Part shown: positions 1 through 64,000 of the stretch, one piece after another
Position numbering within the stretch: position 1 is the stretch's first letter
Layout: each line of letters begins with the position of its first letter
Origin: Streptomyces sp. NBC_00285
Lineage (GTDB): Bacteria > Actinomycetota > Actinomycetes > Streptomycetales > Streptomycetaceae
Assembly: GCF_036174265.1 (NCBI RefSeq)
Contig: NZ_CP108055.1
Location: 3,038,001-3,102,000, forward strand
Reading direction: 5' to 3'
Length of the DNA stretch: 64,000 nt
Notes under the pieces: generated by a model
What the model was told of the DNA's origin: nothing
What the model saw: the letters and a program-made list of their open reading frames with translations, nothing else
Database searches by the model: none
Position numbers and translations under genes: made by a program

Positions 1-401
1 TCCAGGAGCCGGATCCGCTGCTTGCGGGACTGGCGCGGATGCTGGCACCGGGCGGGCTGCTGTCGCTGCTCGTGCGGAACGCGGACGCGCTGGCGATGCG
101 GCCGGGGCTGGCCGGGGACTGGGCCGGCACGTGGGACGCCTTCGACTCGGTGGCGTACCGGAACCGCCTGGGCCTCGACGTTCGCGCCGACCGGCTGAGC
201 ACGCTGACGGCGACGCTCGCGGGCATCGGGGCGCCGCTCCGGGCCTGGTACGGCGTGCGGGTGTTCACGGACACGGCCACGGACGACGCGGAGGTCCCTG
301 CCGACACGGAGGCGCTGCTGGCCTGTGAGGAGCGGGCGGGGCGGACGGATCCGTACCGGGGGGTCGCCGCGCTGCTGCATCTCTGCGGCGTGCGGGGCTG
401 A
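1..401 (+). CDS. SAM-dependent methyltransferase, C-terminal part
   Basis: The reading frame is open from the window edge (first full codon at 3) to TGA at 399-401, so only about the last 132 residues are present. The fragment begins near the end of a Rossmann methyltransferase core: the segment reading LARMLAPGGLLSLLVRN is the usual strand after the 'L.pGG.l' loop of SmtA/CmoM-like class I methyltransferases. The rest (NRLGLDVRADRL, WYGVRVFTD, DPYRGVAALLH) matches my recollection of the actinobacterial SmtA-like family. The SAM-binding glycine loop lies outside the window, so the substrate cannot be judged. A tRNA-modifying CmoM-like role is only a family-level suggestion. Confidence 0.8.
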   Translation, partial: QEPDPLLAGLARMLAPGGLLSLLVRNADALAMRPGLAGDWAGTWDAFDSVAYRNRLGLDVRADRLSTLTATLAGIGAPLRAWYGVRVFTDTATDDAEVPADTEALLACEERAGRTDPYRGVAALLHLCGVRG

Positions 402-620
402 GCCCGCTCGGACCAGCCACATCGGCTTCGCCGCAGGATCGCCGCTCGGGTGTCGGTGGCGTCGAGCGTCGTCCAGGGCATCGTCCCGGCGCCCGGCCGG
501 ACCCTCCGGCGAGGGCGACAGCGGCAATGACGACACCAGGATCAGACGTCGGTGGCCTTCACGCGTGACGGAGGCGCGAGGGCCGTGGACGTGACGCCGG
601 GTGAGCAGAGGCGGAGGAGG

Positions 621-650
621 CGGGCGAGGGTGTGCGACGGCCCTCGCCCG
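621..650. terminator. Rho-independent-type hairpin
   Basis: CGGGCGAGGG at 621-630 pairs perfectly with CCCTCGCCCG at 641-650 across a 10-nt loop. It lies seven bases past the stop codon of the small minus-strand gene at 657-872, which is the expected terminator position. There is no U-tract, as is usual in Streptomyces. Confidence 0.65.
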
Positions 651-656
651 TCCGTG

Positions 657-872
657 TCACGCCTCCTCGGCCGCGCGCAGGCTCATCGGGCCGTAGATCT
701 CCGTGGCGTCCTCGAACAGCCGCACCTGTTCGGCGCCACCGGCGAGCAGGGGCTTCCAGTACTCACCGAGCCAGGACTCCGCGTCTCCCTGGGTGGTGAA
801 CTCCTCCGGCTCCACCGCGGGCTGGGTCTCCGCGCCGTCGGCCTTCTCGAACCGCCAGATCCATGTCGCCAT
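657..872 (-). CDS. Small conserved hypothetical protein (71 aa)
   Basis: The 71-residue product begins MATWIWRFEKADG and is acidic, rich in Glu and Trp, with no signal peptide or membrane segment. The frame has strong third-position GC and a terminator hairpin immediately downstream, both of which support a real gene. It is a single-gene unit transcribed away from cobU. I recall similar 70-residue proteins in streptomycetes without a function. The motif EYWKPLLAGGAEQVRLFEDA suggests a small alpha-beta fold. No function can be assigned. Confidence 0.7.
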   Translation of the reverse strand: MATWIWRFEKADGAETQPAVEPEEFTTQGDAESWLGEYWKPLLAGGAEQVRLFEDATEIYGPMSLRAAEEA

Positions 873-1046
873 GCAGGCCTCCCTCGTATGGGCACGTTCC
901 GTGGTCGAGCCTATGCGCTCCGCTGGGTCGGACGGAACAAGATCGCGACAGTTCGTCGTCCGTGGGCCTGATGTCGACGCGGTCCCGCGCCACTTGAACG
1001 CACCTCTGCGCGAGCAAGATCAACAGGCACCGGGGAGAATCGGCTC

Positions 1047-2249
1047 GTGGAACTCACTCTTCTCGGTACCGGTGCCCCCGACGGCCTTCCCCGCCCCGGC
1101 TGTCCCTGCGCCGCCTGCGCCGTCGCCGTCGGGGCGGACGCCCGTGGTGCCACCGCGGTGCTCGTCGACGGGGCCCTGCTGCTCGATCTGACCCCCGGTG
1201 CCGCCTTCGCCGCCGCCCGCGCGGGGCATTCGCTCGCAGGCGTACGGCAGGTACTGCTGTCGCATCCGCATGACGGGCCCGCGGTCGAGGTGCCTGCCGG
1301 GATTCCGCAGCCGGGGCGGGTGCCGGACGGGCGGGAGCTGGCGTTGCTGACGGGCCACCGGGTGCGGGCCGTCGCCATGGACGCGCCGGGGACCGGGTAC
1401 GCCGTCACCGGGCCCGACGGGCAGCGGGCGCTGTATCTGCCTCCGGGTGGTGCGCCCGCCGGGCTGGAGGAGGGGGCCGTCGAGTCGTACGACCTGGTGC
1501 TCGCCGATGTCGTACGACGGCCGGACGCGCTGGCCCGGCTGCGGGCCGTGGGGGCGGTCGGGCCCACGACCGACGTCGTCGCCGTCCATCTCGATCACGA
1601 CGTGCCTCCCGGCGCCGAGCTGCGCCGGAGGCTGGCCGCCGCCGGGGCGCGGGCCGTGCCCGACGGGACGACGCTGACGGTCGGGGCCTACGAGGACGTA
1701 CCGGATGTGCCGCGGCGGACGCTGGTGCTGGGCGGGGCGCGGTCCGGGAAGTCGGTGGAGGCCGAGCGACGCCTGGAGGCCTTTCCCGAGGTGCTGTACG
1801 TCGCGACCGGCGGGTCCCGGAACGGGGACACCGAGTGGGCCTCCCGGGTCTCCGTGCACCGGGAGCGGCGGCCCGGATCCTGGCGTACGACCGAGACCTG
1901 CGACCTGGTGCCGCTGCTGAAGGACGACGGGGCGCCGCTGCTGATCGACTGTCTGTCGCTGTGGCTGACGGATGCGATGGACGCCGTGGGGGCGTGGGAC
2001 GACGCCGAGTGGGCCGACGGCGGGGAGCGTGAACTGCGTTCACGGGTGCGGGAGTTGACGGAGGCGGTACGGGCCGCACGGCGGACCGTGGTCGCCGTGA
2101 CGAACGAGGTGGGCTCGGGCATCGTGCCGGCCACCGCGTCCGGACGCCGGTACCGGGACGAGCTGGGGCGGCTGAACGCGGCGTTCGCGGGCGAGTGCGA
2201 GCAGGTGGTGCTGGTGGTGGCGGGACAGGCGCTGGTGCTACGGGGCTGA
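1047..2249 (+). CDS. cobU: Bifunctional adenosylcobinamide kinase / guanylyltransferase with N-terminal MBL-like domain
   Basis: CobU phosphorylates adenosylcobinamide and transfers GMP to it, making AdoCbi-GDP for nucleotide-loop assembly. The CobU domain is residues about 222-400: Walker A GGARSGKS at 229-236, then LLIDCLSLWLTDAM and the diagnostic NEVGSGIVP. Residues 1-215 are an extra domain resembling metallo-beta-lactamase-fold phosphodiesterases (LGTGAPDGLPRPGCPCAAC near the start). Its metal motif is degraded: SHPHDGPA stands where HxHxDH is expected. The GTG start at 1047 follows GGGGAG by about 9 nt. At 400 residues it is about twice the length of enterobacterial CobU. cobT and cobS are nearby on the same strand but not contiguous. 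The CobU assignment is secure; the role of the N-terminal domain is unknown. Confidence 0.93.
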   Translation: MELTLLGTGAPDGLPRPGCPCAACAVAVGADARGATAVLVDGALLLDLTPGAAFAAARAGHSLAGVRQVLLSHPHDGPAVEVPAGIPQPGRVPDGRELALLTGHRVRAVAMDAPGTGYAVTGPDGQRALYLPPGGAPAGLEEGAVESYDLVLADVVRRPDALARLRAVGAVGPTTDVVAVHLDHDVPPGAELRRRLAAAGARAVPDGTTLTVGAYEDVPDVPRRTLVLGGARSGKSVEAERRLEAFPEVLYVATGGSRNGDTEWASRVSVHRERRPGSWRTTETCDLVPLLKDDGAPLLIDCLSLWLTDAMDAVGAWDDAEWADGGERELRSRVRELTEAVRAARRTVVAVTNEVGSGIVPATASGRRYRDELGRLNAAFAGECEQVVLVVAGQALVLRG

Positions 2250-3101
2250 GGCGTGCGCGGGCCGCTCCGCGGGGCCGGCGCAGGCGGTGCCCGTGCTCCC
2301 GGTGTCCGCGTTGCCCGACTCCGCGCCGACTGCGTCCGCCCTGGCTGCATCCATACGGCCGGTGTCCACGCTGCGGGCGTCCGCGCTCCCGGCGTCCGCG
2401 CTGGCTGCGTCCGTGCGGTCGATGTCCGCGTCGCGACCCGCGTTCGCCCTGCCCGCGTCCAGGCGGCCGGTGTCCGTGCTCCCGGCGTCCGCGTTGTCCG
2501 CCTCCGCGTTCTTGCGGGCGATCACCCGGTAGGTCTTCGCGTAGCGGGTGCCGGCGAGGAGGAGGGCGAGGGTGTGGTCCAGGGCCCTCGCGGTCGGGAT
2601 CAGCGGTCCGGTCGCTCTCGGGGGCAGGACCCGGGTCAGACGGGTCGTCACGCGTTCCGGTACGTGCGCGGATCTGCGGGTCGTGGTGACGATCGTGCAG
2701 CCCTGGGACTCCAGTTCGGCGCGGGGGTCGTCCGGGGACTCCACGAGGAGGTGGCCGCCGGGACGCAGGACGGCGAGGGCGGCCCGGAGACCTTCGGGGC
2801 CCGGGCTCTGGTTCAGCAGGCTGACCACGTCGTAACGGGCCCGGAGGCGGGTGGTGATCTGCGGGTCCGTCAGCCGGCCCAGGTGGGCTTCCTCCAGGCG
2901 TTCGATCGCCTGGGCGTGCACCACGCGGGGTGTGAGGTCCAGGCCGTCGAAGGCCGTGTAGGGGAAGAACGTTCTCGCCGCCTCCGGGAAGTCCGCGTCC
3001 CCCGTCTGCACGTCCAGCCAGCTCTCCGGTTCGGGGAACGGCAGCATCGCGCGGGCGGTGGAGCGAAGACGCCGTACGGAAGGGGCGGTTGATGCATTCA
3101 T
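2238..3101 (-). CDS. Methyltransferase-like protein with repetitive C-terminal tail (287 aa)
   Basis: The frame runs far upstream of the gene, but ATG at 3099-3101 has a good Shine-Dalgarno (GGGAGG, 4 nt away) and starts MNASTAPSVRRLRS. Residues about 25-190 look like a SAM-dependent methyltransferase-type fold (YDVVSLLNQSPGPEGLRAALAVLRPGGHLLVES is a late-core strand and turn). A classical GxGxG SAM loop is not obvious, so activity is uncertain. Residues about 198-287 are a low-complexity Ala/Asp/Gly/Thr tail of near-pentapeptide repeats such as ADAGS, TDTGR and LDAGR. The gene ends 12 bp inside the 3' end of cobU on the opposite strand, so the two transcripts overlap tail to tail. It faces away from cobT. 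Confidence 0.75.
   Translation of the reverse strand: MNASTAPSVRRLRSTARAMLPFPEPESWLDVQTGDADFPEAARTFFPYTAFDGLDLTPRVVHAQAIERLEEAHLGRLTDPQITTRLRARYDVVSLLNQSPGPEGLRAALAVLRPGGHLLVESPDDPRAELESQGCTIVTTTRRSAHVPERVTTRLTRVLPPRATGPLIPTARALDHTLALLLAGTRYAKTYRVIARKNAEADNADAGSTDTGRLDAGRANAGRDADIDRTDAASADAGSADARSVDTGRMDAARADAVGAESGNADTGSTGTACAGPAERPAHASAP
2280..2510 (-). repeat. 15-bp degenerate coding minisatellite (pentapeptide-like tail)
   Basis: The 3' end of the methyltransferase-like gene consists of roughly 14 imperfect 15-bp units built on GCGTCCGCGCTCCCG (plus-strand reading), each encoding five residues of the type A-D-A-G-R/S. The units diverge at most positions but keep Asp or Asn in the second place. 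Confidence 0.7.
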
Positions 3102-3227
3102 GAGGCCTCCCGGAGACGCATGGCAATTCGCTACAAACCGGAACGTATGGGATCCCGATCCAGGGTGCAATGACACCAGGGCCACGTGGCGCCCCCGTGT
3201 TCGATCAGGGCCGGTACTGTTCGGCGA

Positions 3228-4379
3228 ATGAGCTCGCTTAATCTCGACGACTTCTCCGATCTGATCGAGCGCCCCGACGGCGGGGTGCGTCGCGACGCCG
3301 AGGCGCGCCGGGAGCGTCAGATCGTGCCGCCCGGGGCGCTGGGCCGCCTCGACGAACTGGGTGAGTGGCTGGCCGCGGCGCAGTCGGCCGTTCCGGTACG
3401 GCCGATCGAACGGCCGCGGGTCGTCCTGTTCGCCGGTGACCACGGGATCGCCGACCAGGGCGTCTCCGGGCGTCCCGCGGGCAGTGCCTCGGAGCTGGTG
3501 CGGGAGGTCCTGGAGGGCGGCCGCCCGGTGTCGGTCCTCGCGCGGCGGCTGGGCGTGCCGGTGCGGGTCGTCGACATGGCGCTGGACTGCGATCCGGCCG
3601 AGCTGCCCAAGGACGTCGTACGGCACCGGGTGCGGCGCGGGAGCGGTCGTATCGACATCGAGGACGCCCTGACCTCGGAGGAGGCGGAGGCCGCCTTCCG
3701 GGCCGGGGTCGCGGTGGCCGACGAGGAGGCCGACTCCGGGACCGATCTCGTGGTGCTCGGCGATGTGAGCGTGGGCGGCACCACGGTGGCCGGGGTGCTG
3801 GTCGCCGCGCTGTGCGGAACCGACGCGTCCGTCGTGACCGGGCGGGGCGGGACCGGGATCGACGACCTGGCGTGGATGCGCAAGTGCGCCGCGATCCGGG
3901 ACGCGCTGCGGCGGGCGCGGCCGGTGCTCGGGGACCAGTTGCAGCTGCTGGCGACGGTGGGCGGCGCCGACCTTGCCGCGATCACGGGCTTTCTGCTCCA
4001 GAGCGCGGTGCGGAAGCTGCCCGTGGTGCTGGACGGGGTGGTCGTGGCCGCCTGCGCCCTGGTGGGGCAGCGGATCGCGTTCCGGGCCCCGGACTGGTGG
4101 CTGGCCGGGCAGAACAGCGGCGAACCGGGACAGGCGAAGGCACTGGACCGGATGGCCCTGGAACCGCTGCTCGACCACGGCGTGACGGTCGGCGAGGGCG
4201 CGGGCGGGCTGCTGGCGCTGCCCCTGGTGCAGGCCGCGGCGGCGCTGGCCGCCGAACTGCCCGAGAAGCCCTCGCCCGCCGAGGACGAGCACGAGCCGGA
4301 GACGGAGACGGTGGAGGCGCAGGAGACGCAGGAGGCGGCGGAGGCCGTGGACGCTGTGGTGGAGAAGAAGGACGAGTAG
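3228..4379 (+). CDS. cobT: Nicotinate-nucleotide--dimethylbenzimidazole phosphoribosyltransferase
   Basis: CobT makes alpha-ribazole 5'-phosphate from nicotinate mononucleotide and dimethylbenzimidazole for the lower ligand of cobalamin. Family marks are VVLFAGDHGIADQGVS early in the protein, the GGTTVAG and GRGGTGIDD segments, and VGEGAGG near the end, which carries the catalytic glutamate. The product is 383 residues; the last 40 or so are an acidic extension (EDEHEPETETVEAQ) absent from short CobT proteins. ATG 3228 was chosen over an in-frame GTG at 3186 because the core starts shortly after it and because TACTGT (3215-3220) lies 7 nt before it with no Shine-Dalgarno, as expected for a leaderless mRNA. 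CobU and CobS are encoded nearby. Confidence 0.93.
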   Translation: MSSLNLDDFSDLIERPDGGVRRDAEARRERQIVPPGALGRLDELGEWLAAAQSAVPVRPIERPRVVLFAGDHGIADQGVSGRPAGSASELVREVLEGGRPVSVLARRLGVPVRVVDMALDCDPAELPKDVVRHRVRRGSGRIDIEDALTSEEAEAAFRAGVAVADEEADSGTDLVVLGDVSVGGTTVAGVLVAALCGTDASVVTGRGGTGIDDLAWMRKCAAIRDALRRARPVLGDQLQLLATVGGADLAAITGFLLQSAVRKLPVVLDGVVVAACALVGQRIAFRAPDWWLAGQNSGEPGQAKALDRMALEPLLDHGVTVGEGAGGLLALPLVQAAAALAAELPEKPSPAEDEHEPETETVEAQETQEAAEAVDAVVEKKDE

Positions 4380-4464
4380 GCAGGGGCTGGCGGCGCGGCT
4401 GCCTCGCGTCCTCGCGGCGGAAAAGAGAGACAGGCGAGTGCCGCGGCTGCCCAAGCGTGGGCGC

Positions 4465-4484
4465 AAGGGGCATGATCGCCCCTT
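4465..4484 (+). promoter_or_regulatory. Inverted repeat abutting the start codon of the MprF-like gene
   Basis: AAGGGGC at 4465-4471 and GCCCCTT at 4478-4484 are perfect inverted repeats separated by ATGATC, and the ATG start follows at once (4485). The hexamer CATGAT (4471-4476) inside it lies 8 nt before the start and could be a -10 element. The element could therefore be an operator over the promoter, or a hairpin blocking initiation if transcription starts further upstream. Confidence 0.5.
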
Positions 4485-6290
4485 ATGGGAGACGTCCGAA
4501 ATGCCGCGAAGCAGGACCAGCCCGCCGAACCGCCCCCGGAACCGGCCACCGGTGCCCGGCGGCCCTCCACCACCGCCTCCCGGCGGGCGGCCGGGTTCGC
4601 CGTCTGGTACCTGCGGGTCGTCGCGTTCGTCAACTTCCTCAGCGCGGCGTGGGTTTCGCTGGGGCAGGACGTACGGCGGCACAACCAGGAGGACTACTTC
4701 ACGCCGTATCTGCTGACGGCGGGCTTCGCCTCCGGGGTGTTCACGGCCTTCCTCGCCATCACCATGCGACGGCGCAAGCGCGCGGCGTGGATCCTGAACC
4801 TGGTGGTGTCCGGGGCGTTCCTCGCACTGTTCGTGTTCGCGATGGTGTTCCCGGAGATCCGGCGGTACGCGCAGAACTGGATCTCGCTGGCCCTCACCGC
4901 CGCGTTCGTCGCCGCACTGCTGGCCGGACGGCGGGAGTTCTACGCCAAGGGAGACCGGTCCAACCCGCGGCTCGCCGCCGCGGTCGCCGTCGGCGGCCTG
5001 CTGGTGTCCTCGCTGCTCGCCGCGCTGCTGGTGACCGCCACCAACGAGGCGTCGAGGTCGTCGAGCTTCACGGAACGCTGGTGGTACGGCACGCTGCGGC
5101 TGGTCTCCGTCGCCGCCGACGACTCCCGCTTCGACGGGATCCTGACGCCGAACTGGGTCAACGTCGTCATCAACGTGCTCAGCACGGTCCTCGTGCTGGC
5201 CGTCTTCTACGCCGCCTTCCGCTCCCGGCGTGCTGTCGACCCGCTCACCGAGGACGACGAGCGGCGCCTGCGGGAACTGCTGGCGCGGCACGGCGAGCGG
5301 GACTCGCTCGGGTACTTCGCGCTGCGCAGGGAGAAGAGCGTGGTGTGGTCGCCGACGGGCAAGGCGGCCGTCACCTACCGGGTCGTCGGCGGGGTGTCGC
5401 TGGCCTCGGGTGATCCGATCGGCGACCCGGAGGCCTGGCCGGGTGCGATCGAGCCGTGGCTGGCCGAGGCGCGGGCACACGGGTGGCTGCCCGCGGTGAT
5501 GGGCGCGGGCGAGGACGCCGGGACGGTGTACGCGCGGCACGGCCTGGACGCGCTGGAGCTGGGCGACGAGGCGATCGTCGAGGTCGCCGAGTTCACCCTG
5601 GAAGGCCGGGCGATGCGGACCGTCCGGCAGGCCTACAACCGGGTCAAGCGGGCCGGGTACACGGTACGGATCCGGCGCCACGAGGACATCCCCGCCGACG
5701 AGATGGCGGCTCTCGTACGACGGGCCGACGACTGGCGGGACGGGGCCACCGAGCGCGGGTTCAGCATGGCGCTGGGACGGCTCGGGGACCCGGAGGACGG
5801 GCGGTGCGTGGCGCTGGAGTGCCGGGACGCGAGCGGTGAGCTGAAAGCGGTGCTCTCCTTCGTGCCGTGGGGGCCGCACGGGCTGTCCCTCGACCTGATG
5901 CGCCGGGACCGCGACTCCGAGAACGGACTCATGGAGTTCATGGTCATCGAGCTCCTGAACCGGGCCCAGGAGATTCAGATCACCCAGGTCTCACTCAACT
6001 TCGCCATGTTCCGTTCGGTCTTCGAACGTGGCGCACGTCTTGGCGCCGGACCGGTGCTGCGGCTGTGGCGGTCGCTGCTCAGCTTCTTCTCCCGCTGGTG
6101 GCAGATCGAGTCGCTGTACCGGGCCAACGCCAAGTACCGGCCCATCTGGGAGCCGCGGTTCCTGCTCTTCGAGAAGAGCGCGGACCTGCCCCGCATCGGC
6201 CTCGCCTCGGCCCGTGCGGAGGGGTTCCTGGAGGTGCCGGGACTGCCGAGGTGGCTACGGCGTCGGGAGCACCTGAGTACGCACAGATGA
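4485..6290 (+). CDS. MprF-like phosphatidylglycerol aminoacyltransferase (DUF2156), membrane protein
   Basis: The 601-residue protein has a basic, proline-rich N-terminus, about six hydrophobic segments up to residue 245, and then a long cytosolic domain of the lysyl-phosphatidylglycerol synthetase C-terminal type (DUF2156). That domain contains YFALRREKSVVWSPTGKAA, SGDPIGDPEAW, RQAYNRVKRAGY and a C-terminal LYRANAKYRPIWEPRFLLF, all typical of this family. Such enzymes transfer an amino acid from aminoacyl-tRNA to phosphatidylglycerol, lowering membrane charge. Unlike mycobacterial LysX there is no fused lysyl-tRNA synthetase. The aminoacyl specificity cannot be read from sequence. The next gene starts 10 bp downstream, so the two are probably cotranscribed. 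Confidence 0.88.
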   Translation: MGDVRNAAKQDQPAEPPPEPATGARRPSTTASRRAAGFAVWYLRVVAFVNFLSAAWVSLGQDVRRHNQEDYFTPYLLTAGFASGVFTAFLAITMRRRKRAAWILNLVVSGAFLALFVFAMVFPEIRRYAQNWISLALTAAFVAALLAGRREFYAKGDRSNPRLAAAVAVGGLLVSSLLAALLVTATNEASRSSSFTERWWYGTLRLVSVAADDSRFDGILTPNWVNVVINVLSTVLVLAVFYAAFRSRRAVDPLTEDDERRLRELLARHGERDSLGYFALRREKSVVWSPTGKAAVTYRVVGGVSLASGDPIGDPEAWPGAIEPWLAEARAHGWLPAVMGAGEDAGTVYARHGLDALELGDEAIVEVAEFTLEGRAMRTVRQAYNRVKRAGYTVRIRRHEDIPADEMAALVRRADDWRDGATERGFSMALGRLGDPEDGRCVALECRDASGELKAVLSFVPWGPHGLSLDLMRRDRDSENGLMEFMVIELLNRAQEIQITQVSLNFAMFRSVFERGARLGAGPVLRLWRSLLSFFSRWWQIESLYRANAKYRPIWEPRFLLFEKSADLPRIGLASARAEGFLEVPGLPRWLRRREHLSTHR

Positions 6291-6300
6291 GGACCATGGG

Positions 6301-7218
6301 ATGAAGACACTCGCCCGCTGGGCACGCGTGGAGTGGGGGCCGCTGTACGTCACCGTGCGCGAGGCCCTGCTCCGGCGGAGGTGGCGGGTGGTCCCCATGG
6401 CGCTTTTGGCCGTCGCTCTGACGGCGGCCCTGCACTTCGTGCACAACCAGTCGTGGGGCTACGGCTTCGTCCAGGACGTGGGTGGCGTGCGCGCCGCGGA
6501 CCCGTTGTGGCTGGCCCTGCTGCGCACCCCCCTCTCACTGTTCGTACCCGCCCTTGACCTGCCGGTGTGGGGTGCGCTGGCGCAGATCCTCTTCGTGTTC
6601 GGGCTCGCCGAGATCGGGCTGGGCCGGTGGCGGACGCTCGCGCTGGCGTACACGGCCACGCTCGCCGGGACGCTGTACGCGCGCGTGGGCATCGGGCTGG
6701 GTCCCGACAGCCTGTTCGGCCTGTACGCCTCGGACGCGCATGTCGTCGACACCGGCCCCTCAGCGGCCGTGGTGGGCCTCGCCGTGTTCCTGGGCTGGCG
6801 CTACGGCGCCCGGCTCACCGCGGGTGTCGTGGTCGGCGCCATGGTGGTCGAGGTGCTGGTCAAGGGAAACCTCGCCGGCAAGGAACACCTGGCGGCGATC
6901 GCGGCGATGTGCGTGCTGTGCGCAGTCTCGGCGACCCGCCGGCGACGTTCCGGGGGCGGGTCCGGATCCCGTTCCGGGGGCGTTGTCGGGGACCGTTCCG
7001 GAACGTGTTCCGGGGGCGGGTCCGGAACAGGTGTCGGGGGCGGGTCCGGAGCCCGCTCCGGGGGCGATTGGGGAGCCCCTTCCGGACCCGAGGACAGGGA
7101 CGCTTTCGGAGCCCCTTCCGGACCCGAGGACGAGGGCGGAGCCGGGCAGGACGCCAGGGCCGGGGCGCCGTCGATCAGAGCCCGGCACCTGCGGCCCGGG
7201 CCCGGGCGACGGCGCTGA
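6301..7218 (+). CDS. Rhomboid-like integral membrane protein with Gly/Ser-rich tail
   Basis: The 305-residue product has about six hydrophobic segments within residues 25-215 and a topology like the rhomboid-like family of actinobacteria. The segment GPSAAVVGLAVFLGW occupies the place of the rhomboid GxSG motif, but the serine is in a GPSA context. A histidine in AGKEHLAA lies in the next helix. Proteolytic activity is doubtful. Residues after about 218 are a low-complexity Gly/Ser/Arg tail encoded by 24-bp repeats. The start ATG is 10 bp after the MprF-like gene with GAGG 8 nt upstream, which suggests a functional pair in membrane lipid modification. Confidence 0.75.
   Translation: MKTLARWARVEWGPLYVTVREALLRRRWRVVPMALLAVALTAALHFVHNQSWGYGFVQDVGGVRAADPLWLALLRTPLSLFVPALDLPVWGALAQILFVFGLAEIGLGRWRTLALAYTATLAGTLYARVGIGLGPDSLFGLYASDAHVVDTGPSAAVVGLAVFLGWRYGARLTAGVVVGAMVVEVLVKGNLAGKEHLAAIAAMCVLCAVSATRRRRSGGGSGSRSGGVVGDRSGTCSGGGSGTGVGGGSGARSGGDWGAPSGPEDRDAFGAPSGPEDEGGAGQDARAGAPSIRARHLRPGPGRRR
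6947..7145 (+). repeat. 24-bp tandem repeats inside a coding tail
   Basis: Units of 24 bp beginning GTTCCGGGGGCGGGTCCGGA run at 6947, 6971, 7007, 7031 and 7055, with a 12-bp half unit at 6995. They are followed by a 36-bp unit beginning CTTCCGGACCCGAGGA at 7079 that is repeated in part from 7115. All keep the frame of the host gene and encode Gly/Ser-rich octapeptides. Confidence 0.8.
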
Positions 7219-7312
7219 GGACGGGTGCCGGGTGCCCCGGAGTCGTCCGGCCGATGACAAACGGTCGCGCCCGCCGGCCCGGCACCGGCATCGCGTCGGC
7301 GCCCGCACCGCG

Positions 7313-8077
7313 TCAGCGGCGTTCCAGAGGTGGGGGTGTCGTCGGGTTCGGTTTGCCGCCGATCAGGTCCTGGAACTTTCTGCGGGGGCCCGCCCAGCGC
7401 TTGTCGCGGTGGTAGGCGCGCAGGGTGGCCCGGGCGCGGGCGCGCGGGCGGCGGCCGTAGAAGCGCCGGGCCCAGGGTGAGCCGGGGCGGGCCAGCCGGA
7501 CCAGGCCGATGAGTCCGACCAGCGGGACGATCACGCTGAAGATCGCCATCCGGGTCTTGCCCTTGAGCAGGACCAGCATCGCGAAGAGGAAGTTGACCAC
7601 CACGCTGGTGATGACGCCGCCGCGGTCCTGGGCCTCCGCCTGCGTCACGTCGTTGACGCCGAACGGCGAGAAGCCCGCGAGCACCAGGCCGACCAGCGCC
7701 GCGGTGAGGACGACGACCTCGACGCTCTTGCGGCCCTCCTCGCTCCAGTAGACGTCGTCGAGGTGCAGGATCAGCGCGAACTCGTCCAGCACCAGACCCG
7801 CGCCGATCCCGAACACGACCGCGCACACCGCCGCCCCGAAGCCGTACCGCCCGCTGGCGACCGCGCCGAAGCCGCCGACGACGCTGAGCACCACACCGGG
7901 AACCACGTGATGGATGTGCACTCCGCCGGAACTGACGTTGCCGAAGGGGCCCTTGCCCGCCCGGATGAGGCGGGTGATGACCCGGGTGATCAGGAAGGTG
8001 AACACGAACGCGGTCAGGGCGAGAAGGAGCGGCAGCTTGCCGGGTTCGACGATGTTGCGGTGCAGCCAGTGGCCCAT
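7313..8077 (-). CDS. Integral membrane protein with HIHH motif (254 aa)
   Basis: The product starts MGHWLHRNIVEPGKLPLLLAL and has about six membrane helices. After the first helix there is a conserved-looking loop GGVHIHHVVPG, whose histidines could bind metal. A second acidic patch, VLDEFALILHLDDVYWSEEG, follows the fourth helix. A basic tail ends the protein. The start has no Shine-Dalgarno; GAGACT (8084-8089 on the plus strand, read on minus) lies 6 nt upstream, consistent with a leaderless mRNA. It is divergent from cobS with 67 bp between starts. I recall this as a conserved actinobacterial membrane family, function unknown. Confidence 0.8.
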   Translation of the reverse strand: MGHWLHRNIVEPGKLPLLLALTAFVFTFLITRVITRLIRAGKGPFGNVSSGGVHIHHVVPGVVLSVVGGFGAVASGRYGFGAAVCAVVFGIGAGLVLDEFALILHLDDVYWSEEGRKSVEVVVLTAALVGLVLAGFSPFGVNDVTQAEAQDRGGVITSVVVNFLFAMLVLLKGKTRMAIFSVIVPLVGLIGLVRLARPGSPWARRFYGRRPRARARATLRAYHRDKRWAGPRRKFQDLIGGKPNPTTPPPLERR

Positions 8078-8144
8078 GGGCCCAGTCTCCCGGGGCCCGG
8101 GGTGGGCCGCCCGGCGGATCCGGCGTCCGGGCTACCCTGCGGGC

Positions 8145-8933
8145 GTGTCCATGACCCGCCTCCCCCTCGACGGCCTCCGCTTCGCCTTCGGCACGCTCAG
8201 CGTGCTCCCCGTGAAGGTGACCCGCTGGGACCGGGAGGCGGCACGGGGCGGCATGCTGTGCGCTCCGCTGGTCGGGGTGGTACTGGGCGGTCTGTCGGCC
8301 GCGCTGGGACTTCTGCTCCTGTTCCTGGGCGCCTCCGCGCTGCTCGCCGCGGTCGCCGCGGTCGCCGTACCCGCGGTTCTCACTCGGGGCCTGCATCTCG
8401 ACGGGCTCGCCGACACGGCGGACGGCCTGGGCAGCGGCAAGCCCGCCGAGGACGCGCTGCGGATCATGAAGCAGTCGGACATCGGCCCGTTCGGTGTGAT
8501 CACCCTCGTCTTCGTGCTGTTCGCCCAGGTGGCCGCGCTGTCGCAGTCGTACGGCGACTCCTGGGCACGGGGTGCGGTGGCGACGGTGGTCTCGGCGACG
8601 GCCGCCCGCCTCGCGCTGACCCTGGCGGCACGTGCCGGGGTGCCGGCAGCGCGGCCGGAGGGGCTGGGGGCGGCGGTGGCAGGGGTCGTCCCGCGTCGGG
8701 CGGCGGTGCCGGTGGCCGCCGCGGTGGTGCTGGGGGCGGCCGGAGCGGGGGCGCTCTTCGGACCGTACGACCTCGTCCGTTCGGTGCTGGCGGTCGCCGC
8801 CGCCGTGATCGTGGCCGAGCTTCTGTTGCGGCACTGCACGCGCCGCTTCGGCGGGGTGACCGGGGACGTGTTCGGAGGGCTGGCGGAGGCGGCGGCGACG
8901 ACGGCTCTGGTGGTCCTGTCCATGAACCCCTGA
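8145..8933 (+). CDS. cobS: Adenosylcobinamide-GDP ribazoletransferase (cobalamin synthase)
   Basis: CobS joins AdoCbi-GDP (from CobU) with alpha-ribazole phosphate (from CobT) in the membrane, completing cobalamin. The family signature RGLHLDGLADTADGLGSG, followed by AEDALRIMKQSDIGPFG, is intact. Several hydrophobic helices follow and the length of 262 residues is normal. GTG 8145 was chosen because TACCCT (8133-8138) lies exactly 6 nt before it and there is no Shine-Dalgarno. ATG at 8151 is the alternative. An apparent upstream frame extension runs through the divergent promoter and is not part of the gene. Confidence 0.92.
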   Translation: MSMTRLPLDGLRFAFGTLSVLPVKVTRWDREAARGGMLCAPLVGVVLGGLSAALGLLLLFLGASALLAAVAAVAVPAVLTRGLHLDGLADTADGLGSGKPAEDALRIMKQSDIGPFGVITLVFVLFAQVAALSQSYGDSWARGAVATVVSATAARLALTLAARAGVPAARPEGLGAAVAGVVPRRAAVPVAAAVVLGAAGAGALFGPYDLVRSVLAVAAAVIVAELLLRHCTRRFGGVTGDVFGGLAEAAATTALVVLSMNP

Positions 8934-8941
8934 CAGTTCCG

Positions 8942-9721
8942 CTAGCAGGGCCTGCGCCACACCCCCAGCTCGTACTTCTTCAGCATCGAACTCAGCTTCA
9001 GGCGGCGGGAGTCCGCGCAGAAGCGGGTCGTCGGGAGTTCGTACTCGACGTGGAAGACCGCCTTGTCCGCCGTGATGAACGGCTTCATGTCCCCGCACTC
9101 GTGGTACTGCGCGCACTGTTCGTTGACCGCGAAGTCGAAGTCGTCGACCAGGTCCGGGATCTGGTCGAGGTCGTTCTTCAACCCCACCGCCATTCCCCGC
9201 TCATGGGCCAGTTTCGCGATCAGCCGGTTGTAGCGGAGCTGGTCCGCCGCGGTCAGGGCGAAGCCCGTGCGGTTCTTGTAACCGTCCATGTTGTCGGGCT
9301 CGATCGCGTCGAAGCCCTTTGTGCGGCACATGTCGAAGCGGGCGGCCATCAGCGGTTCCAGCACGTCCGTGCGGCGGATGTCGAGCCAGCGCTCCCCCTC
9401 CCAGCCGTTGCCACGGCCTGTCACCGACGCCGGGAACTTCTTCGCGTCGGGCCGCCAATCCTCCCACGCGCCCGTGGAGAGGTAGCAGATGACCTTGCGG
9501 TCCTTGCGGTGCAGGGCGGACACCACGGACCTGGACTGGTCGAAGCCGTCGATGTCGTACACCGGCACGTCCACCGAGGTGTCGACACGGCCGGTCAGCT
9601 GCCACTGCCAGGCGACGCCGGGCCGGGGCTGCCAACGGGCCTCACCGGGCCCGGAGTCGGGGGCGGCCGAGCAGCCCGCCGTCAGGAGCAGCAGGGTGAC
9701 GAGCAGGGGAAGGCGTTTCAA
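8942..9721 (-). CDS. GH114-type secreted lipoprotein (endo-alpha-1,4-polygalactosaminidase family)
   Basis: The 259-residue product starts with a lipoprotein signal ending LTAGCSAA, so it should be lipidated at that cysteine and surface anchored. The body matches the GH114 / TM1410 family of TIM-barrel glycosidases: WQWQLTGRVD, VICYLSTGAWEDWRPD, ARFDMCRTKGFDAIEPDNMDGY and VGLKNDLDQIPDL. Acidic residues in the EPDN and KND motifs are the likely active-site groups. Members act on galactosaminoglycan-type polymers, but the substrate here is unproved. The start is TTG at 9721 with GGAG 8 nt upstream; no alternative start is near the signal peptide. It converges on cobS with an 8-bp gap. Confidence 0.85.
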   Translation of the reverse strand: MKRLPLLVTLLLLTAGCSAAPDSGPGEARWQPRPGVAWQWQLTGRVDTSVDVPVYDIDGFDQSRSVVSALHRKDRKVICYLSTGAWEDWRPDAKKFPASVTGRGNGWEGERWLDIRRTDVLEPLMAARFDMCRTKGFDAIEPDNMDGYKNRTGFALTAADQLRYNRLIAKLAHERGMAVGLKNDLDQIPDLVDDFDFAVNEQCAQYHECGDMKPFITADKAVFHVEYELPTTRFCADSRRLKLSSMLKKYELGVWRRPC

Positions 9722-10009
9722 GGGGTGGGCTCCAGGGCCGTGGCAATGACGCGAGCGTCGGGCGGTACGCTCGCCGGAATCAGGTGGGTGTGACCCACCT
9801 CACAGGAGGCGGGGGAGCCGGACCGCAGGAACGATCGGCCACCGCCCCGAGCGTAGGCTCGTCCCGGGTGGTCGCCGACAGGGGTGAAGGCCCCGATCGG
9901 TACCCGCGCTCGGACGATTCCCGGACGAGAGACAGGGTCGGCCGTCGGGCCCGGTCGACCCACCCGCTCGACCACAGCAACCTCACATCGGAAGCGAGAA
10001 TTCACCACC

Positions 10010-11542
10010 GTGACTGCTCTCACTCTCAGCACCGCCGCGGCGCCCGGCCTACGGGCCGACGCGATCGTGATCGGTGTCGCCAAGGGCGCGAACGGCCCGG
10101 TCCCCGCGCCGGGCGCCGAGGCCGTGGACAAGGCCTACGACGGCCGCCTCGCCGGCGTCCTGGAAACCCTCGGTGCCTCGGGCGCCGAGGGCGAGGTGAC
10201 GAAGCTGCCCGCGCCCTCCGGCCTCAAGGCCCCGCTCGTGGTGGCGGTGGGTCTGGGCGCCGAGCCCGAGAAGGACTCCGCCTTCGCCCCGGAGACCCTG
10301 CGCAAGGCCGCCGGCGCGGCCGCCCGCGCCCTGACCGGCGCGAAGAAGGCCGCGTTCGTGCTGCCGCTGGCCGATGCCGGCGACGTCGGCGCGGTCGCCG
10401 AGGGCGTGCTGCTCGGGGCGTACTCCTTCGACACCTACAAGGAGAACAACGCGGGCGGTGCCAGGGCCGCCAAGAACAGCAAGGCCCCGCTCGCCGAGGC
10501 CGCGCTGCTGGGCGGCAAGCCGCGGGACGCCGCGCACAAGACCGCGCTCGCCCGGGCCACCGCCGTCGCCGAGGAGCTCAACCGCGCGCGCGACCTGATC
10601 AACATGCCGCCGAACGACCTGAACCCCGAGGCCTTCGCCGCCATCGTGCAGACCGCGGGCAAGGAGCACGGCCTCAAGGTGCAGGTGCTCGACGTGAAGG
10701 CCCTGGAGAAGGGCGGCTACGGCGGCATCCTCGGCGTCGGCGCGGGGTCGGCGTCGGGGCCGCGGCTGGTGAAGCTGTCGTACACGTCGTCCAAGGCGAC
10801 AAAGCACCTCGCGCTGGTCGGCAAGGGCATCACCTACGACTCGGGCGGCATCTCGCTGAAGCCGCCGGGCCACAACGAGACGATGAAGTGCGACATGAGC
10901 GGGGCGGCCGCGGTGTTCGCAGCCGTGGTCTCGGCCGCGCGTCTGGGCCTTGAGGTCAACGTGACCGGCTGGCTGGCGCTGGCCGAGAACATGCCGTCGG
11001 GGTCCGCGACGCGGCCCGGTGACGTGCTGCGGATGTACAGCGGCAAGACGGTGGAGGTGCTGAACACCGACGCGGAGGGCCGGCTGGTGCTGGCCGACGC
11101 GCTGTGGGCCGCGTCGGCGGAGAAGCCGGACGCCATCGTGGACGTCGCGACCCTCACCGGCGCGATGATGGTGGCGCTGGGCAGCCGGACGTTCGGGATC
11201 ATGGCGAACGACGATGCCTTCCGTACGGCGGTGTACGAGGCCGCGGAGGAGGTCGGCGAGCCGGCGTGGCCGATGCCGCTGCCGGAGCACCTGCGCAAGG
11301 GGATGGACTCGCCCACCGCGGACATCGCGAACATGGGCGAGCGGATGGGCGGCGGGCTGGTCGCCGGGCTCTTCCTGCGCGAGTTCGTGGGCGAGGGGAT
11401 CACCTGGGCGCACCTCGACATCGCGGGTCCCGCGTTCAACGACGGTGGGCCGTTCGGGTACACGCCGAAGGGTGGGACCGGGACCGCGGTGCGTACGTTG
11501 GTGCGGCTGGCGGAGCTGGTCGGCTCCGGTGACCTGGGGTGA
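10010..11542 (+). CDS. pepA: Leucyl aminopeptidase (M17)
   Basis: A cytosolic dimetal aminopeptidase that releases N-terminal residues in peptide turnover. The catalytic half carries the M17 signatures: KGITYDSGGISLKP with the metal-binding Lys and Asp, MKCDMSGAAAV, and NTDAEGRLVLADAL with Asp and Glu ligands. The N-terminal macrodomain-like half is Ala-rich. The start was placed at GTG 10010 (VTALTLSTAAAPG) because earlier in-frame codons from 9884 give arginine- and threonine-rich sequence unlike the family. No clear Shine-Dalgarno is visible. The product is 510 residues, as expected. It lies 468 bp before lpd. Confidence 0.95.
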   Translation: MTALTLSTAAAPGLRADAIVIGVAKGANGPVPAPGAEAVDKAYDGRLAGVLETLGASGAEGEVTKLPAPSGLKAPLVVAVGLGAEPEKDSAFAPETLRKAAGAAARALTGAKKAAFVLPLADAGDVGAVAEGVLLGAYSFDTYKENNAGGARAAKNSKAPLAEAALLGGKPRDAAHKTALARATAVAEELNRARDLINMPPNDLNPEAFAAIVQTAGKEHGLKVQVLDVKALEKGGYGGILGVGAGSASGPRLVKLSYTSSKATKHLALVGKGITYDSGGISLKPPGHNETMKCDMSGAAAVFAAVVSAARLGLEVNVTGWLALAENMPSGSATRPGDVLRMYSGKTVEVLNTDAEGRLVLADALWAASAEKPDAIVDVATLTGAMMVALGSRTFGIMANDDAFRTAVYEAAEEVGEPAWPMPLPEHLRKGMDSPTADIANMGERMGGGLVAGLFLREFVGEGITWAHLDIAGPAFNDGGPFGYTPKGGTGTAVRTLVRLAELVGSGDLG

Positions 11543-12010
11543 CGTCCGCCCGATAGCCCGGTTCCCCAGGGGCGTGGGCGGCTGCGGGCCCGTTGTGGCT
11601 CGTCGCGCAGTTCCCCGCGCCCCTGGTGGGCTGCCTTGGCCCTCCTCCGCCCCGGGGCGCCGGTCGCGTCCGCGCGGCGGAGCCGCATATCGACACAGCC
11701 CCGCGCCCCTGGGTGGGCTGCCCTGGCCCTCGTCCGTCTCTGAGCGGGGAAGCCGGTCGTGTGCGCGTGGCGGGACTGGGGGTTGATACGGCCTCGCCGT
11801 CCGTCGGTGTCTCAGCGGCGGCCCTGCTTCACATGTGAGCGTGTGGTGTCTCACACCCCGGCCCGGCGTCTCGTTCAGGGCCGACAAGTGCGAAGATGGG
11901 GCTCGGCAGGACAGGGCCCCCACCACAGGGCCGAGAAAGAGCGGCCGGACACCAGCCGCCGCGCGGTCACTGGAGACCGGCGTACGGCGCACATGCATGG
12001 AGGACGTGAC
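11543..12010. repeat. Intergenic stretch with dispersed Streptomyces repeat copies
   Basis: No gene is seen in these 468 bases. The stretch holds a copy of the dispersed Streptomyces element whose core is CGCAGTTCCCCGCGCCCC (11606-11623), inside a similar segment of about 11579-11637. A second partial copy, CCCCGCGCCCCTGGGTGGG, begins near 11699, so the unit has been locally duplicated about 86 bp apart. An inverted copy with the same core occurs at 44708-44775. The last 150 bases should hold the lpd promoter, but no convincing hexamers were identified. Confidence 0.75.
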
Positions 12011-13399
12011 GTGGCGAACGACGCCAGCACCGTTTTCGACCTAGTGATCCTCGGCGGTGGTAGTGGCGGTTACGCCGCGGCCCTGCGCGGGGCGCAGCTG
12101 GGGCTTGACGTCGCCCTGATCGAGAAGGACAAGGTCGGCGGTACCTGCCTGCACCGAGGGTGCATCCCCACCAAGGCCCTGCTGCACGCGGGCGAGATCG
12201 CCGACCAGGCCCGCGAGAGCGAGCAGTTCGGTGTGAAGACCACCTTCGAGGGCATCGACATCGCCGGGGTCCACAAGTACAAGGACGGCGTGATCGCCGG
12301 CCTGTACAAGGGCCTCCAGGGACTCGTCGCCTCCCGGAAGGTGACGTACATCGAGGGTGAGGGGCGGCTCTCCTCCCCGACCTCCGTCGACGTGAACGGC
12401 CGCCGTGTCGAGGGCCGTCACGTCCTGCTGGCGACCGGCTCCGTGCCGAAGTCGCTGCCGGGCCTGGAGATCGACGGCAACCGGATCATCTCCTCGGACC
12501 ACGCTCTCGTCCTGGACCGCGTGCCGAAGTCGGCGATCGTCCTCGGCGGCGGTGTGATCGGTGTCGAGTTCGCCTCCGCCTGGAAGTCCTTCGGGACCGA
12601 CATCACGATCATCGAGGGTCTCAAGCACCTCGCCCCTCTTGAGGACGAGAACTCCTCCAAGCTTCTTGAGCGCGCGTTCCGCAAGCGCGGCATCAAGTTC
12701 AACCTGGGCACCTTCTTCTCGAAGGCCGAGTACACCGCCGACGGCGTCAAGGTCACCCTCGCCGACGGCAAGGAGTTCGAGGCCGAGCTCCTGCTGGTCG
12801 CCGTGGGCCGCGGCCCGGTCTCCGCCGGTCTCGGCTACGAGGAGCAGGGCGTCGCGACGGACCGCGGCTACGTCCTGGTCGACGAGTACATGCGCACCAA
12901 CGTCCCGACGATCTCCGCCGTCGGCGACCTGGTCCCCACGCTCCAGCTCGCGCACGTCGGCTTCGCCGAGGGCATCCTGGTGGCGGAGCGTCTGGCCGGT
13001 CTGAAGACCGTCCCGATCGACTACGACGGCGTCCCGCGGGTGACCTACTGCCACCCCGAGGTCGCCTCCGTGGGCATCACCGAGGCCAAGGCCAAGGAGA
13101 TCTACGGCGCGGACAAGGTCGTCACCCTGAAGTACAACCTCGCGGGCAACGGCAAGAGCAAGATCCTGAACACCTCGGGCGAGATCAAGCTCGTCCAGGT
13201 CAAGGACGGTGCCGTGGTCGGCGTCCACATGGTCGGCGACCGCATGGGCGAGCAGGTCGGCGAAGCCCAGCTGATCTACAACTGGGAGGCGCTGCCCGCC
13301 GAGGTGGCGCAGCTCATCCACGCCCACCCGACGCAGAGTGAGGCGCTCGGCGAGGCCCACCTGGCCCTCGCGGGCAAGCCCCTCCACTCGCACGACTGA
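12011..13399 (+). CDS. lpdA: Dihydrolipoyl dehydrogenase (E3)
   Basis: This FAD enzyme reoxidises dihydrolipoyl groups of E2 and reduces NAD. Visible marks are the FAD-binding LVILGGGSGGY, the redox disulfide in GGTCLHRGCIPTKALLHAG, the NAD-binding GGGVIGVEFAS, AVGDLVPTLQLAHVGFAEG, and the C-terminal HAHPTQSEALGEA with the catalytic His-Glu pair. GTG 12011 is preferred to an upstream ATG because GGAGG lies 6 nt before it. The product is 462 residues. The sucB gene follows 56 bp downstream, so E3 and E2 are probably one transcript. Confidence 0.96.
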   Translation: MANDASTVFDLVILGGGSGGYAAALRGAQLGLDVALIEKDKVGGTCLHRGCIPTKALLHAGEIADQARESEQFGVKTTFEGIDIAGVHKYKDGVIAGLYKGLQGLVASRKVTYIEGEGRLSSPTSVDVNGRRVEGRHVLLATGSVPKSLPGLEIDGNRIISSDHALVLDRVPKSAIVLGGGVIGVEFASAWKSFGTDITIIEGLKHLAPLEDENSSKLLERAFRKRGIKFNLGTFFSKAEYTADGVKVTLADGKEFEAELLLVAVGRGPVSAGLGYEEQGVATDRGYVLVDEYMRTNVPTISAVGDLVPTLQLAHVGFAEGILVAERLAGLKTVPIDYDGVPRVTYCHPEVASVGITEAKAKEIYGADKVVTLKYNLAGNGKSKILNTSGEIKLVQVKDGAVVGVHMVGDRMGEQVGEAQLIYNWEALPAEVAQLIHAHPTQSEALGEAHLALAGKPLHSHD

Positions 13400-13455
13400 T
13401 CCCTCGGTCGAGAAGCGACTCAGACTTCCGCAATTCGTAAGGAGCAACCGAAACC

Positions 13456-15219
13456 ATGGCGGTTTCCGTAACCCTTCCGGCGCTCGGCGAGAGCGTCACC
13501 GAGGGCACTGTCACCCGCTGGCTGAAGGCCGAGGGTGAGCGCGTAGAGGCCGACGAGCCGCTGCTCGAGGTGTCGACCGACAAGGTCGACACCGAGATCC
13601 CCTCCCCCGTAGCCGGCGTCCTGGCCTCCATCAAGGTCGCCGAGGACGAGACCGTCGAGGTCGGCGCCGAGCTGGCCGTCATCGACGACGGCACCGGCGC
13701 TCCCGCCGCTGCCCCGGCCCCGGCGGCCGAGCCGGTCGCCGAGCCCGCTCCCGAACCGGCTCAGGCAGCCCCGTCCACCGAGCAGGCCGCTCCGGCGCCC
13801 GCTCCCACCGCCGAGGCCGCGTCCGGCGGCGGTTCCGCCGAGGGCACGGACGTCGTCCTGCCCGCCCTGGGCGAGTCCGTCACCGAGGGCACCGTCACCC
13901 GCTGGCTGAAGTCGGTCGGCGACTCGGTCGAGGCCGACGAGCCGCTGCTGGAGGTGTCGACCGACAAGGTGGACACCGAGATTCCGGCGCCCACCTCCGG
14001 TGTGCTGCTGGAGATCACGGTCGGCGAGGACGAGACCGCCGAGGTCGGCGCGAAGCTCGCCGTCATCGGCGCCCCGGGTGCGGCTCCGGCCGCTGCTCCG
14101 GCACCCGCCGCCCCGGCCCCGGCTGCCGCCGCTCCGGCACCCGCACCCGCCCCCGCGGCTCCGGCGCCCGCCCCGGCTCCGGCTCCGGTCCAGGCCGCTG
14201 CTCCGGCTCCGGCCGCCCCGGCGCCCGCGCAGGCCGCTCCGGCTCCGGTCACCCCGGCTCCGGCGCCCGCCGCACCCTCCGGTGACGACGGCGCCTACGT
14301 GACCCCGCTGGTGCGCAAGCTCGCCGCCGAGCACGGCGTCGACCTGGCCGCCGTCAAGGGCACCGGCGTCGGTGGCCGTATCCGCAAGCAGGACGTCGTC
14401 GCCGCCGCCGAGGCCGCGAAGGCCGCCGCCGCTCCGGCTCCGGCCGTCGCTGCCCCGGCCGCCGCCGCCAAGAAGGCACCCAGCCTGGAGGCCTCTCCCC
14501 TCCGTGGCCAGACCGTCAAGATGCCGCGCATCCGCAAGGTCATCGGCGACAACATGGTCAAGGCGCTGCACGAGCAGGCGCAGCTGTCGTCGGTCGTCGA
14601 GGTCGACGTCACACGTCTGATGAAGCTGCGTGCCCGGGCGAAGGACTCGTTCGCGGCCCGTGAGGGCGTCAAGCTCTCCCCGATGCCGTTCTTCGTCAAG
14701 GCCGCGGCCCAGGCGTTGAAGGCGCACGCGCCCGTCAACGCCCGGATCAACGTGGACGAGGGCACGATCACCTACTTCGACACCGAGAGCATCGGTATCG
14801 CGGTGGACTCCGAGAAGGGCCTGATGACCCCGGTCATCAAGCACGCCGGTGACCTCAACATCGCCGGTATCGCCAAGGCCACCGCCGAGCTCGCGGGCAA
14901 GGTCCGGGCGAACAAGATCACTCCGGACGAGCTGTCCGGCGCGACCTTCACCATCTCCAACACCGGTTCGCGCGGTGCGCTCTTCGACACGATCATCGTG
15001 CCGCCGGGCCAGGTCGCGATCCTCGGTATCGGTGCCACGGTCAAGCGTCCGGCGGTCATCGAGACCGAGGAGGGCACGGTCATCGGCATCCGCGACATGA
15101 CCTACCTGACCCTCTCCTACGACCACCGTCTGGTGGACGGCGCCGACGCGGCCCGTTACCTGACCGCGGTCAAGGCGATCCTGGAGGCGGGCGAGTTCGA
15201 GGTCGAGCTCGGCCTGTAA
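13456..15219 (+). CDS. sucB: 2-oxoacid dehydrogenase E2 with two lipoyl domains
   Basis: Dihydrolipoamide acyltransferase core of the pyruvate/2-oxoglutarate dehydrogenase. Two lipoyl domains each have [16 protein letters not shown] and a lipoylation site STDKVDTE, with Lys43 and Lys171. They are joined by long Ala-Pro linkers (residues about 80-130 and 205-275). A peripheral subunit-binding domain follows ([17 protein letters not shown], about 281-320, ending GGRIRKQDV). The catalytic domain has [12 protein letters not shown] with His557 and Asp561. The ATG is 9 nt after AAGGAG. The annotation sucB versus aceF cannot be settled from sequence; in actinobacteria this E2 can serve AceE as well. 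Confidence 0.94.
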
Positions 15220-15236
15220 GCCACCTGGTGCTGCGC

Positions 15237-15272
15237 GGTGCCCCCGTCCGGAGTTCTCGGGACGGGGGCACC
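15237..15272. terminator. Bidirectional terminator hairpin after sucB
   Basis: GGTGCCCCCGTCC (15237-15249) pairs with GGACGGGGGCACC (15260-15272). It sits between the converging stops of sucB and the lipoprotein gene at 15279, so it can end both transcripts. Confidence 0.85.
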
Positions 15273-15278
15273 GTCGTC

Positions 15279-16004
15279 TCACCGGGGCGTCAGCTTCTTG
15301 TCCGACCAGCCCCACAGCTCCTCCACCCACACGTTGGGGATGGACAGCCTGGGCGCGCGGGTGAGGTGCTTCGTGCGGTACGCCTTGAGGACGTCGTACG
15401 TGGCGTCCAGGCAGTCCCGCGAGGTGAGTTCCCCGGTTCGCGGGTCGACGCCGACCAGGAAGCCGCGGGCCTCGACGGTGCGGATCGCGGCCCGTGCGTT
15501 GTTCACGTCGTGGGTCGAGGAGCTGGTGCAGCGGTAGCGGCTGTAGGGGTGCTCGGCCCGCCCGGGGATGGGGGTCCCCCCGCGCGAGGTTGTTCGAGCG
15601 TGGGGGAGGGCGTCCCTGGACATATCGCTGAGCATGCGGTCGTACGAACCCTCCGCGTGCCAGGCTCCGATGTCGTCGCCCGGCGGGGTGTAGAGCTTTG
15701 CGCTGGGGTTCTCCACGGCGCCGTAGACCCAGCGGCCGGTGCCCGGGACCTTGAAGCCCCAGCCGACGTGGCCGAACTTCTGTGCCCCGTCAGGCTTGAC
15801 GAAGACACAGGCGGCGCCGGTACCGCCCGCACCGCTGCCGGCGGCGCCCGCCAGGCCCGTGATCGCTTCTGTGCTGCGCGGCCCCGTGCCGCTCGGCCCC
15901 GTCTCCGTCGTCGCCCGCGTGGCTGTCTGCGCGCAGCCCGACACCGCGACGATCGCGCCGATCACGACCGCCGCGGCCAGGTGCCGCCGTCCCCCGATGT
16001 CCAT
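15279..16004 (-). CDS. Predicted lipoprotein, conserved hypothetical (241 aa)
   Basis: The product begins MDIGGRRHLAAAVVIG and has a lipoprotein signal ending AVSGCAQT, so it should be lipid-anchored outside the membrane. ATG 16004 with a G-rich Shine-Dalgarno is preferred over an upstream in-frame ATG at 16064, which would add 20 residues before the signal. The mature part has two Cys-containing regions and a conserved-looking C-terminus (DCLDATYDVLKAYRTKHL, NVWVEELWGWSDKKL). No catalytic motif is recognised. The segment PHARTTSRGGTPIP near the middle is encoded by a dispersed repeat that has entered the frame. Function unknown. Confidence 0.8.
   Translation of the reverse strand: MDIGGRRHLAAAVVIGAIVAVSGCAQTATRATTETGPSGTGPRSTEAITGLAGAAGSGAGGTGAACVFVKPDGAQKFGHVGWGFKVPGTGRWVYGAVENPSAKLYTPPGDDIGAWHAEGSYDRMLSDMSRDALPHARTTSRGGTPIPGRAEHPYSRYRCTSSSTHDVNNARAAIRTVEARGFLVGVDPRTGELTSRDCLDATYDVLKAYRTKHLTRAPRLSIPNVWVEELWGWSDKKLTPR
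15568..15609 (-). repeat. Streptomyces small dispersed palindromic repeat inside a gene
   Basis: The plus strand reads TGGGGGTCCCCCCGCGCGAG, then a short loop, then CGAGCGTGGGGGAGGG. This is the arrangement of the common Streptomyces intergenic repeat that pairs a 'GGGGGTCCCCC' end with a 'GTGGGGGA' end. Here it lies in frame within the lipoprotein gene and adds about 14 residues. Confidence 0.75.
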
Positions 16005-16181
16005 GCCGTCCCCCTGTGGTGCGAAGGGGCGCCCCGCGCGGGAACCCCCTGCCGAACGCGACACTTCTGGAGCCCGGGAGGTTCCCTGACTTGACAGAAG
16101 CCGTGCGACTGGGAGCGTGTAAGCCTCGTCTCACCTGCGGGGAAGCGCCCCCGTGCGCCCCTCCCGGACGGGTGCTCGGCC

Positions 16182-16210
16182 TTATTGTCTAAGCGTCAAA
16201 CGCCCTTAAG
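16182..16210 (+). promoter_or_regulatory. Likely promoter and leader of the gntR-type gene
   Basis: TATTGT (about 16182-16187) is a good -10 hexamer placed 30 nt before the ATG at 16219. It is followed by AAGGAG (16208-16213) as the ribosome binding site. The bases between (CTAAGCGTCAAACG) could hold an autoregulatory operator, but no clean palindrome is seen. Confidence 0.4.
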
Positions 16211-16218
16211 GAGCTCTC

Positions 16219-16842
16219 ATGACCGCGCCCGTCGTCCACTCGCTGCGCGAACAGATCCGCGAGCACATCGTGGAGGGGATCGTCAGCGGGCGCTGGCAGC
16301 CGGGCGAGCGGATCGTGGAGCGGCGTATCGCGACCGAGCTGGAGGTCAGCCAGACGCCGGTGCGGGAGGCGCTGCGCGAGCTGGAGTCGCTGCGGCTGAT
16401 CGAGTCCGCGCCGAACAAGGGCGTACGGGTGCGGAACCTGACGGCGGCCGACCTGGAGGAGAGCTACCCGGTCCGGGCCGGTCTGGAGGCGATCGCCGCG
16501 GAGCTGGCGGCGGCCCGGCTGGCGGAGGACTGCTCGGCCCTGGAACCGCATGTCGCCGCGCTGTACGAGGCCGACCGGGAGTCGGACGGCACGGGGCAGG
16601 TGCGGCACACGGTGGGCTTCCACCGGGAGCTGGTGCGGGCGGCCGGCAACTCGGTGCTGCTGCACACCTGGGAGGGCCTGGGCATCGAGGTCTTCACGGC
16701 TCTGTCGATCCGCTGGCTGGGGACGGTCCAGCAGTCGTACGCCGAGGAGCACGAGGAACTGGTGGCGGCGTTCCGCAGGCGGGATCCACGGATCGCCGAC
16801 ATCGTGAAGGCGCACGTGCTGGGGTGCGCGCCGAGGCCGTGA
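16219..16842 (+). CDS. GntR-family transcriptional regulator, FCD subfamily
   Basis: The 207-residue product has an N-terminal winged helix (residues 5-75: LREQIREHIVEGIVSGRWQPGERI, then VSQTPVREALRELESLRLIE) typical of GntR. The C-terminal all-helical FCD domain contains YPVRAGLEAIAAELAAARL, HRELVRAAGNSVLL and HEELVAAFRRRD; its histidines and Asp often bind a metal and a carboxylate ligand. It lies directly upstream of aceE and after the E2/E3 genes, so a PdhR- or LldR-like role in pyruvate metabolism is plausible. That is inference from position. AAGGAG precedes the ATG by 5 nt. Confidence 0.92.
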   Translation: MTAPVVHSLREQIREHIVEGIVSGRWQPGERIVERRIATELEVSQTPVREALRELESLRLIESAPNKGVRVRNLTAADLEESYPVRAGLEAIAAELAAARLAEDCSALEPHVAALYEADRESDGTGQVRHTVGFHRELVRAAGNSVLLHTWEGLGIEVFTALSIRWLGTVQQSYAEEHEELVAAFRRRDPRIADIVKAHVLGCAPRP

Positions 16843-17278
16843 CGACCGCTTCGGTGCCCCCTGGCCGGCAGCATTCACGGCGGCCGCCCTGATCCTTCGC
16901 GGGGGACACGAACACCGACCGAGCCTCCTCGACCCCGGCCTCGGTCTCCACCTCGCCGACGCGGTCGTACCGCCACCCCGCACACCCGCCCGCACACGGT
17001 TGCCGAACACCCGAGCGCGCCCCCGCTCAAACGCCCCCGACCTGCAAAAACCCCACACAACAGCAGTCACCCGGTGCCATCACCGAAGGCACCGCGTGCC
17101 TATTTTCTCGATATCGAGAAGTTTTGCCCCTCAACCCTTTGATCGATCATCGATCAGCGAGTTACAGTCGCCGACGGGCCTTCACAGAGGCTCGCCGCCC
17201 TGTCCTGCCAAAGACAAAGGGCACCCCCGAAACCCTGCCTGCTTGAGGGAACCCCCTTCGACTGAGGAAGGCGGCGTG
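16843..17278 (+). promoter_or_regulatory. aceE upstream region with two palindromic operators
   Basis: No gene is seen in these 436 bases. TTCTCGATATCGAGAA (17105-17120) is a perfect 16-bp palindrome. TGATCGATCATCGATCA (17140-17156) is a 17-bp palindrome around a single central base. Their centres are about 36 bp apart, close to 3.5 helical turns, and both lie 120-175 bp before the aceE start. A weaker hairpin, CGGTGCC with GGCACCG, lies at 17072-17094. The two palindromes differ in sequence, so two regulators may act, one possibly the adjacent GntR protein. Confidence 0.7.
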
Positions 17279-19984
17279 ATGACCGACCCCTACGCCATCC
17301 AGCCGAGCGAGCTCGACCAGCTCCCCGACCGGGACCCCGAGGAGACCGCCGAATGGCAGGCCTCCCTGGACGCGGTCGCCAAGGCGGCCGGCCCGCACCG
17401 TGCCGCGTACCTGATGCGCCGCACGCTGGAGAGGGCGGAGGGCAACGGCATCGCGCTGCCGAAGCTCCTCGAGACGGACTACGTCAACACCATCCCCACC
17501 GCCGCCGAGCCGGGCCTGCCCGGTGACCCGGAGATGGAGGCCCGTATCACCGCGTGGAACCGCTGGAACGCGGCCGCGATGGTGACCCGGGGCAGCAAAT
17601 ACGGCGTCGGCGGCCACATCGCCACCTTCGCCTCCGCGGCCTGGCTCTACGAGACCGGGTTCAACCACTTCTTCAAGGGCAAGGAGGCCGACGGGTCCGG
17701 CGACCAGCTCTACATCCAGGGCCACGCCTCCCCCGGCATCTACGCCCGCGCCTTCCTCGACGGCCGGCTGAACGAGCACCAGCTCGACCACTTCCGCCGC
17801 GAGTCGGGCGGCGACGGCCTCCCGTCGTACCCGCACCCCCGCCGCCTGCCCTGGCTGTGGGAGTTCCCGACCGTGTCGATGGGCCTCGGCCCGCTCTCCG
17901 CGATCTACCAGGCGCGTTTCAACCGCTACCTGACGGCCCGCGGCATCAAGGACGTCACGGACTCGCACGTCTGGGCCTTCCTCGGTGACGGCGAGATGGA
18001 CGAGCCGGAGTCGACGGCCGCCCTCGCACTCGCGAGCCGCGAGGGTCTCGACAACCTGACCTTCGTCATCAACTGCAACCTGCAGCGCCTCGACGGCCCG
18101 GTCCGCGCCAACTTCAAGATCGTGCAGGAGCTGGAGGCCCAGTTCCGCGGCGCCGGCTGGAACGTCATCAAGTCGCTGTGGGGCGGTGCGTGGGACGAGC
18201 TGTTCGCGCTCGACACCACCGGCGCGCTCGTACGGCGGCTGCGTGAGGTGCCCGACGCGCAGGTGCAGACGTACCAGACGCGCGACGCCGCCTACATCCG
18301 CCAGGACTTCTTCGGCAAGGACCCGGCGCTCGCCGAGATGGCGAAGCTGCTGTCCGACGACAAGATCCTGGAGTGTTTCCACCTGTCCCGCGGTGGCCAC
18401 GAGGCGCGCAAGGTGTACGCCGCCTACAAGGCCGCCGTCGAGTTCAAGGGCGCGCCGACCGTGATCCTGGCCCAGACGGTCAAGGGCCACACCCTGGGCG
18501 AGGGCTTCGCGTCGAAGAACGCCAACCACCAGATGAAGAAGCTCTCGGTGGACGAGTTCAAGACGATGCGCGATCTGCTCGAACTCCCCATCAAGGACAG
18601 CGACTTCGTCGACGGTGTGGTGCCCTACGGCCACCCGGGCGCCGACTCCCCCGAGGTCCGCTACCTCCAGGAGCGCCGCGCGGCCCTCGGCGGTCCGGCC
18701 CCGGCCCGCCGTACGCACGCGCTCGCCCCGCTGCCCGCGCCGGCGGAGAAGGCCTTCACGTCCTTCGACAAGGGCTCGGGCACCCAGAACGTGGCCACCA
18801 CCATGGCCTTCGTCCGTCTCGTCAAGGACCTGGTCCGCGACAAGGAGACGGGCAAACGCTGGGTGCCGATCGTCCCCGACGAGGCGCGCACCTTCGGCAT
18901 GGAGTCGCTGTTCCCGTCCCTCGGGATCTACTCCCCCAAGGGCCAGACGTACGAGCCGGTCGACCGCGACCAGCTGATGTACTACAAGGAGGCCAAGAAC
19001 GGCCAGATCCTCAACGAGGGGATCACCGAGGCCGGTTCGATGGCCGACTTCATCGCCGCGTCCACCGCGTACTCCACGCACGGCGAGACGATGATCCCGT
19101 TCTACATCTTCTACTCGATGTTCGGCTGGCAGCGCACGGCCGACCAGATGTGGCAGCTCGGCGACCAGCTGGGCCGCGGCTTCCTGGTCGGCGCGACGGC
19201 GGGCCGTACGACGCTGACGGGCGAGGGCCTGCAGCACGCGGACGGCCACTCGCCGGTGATCGCGGCGACGAACCCGGCGGCGCTGTCGTACGACCCGGCG
19301 TTCGCGTACGAGGTCGCGACGATCGTCAAGGACGGACTGCGCCGTATGTACGGCGAGGCGGCCCCGGGCGAGGACCAGAACGTCTTCTACTACCTGACGG
19401 TCTACAACGAGCCGATCCCGCAGCCGGCGAAGCCGTCCGGCTCCGGCGTCGACGAGGGCATCGTCAAGGGCCTGTACCGCTTCAACACGGCCGAGTCGGC
19501 GGGTGTCGAGGTGGCCGCGGCCAACGCCCCGCGCGTCCAGCTGCTCGCCTCCGGCACCGCGATCCACTGGGTCCTTCAGGCCCAGCGGATGCTGGCCGAG
19601 GAGTGGGGGGTCGCGGCCGACGTCTGGTCGGCGACGTCCTGGACGGAGCTGCGCCGGGACGCCCTGGAGGCGGACGCGGCCCTGCTGCGCGGCGAGGAGC
19701 GGGTGCCGTACGTCCGGCAGGCGCTGAACGGCGCCGAGGGCCCGGTGCTGGCGGTCTCCGACTACATGCGTCAGGTCCCCGACCAGATCGCGCAGTGGGT
19801 CGAGCAGGACTGGTCCTCCCTGGGCGCGGACGGCTTCGGCCTCTCCGACACCCGCGAGGGCGCCCGCCGCCACTTCGGCGTCGACGCCGAGTCGGTCGTC
19901 GTCGCGGCCCTGGCCCAGCTCGCCCGCCGCGGCGAGGTCAAGGCGACCGCGGTGAAGGAAGCACGCGAGAAGTACGGCCTGTAG
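17279..19984 (+). CDS. aceE: Pyruvate dehydrogenase E1 component, homodimeric type
   Basis: Thiamine-diphosphate enzyme that decarboxylates pyruvate and acetylates the E2 lipoyl group. The product is 901 residues, normal for the AceE family. It begins [20 protein letters not shown]. Visible segments are [15 protein letters not shown], the ThDP motif [10 protein letters not shown] near residue 238 with the closing NCN, and later [12 protein letters not shown] and [15 protein letters not shown] 17279 is preceded by GAGGAAGG at 8 nt; an in-frame GTG sits just before it. The upstream open frame back to 17000 crosses the operators and is not coding. It should work with the E2 and E3 encoded at 12-15 kb. 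Confidence 0.96.
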
Positions 19985-19998
19985 GGGCCGACGCTCGT

Positions 19999-20030
19999 CG
20001 AGGGGGTACGGCGGCTGCCGTGCCCCCTCG
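19999..20030 (+). terminator. Terminator after aceE
   Basis: CGAGGGGGTACGG (19999-20011) pairs with CCGTGCCCCCTCG (20018-20030) with a single G-T mismatch and a 6-nt loop, 15 bases after the aceE stop. Confidence 0.75.
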
Positions 20031-20059
20031 TTGTCAGTGGGTCCCGGCATCATGAAGGT

Positions 20060-21034
20060 ATGCGCGCCGCCCGCCTGATCAAGATGGTCCTGCTGCTCCA
20101 GTCGCGGTCCTCCATGACCGCGGGCGAGCTGGCGCGGGAGTTGGAGGTGTCGGAGCGGACCGTGACCCGGGACGCGCAGGCGCTGTCGGAGGCGGGGGTC
20201 CCGGTGTACGCCGACCGGGGGCGGACCGGCGGGTACCGGCTGATCGGCGGGTACCGGACCCGGCTGACCGGGCTGGCCCGCGGCGAGGCCGAGGCCCTGT
20301 TCCTCTCCGGTGTGCCGGGGGCGCTGCGCGAGATGGGCCTGGAGGACACCGCCTCCGCCGCCCGGCTGAAGGTGTCCGCCGCCCTCCTGCCCTCCCTCAG
20401 CGACGCCTCCCGTACGGCCGCTCAGCGGTTCCATCTCGACGCGCCGAACTGGTTCGCCGAGCCGAAGTCCCCCGAGCTGCTGCCCGCCGTCGCGGACGCG
20501 GTGTGGGACGACCGGCGGTTCACCGCGCGCTACCGGAGCCGGGCGGCCGAGGTGGAGCGGGAGTTGGAGCCGTACGGGCTCGTGCTCAAGGCGGGGGTCT
20601 GGTACCTGTGCGCGCGGATCCCCGGGGACGGTTCCTTCCGGGTGTACCGGATCGACCGGTTCACCGCGGTGACGGCGGGCGAGGAGCGGTTCGAGCGGGA
20701 CGGGGAGTTCGATCTGCCCCGGTTCTGGGAGGAGCGGGCGGAACAGTTCGCGCGGTCGATCCTGCACGCCGAGGTCGTCGTCCGGCTGTCCGCGGGCGGG
20801 GTGCGCGCCCTGCCGTACGCCGTCGACACCGTCACCGCCCGGGAGGCGCTGGCGTCAGCCCGGGCGCCGGACGGGGACGGGTGGGTGACGGTGACCCTGC
20901 GGGTGGAGTCCGAGGAGGTCGCCCACGCGCAGCTGGCCTCGCTGGGGCCGGAGGCCGAGGTGCTGGCTCCGGAGAGCCTGCGGGCGCGGTTCGCGAGGGA
21001 CGCCGTACGTCTGGCGAGGCTGTACAGGACGTGA
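20060..21034 (+). CDS. WYL-domain helix-turn-helix transcriptional regulator
   Basis: The 324-residue product has an N-terminal DeoR-like helix-turn-helix (MRAARLIKMVLLLQSRSSMTAGELARELEVSERTVTRDAQALSEAGVPV in outline) followed by the glycine hairpin DRGRTGGYRLIGGY. The middle has the WYL-type signature WYLCARIPGDGSFRVYRIDR, with the tripeptide present as W-Y-L. The C-terminal WCX-like part ends LRARFARDAVRLARLY. Such proteins respond to small molecules or nucleic acids. The ATG has CATCAT 6 nt upstream and only a weak GAAGGT, so it may be leaderless. Target genes are unknown. Confidence 0.88.
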   Translation: MRAARLIKMVLLLQSRSSMTAGELARELEVSERTVTRDAQALSEAGVPVYADRGRTGGYRLIGGYRTRLTGLARGEAEALFLSGVPGALREMGLEDTASAARLKVSAALLPSLSDASRTAAQRFHLDAPNWFAEPKSPELLPAVADAVWDDRRFTARYRSRAAEVERELEPYGLVLKAGVWYLCARIPGDGSFRVYRIDRFTAVTAGEERFERDGEFDLPRFWEERAEQFARSILHAEVVVRLSAGGVRALPYAVDTVTAREALASARAPDGDGWVTVTLRVESEEVAHAQLASLGPEAEVLAPESLRARFARDAVRLARLYRT

Positions 21035-21108
21035 AGGACTCTGTTAGGGACATAACAATCCGCCGCACTCCACGTGCGCCCCACTCCTTCAGGCCCGATG
21101 CTGGACCC

Positions 21109-21630
21109 GTGATGGACGAGACGGAGTTCTGGGAGCTGGTGGACGGCGCCCGCGAGGCCGCCGACGGCGACCCCGAGGAGCAGGCCGACCTGCTCGTGGA
21201 CCGGTTGCTGGCGCTGGACCCCGAGATGGTCCTCGACTTCGCCCGTCACTTCGAGGCCCGCTACAACCGCGCGTACACCTGGGACCTCTGGGCCGCCGCG
21301 TGGATCCTGCTGGACGGGGCGAGCGACGACGCCTTCGACTTCTTCCGCTGCTGGCTGATCGGCCAGGGGCGCGAGGTGTACGAGGGGGCCGTGCACGACC
21401 CCGACTCGCTCGCCGGGTTCCTGGAGGACTTCGACGAGGAGATCGACGGCGACGGCGAGGAGCTGGGCTTCGCGGCCGACGAGGCCTACGAACAGCTCAC
21501 CGGGACCGTCGCTCCCGACCTCGGTATCCCGCCCGCGGCCGCCGAGCCGCTCGGCACGCCGCTGGACCTGGAGAGCGACCGGGTGCTGGCGGAGCGCTGT
21601 CCGAAACTGTGGGAGCGTTTCCGGGCCTGA
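21109..21630 (+). CDS. DUF4240 domain protein
   Basis: The product of 173 residues starts V-MDETEFWELVDGAREA and is very acidic, with the DUF4240 pattern FWELVDGAR, DLLVDRLLALDPEMVLDFARHF and AAAWILLDGASDDAFDFFRCWLIGQG. Function is unknown; family members are soluble cytoplasmic proteins. GTG 21109 lies 6 nt after GATGCT and is favoured as a leaderless start; the next codon, ATG 21112, is the alternative. The gene is 74 bp after the WYL regulator. Confidence 0.85.
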   Translation: MMDETEFWELVDGAREAADGDPEEQADLLVDRLLALDPEMVLDFARHFEARYNRAYTWDLWAAAWILLDGASDDAFDFFRCWLIGQGREVYEGAVHDPDSLAGFLEDFDEEIDGDGEELGFAADEAYEQLTGTVAPDLGIPPAAAEPLGTPLDLESDRVLAERCPKLWERFRA

Positions 21631-21634
21631 GCGC

Positions 21635-21871
21635 TCACATTCCTGCGGTGGCGCGGCGGCGGGTCGTGTCCGTCGGGATGTAGGCCTGCGTCTGGTCGGC
21701 CCTCACCGCGTGGTGCATCGGGGCCGCGTTGGCCTGGTCGAGGGCGCTCGCGGTGACGGCCGCCGGGCCGAGGAGTACGGCCGCGACGGCGCAGACGACC
21801 GCCCAGGGTCCGCGGGCGCTCCCGGTCCAGCCGCCGGTCTTCTCCGTGGTGTCGGTGTGACTGTTGTTCAT
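21635..21871 (-). CDS. Small single-span membrane or exported protein (78 aa)
   Basis: ATG 21871 follows GGAGG and GGAAG on the minus strand, a strong ribosome binding site that defines the start of a much longer open frame. The product has a polar N-terminus (MNNSHTDTTEKTGG), one hydrophobic segment (WAVVCAVAAVLLGPAAVTASAL), and a short polar tail ending RRRATAGM. It converges on the DUF4240 gene with a 4-bp gap. It resembles small membrane proteins commonly seen in streptomycetes. Function unknown. Confidence 0.75.
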   Translation of the reverse strand: MNNSHTDTTEKTGGWTGSARGPWAVVCAVAAVLLGPAAVTASALDQANAAPMHHAVRADQTQAYIPTDTTRRRATAGM

Positions 21872-22030
21872 TTCTTCCCCACCTCCGGTCAGTGCGTGTG
21901 CATGACGATAGGGCGGCAGTTTCGGCGTGATCCTTGAGTCGCCTACGAGGAACCTGTGAGACCTCGGGCTCTTGACCGCCGCCGTGACTCCCGGCTTACC
22001 TTGGCCGCCCCGAACAGGAGCACCCCGCCC

Positions 22031-23158
22031 ATGACCAGCCCGTACGTGCGCGAGATCACGCGCGAGGACCATCTCGCCCACCTGCGGCTGCATCCCGACG
22101 CCAGCCATCTCCAGATCCCCGAGTGGGCCGACGTGAAGCCCGACTGGCTGGCGGAGAGCGTCGGCTGGTTCGAGGGGGACGTGATGGCCGCGGCGGCACT
22201 GGTGCTGTACCGGCCGCTGCCCGGTACCCGGCGCTCTCTCGCCTACCTCCCCGACGGACCCGCGATCGACTGGCACGGCCCGCGCCCGGAGCGCCTGCTG
22301 GACCCGATGGTCGCGCACCTGGAGAAGCGCGGGGCGTTCTCGGTCCGGATCGGGCCGCCGGTCGTCGTCCGCCACTGGGACGCGGACACCGTGACGGCGG
22401 GCATCGCCGACCCCGACGTCCACCACCTGCGTGAGCTGCCCGCGGCCGGTGTCGACGGCTTCGCGCTGGACACCGGGGAGCGGCTGCGGCAGCTCGGCTG
22501 GCGGCGGTGCGCGCAGGACGAGGACAGCGGACTCGGTCCCGGCCAGCCGCGCTACGGCTGTCACATCCCGCTCGCGGGCCGCTCGGTGGACGAGTTGCGG
22601 GAGGCGCTCGCACCCCACTTCGAGCAGTCCCTGCGCACGGCCGAGTCGGCGGGCGTCCGGGTCTCCTGGGGCACCGCCGCCGACCTGCCCGACTTCTACC
22701 GCCTGTACGCCGTGACCGCGGCCCGCGACGGCTTCCGGGCCCGGTCTCCGGAGTACTTCCGGCGTATGTGGGAGGCGCTGAACGCCGAGGACTCCGACCG
22801 GCTGCGGCTCTATCTCGCCGAGTACGACGGCGAGGTGCTGTCCGCCGCACTGATGATCAACGTCGGCTCCCGGGTCTGGCACTCCTACGCCGCGTCCGGC
22901 CGCCGGGGGCGGGAACTGCGGCCCAGCAGCGCGCTGTTGTGGCGCATGCTGTGCGACGCGCGGGCGGCGGGCGCCGAGACGTACGACCTGCGTTCCGTCA
23001 CCCCCTCCCTGTCCGGGGACCGTCTGCTGGGCCGGCTCCGCTTCAAGACGGGGGCGGGCGGCCGGGTCGTGGAGTACCTCGGGGAGTGGGAACGGCCGGT
23101 GGGCATCCAGGGCAGGGTGCTCCAACGGGCGCTGCGGGTCTATCTCGGGCGCAGGTGA
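22031..23158 (+). CDS. FemX/FemAB-like peptidyltransferase
   Basis: The 375-residue product has two GNAT-like lobes, the arrangement of Fem-type enzymes that add amino acids from tRNA to lipid II. Visible parts are SHLQIPEWADVKPDW near the start, LAYLPDGPAIDWHGP, and in the second lobe LRLYLAEYDGEVLSAALMI, VWHSYAASGRRGRELRPSSALLWRML and YDLRSVTPSL. The C-terminal FKTGAGGRVVEYLGEWERPV is typical of Fem proteins. In streptomycetes such enzymes attach the first glycine of the peptidoglycan bridge or related residues; this paralogue could have another substrate. ATG 22031 is preferred to upstream starts because GGAG lies about 9 nt before it. Confidence 0.85.
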   Translation: MTSPYVREITREDHLAHLRLHPDASHLQIPEWADVKPDWLAESVGWFEGDVMAAAALVLYRPLPGTRRSLAYLPDGPAIDWHGPRPERLLDPMVAHLEKRGAFSVRIGPPVVVRHWDADTVTAGIADPDVHHLRELPAAGVDGFALDTGERLRQLGWRRCAQDEDSGLGPGQPRYGCHIPLAGRSVDELREALAPHFEQSLRTAESAGVRVSWGTAADLPDFYRLYAVTAARDGFRARSPEYFRRMWEALNAEDSDRLRLYLAEYDGEVLSAALMINVGSRVWHSYAASGRRGRELRPSSALLWRMLCDARAAGAETYDLRSVTPSLSGDRLLGRLRFKTGAGGRVVEYLGEWERPVGIQGRVLQRALRVYLGRR

Positions 23159-23216
23159 CGGGGGGCCTGAACGGGCGCACAGGGTCGGCGTCGTGGGCGC
23201 GCTGCGGCGCGGTGTG

Positions 23217-24137
23217 TCAGGTCCTGCCCTGCAGCCGGGCCGCCCGTTCCCTGATCTCCGGCAGCCGGGCCCTGAGGGCGGCGCCCGGGCAGGTCGTCAT
23301 GTAGCCCTCGTTGTGGCCGGCGAGGGCGGGGAGTTCGGCGGCCGTCCCGGCGGCGTACCGGCTGAGACTGTTGCTGGAGGTCAGCCGGACCGTGGCGCGC
23401 GGGTCGATTCCGGCCAGACCCAGCTTCCAGGCGGCCAGGGCGGCGATCGCGTCGGTCATCGCCCGCGGGACGGGGACGCCTGCGGTGAAGGTGCCGAGGG
23501 CGGCGATGCCCGTCGTGCGGTGGTTGAAGCCCTGGGTGTGGGCACCGGTGACGGGACGGTCGACGCCGCCCGCACGGCCCTCATAGATGGTGCCGCAGCG
23601 GTCGACGAGGAAGTTGTAGCCGATGTCGTCCCAGTCCCGGGCGCCCATCTGGCCGGCGGCGAGGTAGCGGATGATGCGGGGCGCGTCGGAGCAGTCGTAG
23701 CCGTTGGGCGAGTCGGTGTGGTGCACGAAGACCACGAGCACCCTGTCGTCGTAGCGCGGGGCGGGCGGGGTGCGGGCGGCGGTGTTCGCCTCGCCGGCGC
23801 CCTTCGCCCACACCGACCTCGGCACGATGTGCGGCCTGGCCGCGGTGTGCGCGACGAGCCCGTGCCGGGCCCCGGCGACGGTACTCGCGGGCCCGGCGGC
23901 CGCCCGCTCGACGCCGTTCGCGCACAGCACCAGGACGAGGGCGACGGTGAGACCGGGGACGCAGGCGAGCACCAGGAGAAGCGGGCGGGGCACCCGGGCG
24001 AGAATCGTGGGCCCGGTGCGGGCTGCGGGGCTTCGCCGCCGCGTGAGCCGTGTGCGGGCCACGTGACGCAGGCGCACCGCGTGGCGTATCCGGGTCGCCC
24101 GGCGCCTTCGCATCCCCCGCGATCTTCGGACACGCAT
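23217..24137 (-). CDS. Membrane-anchored peptidoglycan recognition protein / N-acetylmuramoyl-L-alanine amidase
   Basis: The 306-residue product has an Arg-rich cytoplasmic start, one hydrophobic segment (LLLVLACVPGLTVALVLVL), and an amidase_2/PGRP domain outside. Zinc ligands and nearby motifs are visible: VVFVHHTDSPNGYDC, DDIGYNFLVDRCGTIYEGRAGG, and GHNEGYMTTCPG with the C-terminal His and Cys. Such enzymes cleave the bond between muramic acid and L-alanine. ATG 24137 was chosen because GACAGT lies 6 nt upstream without a Shine-Dalgarno; an in-frame ATG at 24200 would add 21 residues. It converges on the FemX-like gene, another cell-wall function. Confidence 0.87.
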   Translation of the reverse strand: MRVRRSRGMRRRRATRIRHAVRLRHVARTRLTRRRSPAARTGPTILARVPRPLLLVLACVPGLTVALVLVLCANGVERAAAGPASTVAGARHGLVAHTAARPHIVPRSVWAKGAGEANTAARTPPAPRYDDRVLVVFVHHTDSPNGYDCSDAPRIIRYLAAGQMGARDWDDIGYNFLVDRCGTIYEGRAGGVDRPVTGAHTQGFNHRTTGIAALGTFTAGVPVPRAMTDAIAALAAWKLGLAGIDPRATVRLTSSNSLSRYAAGTAAELPALAGHNEGYMTTCPGAALRARLPEIRERAARLQGRT

Positions 24138-24326
24138 GGTCCCACTGTCGGCCGGATCCGCTCCGTCCGCGATGTGTGCTGTGCCACCCGGTGGAACCAT
24201 CGTCCCGGCCCGCGACGTTTTCCCAGGTGCACACGCGCGTGGCCGGTTCGGGGCGGCACGCGTGCGCGTGGCTGATCACTGAGCCCTTCGCCCGCGTACT
24301 AAAGGATCTGAGAGAAAGGCGGCCCC

Positions 24327-25511
24327 GTGGACCTGCTCGACATCCTGCTGTTGCTGGTGATCGCCGCCTATGCGGCCTCCGGCTACCGGCGCGGCCTGGT
24401 GGCCGGCTGCGTCTCGTTCGCCGGATTCGTGGGCGGTGCGATCGTGGGCGTGTGGGTACTGCCCTGGATCATGGATCTGGTGACGCCGGGGAGCACGGCG
24501 GCGACGGTGACCGCGGTGCTGACCGTGCTGGTCCCGGCCGCGGTGGGGCACGAGCTGGCGGGCCGGCTGGCGCTCAGGCTGCGCCGGGAGCTGGACCGGG
24601 GGCCGCTGCGGGTGGCCGACGGGGTGGGCGGGGCGGTCGCCAACTCGGTGTCGGTGATGATCGTGGCGTGGGTCGCCGCGAGTGTCCTGGGCGCGTCCTC
24701 GTCCCCGCTGGTGACCACCGCCATCCGGGACTCCGCCCTGCTCGGCACGGTCCAGGACGCCATGCCGGACACCACTCCGTCCTGGTTCGCGCGGGCCACC
24801 TCCGCGCTCACCGAGGCGGGCTTCCCGCAGGTCTTCAACCCGTTCGAGAACGAGTCGACGGCGGAGGTCGCCAAGCCGACCGGCGACAGCGTCACGGCCG
24901 CCGCCACGAACGCCGCCAAGCTCAGCACCGTCAAGATCGAGGGTTCCTCGGGCACCCAGGGCCGCGAGGGCAGCGGTTTCGTGTACGCGCCGCGGCACGT
25001 GATGACCAACGCCCACGTGGTGGCCGGCATCGACCGGCCGAGCGTGCGCATCGGCGGGGTCGGGCAGGTGTACGAGGCACGGGTGGTCTTCTTCGATCCG
25101 GACAAGGACGTGGCCGTGCTGTACGTCCCGGATCTGCGGGCACCGGTCCTGCGCTGGGACGACAGCGCCGCGCGGGGCGACTCCGCGGTGGTCGCCGGCT
25201 ATCCGCAGGACGGCGACCTGAACCTCCAGGCGGCCACCGTGGCCAACCGGGTGAAGGCCAACGGGCAGAACATCTACAACAACTCCCTCGTCACCCGGGA
25301 GATCTACTCGATCCGCTCGACCGTCCGCCCCGGCAACTCCGGCGGCCCACTGCTGACCACGTCCGGCAAGGTGTTCGGCGTGGTCTTCGCCCGCTCCACC
25401 TCCGACGACGAGACGGGCTACGTCCTGACGGCCGACGAGGTCGGGGTCGACGCCAAGCGCGCGGCGGACGCCACGGCCCCGGTCGACACGGGCGACCTGA
25501 TCAGTTCCTGA
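24327..25511 (+). CDS. MarP-like membrane serine protease (CvpA + trypsin domains)
   Basis: Residues 1-170 form about four hydrophobic segments of the CvpA/colicin V production type. The extracytoplasmic part is a trypsin-like domain with His230 (MTNAHVV), Asp261 (DKDVAVL) and Ser338 (RPGNSGGP). This is the layout of mycobacterial MarP, which supports survival in acid by activating a peptidoglycan hydrolase. The neighbouring PGRP amidase and FemX-like gene make a cell-wall role likely. The GTG start has AAAGGC about 7 nt upstream. All three catalytic residues are present at 394 residues total. Confidence 0.92.
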   Translation: MDLLDILLLLVIAAYAASGYRRGLVAGCVSFAGFVGGAIVGVWVLPWIMDLVTPGSTAATVTAVLTVLVPAAVGHELAGRLALRLRRELDRGPLRVADGVGGAVANSVSVMIVAWVAASVLGASSSPLVTTAIRDSALLGTVQDAMPDTTPSWFARATSALTEAGFPQVFNPFENESTAEVAKPTGDSVTAAATNAAKLSTVKIEGSSGTQGREGSGFVYAPRHVMTNAHVVAGIDRPSVRIGGVGQVYEARVVFFDPDKDVAVLYVPDLRAPVLRWDDSAARGDSAVVAGYPQDGDLNLQAATVANRVKANGQNIYNNSLVTREIYSIRSTVRPGNSGGPLLTTSGKVFGVVFARSTSDDETGYVLTADEVGVDAKRAADATAPVDTGDLISS

Positions 25512-25538
25512 CCTGGTCCTCGCCCGGGTTTCCGGGGG

Positions 25539-26027
25539 TCAGAGACTGCGCCCCATGAGCACGTCGTCGACGTACTCCCCGGCCAGCAGGAACTCCTCGG
25601 GCAGGATTCCCTCGACCGCGAAGCCCTCGGACTCGTAGAGCCCCCGGGCGGGTGCGTTGTGGCCGAGGACGCGCAGGGTGAGGCGTCGGGCGCCGCGGCG
25701 GCGGGCCTCCTCGGTGATCGCGCGGATCAGGGCCCGGCCGACGCCACGGCCGCGGGCCTCCGCACCGACGGCGAAGCCCTGGATCTGACGCACATGGGCG
25801 TTGGCCTCGAGTCCGGTCGGCAGGCCCAGGCGGATGTATCCCAGGATGCGGCGGTCGGCCTCGGCGACCATACAGTCGTCGGGGAGGTGACGTTCGTCGA
25901 AGAACGGCCCGTTCGGCGATTTGGGCCGGCCCTGGACCGAGTGCAGGGTCGACCATTCGGCGTGGTCGAGGCGGGCCAGTTCTTCGTCGTCGTCGGGCAG
26001 TGCGAGGCGTATGGACAGCTGGGACAT
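25539..26027 (-). CDS. GNAT-family N-acetyltransferase
   Basis: The 162-residue protein is a single GNAT domain. Motif A is VRQIQGFAVGAEARGRGVGRALIRAI, with the acetyl-CoA loop RGRGVGRA. Motif B is LRVLGHNAPARGLYESEGFAVEG. The substrate is unknown. ATG 26027 was chosen over an upstream in-frame ATG at 26078 because TAGGGT lies exactly 7 nt before it (26035-26040), giving a probable leaderless mRNA. It is divergent from the epimerase gene with 71 bp between starts. Confidence 0.88.
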   Translation of the reverse strand: MSQLSIRLALPDDDEELARLDHAEWSTLHSVQGRPKSPNGPFFDERHLPDDCMVAEADRRILGYIRLGLPTGLEANAHVRQIQGFAVGAEARGRGVGRALIRAITEEARRRGARRLTLRVLGHNAPARGLYESEGFAVEGILPEEFLLAGEYVDDVLMGRSL

Positions 26028-26098
26028 GAGCGCCACCCTACGGCGGGGGTACCAGAACCAGACATCGCTTTTATGCACCCACCAGGCAGGATGAAGTC

Positions 26099-26995
26099 AT
26101 GCAACGTTCAAGAATCGCGGTGGCCGGGGCGTCCGGTCTGATCGGCTCGGCTCTGGTGCGGTCCCTCACCGCGGACGGGCACCAGGTGGTGCGGCTGGTG
26201 CGCCGGGACCCCCGAGGCGACGACGAGGTCCGCTGGGACGCCGAGGCCGGTCGGGTGGACACGGCCGGGCTCGCCGGATGCGACGCCGTGGTCAACCTCG
26301 CCGGGGCGGGCGTCGGTTCGCGGCGCTGGACCGACGGGTACAAGACCCGCATCCACGACAGCCGGGTCAACGGCACGACCGCCCTCGCCAAGGCCGTCGC
26401 CTCGCTGGACGAGCCGCCGAGGGTCTTCGTGAACGGCAGCGCGATGGGGTACTACGGCGAGACCGGCGACCGGATCGTCGACGAGGACTCGCCCGCAGGG
26501 AAGGGCTTCCTGCCCGAACTGTGCGTGGAGTGGGAGGCGGCGGCCGCGCCCGCGCAGGAGGCCGGCGTACGGACCGCGTTCACCCGCACCGGCCTCGTGG
26601 TGGGCCGCGGGGGCGGAGCCTGGGGCAAGCTGTTCCCGCTGTTCAAGGCGGGGCTCGGCGGGCGCATGGGCGACGGACGCCAGTACTGGTCGTTCATCGC
26701 GCTGCACGACGAGGTGGCCGCGATCCGCCATCTCCTGGAGACCGACGGGCTGTCAGGACCGTTCAACCTCACCGCTCCCGAACCCCTCACGAACGGCGAG
26801 ATCACCGAGGCGATGGGCCGTGTGCTGCACCGGCCGACCCTCTTCGCGGTGCCCGCGCCGGTGCTGCGGACCGTGCTCGGCGAGATGGCCGGGGACGTGC
26901 TGGGCAGCGCACGGGTACGGCCGACGCGACTGCTGGAGTCGGGGTTCACGTTCGCGTTCCCGGAGATCGACGGGGCGATCCGGGCGGCCGCCTGA
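26099..26995 (+). CDS. TIGR01777-family NAD(P)-dependent epimerase
   Basis: The 298-residue protein has the short-chain Rossmann start IAVAGASGLIGSALVRSL and the subfamily segments VVNLAGAGVGSRRWTDGYK, NGSAMGYYGETGDRIVDED, RTGLVVGRGGGAW and YWSFIALHDEV. The C-terminal DUF1731 part contains RPTLFAVPAPVLRTVLGEM and TRLLESGFTFAFPEID. Members (YfcH-like) are widespread with no agreed substrate. CAGGAT lies 6 nt before the ATG, so the mRNA may start at the AUG. Confidence 0.9.
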   Translation: MQRSRIAVAGASGLIGSALVRSLTADGHQVVRLVRRDPRGDDEVRWDAEAGRVDTAGLAGCDAVVNLAGAGVGSRRWTDGYKTRIHDSRVNGTTALAKAVASLDEPPRVFVNGSAMGYYGETGDRIVDEDSPAGKGFLPELCVEWEAAAAPAQEAGVRTAFTRTGLVVGRGGGAWGKLFPLFKAGLGGRMGDGRQYWSFIALHDEVAAIRHLLETDGLSGPFNLTAPEPLTNGEITEAMGRVLHRPTLFAVPAPVLRTVLGEMAGDVLGSARVRPTRLLESGFTFAFPEIDGAIRAAA

Positions 26996-27010
26996 GTCCA
27001 CGGCGCGAGG

Positions 27011-27124
27011 CCGGTGACGGCCACGGGGGACGCCGCACGGCGTCGGTGACGGCCACTGGAGATGTCGTACGCCGCCGGCCGCCACGAGTGACGCCGCACG
27101 CCGCCGGCGACCGTCTGTGACGAG
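27011..27124. repeat. Degenerate ~32-bp tandem repeat
   Basis: Units begin CCGGTGACGGCCAC (27011-27042) and TCGGTGACGGCCAC (27043-27074), each 32 bp and ending GCACGGCG or GTACGCCG. A 29-bp unit ending GCACGCCG follows (27075-27103), then a partial fourth. They lie between the epimerase and the FAD oxidoreductase, with no gene on either strand. Confidence 0.6.
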
Positions 27125-27269
27125 ATGCGACCGGCGTGCGACCGTGCTCTGTTGATGCGCGACTGTTCTTGACCGGTCCCAGTCCTACCCTCGACCCGAA
27201 CTCGGGTATCCCCGGAGCCTGTCGGGGGCATCACGCCCCCATCGGCCGCGCAACCTCGAGGAGGGGCAC

Positions 27270-28655
27270 GTGCTTGAGCCCGCGTACCAGGCAGACGTCG
27301 TGATCGTGGGAGCCGGGGTCTCCGGGCTCTCCGCCGCGCATCGGCTGACCAGCGCAGGAATGACCGTCGTGGTGTTGGAGGCCGCCCCGTGTGCGGGCGG
27401 CCGCATGTCGACCGAGAAGGTCGACGGCTTCCGGCTCGACCGGATCGGGCAGCTGCTGTCCACCGCGTATCCCGAACTACGGCTGACACCCGGGCTCGAC
27501 GGGCTCGTGCTGCGCCCCTTCGCACCGGGGGTCCTGCTGCACGCCGACGGGCGTCACCACCGCGTGGACGCTCCGGCGGGCGCGGGGAGCGCGAGGGGCG
27601 CACTGCATGCGGTGCGCGCCCTGGCGAGCGCCCCTCGGGGGACGGTCGGGATGCCGCCCGGTGCCGGTCAGGGGCCTGCGGCCAGAGGTGCCCGCGGGGT
27701 CGCGCCGCTCGGGGGCGCGGTCGACCAGGCCCGGCTCGGCGCCGCGCTCGTCCGGCTCGCGAACACGCCTGTGGAGCGGCTTCTCGCCCGTCCCGAGCAG
27801 CCCGCCGGACAGGCACTCGCGGCACGCGGGGTGCCCGCCCGCACGATCGACGGCTTTCTGCGTCCGCTGCTCGCCGCCCTGCTGTGCGACCCCGCCCTGA
27901 CCACGTCCAGCCGGTGCGCGGACCTCGCGCTGCGGGCCTTCGCGGGCGGGCGGTTGTGTGTGCCGGAGGGGGGCGCCGAGACGCTCGTGGAGCTGCTCGC
28001 GCAGTCGTTGCCCGCGGGGACCGTGCACACGGGGGTGCGGGTCACGTCCGTCGCGACGACCTCGGTGACCACGGCCGGGTACGGGGAGATCCGGTGCCGT
28101 GCGGTGCTGTTGGCGACGGACGCGCGGGCCGCGGCGGAACTGCTGCCGGGCTTGCGGGTCCCGGAGTTCCACCCGGTGACGGTCGTCCACCACACGACGG
28201 ACGAACCGCCCCGCACGGGTTCCGCGTTGCTGCTCGACGCCGACCGGGGCGGCCCCGTCGCGCACACGACGGTGATCAGCGAGGTCGACCCGAGCCGGGC
28301 CCCCGCGGGCCGGGCCCTGATCTCCTCGACGGTCCTCGGGACCCCTCCCCCGGACCTGGAGACGGCGGTGCGCACCCACCTGGCCCGCCTGTACGGCACG
28401 CCGACGCACCGCTGGGAGACGGTGGCGGTCCACCACACCGCCGAGGCGGTCCCCGCGATGCGCCCTCCGCACGACCTGCGCCGCCCGGTCCGCCTGCTGG
28501 CGGGCCTGTACGTCTGCGGCGACCACCGCGACACCAGCACGCTCCAGGGTGCGTTGCATTCAGCGCACAGGGCCGCGACGGCGGTCCTGACGGACCTGGG
28601 AGCGGCGGCCTCGACGGACACCGCGGACCCGGCTCCGGCAGTACAGGCGGCTTGA
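27270..28655 (+). CDS. FAD-dependent amine oxidase / protoporphyrinogen oxidase-like protein
   Basis: The 461-residue protein begins with a dinucleotide-binding motif VVIVGAGVSGLSAAHRL, continues VVVLEAAPCAGGRMSTEKVDGFRLDRI, and closes with YVCGDHRDTSTLQGALHSAHRAA, where the final Gly-Asp contacts FAD. This is the layout of the flavin amine oxidase superfamily. A phytoene desaturase-like or protoporphyrinogen oxidase-like substrate is possible but not shown. An Ala/Gly-rich insertion (about residues 95-150) is the least conserved-looking part. The GTG start follows GAGGAGGGG by 3-6 nt. It converges on the NsdA-like gene. Confidence 0.85.
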   Translation: MLEPAYQADVVIVGAGVSGLSAAHRLTSAGMTVVVLEAAPCAGGRMSTEKVDGFRLDRIGQLLSTAYPELRLTPGLDGLVLRPFAPGVLLHADGRHHRVDAPAGAGSARGALHAVRALASAPRGTVGMPPGAGQGPAARGARGVAPLGGAVDQARLGAALVRLANTPVERLLARPEQPAGQALAARGVPARTIDGFLRPLLAALLCDPALTTSSRCADLALRAFAGGRLCVPEGGAETLVELLAQSLPAGTVHTGVRVTSVATTSVTTAGYGEIRCRAVLLATDARAAAELLPGLRVPEFHPVTVVHHTTDEPPRTGSALLLDADRGGPVAHTTVISEVDPSRAPAGRALISSTVLGTPPPDLETAVRTHLARLYGTPTHRWETVAVHHTAEAVPAMRPPHDLRRPVRLLAGLYVCGDHRDTSTLQGALHSAHRAATAVLTDLGAAASTDTADPAPAVQAA

Positions 28656-28671
28656 GACCAAGGGGGTCCAC

Positions 28672-28693
28672 CCGCGCCCCGAAGGGGGCGCGG
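28672..28693. terminator. Terminator between converging genes
   Basis: CCGCGCCCC (28672-28680) pairs with GGGGCGCGG (28685-28693) around a 4-nt loop. It lies 17 bp after the oxidoreductase stop and 42 bp after that of the NsdA-like gene. Confidence 0.75.
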
Positions 28694-28734
28694 GGCCGTG
28701 TCCGACGCACGGCAGCGTCACGCCGAGGCGGGCC

Positions 28735-30171
28735 TCACCCCAGCGCGGCGACCTTGTCGCGATAACTGCGCACCGGCGCCGCGTCCTTGTACGGTTCCAG
28801 CCGCCGCTCGAAGTCCCGTACGTACTCGATCGCCCGCACCGACCGCATCTCCGCCGCCTGACCGGCGGCCTCGGCCGCGAGCGCACAGGCCTGGTCCAGT
28901 TCCCCCAGACCGAGGCGCGCGGAGGCGAGCACCACCCGGCAGAACAACCGGCTGCGCGCGTACGCCGGCGCCCGCAGCTGGAGCGAGCGTTCGGCGTGCT
29001 GCGCCGCCGCCCGGAACTGCTGCAGATCCCGGTGGCAGTGGCCGAACTCGTCCGCCAGTTGCGCCTCGTCGAAGAAGCGTGCCCAGTGCGGGACCTCGTC
29101 GGCCGGGCGCGCTGTCTCCAGGGAGCGTTCCGCGCGCACCAGTGAGGCCGTGCAGGCCCGCACCTCCCCCAGTACCCCGTGCCCCCGTGCCTCAGCCGAG
29201 TGCAGCAGCGCCTGCACGACCGGCGGAGCGTTGGTGCCGACCCCTTGCTGGGCCACCCGCGCCAGCTGGATCGCCTCCCGCCCGTGCCCCAGATACACGG
29301 CCTGCCGGCTCATCGTGACCAGTACGTACGCCCCGTACGCCCGGTCCCCCGCGGCCTGCGCGAGCCGCAGCGCCTGCACGAAGTACCGCTGTGCGAGTCC
29401 GTGCGCCGCGATGTCGTACGACGTCCAGCCCGCGAGCCGGGTCAGGTCGGCAGCCGCGGCGAAGAGTCTGCGGCCGGTCGTCTCGCCGTACGTGCCGCGC
29501 AGCATCGGTTCGCACTCGTGCTCCAGGTAGCGCACCAGGGCCTGCCGGGCGTGGCCGCCGCCGTACTGGTCGTCGAGGGAGCGGAAGAGGTCGCCGACCG
29601 AGCCGAGCGCGGCGATGTCGCCCCCGGTGACCTTCTGGCCGGGACCGCGCTCGGACTGCGAGCGCTGCCGGGGCACCACCGGGCGCCCCTGGGCCGGGAC
29701 CCGGATCGCGGGCTCACCGCGGGCGACCCGGTCGTCGGGGCGGCCGATCAGCCAGTCGCGGCTCGGCACGACCAGGCCGGCCGGGGTGAAGGCGATCTTG
29801 CGCAGTTCGGCATGGCTGCCGGAGTCCTTGCGCCACAGCCCGCTGACGATGTCGACGGCCTCCTCGGGACCCGCGGCGAACTCGAGGCCGGCGTACACGG
29901 GGGCGCAGGCGTCGAGGCCCAGGTCCTGCGCGGAGAGCCGGCGGCCGAGTCTGCGGGTGAAGACCTCGGCGATGAGGGCCGGTGTGGTGCCCCGGGGCTG
30001 CTGGCCGCGCAGCCATCGGGTCACGGATGTCTTGTCGTATCTGAGATCCAGCCCGTGTTCGAGTCCGAGCTGGTCCACGCGCCGGGCGAGACCCGCGTTG
30101 GAGAACCCCGCTTCTGCGATGAGCGCGGCGAGCTGTCGGTTGGGAGTGCGCTGCGCGGGTCGTTCCGTCAT
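28735..30171 (-). CDS. NsdA-like regulator: XRE-type HTH with TPR-like repeats
   Basis: The 478-residue protein has an N-terminal helix-turn-helix region (LAALIAEAGFSNAGLARRVDQLGLEHG, then TSVTRWLRGQQPRG) and a long helical C-terminus with TPR-like pairs (YFVQALRLAQAAGDRAYGAYVL, LQQFRAAAQHAERSLQLRAPAYARSRLFCRVVLASARLGLGELDQACALAAEA in outline). NsdA of S. coelicolor, a negative regulator of sporulation and antibiotic production, has this build; the present protein is a paralogue of that family rather than shown to be NsdA. It is divergent from lipB. The ATG has only a weak ribosome binding site (GAGACCGCACCGCAG region). Confidence 0.82.
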   Translation of the reverse strand: MTERPAQRTPNRQLAALIAEAGFSNAGLARRVDQLGLEHGLDLRYDKTSVTRWLRGQQPRGTTPALIAEVFTRRLGRRLSAQDLGLDACAPVYAGLEFAAGPEEAVDIVSGLWRKDSGSHAELRKIAFTPAGLVVPSRDWLIGRPDDRVARGEPAIRVPAQGRPVVPRQRSQSERGPGQKVTGGDIAALGSVGDLFRSLDDQYGGGHARQALVRYLEHECEPMLRGTYGETTGRRLFAAAADLTRLAGWTSYDIAAHGLAQRYFVQALRLAQAAGDRAYGAYVLVTMSRQAVYLGHGREAIQLARVAQQGVGTNAPPVVQALLHSAEARGHGVLGEVRACTASLVRAERSLETARPADEVPHWARFFDEAQLADEFGHCHRDLQQFRAAAQHAERSLQLRAPAYARSRLFCRVVLASARLGLGELDQACALAAEAAGQAAEMRSVRAIEYVRDFERRLEPYKDAAPVRSYRDKVAALG

Positions 30172-30372
30172 CTGCGGTGCGGTCTCCTGCCTTTCGGGCC
30201 GTCACGTCGTACGTGGTGCCCGGATTGCCTGTGAGCAGCCCTTATGGCCTCTGCGAACGGCGCGAATGTAGCGGAGAGTGAGCAGACGATCGCACACTTC
30301 GACGCTCGTTCATCCGATCGTGTGAGGATTGCCCCCAGGGCTGACGCCCACGGGCCGGACGTACAGTGGCGT

Positions 30373-30389
30373 AGGCACGCTTCGTGCCT
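30373..30389 (+). promoter_or_regulatory. Leader hairpin upstream of lipB
   Basis: AGGCACG (30373-30379) pairs with CGTGCCT (30383-30389) across a 3-nt loop. It sits just behind TACAGT (30362-30367), a good -10 candidate, and 26 bp before the lipB start. It could be an operator or the first structure of the mRNA leader. Confidence 0.5.
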
Positions 30390-30415
30390 TACGACCTTCT
30401 AGGGAGGCGCTTGCC

Positions 30416-31216
30416 GTGAGTGGGTTGCGGTTCGTCCGCATGGGGTTCGGTGCGGACGCGGTCGAGTACCGGGTGGCGTGGGACGAGCAGCGCCGGGTGC
30501 ACGCGGCGCGGTTCGAGGACGAGGTCCCCGACACGGTCCTGCTGCTCGAACACCCCCCCGTGTACACGGCGGGCCGGCGCACCGCGGACAGCGAGCGCCC
30601 CCTCGACGGCACCCCGGTCGTCGACGTCGACCGCGGCGGCAAGATCACCTGGCACGGCCCGGGCCAGCTGGTGGGCTACCCGATCCAGAAGCTCCCGCGT
30701 CCGGTGGACGTGGTGGCGCACGTACGACGCCTGGAGGAGGCCCTGATCCGCACGTGCGCGGAGTTCGGCCTGGAGACCAGCCGGGTCGAGGGCCGCAGTG
30801 GCGTATGGGTGCTCGGCGACCCGGTCGGGACGCGTCCGGCGATCGGCGGGCTCTCCCTGGACTTCGACCCCCGGCTCACGGACGAGGAGTTCGACCCGCG
30901 CATGAACGGCCCGGAGTACGCCCCCTCCAACGCCGGGCAGCGCCGCGAGGACCGCAAGATCGCGGCGATCGGCATCCGTGTCGCCAAGGGCGTGACGATG
31001 CACGGCTTCGCGCTGAACGTGAACCCGGACAACAAGTGGTTCGACCGGATCATCCCCTGCGGCATCCGCGACGCCGGTGTCGCCTCCCTCGCCGGCGAGC
31101 TCGGCCGGGACGTGACGATCGACGAGGTGCTGCCCGTCGCCGAACGGCACCTGCGGGACGTACTGGAGAACGCGGAACTCAGGCCGAGGGTGATCGAGAA
31201 GACACCGGCAGCCTGA
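30416..31216 (+). CDS. lipB: Octanoyl-ACP:protein N-octanoyltransferase
   Basis: LipB moves octanoate from acyl carrier protein to the lipoyl domains of E2 proteins. The catalytic pair is visible: Lys181 in [15 protein letters not shown] and Cys215 in [30 protein letters not shown] and [17 protein letters not shown] are further family marks. Between residues about 140 and 175 there is an insertion ([20 protein letters not shown]) longer than in enterobacterial LipB. The GTG at 30416 follows AGGGAGG by 8 nt. The product is 266 residues. lipA follows 74 bp downstream. Confidence 0.95.
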
Positions 31217-31290
31217 ACACCGCCGCAGACTTTCAAATCAACGGGCGTACCCTGAACAACGCCGAAGAATCAAACGCTAGGGAGCCGGTC

Positions 31291-32256
31291 GTGTCCGCAG
31301 TCGCCCCCGACGGACGCAAGATGCTGCGCCTGGAGGTCCGCAACGCCCAGACCCCCATCGAGCGCAAGCCCGAGTGGATCAAGACCCGGGCGAAAATGGG
31401 TCCCGAGTACACCGCGATGCAGAAGCTCGTGAAAAGCGAGGGCCTGCACACGGTCTGCCAGGAAGCCGGCTGTCCCAACATTTACGAGTGCTGGGAGGAC
31501 CGCGAGGCGACCTTCCTCATCGGCGGCGACCAGTGCACCCGGCGCTGCGACTTCTGCCAGATCGACACCGGCAAGCCCGAGGCGCTGGACCGCGACGAGC
31601 CCCGCCGCGTCGGTGAGTCCGTGGTCACCATGGACCTCAACTACGCCACCATCACCGGCGTCGCGCGCGACGACCTGGAGGACGGCGGCGCCTGGCTGTA
31701 CGCCGAGACGGTCCGCCAGATCCACGAGCAGACGTCCTCCCGTGAGGCCGGCCGCACCAAGGTCGAGCTGCTGGCCCCCGACTTCAACGCCGTGCCGGAG
31801 CTGCTCCAGCAGGTCTTCGAGTCCCGCCCCGAGGTCTTCGCGCACAACGTGGAGACGGTCCCGCGGATCTTCAAGCGGATCCGCCCCGGCTTCCGCTACG
31901 AGCGCTCCCTGAAGGTCATCACCGAGGCCCGCGACTTCGGCCTGGTGACCAAGTCGAACCTGATCCTCGGCATGGGCGAGACCCGCGAGGAGGTCAGTGA
32001 GGCGCTCCAGCAGCTGCACGACGCCGGCTGCGAGCTCGTCACCATCACGCAGTACCTGCGGCCGAGCGTGCGTCACCACCCGGTGGAGCGCTGGGTGAAG
32101 CCGCAGGAGTTCGTGGAGCTGAAGGAGGAGGCCGACCGGATCGGCTTCTCCGGCGTGATGTCCGGGCCGCTGGTCCGGTCCTCCTATCGGGCGGGCCGGC
32201 TCTACCAGATGGCCGTGGAGAAGCGGGGGGCGTACGTCGCCTCGCAGGCCGTCTGA
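31291..32256 (+). CDS. lipA: Lipoyl synthase (radical SAM)
   Basis: LipA inserts two sulfurs into the octanoyl group on E2. Both iron-sulfur clusters are visible: the auxiliary cluster at Cys56, Cys61 and Cys67 ([12 protein letters not shown]) and the radical SAM cluster at Cys82, Cys86 and Cys89 (CTRRCDFC). Near the C-terminus [11 protein letters not shown] holds the conserved serine that ligates the auxiliary cluster. The product is 321 residues. GTG 31291 has GGGAG 6 nt upstream. With lipB it serves the dehydrogenase complex encoded 11-19 kb upstream. Confidence 0.97.
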
Positions 32257-32411
32257 TGGCACTGAGTGCCACCCGGTGTGTGTGAATCCCAGCACAAGCA
32301 ACAACCGCTCGGTGGCGGCTGATTGGCGCGGTTCTGGACGTCCCCGCAGATAGGGGGCCTACAGGGCCGCGTCGGTGTTTTCGGGCAGCGCATCAAGGCT
32401 TCATCGGCGTT

Positions 32412-32440
32412 TGACCGGTCGGTCACGCCCTGGTAACACC
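32412..32440 (+). promoter_or_regulatory. Candidate sigma-70-type promoter of the small gene at 32512
   Basis: TTGACC (32412-32417) and TAACAC (32435-32440) are spaced 17 bp. They lie 70-100 bp before the start of a 74-residue protein that follows a 255-bp intergenic gap. The -35 is good; the -10 lacks the final T. Confidence 0.4.
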
Positions 32441-32511
32441 ATTCAGTGACCCTGTCTGTACACCCCGTGCACCACTCACCAGAGCCGCCATCCCGAGGGG
32501 GGACCTCCATC

Positions 32512-32736
32512 ATGCAGGCCGCGCCCGTTCGCGCCACCGCCATCCCGTCGTTCACCGATGCACTCCGTGCCGTCGAATCGCTGCTCCTGAGCAGCGGTCA
32601 GCGCACCGCCCGCCGCAATGCCTGGACGTCCGTCCAGGCGGACCGCCGCCGCGCCAAGGACAGGGTCGAGGCGCAGCACATCCTGGAGCAGACGCTCACC
32701 AAGACGCTCACCGACACGTACAGCGCCCGCTCCTGA
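32512..32736 (+). CDS. Small conserved hypothetical protein (74 aa)
   Basis: ATG 32512 has a G-rich binding site (GAGGGGGGA about 8 nt upstream); an in-frame ATG at 32446 would add 22 proline-rich residues before it. The product starts MQAAPVRATAIPSFTDALRAVES and is helical and basic in its centre (TARRNAWTSVQADRRRAKDRVEAQ). There is no signal or membrane segment. I recall a protein of this type following lipA in streptomycetes, function unknown. Confidence 0.75.
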   Translation: MQAAPVRATAIPSFTDALRAVESLLLSSGQRTARRNAWTSVQADRRRAKDRVEAQHILEQTLTKTLTDTYSARS

Positions 32737-32801
32737 TCCCTCCTCCCGGAGGGCGGGCACTGCCGTCGTCGGCGCCTCCGGGGCCACGTAGACTTCGGGG
32801 C

Positions 32802-33503
32802 ATGGCGAGAAGTGACAGTGCGGCGGATGCCGCGAACCCCGGGCGACTGAAGCAGATCGCCCTGACGTACAAGATGACCCGGAAGGCCGACAAGAAGATC
32901 GGCCTGGTTCTCGCGGGCGTCTTCATCCTCATCCTCGGTGTCTTTCTCGCGATCGGTTTCCTGGTCGGCCACCCGGTCTATCTCGGCATCCTGGGCGTCC
33001 TGCTCGCCTTCCTCGGGACGGCGGTCATCTTCGGGCGACGGGCCGAGCGAGCCGCCTTCGGTCAGATGGAGGGCCAGCCCGGAGCGGCGGCGGCCGTCCT
33101 GGACAACATCGGCCGGGGCTGGACGACGACCCCCGCGGTGGCGATGAACCGCAGCCAGGACGTGGTGCACCGGGCCGTAGGCAAGGCCGGCATCGTGCTG
33201 GTCGCCGAGGGCAACCCGAACCGGGTCAAGAGCCTGCTGGCCGCCGAGAAGAAGAAGATGAACCGCATCGTGGCGGACGTGCCGGTGCACGACATCCTCG
33301 TCGGCACGGGCGAGGGCCGGGTCGAGCTCAAGAAGGTCCGGACCACGATGCTCAAGCTGCCGCGCGTGCTGACCGGCCCCCAGGTGACGGCCACCAACGA
33401 CCGGCTGCGGGCGATGGGCGACCTCATGAGCAACATGCCGGTGCCGAAGGGACCGATGCCCAAGGGCATGAAGCTCCCGAAGGGCGGCGGCAGGTCCCGC
33501 TGA
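32802..33503 (+). CDS. DUF4191 membrane protein
   Basis: The 233-residue protein starts MARSDSAADAANPGRLKQIALTYKMTRKADKKIG, then has two close hydrophobic segments (LVLAGVFILILGVFLAIGFLVG and VYLGILGVLLAFLGTAVIFG) and a soluble C-terminal part. This is the DUF4191 family found beside lipA and glnA in actinobacteria. No biochemical role is known. TAGACT (32789-32794) lies 7 nt before the ATG and there is no Shine-Dalgarno, so a leaderless mRNA is likely. Confidence 0.88.
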   Translation: MARSDSAADAANPGRLKQIALTYKMTRKADKKIGLVLAGVFILILGVFLAIGFLVGHPVYLGILGVLLAFLGTAVIFGRRAERAAFGQMEGQPGAAAAVLDNIGRGWTTTPAVAMNRSQDVVHRAVGKAGIVLVAEGNPNRVKSLLAAEKKKMNRIVADVPVHDILVGTGEGRVELKKVRTTMLKLPRVLTGPQVTATNDRLRAMGDLMSNMPVPKGPMPKGMKLPKGGGRSR

Positions 33504-33511
33504 GTCTTCTC

Positions 33512-33561
33512 GTACGACGATGGGGGCGCCCGGATCACTCCGGGCGCCCCCATCGTCGTAC
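33512..33561. terminator. Strong bidirectional terminator
   Basis: A 23-bp inverted repeat runs from 33512 to 33561 with a TCAC loop at 33535-33538. Its core is GATGGGGGCGCCCGGA with the matching TCCGGGCGCCCCCATC. It separates the converging DUF4191 and RDD genes. Confidence 0.92.
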
Positions 33562-33588
33562 CAGAGGTGGGGCGTCAGCCGTATCCGA

Positions 33589-34059
33589 TCAGATGCGCAC
33601 TTCCACGGTCTTCGCCAGCCTGTCGTGCAGGCCCCTGCCGTCGCGGTCCCAGATCAGGGCCGGAAGGGCGAGGCACAGCAGGACCGTGCGCAGAAGGGCC
33701 CGCAGGGGGCTGACCCGGCCGGTGTCGAGGGCGACCACGCGCAGCCCGAAGAGACGCTTGCCCGGGGTGAAACCGATGGTGGCGACCGTGAGGGCACCCA
33801 TCACGAAGAAGACCAGCAGCGCCCAGTTGGAGGTCGCCTGGCCGCTGTAGCTCTGCGTGATCAGCCGGGATGCAATCAGGACGCTCATCGCCCAGTCCAC
33901 GGCCAGTGCGCCCAGGCGCCGGCCGGGACGGGCGATCGAACCCGGCCCCTGCTCCGGCAGTCCGAGCTGCTGTCCGCGGTATCCGAAGTCGACACCGGCG
34001 TCCTCGGCGGCCGCGCGGGGTCCGGAGAGCCATGATCCGATTGCATCCCTGTTGTCCAC
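33589..34059 (-). CDS. RDD-family membrane protein
   Basis: The 156-residue protein has an N-terminal soluble part and a C-terminal RDD domain with three hydrophobic segments. The name-giving Arg and Asp residues occur in [14 protein letters not shown], and later in [17 protein letters not shown] and [18 protein letters not shown] proteins are putative transporters. GTG 34059 is the start: TACCGT lies 6 nt before it on the minus strand, again a leaderless pattern. It is divergent from glnA, sharing a 200-bp intergenic region with the GlnR site. Confidence 0.88.
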
Positions 34060-34122
34060 GGGTCCACGGTACTGCGCGCGTTTCGGGATACGGACAGGTG
34101 GGGCGGTGCCGACGATGTCCGG

Positions 34123-34160
34123 TTAACTTGTGCGAAACAAATGGGTCACGCCCGAGAAAC
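34123..34160 (+). promoter_or_regulatory. GlnR-type operator upstream of glnA
   Basis: Four boxes match the GlnR consensus gTnAC-n6-GaAAC-n6-GtnAC-n6-GAAAC: TTAAC (34123-34127), GAAAC (34134-34138), GTCAC (34145-34149) and GAAAC (34156-34160). Every spacer is exactly 6 nt. A -10-like TAGGGT follows at 34171-34176. This is the expected activator site for nitrogen-limited expression. Confidence 0.9.
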
Positions 34161-34259
34161 CACCCGTCCCTAGGGTCGTGGACAGCGTGTGCCACCGCAC
34201 TGGCCGCACGAACGAACTACCACCCCGGCCCAGGAACGGTCGGGAGTAGGAGGAGCTGG

Positions 34260-35669
34260 ATGTTCCAGAACGCCGACGAGGCCAAGAAGTTCATCGCGGA
34301 CGAGGACGTCAAGTTCGTCGACGTCCGTTTCTGCGACCTGCCGGGCGTGATGCAGCACTTCACGCTGCCCGTCGAGGCGTTCGACCCGGACGAGGAGCTC
34401 GCGTTCGACGGTTCGTCGATCCGCGGCTTCCAGGCCATCCACGAGTCCGACATGGCGCTGCGCGCGGACCTGTCGACCGCCCGGGTCGACTCCTTCCGCC
34501 GCGACAAGACGCTGAACATCAACTTCTTCATCCACGACCCGATCACCGGCGAGCAGTACAGCCGTGACCCGCGGAACGTGGCGAAGAAGGCCGAGGCCTA
34601 CCTCGCCTCCACCGGTATCGCCGACACGGCGTACTTCGGCCCCGAGGCCGAGTTCTACGTGTTCGACAGCGTGCGCTTCGCCACCAGCGCCAACGAGTCC
34701 TTCTACCACATCGACTCCGAGGCGGGCGCCTGGAACACCGGTGCGGTCGACAACAACCGCGGCTACAAGGTCCGCTACAAGGGCGGTTACTTCCCGACCC
34801 CGCCGGTCGACCACTTCGCCGACCTGCGTGCCGAGATCTCCCTGGAGCTGGCCAAGTCCGGCCTCCAGGTCGAGCGCCAGCACCACGAGGTGGGCACCGC
34901 CGGCCAGGCCGAGATCAACTACAAGTTCAACACGCTGCTCGCCGCGGCCGACGACCTCCAGCTCTTCAAGTACATCGTGAAGAACGTGGCCTGGCGCAAC
35001 GGCAAGACCGCGACCTTCATGCCGAAGCCGATCTTCGGCGACAACGGCTCGGGCATGCACATCCACTCGTCGCTGTGGACCGGCGGCCAGCCGCTCTTCT
35101 ACGACGAGGCCGGTTACGCGGGCCTGTCGGACACCGCCCGCTACTACATCGGCGGCATCCTCAAGCACGCCCCGTCGCTGCTGGCCTTCACCAACCCGAC
35201 GGTGAACTCGTACCACCGCCTGGTCCCGGGCTTCGAGGCGCCGATCAACCTGGTGTACTCGCAGCGCAACCGCTCCGCGGCCATGCGTATCCCGATCACG
35301 GGCTCCAACCCGAAGGCCAAGCGCGTCGAGTTCCGTGCGCCCGACTCCTCCGGCAACCCGTACCTGGCCTTCTCGGCCCTGCTGCTCGCGGGCCTCGACG
35401 GCATCAAGAACAAGGTCGAGCCGGCCGAGCCGATCGACAAGGACCTCTACGAGCTGGCTCCCGAGGAGCACGCGGGCGTCGCCCAGGTCCCGACCTCCCT
35501 CCCGGCCGTCCTCGACCGCCTCGAGGCCGACCACGAGTTCCTCCTCCAGGGCGACGTCTTCACGCCGGACCTGATCGAGACGTGGATCGACTTCAAGCGC
35601 ACCAACGAGATCGCGCCGCTGCAGCTGCGTCCGCACCCGCACGAGTTCGAGCTGTACTTCGACGTGTGA
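34260..35669 (+). CDS. glnA: Glutamine synthetase type I-beta
   Basis: Makes glutamine from glutamate, ammonia and ATP. Family features are [17 protein letters not shown] at the start, [20 protein letters not shown], the ATP-site [12 protein letters not shown] region, and [20 protein letters not shown]. Tyr397 in [13 protein letters not shown] is the adenylylation site, so activity can be controlled by GlnE. ATG 34260 has AGGAGG 6 nt upstream; the open frame extends further 5' but is not coding there. The product is 469 residues, normal. A four-box GlnR site lies 100-137 bp upstream. Confidence 0.98.
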
Positions 35670-35710
35670 TCGGCACGTAGGCCGTCCCACGGCGGGCCTG
35701 CGACCGTCCT

Positions 35711-35750
35711 ACGGCGCCCCCGTTCCGGTTTCCCGGGACGGGGGCGCCGT
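35711..35750. terminator. Terminator after glnA
   Basis: ACGGCGCCCCCGTTCC (35711-35726) pairs with GGGACGGGGGCGCCGT (35735-35750), with one mismatch near the loop, 41 bases after the glnA stop. Confidence 0.85.
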
Positions 35751-35801
35751 CGTATCGTTTCCTGCACAGCTGTTCGACAGGGGACGACGGGGGAGACGGC
35801 G

Positions 35802-36059
35802 ATGTCCGCGCAGGACGACGACAGCGAGCGGGAGTTCGACATCAGGTGGGCCGACGGGGCCGAGCTCAAGGAGCCCTCCGCGCGGGCCCGGATGCTCGCC
35901 GCCCGCTGGAAGGAGAACCCGCCGAAGCCCCAGCCCTTCCGAGCGGACCCGGGGCCGAGGACACCGAGCCGCTCGTCCTGGCGGTCGACGGCGATCGTCC
36001 TCGGGAGTATGGCGGTGCTCATCCTGGTGCTGGGATACGCGAACTTCCGACCGTACTGA
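35802..36059 (+). CDS. Small membrane protein, hypothetical (85 aa)
   Basis: ATG 35802 follows GGGGGAG by 6 nt. The product has an acidic start (MSAQDDDSEREFDIRWADG), a basic proline-rich middle and one C-terminal hydrophobic segment (STAIVLGSMAVLILVLGYANF), so it is probably tail-anchored. It lies between the glnA terminator and the HEAT-like/htpX group. I recall a protein of this type next to glnA in streptomycetes. Function unknown. Confidence 0.75.
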   Translation: MSAQDDDSEREFDIRWADGAELKEPSARARMLAARWKENPPKPQPFRADPGPRTPSRSSWRSTAIVLGSMAVLILVLGYANFRPY

Positions 36060-36099
36060 GGCCGGTCTCACGGATCTCCGCGGGTGAAGGAGCGGCGGG

Positions 36100-36504
36100 T
36101 TGCGGACGCTGGACGTACGGCGGCTGCGGGCGTTGCTCGACGATTCCGCGCCCGCTGTCGTGCGGGAGGCGACCCTGGCGTTGCTGCCGTCCGCGCGGCT
36201 GCTGGACGACGGGTGGCTGCTGGAGCAGCCGGCTGGGGAGCGGCCCCGTGGGACGCGGGTCTCCGCGTTCCGGCTGCTCACCGCGCACGGCGGGCTCGTA
36301 CGGCTGCGGGCCGCCGTCGCACTGGTCGACGATCCGGACGACCGGCTGCGCGCCTGGGCCCGGCAGTCCGTGCAGCGCTGGCACCCGACTGCGGATGTGC
36401 CGCGTGGGGCGGACGAGGTGGGTGAGCTGCTGGGGCGGGTGCGCCATCTCCTGAGTGACCACGTGCTCAGGACGCGCCGGTGGGAAACCGGCCTCAAGGG
36501 CTGA
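36100..36504 (+). CDS. HEAT-repeat-like hypothetical protein (134 aa)
   Basis: A TTG at 36100 is the only possible start: an in-frame stop lies at 36085-36087 and GAAGGAG ends 7 nt before the TTG. The product reads as paired helices with Arg/Leu periodicity (RTLDVRRLRALLDDSAPAVVREATLALLPSA, LRAAVALVDDPDDRLRAWARQSVQRW), like a short HEAT or armadillo segment. Such folds bind proteins. It is 98 bp before htpX, so it may belong to that operon. Confidence 0.7.
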   Translation: MRTLDVRRLRALLDDSAPAVVREATLALLPSARLLDDGWLLEQPAGERPRGTRVSAFRLLTAHGGLVRLRAAVALVDDPDDRLRAWARQSVQRWHPTADVPRGADEVGELLGRVRHLLSDHVLRTRRWETGLKG

Positions 36505-36601
36505 GCCTTTGCTGGCCCTAGGGCTGATCGCGACCGCTTCATGGCCGGGGCCGGGTGCACACTGGAAGGTGGGACGAGTGCCTGACTGCGGGGTGGTGCA
36601 G

Positions 36602-37519
36602 ATGCGGAGTCGTTTCCGGAGCGACCGGCGGCTGACCGTGCGGATGACGGTCACGATGTTCCTGCTCGGACTGCTGTACGTGGCGTTCTTCGCCGCGTTG
36701 ATCGTGTTGTTGAAATCCTGGCTGCTGGTCGTGGGCCTGATCGCCGTGATGTTCGTGGCGCAGTTCTGGTTCTCCGACAAGATCGCGATGTTCGCGATGC
36801 GCGGACGGGTCGTGGAGCGGGAGGAGTATCCCGAACTGCACGCCGTGGTCGACCGGTTGTGTGCCATCGCCGACATGCCCAAGCCGGTGATCGCGGTGTC
36901 CACGATGGACATGCCCAACGCGTTCGCCACCGGGCGCAACCCCGACAACGCCGTGGTGTGCGTGACGACCGGGCTGCTCAGGCGGCTGGATCCGGCCGAG
37001 CTGGAGGGCGTCCTTGCGCACGAGCTGTCGCACGTGGCGCACAAGGACGTCGCCGTGATCACCATCGCGTCCTTCCTCGGGGTGATCGCCGGCCTGATCG
37101 TCCGGTTCGCCTTCTACAGCCAGGTGTTCGGCGGGCGAAAGGACCAGAACACTGCCGTGATCTTCGCGGCCGTGATGGGTGTGTCGGCGGCCGTGTACGC
37201 GCTCAGCTTCCTGCTGATCAGGGCGCTGTCGCGGTACCGGGAGCTGGCGGCGGACCGGGCCGCGGCCCACCTCACCGGCCGGCCCTCGGCGCTGGCGTCC
37301 GCACTCACCAAGGTCTCCGGCGAGCTGGCCCGGATCCCCACCAAGGACCTGCGCACGGCCCAGGCCTTCAACGCCTTCTACTTCACCCCGGCCACCGGCA
37401 AGGAGCCCGGTATCGAGCGGTACTTCTCGACGCACCCGTCCCTGGAACAGCGGCTCGATCAACTGGGGCGGATCTCCGCCGAGTTGGGTGAGGCCGCGGA
37501 GCCCGGGAAGGCGGGCTGA
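36602..37519 (+). CDS. htpX: M48-family membrane metalloprotease HtpX
   Basis: The 305-residue protein has hydrophobic segments at about residues 15-57 and 150-215, and the zinc site HELSH (His140, Glu141, His144) in GVLAHELSHVAHKD, with a downstream ELAADRAAA that supplies the third ligand. HtpX degrades damaged membrane proteins under envelope stress. ATG 36602 gives MRSRFRSDRRLTVRM, the family start as I recall it; a GTG 24 nt upstream with AAGGTGGG before it is a possible alternative. It stands 2 bp before the pspAB gene. Confidence 0.92.
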   Translation: MRSRFRSDRRLTVRMTVTMFLLGLLYVAFFAALIVLLKSWLLVVGLIAVMFVAQFWFSDKIAMFAMRGRVVEREEYPELHAVVDRLCAIADMPKPVIAVSTMDMPNAFATGRNPDNAVVCVTTGLLRRLDPAELEGVLAHELSHVAHKDVAVITIASFLGVIAGLIVRFAFYSQVFGGRKDQNTAVIFAAVMGVSAAVYALSFLLIRALSRYRELAADRAAAHLTGRPSALASALTKVSGELARIPTKDLRTAQAFNAFYFTPATGKEPGIERYFSTHPSLEQRLDQLGRISAELGEAAEPGKAG

Positions 37520-37521
37520 GG

Positions 37522-38106
37522 ATGGGGCTGCTGGACATCCTGCTCGGGCGCACAAAGCCTGTCGCGCCCGATCTCGACCAGCTCTTCGCGCTGCCGTCGG
37601 CGGCCGTGACGCTGGAGGCGGCGGTCTCCCTCACGCCGACCGGACGCGGAGCGGTGTGCTTCGCGACGGTCGAGGGGGCCGCCTTCGAGCAGACGCACCG
37701 GGAGGTCCAGGCCCTGCTCGACGCGGACGCCGACCGCGACGGCCCGCCGGTGGAGCTGCGGCGGGACGACTTCGGCTACTCCTGGCTGGTCTCCGAGCGC
37801 ACCCCGGACCAGTTGCCGCAACTCGTCAACGACCTGCACGCGGTGAACAGTTCGATGGAGGTCAACGGCTTCGGGCCGCAACTGCTGTGCTCGCTCGCCG
37901 GGTTCCACGACACCGAGGGCCGGTCGCTCGCGCTCGTCTACCTCTACAAGCGCGGCACGTTCTTCCCCTTCGCCCCGCTGCCCGGTGACGGGCAGCGCCG
38001 CGACAACCCGCTGGAGCTGCGGGTGAAGGCCGCGCTCACGAACGACCTGCGGATCGAGCAGGACCTGAACCGCTGGTTCCCGGTGTGGGGCGCGCCCGGC
38101 CTCTGA
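37522..38106 (+). CDS. pspAB: PspA-associated protein PspAB
   Basis: The 194-residue cytosolic protein begins MGLLDILLGRTKPVAPDLDQLFALPSAA and matches the PspAB family of actinobacteria. Other family stretches are DDFGYSWLVSERTPDQLPQLVNDLHAVN, LVYLYKRGTFFPFAP and the C-terminal LRIEQDLNRWFPVWGAPGL. PspAB is linked by genome context to the PspA membrane-stress system. It starts 2 bp after htpX, so the two are translationally coupled. It is a soluble accessory protein of unknown biochemistry. Confidence 0.88.
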   Translation: MGLLDILLGRTKPVAPDLDQLFALPSAAVTLEAAVSLTPTGRGAVCFATVEGAAFEQTHREVQALLDADADRDGPPVELRRDDFGYSWLVSERTPDQLPQLVNDLHAVNSSMEVNGFGPQLLCSLAGFHDTEGRSLALVYLYKRGTFFPFAPLPGDGQRRDNPLELRVKAALTNDLRIEQDLNRWFPVWGAPGL

Positions 38107-38110
38107 GCTC

Positions 38111-38413
38111 CTAGCTCTTTCTCTCGCGCGCCTGTCGGCGGGCCTCCATGGGGTGCTCGCGGCGGTAACGGCGTTCCCACCTGGCCTGCTTGTCCCGGCG
38201 GTCGCGGTACGCCCGGTAACTGCCGGGCGTCATGCCCGAGGCTCCCCCGCCCGAGCCGCCCGGCGAGGACGTGGAGGCGCCCCGGCCGACACGGCCGCTG
38301 CGGCCGTACTGCATGTACAGGAAGAGCACGGCTACGGCTACGAGCCACCAGGTGTGGTTCCCGAAGCCCAGGACGACCAGGACGACGGTCCCGGAAATGA
38401 CCATGGTGCCCAT
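38111..38413 (-). CDS. Small membrane protein (100 aa)
   Basis: ATG 38413 has GGAGG 6 nt upstream and marks the start within a much longer open frame. The product has two adjacent hydrophobic segments (MGTMVISGTVVLVVLGFG and HTWWLVAVAVLFLYMQYG), then a Gly/Ser linker and a strongly basic tail (RAYRDRRDKQARWERRYRREH). It could bind nucleic acid or acidic lipid at the membrane. It converges on pspAB with a 4-bp gap. Function unknown. Confidence 0.75.
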   Translation of the reverse strand: MGTMVISGTVVLVVLGFGNHTWWLVAVAVLFLYMQYGRSGRVGRGASTSSPGGSGGGASGMTPGSYRAYRDRRDKQARWERRYRREHPMEARRQARERKS

Positions 38414-38518
38414 GACGGGCCTCCGTGTACGTGGTTGTGGTGTAGAAGAGTAGCGCCGGAGGGGCGGCCTGGCGCCTGCCCTGCGTGAGCTCTTTCCCCG
38501 CACCCTGGAGTCGCCGCC

Positions 38519-40150
38519 ATGCCCGAGTCCTTCACTCAGGAACACGACGGTGAGCGCCTGTACGGCGTCCGGGACGGCGGCGGCGACCGGGCCGCGGCCG
38601 CGACGGTCGTCCTGCTGCACGGAGCCGGGAACGGCAGCGCGGAGCGACTCCTGCCGCTGCTCGACGAGTTCGTGGCGCACGGCTGCAGCGCGCTCGCCTT
38701 CGACTTCTCCGGGCACGGCGAAAGTACCGGTGAGCTGGCGGAGTTGAGTCTGCGCAGGCGGTTCGAGCAGGCGGTCGCCGTGATCGATGCGCATGCTCCG
38801 GCGGACGGTCCGCTGGTGCTGGTCGGGTTCAGCATGAGCGGGCAGACGGTGGCCGACCTCACCCGGCACTACGGCGAGCGGGTCGCGGCGCTCGCCCTGT
38901 GCGCGCCCGCCGTGTACGCGGCCGAGGCCTGGGACGTGCCGTTCGGCCGCGGCGACGGGAGGTTCAGCGAGATCATCCGGCGTCCGGACAGCTGGCGCCG
39001 GGCACCGGCCCTCGATGTGCTGCGGGCCCATCAGGGGCGGGCGGTGCTCGCGGTGCCGGGCACGGACGCGGTGATCCCGCCGGAGGTGACCGAGGCCGTG
39101 CAGGAGGCGCTGGTCTTCCGGTCCCAGTTCAGGCGCCTCGAACTGCCCCACGCGGATCACCGGTTGGGGGCATGGTTGCATGATCACCCGGACGACCGGC
39201 GCGAGTTGGTGACGGCGCTGCTGACCGGCCTCGGCGACCGGGGGTGGACGGCGACCCGGCGGTGGGTGGCCAAGCAGCTTCCCGAAGGCCGGTCGGTCGT
39301 CGACACCGGTTTCCTGTCCGGAGGTTGGAGCTCCCAGATGCGCCGCCTCACCCTCGACGACGACACCGAGCTGGTCCTGCGGTCGTTCGTGAAGCCGTTC
39401 TTCCGCCACCACGCGCCCGGGCTTCTGAACCGCGAGGCATCGGTCCTCGCGCTGCTCGCCGCTCGCGACGGCGTTCCGGCACCCGCGCCGATCGCCGTCG
39501 ACGCCACGGCCGAACACTGCGACCACCCCTCGTTGTTGATGTCCCGGCTGCCGGGCCGCGTGCGGGTCGACGAAGAGGAACTGGAGCGCCGCCTGGACCT
39601 GCTGGCGGCCCAACTCGTCCGGATCCACCGGGTCGTTCCCGAGGAACGGCCGCGCGCCTATCAGGCGTGGACGTCGCCCGAGAAGGTGCGAGGGGTGCGG
39701 GGCCCGCTGTGGGAACGGGCCGTGGACGTCATCCGCCGGGACCCGCCGCCGTACGAAGGGTGCTTCCTGCACCGGGACTTCCACCCCGGGAACGTGCTGT
39801 TCACCGGGTCGGGTTCCGGGCTCGCCGTCAGCGGGGTGGTCGACTGGGTGGAGACCTCGTGGGGACCGGCCGACCTCGACGTCGCCCACTGCTCCACTGC
39901 CCTCGCACTCCTCCACGGCCCCGAACACGGCCTCGGCTTCCGGGAACGGTACGAGGCGCACGGCGGCCGCGGCCTCGCCGACGGGCCGGACCACCTGTAC
40001 TGGAGGCTCCTGGACGCCCTCGCCTACTGCCCCGACGCGGCGAAGCTCGCCGGCCCGTGGCGCGAGCTCGGACGGACCGATCTGACTCCGGGGGTGCTGG
40101 GCGGGCGGCTGGAGGCGTATGTGCGGGGGTTGGTGGAGCGGTACGGGTGA
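38519..40150 (+). CDS. Fusion of alpha/beta-hydrolase and aminoglycoside phosphotransferase-like kinase
   Basis: Residues 1-240 are an alpha/beta-hydrolase: VVLLHGAGNGS (oxyanion loop), LAFDFSGHGES, the nucleophile elbow VGFSMSGQ, and PGTDAVI plus HADHR for the acid and histidine. Residues about 255-543 are an APH/choline-kinase-type domain: LVLRSFVKPF, CFLHRDFHPGNVLF with the catalytic Asp, and VVDWVETSWGPADLD for metal binding. The frame is continuous with high third-position GC throughout the join (GDRGWTATRRW), so it is one gene and not a sequencing artefact that can be seen. No substrate is known. The ATG has GGAG 8 nt upstream. Confidence 0.85.
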   Translation: MPESFTQEHDGERLYGVRDGGGDRAAAATVVLLHGAGNGSAERLLPLLDEFVAHGCSALAFDFSGHGESTGELAELSLRRRFEQAVAVIDAHAPADGPLVLVGFSMSGQTVADLTRHYGERVAALALCAPAVYAAEAWDVPFGRGDGRFSEIIRRPDSWRRAPALDVLRAHQGRAVLAVPGTDAVIPPEVTEAVQEALVFRSQFRRLELPHADHRLGAWLHDHPDDRRELVTALLTGLGDRGWTATRRWVAKQLPEGRSVVDTGFLSGGWSSQMRRLTLDDDTELVLRSFVKPFFRHHAPGLLNREASVLALLAARDGVPAPAPIAVDATAEHCDHPSLLMSRLPGRVRVDEEELERRLDLLAAQLVRIHRVVPEERPRAYQAWTSPEKVRGVRGPLWERAVDVIRRDPPPYEGCFLHRDFHPGNVLFTGSGSGLAVSGVVDWVETSWGPADLDVAHCSTALALLHGPEHGLGFRERYEAHGGRGLADGPDHLYWRLLDALAYCPDAAKLAGPWRELGRTDLTPGVLGGRLEAYVRGLVERYG

Positions 40151-40200
40151 CGGGGGTGGTCCGGGTCGGCGGCGCACGCCGCCCCCGCGCGCACCCGCGC

Positions 40201-41559
40201 CTACTCACCCGGCGCCGCTCCGACGACGCCCGCCGCGATGGCCGCCGTCAAGGCCGCGTGGTCCCTGGTCGTCCGGGTGGCGTAGGTGAGGGCGAAGTCG
40301 GCGATCGCGTGGTCGAAGGTTTCGGCGGTGCCCAGATATCCGGCGATGGCGATCCGGTCGCCGGAACGGGCGTGGGCGCGGGCCAGGGTGGTCCCGCACA
40401 GACGGGCGTAGGCCGTGAGGTCGGCCGGGGGCATGCCGGCCACGTCCGCGGAGCCCTTCATGTCGCGCAGTTGGCGCCAGTAGAACGCGCGGCCCTGGGG
40501 TCCGCTCATCCAGCCCAGGAAGATGTCGTTCGCGGCCTGGAGCAGGCGCTGGCCCGCGACCACACGGCGTCCGGGATGGACGTACGGCCCGTGCGGGAGG
40601 TGTTCTTCCAGTACGGATGCCCGCGCCTCCTTGATCTGGAGGAACAGCGGGTCGTCGGCGTCCCGCCCGGACAGCAGCACGATGAAGCAGCGGGTGCCGA
40701 CGCTGCCGACGCCGACGACCTTGCGGGCCGCGTCGACGAACCGGTAGCGGTCCAAGAGCAGCCGCCGTTCCTCGGAGAGCGTGGAGCGGTAGTCGCTGAA
40801 GAGCTTGCGCAGGCCCGCCGTGTCGAGGGTGCCGGCGGGTTCGAGGAGCGGCGGGTCGCTGATGATGCGGTGGCGGCCGTCGACGGTCTCCGTCAGCTTG
40901 CCGAGGGCCTGAAGGCTGGTGCGGCGCCGGGCCCGGGTGAGGCTGGACGCGACGCGGCGGCGATGGCGGCCGGAGCGTACGAGGGGCAGCAGGCTGTCGG
41001 CGTCGACGGTCTCGTACCAGACCTCCAGCTCGCCCATCCGGGCCAGCTGGCGCATGGACGTGCGGTACGCGGTGGTCGCCTCCCGGGCCGCCCGGTGCGC
41101 CTCGGCCTCGCTGTGCCCGTTCTCCCCGGCGGCCACGACGATGCTCGCGGCCAGTCGTTTGACGTCCCACTCGAAGGGGCCGGGGAACGTCTCGTCGAAG
41201 TCGTTGAGGTCGAAGAGGAGGGAGCGTTCCGGGGAGGCGTAGAGGCCGAAGTTGAGCAGGTGGGCGTCGCCGCAGAGCTGCACGGTGAGGCCGGTGTGGG
41301 GCTGGGCGGCAAGGTCGGCGGCCATCACGGCGGCGGCGCCGCGCAGGAAGGCGAACGGTGAGGCCGACATCCTGCCGTACCGGATCGGCAGCAGTTCCGG
41401 CAGACGGTCACGGCCCTGTCGTTCCAGTACGGCGACGGGGTCCCGGCGGTCCGCGGACGGGATCCAGAGGGCGTGCGCGGAACGGCCGACGCGTTTGCGG
41501 GCGGCACGGCCGCGGTCGGCTCGGGCGGTGGGAGTGCCGGCCGCGCCGGAGGTGTTCAT
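40201..41559 (-). CDS. DUF2252 family protein
   Basis: The 452-residue product is a full-length DUF2252 protein with the kinase-like motifs VQLCGDAHLLNFGLYASPERSLLFDLNDFDETFPGPFEWDVKRLAAS in outline, here GDAHLLNFG and FDLNDFDE, which match the catalytic and metal loops of APH-like kinases. The C-terminal GTTLARAHARSGD and FALTYATRTTRDH are further family segments. The substrate is unknown. ATG 41559 gives MNTSGAAGTPTARADRG. The gene converges on the hydrolase-kinase fusion, which also ends in a kinase-like domain, with a 50-bp gap. Confidence 0.88.
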   Translation of the reverse strand: MNTSGAAGTPTARADRGRAARKRVGRSAHALWIPSADRRDPVAVLERQGRDRLPELLPIRYGRMSASPFAFLRGAAAVMAADLAAQPHTGLTVQLCGDAHLLNFGLYASPERSLLFDLNDFDETFPGPFEWDVKRLAASIVVAAGENGHSEAEAHRAAREATTAYRTSMRQLARMGELEVWYETVDADSLLPLVRSGRHRRRVASSLTRARRRTSLQALGKLTETVDGRHRIISDPPLLEPAGTLDTAGLRKLFSDYRSTLSEERRLLLDRYRFVDAARKVVGVGSVGTRCFIVLLSGRDADDPLFLQIKEARASVLEEHLPHGPYVHPGRRVVAGQRLLQAANDIFLGWMSGPQGRAFYWRQLRDMKGSADVAGMPPADLTAYARLCGTTLARAHARSGDRIAIAGYLGTAETFDHAIADFALTYATRTTRDHAALTAAIAAGVVGAAPGE

Positions 41560-41761
41560 GCGCCCTGCCTCTGCGTCACGCCCGCCTCCAGGTTCCCGGT
41601 GCCTGCACCTCCTGATCGCAGTGAAGAGCCGGAGCGGGGAGGTACGCATGCCGGGTACGGCGATCGGGTGACTGTGTGTCCCGCCGGGACGCGGCAGCTC
41701 GTCTGTGGTCCGCGGCCCCTGAAGGGGGTCGTTGTCAGTGGCCTGGGTCAGGATGGGCCCC

Positions 41762-42961
41762 ATGGTCTTGGGTGACGGGGTGCGGTACATCGGGGTGGCC
41801 GAGCGGCGGGGGCGGCTGGGGCTGCGGCAGCAGCTCGCCGGCGGGGCTCGCGTGGGGAGTCCGGAGGAGGTGGCCGCCGCTCTGGTCGCCCTGCACGGGT
41901 CCGATCCGGCGACCGTGTATCTGGCGGTCGGCGCGCGGCTCACGGATTCCGCCGGGACCGTCGCCGAGACCGAGCGGGCGCTGTACGAGGACCGGTCGCT
42001 GGTGCGGATGCACGGCATGCGGCACACGGTGTTCGCGTTCCCCGCCGAGCTGACCGCGGTAGTGCACGCCTCCACCGGACTCACGGTGGCCGCCCGCGAA
42101 CGGGCCAAGCTCCTCAAGGACATGGCGAAGGCGGGTGCCCCGGACGCGACCTGGCTGAAGGAGGTCGAGGAGTCGGCGCTGGCCGCGCTCGCCCGGCGCG
42201 GGCAGGCGACGGCCTCGGAGCTCGGCGTGGAGGAGCCGCGGCTGCGGGAGCAGTTCGTGTACGCGGCCGGGAAGAGCTACGAGGGCGTCCACAGTGTCTC
42301 GACCCGGCTGCTGAAGGTGCTCGGCGTGGAGGGCAAGGTGGTCCGCGGCCGCCCCCTCGGCTCCTGGACCTCCACGCAGTTCCGCTGGGCGGTGGCACCG
42401 CCGCATCCCGAACTGGACGTGGCCGAGGCGCAGGCCGGGTTGCTGCGGCGCTGGCTCAGCGTGTGCGGTCCCGCCACGGAGGCCGACCTGCAGTGGTGGA
42501 CGGGCTGGAAGGTGACCGACGTCCGCCGTGCCCTCACGGCGATCCGCGCGGTGACGGTGTCCGTCGACGAGGGCCCTGCCTATGTCGTCGACGGCGACGC
42601 GGACCCGGTCGCGGGCCCCGCCGAACCCTGGGCGGCGCTGCTGCCCGGCCTCGACCCGACGGCGATGGGCTGGCAGCAGCGGGACTGGTATCTGGCCCCG
42701 TCCTTGCGGCCCGCACTGTTCGACGGGAGCGGCAACGTGGGTCCGACGGTGTGGTGGAACGGGCGGGTGGTGGGAGGTTGGGGTCAGCGTCCCGACGGGG
42801 AGATCGTCTGGCGCCTGCTGGCCCCGGAGGGAATCGGGCGTGAGGAGAGAGAGGCGATCGCCGCGCAGGCGGACCGGCTGCGCGGGTGGGTCGGTTCGAC
42901 CCGGGTGACACCGCGCTTCCGGAACCCGCTGGAGAGGGAACTGGCCGAGTCCGGCGGCTGA
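41762..42961 (+). CDS. Winged helix DNA-binding domain protein (HTH_42, AlkZ-related)
   Basis: The 399-residue protein matches the HTH_42 superfamily, which includes the interstrand-crosslink glycosylase AlkZ. Visible parts are VAALVALHGSDPATVYLAVGARL near the start, MHGMRHTVFAFP, RRWLSVCGPATEADLQWWTGWKVTDVRRAL and the C-terminal VWWNGRVVGGWGQRPDGEIV. In AlkZ a Gln-x-Asp motif in the first of these is catalytic; here the glutamine is replaced (H-G-S-D), so glycosylase activity is doubtful. ATG 41762 follows CAGGAT by 7 nt, a leaderless pattern. Earlier in-frame ATGs at 41732 and 41753 are less likely. Confidence 0.85.
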   Translation: MVLGDGVRYIGVAERRGRLGLRQQLAGGARVGSPEEVAAALVALHGSDPATVYLAVGARLTDSAGTVAETERALYEDRSLVRMHGMRHTVFAFPAELTAVVHASTGLTVAARERAKLLKDMAKAGAPDATWLKEVEESALAALARRGQATASELGVEEPRLREQFVYAAGKSYEGVHSVSTRLLKVLGVEGKVVRGRPLGSWTSTQFRWAVAPPHPELDVAEAQAGLLRRWLSVCGPATEADLQWWTGWKVTDVRRALTAIRAVTVSVDEGPAYVVDGDADPVAGPAEPWAALLPGLDPTAMGWQQRDWYLAPSLRPALFDGSGNVGPTVWWNGRVVGGWGQRPDGEIVWRLLAPEGIGREEREAIAAQADRLRGWVGSTRVTPRFRNPLERELAESGG

Positions 42962-42970
42962 CCGCAACAG

Positions 42971-42996
42971 CGGGCGCCCCGTCACAGGGGCGCCCG
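42971..42996. terminator. Terminator hairpin between converging genes
   Basis: CGGGCGCCCC (42971-42980) pairs with GGGGCGCCCG (42987-42996) over a 6-nt loop, 9 bases after the stop of the winged-helix gene. Confidence 0.85.
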
Positions 42997-43005
42997 GCGT
43001 CACGG

Positions 43006-43320
43006 CTACCGCGCGTACCGCATCAGGGCCCGCACCATGTGGCACGTCGTGTCCGACGGCGGGTGGACGCCGATCATCTCGGCGGTGTCCCGGATCGTCT
43101 CGTTGCGGGCCTGGTTCGGCATGAGGACGCCGCAGTCGAGCAGGGCGATCGCGAGTCGCATCGCCTTGAGGCGGCGGTTGTGGGTGACGTACCACTCGCG
43201 GGGGCGGCCCGGCGGCAACGGGCGCTTCTCCACAGGCGTGTACGGAAGGTCGAGCAGCACGGGGTGCTTCGCGGTGGACTGGGTCGGCAACGGCTTCTGC
43301 TTCAGTGCGGCAGCGGGCAC
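43006..43320 (-). CDS. Conserved hypothetical protein (104 aa)
   Basis: AGGAGG (CCTCCT at 43327-43332) touches the upstream ATG at 43326 but lies exactly 6 nt before GTG 43320. GTG 43320 is therefore the likely start, giving VPAAALKQKPLPTQ. The body reads REWYVTHNRRLKAMRLAIALLDCGVLMPNQARNETIRDTAEMIGVHPPSDTTCHMVRALM, a helical soluble fold with no recognised motif. Proteins of this kind are common in streptomycetes. Function unknown. Confidence 0.75.
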   Translation of the reverse strand: MPAAALKQKPLPTQSTAKHPVLLDLPYTPVEKRPLPPGRPREWYVTHNRRLKAMRLAIALLDCGVLMPNQARNETIRDTAEMIGVHPPSDTTCHMVRALMRYAR

Positions 43321-43483
43321 AGGCATCCTCCTGTCGCGGTAAGGGCGGCCCCCGGGGCTCCGGCGACACCCTCGAACACTGCTTCTATTCTACCTCTCGG
43401 CACTGACAAAAGCCCCTGGCCACAAGGCTGTCGGGGGTGCTGTGACGCAGGTGGAGGACGGGTTTTCGCGTACCGTTGGCGGC

Positions 43484-43846
43484 ATGGAGATCTGGATCAA
43501 TCCGGCCTGTTCGAAGTGCCGCAGCGCGATCGGAGTGCTCGACGCGGAGGGCGCCGAGTACACCGTCCGCCGCTATCTGGAGGACGTCCCGAGCGAGGAC
43601 GAGATCCGCGAGGTGCTCGGCCGGCTCGGCCTCGAACCGTGGGACATCACCCGCACCCAGGAGGCCGCCGCCAAGGAACTCGGGCTCAAGGAGTGGGCCC
43701 GGGAGAGCAGTTCACGCGACCGCTGGATCAAGGCACTCGCCGCGCACCCCAAGCTCATCCAGCGCCCGATCATCACCGCGGAGGACGGCTCTGCCCTGGT
43801 CGCCCGCACCGACGACGCCGTACGGGACGCCCTGGCCAGGAAATGA
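43484..43846 (+). CDS. ArsC/Spx-family thioredoxin-fold protein
   Basis: The 120-residue protein begins MEIWINPACSKCRSAIGVLDAEGAEYTVRRYLED and has a CxxC (Cys9, Cys12) in the ArsC/Spx position. The closing LIQRPIITAEDGSALVARTDDAV is the usual C-terminal strand of the family. It may act as an arsenate reductase-like or unknown glutaredoxin-linked enzyme; the arsenate-binding arginines are not all identifiable. ATG 43484 is supported by TACCGT 7 nt upstream (43471-43476), so it is probably leaderless. The longer frame from 43442 is less likely. Confidence 0.88.
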   Translation: MEIWINPACSKCRSAIGVLDAEGAEYTVRRYLEDVPSEDEIREVLGRLGLEPWDITRTQEAAAKELGLKEWARESSSRDRWIKALAAHPKLIQRPIITAEDGSALVARTDDAVRDALARK

Positions 43847-43953
43847 CGGGATGTGACGCAGGTTACGTCGCACGTCTCCCGTGACGGCTGAGCAACCTCG
43901 TTCGGTATTTCGTACATGGCGGCGTACGCTCCCCTACCTCGCAGGAGGCGCGG

Positions 43954-44622
43954 ATGTCGCGCAGGAGAACACTCGGTACGAAGAAGAAGGTCGCGCTGCT
44001 GGTGAGCGCGGCGGCGGTGGCGGGCGGTGGGGCCTTCGTCCTGGCCGGCACCTCCAACGCCGCGCAGAGTCCGCAGACGGCGGCGGAGTCCACCGTCTGC
44101 CAGGGGCTCGCCACCGCGCTCGGCAACAACCAGCGGTTCATCGAGGGCCAACGGGCCGCTCCCGACGCGCAGTCGGCGGCCCGGATCGCCAACCGGGAAG
44201 CGGTGATCGCGCAGATCGAGGTCCAGCAGAAGGCGTCCACCTGTGTGGTCGGGGAGTCGGCTCAGGACTCCCAGGCCGCACAGCAACAGCCTTCGCAGAC
44301 CGCCTCCGCGTCGGCACCCGCCGCTCAGGCCCCTCCCGCGTCCCAGGCCCCCTCGACGGGGAACGCCGGTTCGGGGCAGCAGGTCTGCAACGGCTCGACG
44401 GTCACGCTGTCCGGGGAGGCCGGTGCGCCCGCCGCGTCCAGCAACCAGTTCCCGGCCGGTACGAAACTGAAGGTCACCAACCTGGACAACAACAAGTCCA
44501 CGACGGTGGAGGTCACTTCGGTCTCCGGCAGCTGTGCCCTGCTCAACAACGCGGCCTTCGAAGAGGTGCGGGAGCCGGGCAAGTTCCTCATCCGCCGGGC
44601 CGTGATCGAGAAGGTGGGGTGA
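43954..44622 (+). CDS. Secreted protein with Gln/Pro linker and beta-barrel-like C-terminus (222 aa)
   Basis: The ATG follows GGAGG. Residues 1-37 form a signal peptide (MSRRRTLGTKKKVALLVSAAAVAGGG, cleavage after SNAA). A helical part with one cysteine pair follows, then a Gln/Ala/Pro/Ser linker and a C-terminal domain (GTKLKVTNLDNNKSTTVEVTS, GSCALLNNAAFEEV) resembling a double-psi beta-barrel of the RlpA/expansin kind. That resemblance is my reading of spacing, not a firm match. The function is unknown. It is followed by a strong terminator. Confidence 0.8.
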   Translation: MSRRRTLGTKKKVALLVSAAAVAGGGAFVLAGTSNAAQSPQTAAESTVCQGLATALGNNQRFIEGQRAAPDAQSAARIANREAVIAQIEVQQKASTCVVGESAQDSQAAQQQPSQTASASAPAAQAPPASQAPSTGNAGSGQQVCNGSTVTLSGEAGAPAASSNQFPAGTKLKVTNLDNNKSTTVEVTSVSGSCALLNNAAFEEVREPGKFLIRRAVIEKVG

Positions 44623-44645
44623 CACCGGCCACGCCCGGTGAGTGA

Positions 44646-44681
44646 CGGTCCTGCTGTTCGCGGCCACGAACAGCAGGACCG
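44646..44681 (+). terminator. Terminator of the secreted-protein gene
   Basis: CGGTCCTGCTGTTCG (44646-44660) pairs with CGAACAGCAGGACCG (44667-44681), a perfect 15-bp stem with a 6-nt loop, 24 bases after the stop. Confidence 0.9.
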
Positions 44682-44707
44682 CCGTTTCCACGAAGGGTGA
44701 CCAGCGC

Positions 44708-44775
44708 CGCCCCCACCCCCCAGGGGCGCGGGGAACTGCGCGACCAGCCCCCACCGGCCCGCAGCCACCCGACGC
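44708..44775 (-). repeat. Dispersed Streptomyces GC-rich repeat, inverted copy
   Basis: The core GGGGCGCGGGGAACTGCG (44723-44740) is the reverse complement of the core at 11606-11623, and the flanks (GCGACCAGC, GGCCCGCAGCC) also match in inverted order. It lies between the terminator and the 3' end of the epimerase gene. Confidence 0.8.
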
Positions 44776-44783
44776 GCAACGCC

Positions 44784-45809
44784 TTAAGGAACCCGCGCCT
44801 CCCCCTCCCCCAGCGTCAGCGCCAACGCCTTCGCCTCCTTCTCCGGATCGAGCCCGACCACCGGCCGGTCAGCTCGCTGCGGGGCCACCCCACCGAGCTC
44901 CTGGAGCCAGCGCCAGGTGTCGCTCACGGTCTCGGTGACCGGGCGGCACCGCAGGCCCGCCGCACCGGCCCGGGAGGTGTCCCCCGCGTGGAGGGTGTCG
45001 TGGAGGTCCGTGTCCGGCGGAACCCAGATCGGGAGTTCGGTCCAGGGGTCGATGCCCTCGCCGAGGACGATGTCCGGGGTGGTCCAGCGGAGTTCGGCGG
45101 TGGAGCCGGTCACGGCCACGCATGCGTCGAGGAGTTCACCCATGGTCGTGTGGCCCGGCGGGCTGACCAGGTTGTACGGCCCGTTCAGACCGGCCACGGC
45201 GGCCCCCAGCACCCATTGCGCCAGGTCGCGGACGTCGACGTACTGGAGCGGGAGGTCCCGGGGGCCGGGGGCGAGGACCGGGCCGCCGCGGGCGATACGG
45301 CCGAGCCACCATGGCAGGCGGCCGATGTTCTCGTACGGGCCGAGGATCAGGCCGGCCCGTGCGAGCAGGGAGCGCTCCGCGCCGAAGGTGTCGAGGACAG
45401 CCAGTTCGCCGCCCCGTTTGTCCCGCGCGTAGTCGGTTTCGTCCGCGTCGGGCTCGGCGCCCTCGACCAGGGGCGCGTCCTCGGCGAACCCGGGGGGCTG
45501 CGGCCAGGCGTACACCGAGCGGCTCGACACGTACGCGTACCGGTCGGCGCGGTCCCGCAGCAGCCGCGCCGTGTCCCGGACCGCGCGGGGCGCCGCCGAC
45601 CAGGTGTCGACGACCAGGTCCCAGGTGCCGCCTCCGGAGAGGGCGGTGAGTCCGTCGGGCTCGGTGCGGTCGCCGTGCAGCGACCGCACCCCGGCCACGG
45701 GTGCGTGCCGTCCCCGGTGGAAGACGGTCACGTCCCAGCCGTGCTCCAGGGCCGTCTCGGCGACGGCCCGGCCGACGAACTCGGTGCCACCCAGCAGGAG
45801 AAGTCTCAT
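44784..45809 (-). CDS. NAD-dependent epimerase/dehydratase family protein
   Basis: The 341-residue protein starts with a Rossmann motif (MRLLLLGGTEFVGRAVAETAL) and follows extended short-chain dehydrogenase order: LVVDTWSAAPRAVRDTARLL, YAYVSSRSVYAWPQ, then DYARDKRGGELAV with the Y-x3-K pair, and RAGLILGPYENIGRLPWW. The last third (GHTTMGELLDACVAVTGS) is typical of reductase-like members. The substrate is unknown. CACAGT lies 7 nt before the ATG, so the mRNA may be leaderless. Confidence 0.85.
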   Translation of the reverse strand: MRLLLLGGTEFVGRAVAETALEHGWDVTVFHRGRHAPVAGVRSLHGDRTEPDGLTALSGGGTWDLVVDTWSAAPRAVRDTARLLRDRADRYAYVSSRSVYAWPQPPGFAEDAPLVEGAEPDADETDYARDKRGGELAVLDTFGAERSLLARAGLILGPYENIGRLPWWLGRIARGGPVLAPGPRDLPLQYVDVRDLAQWVLGAAVAGLNGPYNLVSPPGHTTMGELLDACVAVTGSTAELRWTTPDIVLGEGIDPWTELPIWVPPDTDLHDTLHAGDTSRAGAAGLRCRPVTETVSDTWRWLQELGGVAPQRADRPVVGLDPEKEAKALALTLGEGEARVP

Positions 45810-45870
45810 ACCGGTGACTGTGCCCCGTGGGGCCGCGGAACGGAACGGGAATCTGCCGTCGGCAGACGGG

Positions 45871-46446
45871 TCAGCCGCCGGTCGGCGGGGTGTACTTGTA
45901 GCCGACCCGGCGCACGGTCTGGATCGCGCCCCGGAAGTCCGCGCCCAGCTTGCGGCGCAGCCGGGCGATGTGGACGTCGACGGTCCGGCCGTCACCGACG
46001 TGGCCGTACCCCCAGACCGTGGTGACCAGCTGGTCGCGGGTGTGCACCCGGTGCGGGTGCTGGACCAGGTGGGCGAGGAGCTCGAACTCCAGGTAGGTGA
46101 GGTCGAGTTCGGTGCCGTTCACCGCGGCGGTGCGCTGCACGGTGTCGATGCGGACGAGCGGGGCCAGGGTGTCCTCGCCCCGCGGTGCCGGCAGCGGCTG
46201 CGGCGGTTCGGGGAGGAAGGCGGGGCGCTGGTCGGCCGGGACGAGTACCAGGTAGCCGATCATCGGGGGCCGGCCCGGCAGTGCGGGCAGGGTGTGCTGG
46301 GGGGCGGGCAGCCAGGTGGCGCCCGGTGGGAGGAAGTCCGCGACGTTCAGGACGTCGTCCGGGCCGACGGCCCGGAGCCGGTGCCGTGCGCCGCTCTCGG
46401 ACGGGGCGGTGAGGGGGGCGGTGGAGAGAGAACGAGTGTTCGCCAT
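45871..46446 (-). CDS. Orphan OmpR/PhoB-type winged-helix regulator without receiver domain
   Basis: The 191-residue protein has a C-terminal PhoB-type DNA-binding domain (residues about 98-190): ELDLTYLEFELLAHLVQHPHRVHTRDQLVTTVWGYG, then VDVHIARLRRKL and IQTVRRVGYKY. The N-terminal 95 residues are proline-rich and lack the Asp-Asp-Lys pattern of a receiver, so it is not phosphorelay-controlled in the usual way. No histidine kinase is adjacent. It sits between an epimerase and the 40-codon ORF that precedes glnII. A link to nitrogen control is only suggested by position. Confidence 0.85.
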   Translation of the reverse strand: MANTRSLSTAPLTAPSESGARHRLRAVGPDDVLNVADFLPPGATWLPAPQHTLPALPGRPPMIGYLVLVPADQRPAFLPEPPQPLPAPRGEDTLAPLVRIDTVQRTAAVNGTELDLTYLEFELLAHLVQHPHRVHTRDQLVTTVWGYGHVGDGRTVDVHIARLRRKLGADFRGAIQTVRRVGYKYTPPTGG

Positions 46447-46527
46447 GAGAGGTCAGCTCTTTCGCGCGAGAAGGTCGTCAGGAGACGTACGTCGACTGCG
46501 CGCTGGCCGAAGGCCGGGTGTACGGCG

Positions 46528-46650
46528 TTAGAGGGCCGGCGCGTTCATCGCGCGGCAACACACCCGGTCGAAGTCGTGGTGCTGACGGGAGGGCCAGAAG
46601 GGCTCGAGGTCATGGCGACCCGTCGCGGTGTACTTCTGGAAGCTGGCCAT
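46528..46650 (-). CDS. Small ORF (40 aa), possible leader peptide
   Basis: ATG 46650 to TAA 46528 encodes 40 residues with strong third-position GC. The end reads SRQHHDFDRVCCRAMNAPAL, which recalls the R-x-H-x-D-x-x-R-V pattern followed by cysteines of the short leader peptides seen in actinobacteria. It is 81 bp upstream of the OmpR-type regulator on the same strand. The Shine-Dalgarno is weak (TGAG). It could be a real small protein, or regulatory translation of a leader. The upstream continuation of the frame to 47004 overlaps glnII and is not coding. Confidence 0.5.
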   Translation of the reverse strand: MASFQKYTATGRHDLEPFWPSRQHHDFDRVCCRAMNAPAL

Positions 46651-46765
46651 GAGCTCATTGAAGCAGACACCGGCCCGCAGCAGGAGTCTCCTCTCACTGC
46701 CTGGACACTTCCTTGGCGTGAAATCGGCGTGATACGGCTCACCCCACCAGGCATTCGGAAATGCG

Positions 46766-46799
46766 GAGGGGCGCCCACCGCAACCGGTGGGCGCCCCTC
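46766..46799 (-). terminator. Terminator of glnII
   Basis: GAGGGGCGCCCACCG (46766-46780) pairs with CGGTGGGCGCCCCTC (46785-46799) around CAAC, ending 19 bases past the glnII stop. It also precedes the 40-codon ORF on the same strand, separating the two units. Confidence 0.92.
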
Positions 46800-46817
46800 G
46801 TGAAGCAGCGGCGGGGA

Positions 46818-47846
46818 TCAGACCTGGCCGGCCTTCTCCAGCGCGGAGCAGCAGGTGTCGACGATCAGACGCGTCACCAGGTACGGGTCGACGTTGGCGT
46901 TGGGGCGGCGGTCCTCGATGTAGCCCTTGCCGTCCTTCTCGACCTGCCACGGGATACGCACCGAGGCGCCACGGTTGGAGACGCCGTAGGAGTACTCGTT
47001 CCACGGGGCGGTCTCGTGCAGACCCGTCAGACGGTCGTCGATGCCGGCGCCGTAGTGCTTGACGTGGTCGAGCGGCTTGGAGCCCTCACCGAGCGACTCG
47101 CACGCGGTGATGATGGCGTCGTAGCCCTCGCGCATCGCCCTGGTGGAGAAGTTGGTGTGCGCGCCGGCGCCGTTCCAGTCGCCCTTGACCGGCTTGGGGT
47201 CGAGGGTGGCGGAGACGCCGAAGTCCTCGGCGGTGCGGTAGAGCAGCCAGCGGGCCACCCACAGGTGGTCGGAGACCTCCAGCGGGGAGACCGGGCCGAC
47301 CTGGAACTCCCACTGGCCGGGCATGACCTCGGCGTTGATGCCGGAGATCGCGAGGCCGGCCTTCAGGCAGTTGTCCAGGTGCGCCTCGACGACGTCACGG
47401 CCGAAGATCTCGTCCGCGCCGACACCGCAGTAGTAGCCGCCCTGCGGGGCCGGGAAGCCGCCCTTGGGGAAGCCGAGCGGGTAGCCGTCCTGGAAGAACG
47501 TGTACTCCTGCTCGATGCCGAAGATCGGCTCCTGGGAGGCGAACTTGGCCTCGACCTCGGTCAGCGCGGCACGGGTGTTGGACTCGTGCGGCGTCATGTC
47601 GATGTTGAGGACCTCGCACAGGACGAGGATGTCGTCGCCGCCGCGGATCGGGTCGGGACAGGTGAAGACCGGCTTGAGGACACGGTCCGAGGAGTGCCCC
47701 TCGGCCTGGTTCGTGGAGGACCCGTCGAAGCCCCAGATCCCCAGCTCAGCACCCTTGGCGTCGTCGGCCAGGATCTTGGTCTTCGAACGCAGCTTGGCCG
47801 TCGGCTCGGTGCCGTCGATCCAGATGTACTCAGCCTTGAAGCTCAC
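46818..47846 (-). CDS. glnII: Glutamine synthetase type II
   Basis: Eukaryote-type glutamine synthetase, second enzyme beside GlnA. Family stretches are ELGIWGFDGSSTNQAEGHSSDRVLKPV, EQEYTFFQDGYPLGFP, GINAEVMPGQWEFQVG and HLDNCLKAGLAISG. GTG 47846 gives VSFKAEYIWIDGTEPT. It has no Tyr397-like adenylylation site. The product is 342 residues, normal for GlnII. A GlnR-type site lies about 105-142 bp upstream and a strong terminator directly downstream, so it is a single-gene unit. Confidence 0.97.
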   Translation of the reverse strand: MSFKAEYIWIDGTEPTAKLRSKTKILADDAKGAELGIWGFDGSSTNQAEGHSSDRVLKPVFTCPDPIRGGDDILVLCEVLNIDMTPHESNTRAALTEVEAKFASQEPIFGIEQEYTFFQDGYPLGFPKGGFPAPQGGYYCGVGADEIFGRDVVEAHLDNCLKAGLAISGINAEVMPGQWEFQVGPVSPLEVSDHLWVARWLLYRTAEDFGVSATLDPKPVKGDWNGAGAHTNFSTRAMREGYDAIITACESLGEGSKPLDHVKHYGAGIDDRLTGLHETAPWNEYSYGVSNRGASVRIPWQVEKDGKGYIEDRRPNANVDPYLVTRLIVDTCCSALEKAGQV

Positions 47847-47950
47847 GGGGCCACATCCTTCGGGGGTATGTCTGGGCGCACTTGCGGGTGCAGCGGCGCT
47901 GCGGCACTGAATCGCCGCCTCTCGTACGCCCGCGAGCCTGTCAACAGGCG

Positions 47951-47988
47951 ATTTCCCGGTCATTGCTCGAATGTGAACCCCGTGTTAC
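47951..47988 (-). promoter_or_regulatory. GlnR-type operator upstream of glnII
   Basis: Read on the minus strand the boxes are GTAAC (47984-47988), TTCAC (47973-47977), GCAAT (47962-47966) and GAAAT (47951-47955), all separated by exactly 6 nt. The first box matches the GlnR consensus, the second and third are weaker, and the fourth differs at its last base. The 320 bases between glnII and the kinase gene hold no other feature. Confidence 0.82.
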
Positions 47989-48166
47989 CTGGTGGTGCTG
48001 TGGCGCGATTCACCGTGTGAGCATCGGCGGCGGCCGGGAAAGTCGATACGGAGACACAGCGCCGGCGGCCGGTGCGCCTCGTATGCAAAGGGTGTACCTG
48101 GCACCACCTCCGGATCGGGCGGCCAGGCCCAGTGACCGCCGTCTCCCGCTCGACCAGACTGGCCGC

Positions 48167-49432
48167 ATGACCATCGAGACGCGGAACGCCGGCAGGGGTA
48201 CGAGGGCGCGGGGCATGGGACTCGCGGCCGTGCGGGGGCTGGCGCTGGCGCTGGTGTCGCTGCCGGGGGCGGTGCTCGGTTTCACGCTCAGCGTGGTGTC
48301 CATCGTGCTCGTGCCGGTCGGGATCGGGGTGTTCACGACCCCCTGGGTGCTGAGGGGCGTGCGGGCCTTCGCGGACTGGCGGCGGGTCCTCGCCGCCGAG
48401 TGGGGTGGGGTGCGGATCCCGTCCGCGTACCGGCCGGTGCCCGAGGGCGCCAACCCCTGGAGGAGGACGTACGCGCTGCTCCAGGATCCGGCGACCTGGC
48501 GGGACCTGCGGTGGCTGCAGGTGGACATGACGGCGGGCTTCGTGACGGCACTGCTGCCCGCGGCGCTGCTCTTCTACCCGCTGGAGGGTTTCGCGGTCGC
48601 GGCCGGGCTGTGGCGGCCGCTGTCGGAGACGGGCGGCTGGTGGTACGGCTTCGTGCGCGTCGACGACCAGTCCTCCGCGCTGACCGCCGGCGCCCTGGCC
48701 GTCGTCCTCCTCGTCCTCGCCCACTTCTTCACCGCCCGCCTGCTGCACGTCCACTTCGCGCTCACCCGGGCCGTCCTCGCCCCGAGCCAGGCCGAACTGG
48801 CCGAGCGGGTGAAGGTGTTGACCGAGACCCGGCGGGACGCCGTGGACACCTCCGCGGCCGAACTGCGCCGCATCGAACGGGATCTGCACGACGGGGCACA
48901 GGCCCGGCTGGTCGCCATGGGCATGGACCTCGGCACCATCGAGATGCTCCTCGACAAGGACCCCGCGCAGGCCAAGCGGCTGCTCGCGCAGGCCCGTCAG
49001 TCCTCCGTGGACGCGCTCACCGAACTGCGCGACCTGGTGCGCGGCATCCACCCGCCGGTGCTGGCCGAGCGCGGACTGGGCGACGCCGTACGGGCGTTGG
49101 CACTCCGGCTTCCGGTGGCCACCGAGGTGACGGTGGAGCTCGACGGCCGGACCGAAGCGCCCGTGGAGTCGGCCGCCTACTTCGCCGTCAGCGAGGTCCT
49201 CACCAACGCCGTCAAGCACTCCGGCGCGGACCGGATCTGGGTCGACCTGCATCACACAGAGGGAATGCTGCGGATCTCCGTCACCGACAACGGCCGGGGC
49301 GGCGCGCTGATCGCGGCCGGTTCGGGGCTGGCCGGGGTGGAGCGCCGACTGGGTACATTCGACGGCGTCCTGGCCGTCAGCTCACCCGCGGGCGGTCCCA
49401 CCATGGTCACCCTGGAGATCCCTTGCGCGTAG
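48167..49432 (+). CDS. Sensor histidine kinase (HisKA_3, NarL-type partner)
   Basis: The 421-residue kinase starts with a putative sensor domain containing about four hydrophobic segments (LALALVSLPGAVLGFTLSVVSIVLVPVGIGVF in outline). The dimerisation segment RRIERDLHDGAQARLVAMG carries His241. The ATPase domain shows SEVLTNAVKHSGADRI and VTDNGRGGALIAAGSGLAGVERRLG. The response regulator gene overlaps its 3' end. ATG 48167 is preceded by CAGACT at 6 nt, so it may be leaderless. The signal is unknown. Confidence 0.92.
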   Translation: MTIETRNAGRGTRARGMGLAAVRGLALALVSLPGAVLGFTLSVVSIVLVPVGIGVFTTPWVLRGVRAFADWRRVLAAEWGGVRIPSAYRPVPEGANPWRRTYALLQDPATWRDLRWLQVDMTAGFVTALLPAALLFYPLEGFAVAAGLWRPLSETGGWWYGFVRVDDQSSALTAGALAVVLLVLAHFFTARLLHVHFALTRAVLAPSQAELAERVKVLTETRRDAVDTSAAELRRIERDLHDGAQARLVAMGMDLGTIEMLLDKDPAQAKRLLAQARQSSVDALTELRDLVRGIHPPVLAERGLGDAVRALALRLPVATEVTVELDGRTEAPVESAAYFAVSEVLTNAVKHSGADRIWVDLHHTEGMLRISVTDNGRGGALIAAGSGLAGVERRLGTFDGVLAVSSPAGGPTMVTLEIPCA

Positions 49433-50076
49433 TCCTGGCCGAAGACCTCTTCCTGCTGCGCGACGGGCTCGTCCGGCTCCTGGAGGCCCACGGCTTCGAG
49501 ATCGCCGCGGCCGTCGAGAGCGGGCCCGAGCTGGCCCGCGCGCTGGCCGAGCTGGAGCCGGACGTCGCCGTGGTCGACGTACGGCTGCCGCCGACGCACA
49601 CCGACGAGGGGCTCCAGTGCGCGCTGACCGCCCGCCGGGACAGGCCCGGGCTGCCGGTGCTGGTGCTCTCGCAGCACGTGGAGCAGTTGTACGCGCGCGA
49701 GTTGCTCGCCGACGGCACCGGTGGGGTGGGGTACCTGCTCAAGGACCGGGTCTTCGACGCGGAGCAGTTCGTGGAGGCGGTACGGCGGGTGGCGGCGGGC
49801 GGTACGGCGATGGACCCGCAGGTGATCCAGCAGTTGCTGGCCCGCCGGACGGCCGGGGACCAGCCGCTCAGCCGGATCACGCCCCGAGAGCGGGAGGTAC
49901 TGGAACTCATGGCGCAGGGGCGGACCAACGCGGCGATCGCCGGCAAGCTCGTCGTCACGGAACGGGCGATCGCCAAGCACACCGCCAACATCTTCGCCAA
50001 ACTGGGTCTTGAGGTGTCGGACGATGACAATCGCCGCGTTCTGGCGGTGCTCGCGTTTCTCGACCGGGATCGGTGA
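49423..50076 (+). CDS. NarL/LuxR-type response regulator
   Basis: Receiver domain with the acidic pocket in LAEDLF, phosphoacceptor Asp52 (VAVVDVRLPP) and Lys in YLLKDRV, then a LuxR-type helix-turn-helix (ITPREREVLELMAQGRTNAAIAGKLVVTERAIAKH). The start is TTG 49423, overlapping the kinase stop by 10 bp with GGAG 6 nt upstream, so the two are translationally coupled. The product is 217 residues. It is the cognate partner of the kinase. Confidence 0.92.
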   Translation: MRVVLAEDLFLLRDGLVRLLEAHGFEIAAAVESGPELARALAELEPDVAVVDVRLPPTHTDEGLQCALTARRDRPGLPVLVLSQHVEQLYARELLADGTGGVGYLLKDRVFDAEQFVEAVRRVAAGGTAMDPQVIQQLLARRTAGDQPLSRITPREREVLELMAQGRTNAAIAGKLVVTERAIAKHTANIFAKLGLEVSDDDNRRVLAVLAFLDRDR

Positions 50077-50258
50077 CCGGTTCCTCATTCTCTGTAACTC
50101 CTGCTGCTCACAGGACTGTTGCCACCCAGGAGCCCGGCAAACCTCTGATTTGTTTGTGTGGCGGCTGAACACCCTTGGGACCACGTGCGTAAGGGAGGGA
50201 GCCGCTTCACTCCTGTCGGGCGCCTCGATGGCCCGGAAAAGGAAGTCAGAGGAGTTCC

Positions 50259-51845
50259 ATGGGACGCAACACACGTAAACGCCGGTCGTCGATGGCCAGC
50301 AAGGCCATAGCCGCCTCGGCGGCCCTAGCGCTCGGTGGGGGCGGGCTGATCTGGGCGAACTTCTACGCCTCGGCGCATGAGTCCAACAACAGCAACAGCT
50401 GGTCCCAGAATCAGACCAAGGCCGCCGCCGCGCAGGTGGCGACCATCTCCTGCCCCGATGTCGGGCAGAAGCTGACGAATGTGCCACAGGCGGCCCGCAA
50501 CGGCGTGGCCACCGAGCTGGCGAATCTGGACAAGCAGATCACCGAGGCCTACGCCCGGCTCGCCTCGACGCGCCAGGCCCAGGCCGGCGACGCCGGCTTC
50601 GTCCAGAACGCCATCGTCGGCCCCCTGAAGGAGAAGCGGGCGGCCACGATCGACCGGATCCGCATCGACGTCCAGCGTGTCGGTGGCCAGTTCAACACCT
50701 CGCTCAGCCAGTTGGCGGCCTGCACCACGCAGAACGCGCAGACCAACGCCGGTAACGCGGGCGGTCAGCAGAACAACGGCGGCCAGCAGCAGAACGGTGG
50801 CCAGCAGGCCGGCGGCCAGCAGCAGGGCGGTCAGCAGAACAACGGTGGCCAGCAGCAGAACGGTGGCCAGCAGGCCGGCGGCCAGCAGCAGGGCAACGGC
50901 GGTCAGGGCGGCAACGGCCCGGTCGCGGCCGACTTCGTGGACATCACCAAGGTCCAGGCCAACGCCCAGCTCGGTGTGGGTGCGAACGGCCTCCCCGCGA
51001 ACGGCAACTCGGGCTCGCGAGGTTCCTTCACCACCAAGTGCGGCACCAACGCGAACAAGAACCACAACACGGACAACGTGATCGTGGCTCCCGGTGTCGC
51101 CAACGGTGCCCACCACCTGCACGACTACGTCGGCAACCAGAGCAACGACGCGTTCGCGAGCGACCAGGAGCTGGAGGCTGCTCAGACCAGCTGCCAGAAC
51201 CAGGGCGACAAGTCGTCGTACTTCTGGCCGGTGCTGCGTCTGCAGAACGGCACGCAGGACTTCGACCAGAACGCCGACGGCGGTGGCAAGGAAGGCAACG
51301 TCGGCAAGATCCTGCAGGCCTCCCAGGCGCAGATCAAGTTCGTCGGCAACAAGAAGGGCAACGTCGTCGCGATGCCGAACGCCCTTCGCATCATCACCGG
51401 TGACGCCAAGGCCTTCGTCAACGGCAACGCCAACGCCAACGTGAACTGGTCCTGCACCGGCTTCGAGAACAAGGTGCAGCTGCACGACAAGTACCCGATC
51501 TGCCCCCAGGGCAGCCAGGTGGTGCGCACGACCGACTTCCAGAGCTGCTGGGACGGTCAGAACGCCGACAGCGCCAACCACCGCACCCACGTGTCCTTCG
51601 TCCAGGCCGACGGCACCTGCGCCAACGGCTTCAAGGCGATCCCGCAGCTCCAGGTCCGGCTCGTCTACAACGTCCCGGCCCCGAAGCTGCAGAACGGCAC
51701 GGTCGTCAACCCGTACGCGGTGGACAGCTTCCCGGAGAACCTGCACAAGCCGGTGACCGACCACAACGACTTCATCAACTTCTTCTCCCAGAACACGATG
51801 AACCAGATGGTCAACTGCATCAACACCGGCAAGAAGTGCCAGTGA
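50259..51845 (+). CDS. DUF1996 secreted protein with Gln/Gly repeat linker
   Basis: The ATG follows GAGGAG. A signal peptide (residues 1-40, [25 protein letters not shown]) is followed by a helical region, a Gly/Gln/Asn linker (about 166-224) and a DUF1996 domain. That domain contains [36 protein letters not shown] and [21 protein letters not shown], with conserved cysteines and His. DUF1996 proteins are secreted and of unknown activity; some fungal members have been linked to wall material. The linker contains a 66-bp exact tandem duplication (see repeat entry). Confidence 0.9.
50763..50894 (+). repeat. 66-bp tandem duplication in the DUF1996 linker
   Basis: The unit beginning GGTCAGCAGAACAACGG runs from 50763 to 50828 and again from 50829 to 50894 with one base change (GGCGGCC versus GGTGGCC). 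It encodes two 22-residue Gly/Gln units in frame, so the copy number can change without a frameshift. Confidence 0.9.
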
Positions 51846-51858
51846 TCCAGGGCTAGCC

Positions 51859-51903
51859 CATAAGGAAGCCGGCGGTGGGATTCCCACCGCCGGCTTCCTT
51901 ATG
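51859..51903. terminator. Terminator after the DUF1996 gene
   Basis: CATAAGGAAGCCGGCGGTGG (from 51859) has its exact inverse ending at 51903, giving a stem of about 20 bp with a short loop at GATTC. It lies between converging genes. Confidence 0.92.
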
Positions 51904-51926
51904 TCCGCGTCCGGACGGATCCGGTG

Positions 51927-52346
51927 CTATCCGGTGTGCGCCGAGTGGTCCGTGCCCTCCTCGATGTCCCCGCCGAGCGTGGCGCGCAGCGTCGTCACCG
52001 TCTTGGTGGTCTCGCCCACCGCCACCCACTTGCGGCCGACGAGGTAGTGACCGCCGTAGTCCTTGGCCCCGTTGATCCACTCGCGCTGGCCGCGGTCGGT
52101 GGCGAAGGTGGCGAGGATGAACTTGCCGGGGGACTTCGCCGCCTTCTTGCACACGGCCTGGCGCAGTTCGTCGGCGTCGATCTGGATGGTGGGCGTGCAC
52201 TTCACCTCGGCGGCCAGGTGCTCCAGGCTGCCGGTGGCCGCGGAGGGCACCGCTGCGACCTTCGCGTCACCGCCGGTTCCGCAGCCCGCCAGCGCCAGCA
52301 CGGCGGCCGCGCCGGTCAGCGCGAGTATCGGTCGGGTCAACCTCAT
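51927..52346 (-). CDS. Predicted lipoprotein (139 aa)
   Basis: The ATG follows GGAGG by 5 nt on the minus strand. The signal ends LALAGCGTGG, so the protein is lipidated at Cys21 and anchored outside the membrane. The mature part holds two more cysteines (EVKCTPTIQIDADELRQAVCKKAAK) that could pair, and ends with a His/Thr-rich tail (EEGTDHSAHTG). No domain is recognised. It is convergent with the DUF1996 gene. Confidence 0.85.
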   Translation of the reverse strand: MRLTRPILALTGAAAVLALAGCGTGGDAKVAAVPSAATGSLEHLAAEVKCTPTIQIDADELRQAVCKKAAKSPGKFILATFATDRGQREWINGAKDYGGHYLVGRKWVAVGETTKTVTTLRATLGGDIEEGTDHSAHTG

Positions 52347-52472
52347 CTGTTCCTCCGGTCACGGTCACGTCGACGGACCCCGGCGGGGGCCCGTCTCCTC
52401 CCATACGGCTGTGAGGCGCGGGACGCTCAAATCCGGGTGTCACCGAGGGTACGGCTGTGCGAAAGTGTGCCG

Positions 52473-52973
52473 GTGAACGAGGACTGGGAAAAGCGAGTGA
52501 CCGCCGCGTGGGACACCTTCGACGACTTCCCGGAGGAGCGGGCGGCCGATTTCCGGGCCGTGATCGACGCGCTCGTGGCCGAGCTGCCGGACGGCAGTCC
52601 GGACGGCCCCTTCGAGCGGGCCTGCGCCTGGGACTCGACGGGGCACTCGGACAGTGCGGCCCCGCTGTACCGGGAGGCGCTCGCGAAGGGTCTGAGGGGT
52701 TACAAGGGGCGACGGGCCAAGATCCAACTGTCGAGTTCCCTGCGGAACATCGGGCAGGCGCAGGAGGGCGTCAAGCTGCTCACGCCCGAACTGGACGGGC
52801 CGTCCGACGAGTTGGACGACGCCGTACGGGCCACTCTCGCCCTGTGTCTGTCCAGCCTCGGCCGCGATCGCGAGGGGCTGTCGCTGGTCCTCGGCGCGCT
52901 CGCACCCCATCTGCCGCGTTACCAGCGGTCGATGGCGAACTACGCGCGCGCCTTGGTCGACCCCGAGGGCTGA
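52473..52973 (+). CDS. TPR_5-type tetratricopeptide protein (166 aa)
   Basis: The product begins VNEDWEKRVTAAWDTFDDFPEERAADFRAVIDALV and has a tetratricopeptide-like arrangement (ACAWDSTGHSDSAAPLYREALAKGLRGYKGRRAKIQLSSSLRNIGQAQEGVKLL in outline). This matches small TPR_5 proteins of actinobacteria and other bacteria; they are soluble and of unknown role. GTG 52473 follows GAAAGT by 6 nt, a leaderless pattern; an in-frame GTG at 52467 is also possible. Confidence 0.82.
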   Translation: MNEDWEKRVTAAWDTFDDFPEERAADFRAVIDALVAELPDGSPDGPFERACAWDSTGHSDSAAPLYREALAKGLRGYKGRRAKIQLSSSLRNIGQAQEGVKLLTPELDGPSDELDDAVRATLALCLSSLGRDREGLSLVLGALAPHLPRYQRSMANYARALVDPEG

Positions 52974-53022
52974 TCCACCCGGGTGGCGGTGACCATCCGA
53001 CGATTCGCTCGTTCTGCTGAAC

Positions 53023-54948
53023 GTGCAGTCACAGGATGTCGCCCCGCGCCCCGCACCCGCCTCAGGCTCCGCCTCCGACCCCGTCGTCGACGTCGAACAG
53101 GCCGAGGCCGCGCTCGTCGAGCACTACCCACGGCTGGTCCGGCTCGCCTATCTGGTGCTGCCGCCGGGCCTGGGCCGCAACCGGCGGGTCCTGACCGCGC
53201 ACGCCCTCACCCAGCGTGCCCTGCCCCGGGGCCGGGCCGCAGCGCCCGTGATCCCGTCCCAGTCGGCCGGCCGCGAGGGCGACCCCGGCTACGCCTTCGT
53301 CCGCCACCAGGTGGTGCGTACGGCGCTGGAGGCGGGCCTGCCACGGAGGCGCACGGCGTGGCCCAAGCGCTCCCAGCTGCCGCCGCTGCTCCCCCACGTG
53401 TGGGGCCTGCGGCTCTTCCCGCGCTCCGGGGGCGCCGACGAACTCGCCCTGGACCAGAGCCTGTCGGCGCTCTCCGGTCCGGCCCGCGCCGCCTATGTGC
53501 TGCGCGGCCTGGAGAAGCTCCCCGACGGCGACGTACGGCAGGTCCTGACGGCGGCGGGCGTCGCGGACGTGGACACGGCGCTCGACGAGGCCGACGAGGT
53601 CACCGCGCAGTACGCCCTGCTGAACTCCCCCGAGTTCGACCCCTGCTCGCTGCAGGCCCGGCCCACCGACCTGATGCGGCGCCGGCAGCACATGAAGGCC
53701 GCGCTCGCCGCCGCCGCGGCCGTCGCCGTGTGCGGGGCACTGCTCGGCATGCCGGGCGACGGCTGGGGCCCCGACGGCGCCGCCGCGCCCGCCTACGCGC
53801 AGAACCCGGCCGCTCAGGCGGCCCTGGACCCGGCCCTGCTGCTCAAGGTCCCGGCCGGCGCGTGGGAGTCCTCGGCCCGCACCGACTTCTCGGTGTGGCC
53901 CGCGCGCGGCGACCTCAGCGGCGACTCGGCCCTGCTGCGCCGCGCCCTCGCCGTCTGGGCCCGTCCCGGCGAGACCGTCCAGGTCTCCGCGACGCCCGGC
54001 ACCCCGTCGGGCGGCCCGTCCGGCCCGCCGCAGCTCCTGTACGCCGGGACCGTCGACAACGCGCGCGTGGTGATCCTCTACGACGGTCTGCGCATCGTCC
54101 GCTATGCCGAGTTGAGGGACAGCACCAAGGGCGCCGCCCTCGACTTCGCGCGGGTCGACGGCGCGGACCGGGCCGGGGCGGGCGCGGTCGTCCTGGGCCG
54201 GTCCGACGGCAACGTCCGCTATCTGACGGCGCCTTGGGTGACCGGGGCCGCCGAGCGGGACCTGCTGAAGCCGGGCGCCGGCGCCATGGACCTCACGCTG
54301 TCCGGCGGCGCGACCGCACCGATGGCCGGCCCCGCGCAGAGCGGCGCCTGCACCTCCTGGAACGTGCTCCAGCTGACGGACGCCTCCGGCACCCGGCTCT
54401 TCACCGACCTCGGTGAGCTGGTGCCGGCCCGCCTCACCACCGGCCGTCCCGGGTCCGTGAAGGACACCTCCGGAGCGGGGGCGCTGCGTGCCTGGGCGCC
54501 GTACGCCTGCTCGCTCGGCGCGATGCGTTCCGCGGGCGTGCGCAGTGTGAACACCTGGGCGTACGCGGCCCAGCAGCTGCCCGACGCGAGCGGTACGGCG
54601 GACTGGGTGTGCACCCGGGCCGAGACCTGGCAGGGCGGCGGGGAGCTGGTGCTGGCCCAGTTCCACACGCCGGGCGGGACGTACGGGGCGGTCGCGGCGA
54701 AGGCGCAGAACGTGCCGTCGTGCGGGGCGAAGGATCCGCAGGTGCTGGCCGGGGTGCTGTGGAAGTCGGGGGCGGGGTCCTGGTACCTGCTGGCGGCGGG
54801 CAGCCGGGGGACGTCGTCGATCAGCGCCACGGGCGGGGTCCGGGCGACGGCTGACGGTCATCTGCTGGCCGCGCGGGTGAAGCAGGGAGCCCAGGCCGAG
54901 CTGAAGGGGACTCTGCGGAACGGGCGGTCGGTCAGTGGGCTCCGGTAG
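53023..54948 (+). CDS. Membrane protein with sigma-factor-like N-terminus (641 aa)
   Basis: Residues about 25-215 resemble a degraded ECF sigma arrangement: AALVEHYPRLVRLAYLVLPP like region 2, a middle linker, then LDQSLSALSGPARAAYVLRGLEKLPDGDVRQVLTAAGVADVDTALDEADE in outline, like region 4. One hydrophobic segment follows (about 226-245, HMKAALAAAAAVAVCGALLG). The rest is a large extracytoplasmic part with four cysteines and no recognised enzyme motif. The protein therefore looks like a sigma-like or DNA-binding domain anchored through one helix to a sensor-like outer domain. The GTG start 53023 has no clear Shine-Dalgarno. Confidence 0.75.
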   Translation: MQSQDVAPRPAPASGSASDPVVDVEQAEAALVEHYPRLVRLAYLVLPPGLGRNRRVLTAHALTQRALPRGRAAAPVIPSQSAGREGDPGYAFVRHQVVRTALEAGLPRRRTAWPKRSQLPPLLPHVWGLRLFPRSGGADELALDQSLSALSGPARAAYVLRGLEKLPDGDVRQVLTAAGVADVDTALDEADEVTAQYALLNSPEFDPCSLQARPTDLMRRRQHMKAALAAAAAVAVCGALLGMPGDGWGPDGAAAPAYAQNPAAQAALDPALLLKVPAGAWESSARTDFSVWPARGDLSGDSALLRRALAVWARPGETVQVSATPGTPSGGPSGPPQLLYAGTVDNARVVILYDGLRIVRYAELRDSTKGAALDFARVDGADRAGAGAVVLGRSDGNVRYLTAPWVTGAAERDLLKPGAGAMDLTLSGGATAPMAGPAQSGACTSWNVLQLTDASGTRLFTDLGELVPARLTTGRPGSVKDTSGAGALRAWAPYACSLGAMRSAGVRSVNTWAYAAQQLPDASGTADWVCTRAETWQGGGELVLAQFHTPGGTYGAVAAKAQNVPSCGAKDPQVLAGVLWKSGAGSWYLLAAGSRGTSSISATGGVRATADGHLLAARVKQGAQAELKGTLRNGRSVSGLR

Positions 54949-55038
54949 GAGCAAAACGTGCCGACTCGTGCCGGACATGTGAACACCGCTGGCCGGACCG
55001 GGCCGTTCCGGGCCTTTTTCGATCGGTAAGGTGTTCGC

Positions 55039-55728
55039 ATGACTACCGGGGTCCGTCGAAGAATGGGAGTCGAGGAACGGCGTCAGCAGTTGATCGGCGT
55101 CGCCCTCGAACTGTTCGCCCGTCGTTCGCCCGACGAGGTCTCCATCGACGAGATAGCGTCGGCGGCCGGTATCTCACGGCCGTTGGTCTACCACTACTTC
55201 CCCGGCAAACTCAGCCTGTACGAAGCCGCGTTGAAGCGGGCGGCGGAGGATCTGGCGAGCCGGTTCGAGGAGCCGCACGAGGGGTCGCTGGGTGGGCGGC
55301 TGCTGCGGGTGATGCGCCGGTTCTTCGACTTCGTCGACCAACACGGGCCCGGCTTCTCGGCGTTGATGCGAGGCGGCCCCGCGGTGGGTTCCTCGGCGAC
55401 CAACGTCCTCGTCGACTCCGTCCGGCAGATCGCGTACGACCAGATCCTTTCGCATCTGCGCGTGGACGATCCGCCCGCGCGACTGGAACTGGTCGTCCGG
55501 TCCTGGATCTCGCTCGTCGAGTCGACGGCTCTGATCTGGCTGGACGGCCGCCGTATCCCGCGCGCCGAGCTGGAGTTGAAGCTCGTGCACGACTTCGCGG
55601 CGCTGGCCGCCGTGAGCGCGGCCTTCGACGAGGAGATGACCGCGCTGCTGCGTCACATGCTGAAGGACGAGCCGAACGACGGCCCGTTCACCGACCTCGC
55701 CGCCCGGCTGATCTCGCTGGCTTCCTGA
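55039..55728 (+). CDS. TetR-family transcriptional regulator
   Basis: The 229-residue protein starts MTTGVRRRMGVEERRQQLIGVALELFARRSPDEVSIDEIASAAGISRPLVYHYFPGKLSLYEAALKRA in outline: the TetR helix-turn-helix is complete. The C-terminal helical ligand domain contains LRVMRRFFDFVDQHGPGFSALMRGGPAVGS. The ligand and targets are unknown. TAAGGT lies exactly 6 nt before the ATG, so a leaderless transcript is likely. Confidence 0.92.
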   Translation: MTTGVRRRMGVEERRQQLIGVALELFARRSPDEVSIDEIASAAGISRPLVYHYFPGKLSLYEAALKRAAEDLASRFEEPHEGSLGGRLLRVMRRFFDFVDQHGPGFSALMRGGPAVGSSATNVLVDSVRQIAYDQILSHLRVDDPPARLELVVRSWISLVESTALIWLDGRRIPRAELELKLVHDFAALAAVSAAFDEEMTALLRHMLKDEPNDGPFTDLAARLISLAS

Positions 55729-55733
55729 GCGGA

Positions 55734-56093
55734 CTAGCGCTCGAACTTCCGGTATGAGGCGTCCAGGTCCCGGACCTCTGCCGAGGCGTGCAGGACCGCT
55801 GAGCCGTCGTCCTCCACGTGCTTCTTCAGCAGTTCCAGGACAGCCTCGGTGAGCCTGGCCTTGGTCGCCTCGGTGCGCCCGGCGAGCAGGCCCAGCGTGA
55901 CGTGCACGACGGCGTGTCCGTACTCCCCCGGGTCCTCGTACCCGAACGCGGTGACCTCGCTCACCCGGAACTGCGTCTTGCAGGCCTCCGGCTTGGCGGC
56001 CGCGATCTCGACGAGGGCGCTGTGCAGGTCCCGCGCGAAGGCCTCCCGGTCGAGCGGGACGAAGCGTGAGTGGTCGACGGTGATCTGCGGCAT
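55734..56093 (-). CDS. Tautomerase-superfamily protein (CHMI-like)
   Basis: The 119-residue product starts MPQITVDHSRFVPLDREAFARDL, so after methionine removal Pro1 would be the catalytic base, as in 4-oxalocrotonate tautomerase and 5-carboxymethyl-2-hydroxymuconate isomerase. The family pattern continues with VHVTLGLLAGRTEATKARLTEAV, where arginine residues bind the carboxylates. Aromatic degradation enzymes are not clustered here, so the substrate is open. ATG 56093 has GGAG 5 nt upstream. It converges on the TetR gene with a 5-bp gap. Confidence 0.82.
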   Translation of the reverse strand: MPQITVDHSRFVPLDREAFARDLHSALVEIAAAKPEACKTQFRVSEVTAFGYEDPGEYGHAVVHVTLGLLAGRTEATKARLTEAVLELLKKHVEDDGSAVLHASAEVRDLDASYRKFER

Positions 56094-56121
56094 GGGCACT
56101 CCTGTTCTACGACGGCACAGG

Positions 56122-57741
56122 TCAGCGTAGCCGCAGCGCCAGCATGGCGATGTCGTCCTCACGGTCGTGGCCGAAGGTGTCCAGCAGGGTGTCGCACAGG
56201 GCGTCCAGGCCGGGAAGGGCACCGGCGGCGGCCGCGCGCAGGTGTTCCAGCGAGGCCGAGAGGTCGGTGCCGCGGGTCTCGATGAGGCCGTCGGTGACCA
56301 TCAGGAGCCGGTCGGTCGGTTCGAGGTACATCTCGGTGGCCGGCGGATGGTGCAGACCCACACCGAGCAGCGGTCCGGCCGCCTTGGCGTAGTCGGCGGT
56401 GCCGGTGTCGCGGACGATCAGTGGCGGGATGTGGCCGGCGTTGGCGATCCGGGTGCGGCCGGTCTCCGGGTCGATCAGGGCCAGACAGACGGTGGCCGTG
56501 GTGTCGGGGTGGTAGCGCTGGAGCGTCCGGTCCAGGCGCTCGGCGAGGACGGCCGGGTCGCTCTCGTCGACGGCGTAGGCGCGCAGCGCGTGCCGGAGCT
56601 CGACCATGACGGTCGCCGCGTCCAGCGAGTGCCCGACGACGTCGCCGACCGCGGTGAGTACACCCTCGTCCACGCGGAGCGCGGCGTAGAAGTCACCGCC
56701 GATCTCGGTCTGCCGGGAGGCGGGGACGTAGCGGACCACGACGTCGAGGCCCGGCAGCTCGGGCAGCCGGTGCGGCTGGGGCAGGAAGCTGTGCTGGAGG
56801 GTGAGGGCGACATGCCGCTCGACCTTGTACATGAGCAGCGGCTGGGCGGCGAGCGCGGTGGCCTGGGCCAGCTGGGCGAGCAGGGTCTCGCCCTCCAGTC
56901 CCATCCGGCGCATCCCGCGCGCGGGCGCGGCCAGGCACACCGGTGTCCTGCCGTCCTCGGTGGCGACGACCGCGAGTCGGGCGTCGTGCTCGACGCCTGG
57001 CCGGAAGAACCCTGCGGGCCACAGCGGCGCGGGCACGGTGGTGAGCTGCACTCCGGCCTGTCCCCGGGTGAGGCGGCGCAGCAGGGTCGCCACGGCCCGG
57101 CCGGCGTTCTCGTCCGGCAGAGCCACGGCGATGCGGTCCCGGGACAGGCCGCGGTAGAGCTGATCGTCCTGGTCGAGGACGAAGACGGCGGCGGGGGTGC
57201 CGGTGAGCCGCGAGACACCCTCGGCGGCCGCGTCGGAGAGCTCCTGGAGAGTGCGGGCCGACTGGATGGTGACGATCGTCTCCGACAGCAGGGTGAGCCG
57301 TCGCACCAACGCCCGGTCACCGGCCCGCAGTTGTGCGTTGCGTATGGCGGAGCGGACCACCGCCTCGATCTCCAGCGGCTCGGCGGGCACCTTCAGATAG
57401 GCCTCGACGCCCGTGTCCATGCCCGCACAGTGCACGGCCGGGGGCACGGCGGCGGCCGAGAAGTGCACGACGGGCATCCCGGCCGTGTGCGGCCGCTCCT
57501 TGAACAGGCGGCACAGTTCGAAGCCGCTCATGTCCGGCAGGCCCACGTCGACGAGGGCCACGTCCGGAAGGGTGCCCTTGCGCAGTCGTACGTCGAGTTC
57601 GGCGAGGGCCTCGCCGCCGGTGGCGACCGGGACGACCCGGTGACCGGCGCGGCTCAGCACGGTGCCCATGGCGTACCGGCTGGCCTCCACGTCGTCCACG
57701 ACCAGCACGGTCGTGCCTGTCAGCTTGCCTTTGGCTTCCAT
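56122..57741 (-). CDS. Receiver-GAF-SpoIIE/PP2C phosphatase (539 aa)
   Basis: Residues 8-125 form a CheY-like receiver (TTVLVVDDVEASRYAM with the acidic pair, phosphoacceptor Asp65 in PDVALVDVGLPD, Lys in EAYLKVPAEP). Residues about 150-310 form a GAF-like sensor domain. Residues about 320-539 are the PP2C/SpoIIE phosphatase: EIGGDFYAALRVDEG with metal-binding Asp, VGDVVGHSLDAATVM, NAGHIPPLI and DRLLMVTDGLIETRG, DDIAMLALRL. Such proteins dephosphorylate anti-anti-sigma factors under phosphorelay control. The ATG has GAGGGG 6 nt upstream. Confidence 0.92.
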   Translation of the reverse strand: MEAKGKLTGTTVLVVDDVEASRYAMGTVLSRAGHRVVPVATGGEALAELDVRLRKGTLPDVALVDVGLPDMSGFELCRLFKERPHTAGMPVVHFSAAAVPPAVHCAGMDTGVEAYLKVPAEPLEIEAVVRSAIRNAQLRAGDRALVRRLTLLSETIVTIQSARTLQELSDAAAEGVSRLTGTPAAVFVLDQDDQLYRGLSRDRIAVALPDENAGRAVATLLRRLTRGQAGVQLTTVPAPLWPAGFFRPGVEHDARLAVVATEDGRTPVCLAAPARGMRRMGLEGETLLAQLAQATALAAQPLLMYKVERHVALTLQHSFLPQPHRLPELPGLDVVVRYVPASRQTEIGGDFYAALRVDEGVLTAVGDVVGHSLDAATVMVELRHALRAYAVDESDPAVLAERLDRTLQRYHPDTTATVCLALIDPETGRTRIANAGHIPPLIVRDTGTADYAKAAGPLLGVGLHHPPATEMYLEPTDRLLMVTDGLIETRGTDLSASLEHLRAAAAGALPGLDALCDTLLDTFGHDREDDIAMLALRLR

Positions 57742-57763
57742 CTGTCACCCCTCGGGCAACACC

Positions 57764-57798
57764 GGTGGAGCAGACCGGGGTTCGGGGTCTGCTCCACC
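57764..57798 (-). terminator. Terminator of the amylase-pullulanase gene
   Basis: GGTGGAGCAGACC (57764-57776) pairs with GGTCTGCTCCACC (57786-57798), 17 bp past the pulA stop and ahead of the phosphatase gene. Confidence 0.88.
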
Positions 57799-57814
57799 AA
57801 GGTAATGCGTTCGG

Positions 57815-63217
<5,403 letters not shown>

Positions 63218-63260
63218 TGACGTGGACTCCTTGCGATGACGGCTCTGTGGGTCCGACCCC

Positions 63261-63316
63261 GCGCGACCGTATCGCCGCCGTAAGGCTTACAGCAAGAGTC
63301 CTGAAACATCCGGAAA
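63261..63316 (-). promoter_or_regulatory. Promoter and candidate maltose-regulator site of pulA
   Basis: On the minus strand TTGCTG (63290-63295) and TACGGT (63266-63271) are spaced 18 bp, a good promoter pair 49 bp before the start codon. Just upstream the direct repeats TTTCAGGA (63299-63306) and TTTCCGGA (63309-63316), 10 bp apart, lie against the -35. Streptomyces amylase genes are repressed by LacI-type MalR proteins at direct repeats, so this is a plausible site. It needs an experimental test. Confidence 0.55.
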
Positions 63317-63360
63317 GAAATTGCAGCCCCGGCAGCCCCGGACCGTCGCGGGTGTGACGC

Positions 63361-64000
63361 TCAGCAGCTCGACTTGCCGGCGTAGATCGCCAGCGCCGTA
63401 TTGGAGCCGAGGGTGGCCGTGAACCGGCCGCTGGAGTCCACCGTCACACTCGTGTTGTTCTGCACGTTGCAGTAGGTGCCCGCCGCCAGCGACGTCTGGT
63501 ATGTCCGACTCAGGCTGCCCGACTCGTGGTTGATGGCGACGTACCCCTTGGCGCCCCGCCCGAAGGCGATCGCGTCACCGCCGTTGTCCCACCAGTCGGT
63601 GAGTGACTGGCCGCGGGTCGCGTTGCGGAAGGCGACCATGCGCAGGATCTCCGGCCAGGCGTGCTGGCACTTCCAGCCGTCCTGCCAACAGGCGGTGACC
63701 GAACCGCCGTTGGGTGGTCCCGCGTCCTTGTCGGACCACTCGTAGCCGGAGTTGATGTCCGGGGCGCCGTACGGGTGGGCCAGCATGAAGACGTTGGCGA
63801 GGGTGTAGTTCGCGCCGTCCTTGTAGCTGAGCGTGGAGCCGTTGCGCTCGGTGTCGTGGTTGTCCACGAAGACGGCGGCGACCGAGTTGTTCAGGTAACC
63901 CCAGCCCTCGCCGTAGTTCTTCAGGTAGGCGAGGTTCTCGTTGTTGAAGACGCGCTTGAGGTCGAAGGCGTAGCGGAACTCCTGGACGTCCCCGTTGCCC
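63361..64000 (-). CDS. Secreted alpha-amylase, C-terminal part
   Basis: The frame enters from the window edge and ends at the stop at 63361, giving about 213 residues. [13 protein letters not shown] is GH13 motif VII with the third catalytic aspartate (in the HD pair), in the form seen in animal-type and Streptomyces secreted alpha-amylases. The remainder is domain C ([67 protein letters not shown] in outline) with two cysteines likely to pair. No starch-binding CBM20 follows. The nucleophile and acid lie outside the window. It adjoins pulA, forming a starch gene pair. Confidence 0.9.

Follow-up and report, generated by a model that had tools for sequence, protein, structure and literature searches.

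A GntR-type regulator and a near-constant 17-bp palindrome as a putative control unit for pyruvate dehydrogenase in Streptomyces and related actinobacteria

What controls aceE, the gene for the homodimeric pyruvate dehydrogenase E1, in streptomycetes, and does either of the two dissimilar palindromes in front of it bind the regulator encoded next door? The question is raised by a stretch of 64,000 nucleotides from Streptomyces sp. NBC_00285 (contig NZ_CP108055.1, positions 3,038,001 to 3,102,000), hereafter the window, in which a gene for an FCD-type GntR protein, here called gntR, lies 5' of aceE and the palindromes P1 and P2 lie between the two genes (Table 1). The order sucB-gntR-aceE is kept in most of the Streptomyces loci compared.

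Table 1. Features of the gntR-aceE locus, in window coordinates.
Feature	Position	Strand	Basis or remark
sucB-type E2 gene	13456-15219		5' of gntR
gntR, FCD-type GntR regulator (207 aa), putative P2 binder	16219..16842	+	Pfam FCD 70.6 bits, GntR 62.3 bits
First GGCACnnnGTGCC-like palindrome, GTCACCCGGTGCC	17066..17078	+	Sequence; candidate for second factor
Second GGCACnnnGTGCC-like palindrome, GGCACCGCGTGCC	17088..17100	+	22 bp 3' of first; partly kept 5' of aceE
P1, TTCTCGATATCGAGAA	17105..17120	+	Perfect here, degenerate in relatives
-35 hexamer TTGATC	17139..17144	+	Overlaps P2 left half; no variation in 81 thinned regions
P2, TGATCGATCATCGATCA, proposed GntR operator	17140..17156	+	Conservation
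-10 hexamer TACAGT	17163..17168	+	18 bp after -35
aceE, homodimeric pyruvate dehydrogenase E1, proposed target	17279..19984	+	TIGR00759 1265.7 bits, cut-off 859.9
WYL-domain regulator gene	20060-21034		3' of aceE

Both palindromes are real: P1 is a perfect palindrome of 16 bp and P2 a perfect palindrome of 17 bp with one central base, with 19 bp between them. A sequence-only reading of this DNA had considered such sites unlikely by chance, which holds for AT-rich palindromes and fails for perfect 16- and 17-bp palindromes as such, the window (71% G+C) containing three even and five odd ones against about 3.7 of each expected from a first-order Markov model. P1 and P2 are set apart from the other palindromes of the window by their AT-richness (6 of 16 and 7 of 17 positions are G or C, against 12 to 16 in the remaining six) together with their 19-bp spacing. 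At up to three mismatches, each occurs at a single place in the window (0.03 matches expected for P1), and the same search of the window found no second P2-like site that might serve gntR itself.

At up to one mismatch and at any position, P2 was present in 193 of 199 Streptomyces genomes, and its reversed control pattern gave one match across all 199. Upstream of aceE, it was found with the same tolerance at 24 of 24 loci carrying the window's type of aceE (L026-L048 and L050; 76-96% identity). Related sites precede aceE at the three aceE2-type loci (L049, L051, and L052; 70-73% identity), and none of the 53 other aceE loci (L053-L105, at most 64% identity) has P2 within three mismatches; the 80 aceE loci are those kept from a scan of public genomes, and plus-strand matches were counted. 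The sequence-only reading had proposed a search for both palindromes 5' of aceE orthologues; that search found P2 conserved and P1 largely without conservation. In 81 thinned aceE upstream regions, which include loci retrieved via P2 itself, 16 of the 17 P2 bases are invariant and the last is A in 85%. At up to two mismatches P2 was found at all of 124 loci, a set that likewise includes loci retrieved via P2 and counts some loci from one genome twice (for example L049 and L170). Less bias attaches to the counts from the 24 aceE loci and the 54 gntR-fetched loci described below, and to the genome tallies.

The position of P2 relative to the promoter is nearly constant. All 103 distinct segments contain TTGATC followed by TANNNT at 16-18 bp, the distance being 18 bp in 99 and the second hexamer TACAGT in 71. 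P2 starts with the last five bases of TTGATC and, in the aceE promoter, thus reaches over the -35 and most of the spacer. Its right half falls within the spacer and varies as little as the left half does. On the coding strand, every one of the 81 thinned aceE regions has C at the centre of P2 (window position 17148), as do the pdhABC loci introduced below; P2 is oriented, and a purely symmetric dimer operator does not explain its central C.

The distribution of P2 follows that of gntR. A gntR homologue at E <= 1e-30 was detected in 190 of the 199 Streptomyces genomes, and all 190 contain P2 somewhere. When P2 was sought within 1.5 kb of the best-scoring gntR matches, it lay 62-1224 bp 3' of the gene at 54 of 54 Streptomyces loci, the window's own locus included. 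All six Streptomyces genomes without P2 are also without gntR; five of them lack an aceE of the window type, and in the sixth, G168, aceE is reduced to its C-terminal half. At this locus (L314, G168:C29:496000-505000) part of sucB runs into the C-terminal aceE half and gntR is missing, by deletion or misassembly. Nine Streptomyces genomes are without gntR in all, and three of these nonetheless have a P2-like site: G050 at aceE, G139 before ccr, the gene for crotonyl-CoA carboxylase/reductase, and G001 before ccr and at one further place. The contig ends within aceE in G001 and G139 and starts 290 bp before P2 in G050; since aceE is thus cut by, or starts within 350 bp of, a contig end, the absence of gntR from these three is probably an assembly gap. 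G168 is without gntR, yet has the site before ccr. At another locus (L186, G018:C18:71000-79000) the window-type aceE is lost and gntR and P2 are kept, directly before the WYL regulator gene.

The same association was seen at greater evolutionary distance. Among 296 genomes of the class, 56 encode a GntR homologue at E <= 1e-30, comprising 28 from Streptomyces, 16 from a family designated f17 (60-63% identity), and 12 others (38-58%). The exact 16-mer TGATCGATCATCGATC occurs in 44 of the 296, the same 44 that have gntR at 60% identity or more, and in none of the 252 class genomes without such a gene; the reversed control gave zero throughout. Of its 47 occurrences, three are extra copies, each in a genome with another copy by gntR. 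Fisher's exact test gives 1.4e-53 for the co-occurrence, a P value that ignores relatedness and is meaningless as such, although the co-occurrence extends over two families.

The loci of family f17 place the regulator and its site before a different type of enzyme. At 16 of 16 loci, gntR is followed by P2 and then by homologues of pdhA, pdhB, and pdhC, as judged against locus L299. The E1-alpha of L299, the only one scored, reached 440 bits on TIGR03182 (cut-off 393.85), its E1-beta exceeded the cut-off of NF006667, and its E2 scored 433.5 bits on TIGR01349, just under the cut-off of 445. P2 overlaps a promoter of the form TTGATC-17-TANNNT at all 16. None of these 16 pdhABC loci contains aceE, the window-type WYL gene, or a close sucB, and gntR is the only regulator seen in common between the window and the f17 loci, the WYL gene being without a match in f17. 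The unit of gntR and P2 would here serve an operon for an E1-alpha/E1-beta/E2 pyruvate dehydrogenase.

More diverged gntR genes retain the core of the site. At five further f17 loci and in Nonomuraea gerenzanensis, gntR (55-58% identity) is divergent from aceE; one of these f17 aceE genes was scored and matches TIGR00759. The sequence ATGATCGATCAT lies between the two genes at four of the five f17 loci and in N. gerenzanensis, and the site of the fifth is also intergenic. Because the five loci are 83-86% identical to that of N. gerenzanensis over about 3.1 kb, f17 is probably the Streptosporangiaceae. The even palindrome TGATCGATCA, the core common to P2 and the more diverged loci, is kept with gntR homologues of 51-58% identity at five of five f17 loci, in N. 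gerenzanensis, and at three of three Streptomyces aceE2 loci, where a gntR homologue (51-54%) precedes aceE2 and TGATCGATCA stands before gntR2, aceE2, or both. Streptomyces atriruber (L049) has such a second unit of gntR2 and aceE2, with two P2-like sites, besides the first. Both TGATCGATCA and ATCGATnATCGAT are absent at a plasmid-borne Streptomyces gntR homologue (52%, L387) and from 441,883 bp of loci L002-L015 and L053-L105. At nine loci with gntR homologues of 38-45% identity, ATCGATnATCGAT was found in two (L313 and L321), a looser match in two (L311 and L312), and no site in five. We propose from these comparisons that gntR and P2 may be tied to the enzyme activity and not to a particular enzyme gene.

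The regulator and P2 co-occur even in distant relatives with the other enzyme type, so the GntR protein very probably binds P2. That it also controls transcription of the pyruvate dehydrogenase E1 genes is, judged from conservation and gene context, likewise very probable. The sequence-only reading had named the GntR protein as a candidate for one of the two palindromes; comparative genomics strongly supports P2 as that site (44 of 44 genomes against 0 of 252, the pair being kept before the other pyruvate dehydrogenase type).

A GntR protein at a pyruvate dehydrogenase promoter is a kind of system already known from E. coli. PdhR is likewise an FCD-type GntR regulator whose gene adjoins aceE and whose target is the pyruvate dehydrogenase promoter, as proposed here. 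The window protein belongs to the FCD subfamily (PF00392 62.3 bits and PF07729 70.6 bits, both above cut-off), and its gene adjoins a pyruvate dehydrogenase E1 gene in the window, at the 54 Streptomyces loci with P2 3' of gntR, and at the 16 pdhABC loci. E. coli pdhR heads its operon and is autoregulated, and its operator is ATTGGTnnnACCAAT, with GGT-n3-ACC half-sites. In contrast, no P2-like site was found for the window gntR itself, P2 lacks GGT-n3-ACC half-sites, and the window protein scores 36.2 bits on the PdhR model NF007001, whose cut-off is 330. Its best NCBIfam relative is the PhnR-type FCD GntR family (TIGR03338), at 106.4 bits against a cut-off of 271.5. GntR proteins of the FadR/PdhR type recognise GT-n-AC half-sites; P2 is without these, which counts against binding by GntR. 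In Corynebacterium glutamicum, RamB and GlxR control aceE together with acetate-related genes, a parallel in actinobacterial aceE control, although these regulators belong to other protein families and have other operators.

The GntR protein most likely acts as a repressor. Repression is the simplest mechanism for a site that takes in the -35 and the greater part of the spacer: the protein, presumably a dimer, would bind P2 and block RNA polymerase at the aceE promoter. A small ligand at the FCD domain would lift repression; it may be pyruvate, to which the parallel with PdhR points most directly, or a neighbouring metabolite such as acetyl-CoA. The metal-binding residues of FCD domains are an Asp and three His. 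Residues H130, H135, H178, and H199 are invariant in 10 aligned GntR homologues, with a residue other than Asp at the place expected for it, and may form a metal or ligand site in the FCD domain.

Sites resembling P2 also occur before other genes of central carbon metabolism. A sample of 30 chosen genomes (9 without gntR and 21 with) included 26 with ccr (TIGR01751), 24 of them with the upstream region in view; it is hidden by a contig end in G008 and G050. The sequence TGATCGATCATCGCTCA or a one-mismatch form precedes ccr in 8 of the 24, and a mutase gene is next downstream of ccr. Seven of the gntR-less genomes have ccr, with the site in three (G001, G139, and G168), no site in two (G120 and G198), and the region cut in two. 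Before ppdK (TIGR01828), which links pyruvate to PEP, TGATCGTTCATCGATCG or close forms were counted at 14 of 30 loci in a fixed 420-bp stretch before locus position 1600; thirteen are within three mismatches of P2 and one (L337) has four, and a further reverse-strand match with three mismatches at L349 was left out of the count. The ccr and ppdK sites are patchy, as judged by presence only and without a tree, and the regulator may act on ccr, in the ethylmalonyl-CoA pathway, and on ppdK in part of the genus. A malic enzyme gene was dropped as a target, its AAATCGATCATCGATCA site being present in the own genome only (1 of 28 genomes).

Several further elements were noted around these sites. The palindrome GCTCAnnTGAGC lies 21-22 bp after the P2-like ppdK site at 14 of 14 loci (L328-L339, L341, and L357); GGCACnnnGTGCC by the ppdK site was dropped as evidence, being the centre of a longer hairpin that may be a terminator. 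GCTCAT and ATCTGAG half-sites occur before ccr. In 21 of the 25 loci examined, the ccr promoter region contains two GGCACnnnGTGYC-like palindromes in tandem, spaced 22 bp apart; both copies match GRCACnnnGTGYC in 19, and the four loci without the tandem are second ccr copies. The second palindrome of the tandem lies between TTGnnn and TACGTT-like hexamers. In the own genome, ccr is the only place with the exact tandem (L218, C1:8602416-8602450), and a similar, partly conserved tandem pair stands 5' of aceE at window positions 17066-17100. Perfect P2 copies were also seen, in some Streptomyces, at the promoter of a gene for an SDR-family oxidoreductase at the motif-fetched loci L156, L158, L159, L161, L164, and L182 (L164 scored), and no target is claimed for the sites at L151 (by a 3-hydroxyacyl-CoA-dehydrogenase-like gene, assigned by eye), L154, and L155.

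These additional sites bear on the sign of regulation. In E. coli, Cra, a member of the LacI family, acts as one regulator at catabolic and gluconeogenic genes of the pyruvate/PEP node; its logic would be the same if the ppdK site is real, although Cra is of another protein family and no sequence relation is claimed. It is possible, if somewhat unlikely, that the GntR protein binds P2 as an activator or a dual, Cra-like regulator rather than as a simple repressor. The site before ccr in the own genome is centred 58 bp 5' of the presumed -35, a position like that of an activator. S. coelicolor grown on Tween versus glucose had SCO2183/aceE1 down 3.5-fold and SCO2494/ppdk2 up 30-fold (PMC7494193), and relatives of both genes carry the site here; these data are compatible with opposite signs at aceE1 and ppdk2. 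Nothing in them involves gntR or links them to SCO2182, which one paper proposes, as a guess only, as a (positive) regulator of SCO2183/aceE1 (PMC9739823). Repression is favoured where the site coincides in part with the core promoter, as it does in front of aceE and pdhABC and at the divergent gntR-aceE loci.

P1 was rejected as a conserved operator: at up to one mismatch it occurs in 15 of 199 Streptomyces genomes, and a near-perfect dyad (7 or 8 of 8 pairs) in 4 of 81 aligned aceE upstream regions, the window among them. Two (L108 and L117) of the 14 P1 loci fetched from other genomes are at aceE. Elsewhere the place of P1 is taken by TTCTCGnnATCrAGAr and weaker forms, with a mean pairing of 3.7 of 8 over the 81 regions. 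P1 is probably a degenerate element that is perfect here by lineage accident. It is rather improbable that P1 serves a lineage-specific regulator as a second operator, independent of P2. Such an operator would fit the total of 300 dyad pairs, above all 1000 column shuffles (242.5, sd 9.65), although the shuffles take no account of relatedness, and also the arms resembling TTCTCG..CGAGAR at the same offset in some relatives; against it stand the small number of regions with a near-perfect dyad and the T runs flanking P1, which are better conserved than its arms.

That some other DNA-binding protein binds P2, with gntR hitch-hiking in a conserved region, is improbable. In its favour, the order sucB-gntR-aceE is kept in most of the Streptomyces loci compared, and at two aceE loci (L041 and L048) P2 is present and gntR is absent from the stretch examined. 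However, the f17 neighbourhood is reduced to gntR, P2, and a pyruvate dehydrogenase, the core of the site also accompanies the related gntR-aceE pairs, and gntR and P2 co-occur exactly across the 296 genomes. Least credible is that P2 is a promoter element only, with no regulator bound: the TTGATC and TANNNT hexamers of all 103 segments fit it, but the right half of P2 is as invariant in the spacer as the left, the ccr copies lie well 5' of the presumed promoter, and at two SDR genes (L156 and L164) the first base of the P2 copy is the last of a TAGGAT -10-like hexamer. The reading preferred here is that the GntR protein binds P2 and represses.

According to the sequence-only reading, pyruvate dehydrogenase in streptomycetes has no nameable regulator. 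This needs qualification: SCO2182 had only been guessed at, and SAV742 (PMC5107987) and RspA1 (PMC7411085) are each reported to bind the aceE1 or pyruvate dehydrogenase promoter of another streptomycete, which may or may not concern the orthologue of the window aceE. A limited search of the literature, insufficient to establish absence from print, found no description of the operator, its constancy, its place before two enzyme types, or the possible extension to ccr and ppdK.

The wider reading is put forward tentatively, as one that may well be right and may slightly more readily be wrong. One actinobacterial GntR protein and a nearly unchanging 17-bp operator would form a control unit for the step from pyruvate to acetyl-CoA, held in near-constant -35/-10 geometry while the enzyme was switched between AceE and E1-alpha/beta. 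In part of Streptomyces the unit would have come to include ppdK and the ethylmalonyl-CoA pathway as well, and would be the missing switch between glycolytic growth and growth on acetate or fatty acids. Pyruvate dehydrogenase sets the supply of acetyl-CoA for streptomycete growth and for polyketide antibiotics, so a defined regulator and operator would, if the proposal is true, offer a tangible means of acting on the pyruvate/acetyl-CoA node. The possible site at ccr would matter since ccr feeds ethylmalonyl-CoA extender units, with ppdK as a further possible site. In evolutionary terms, the locus would be a clear case of a regulator and operator kept unchanged in front of enzymes of different types.
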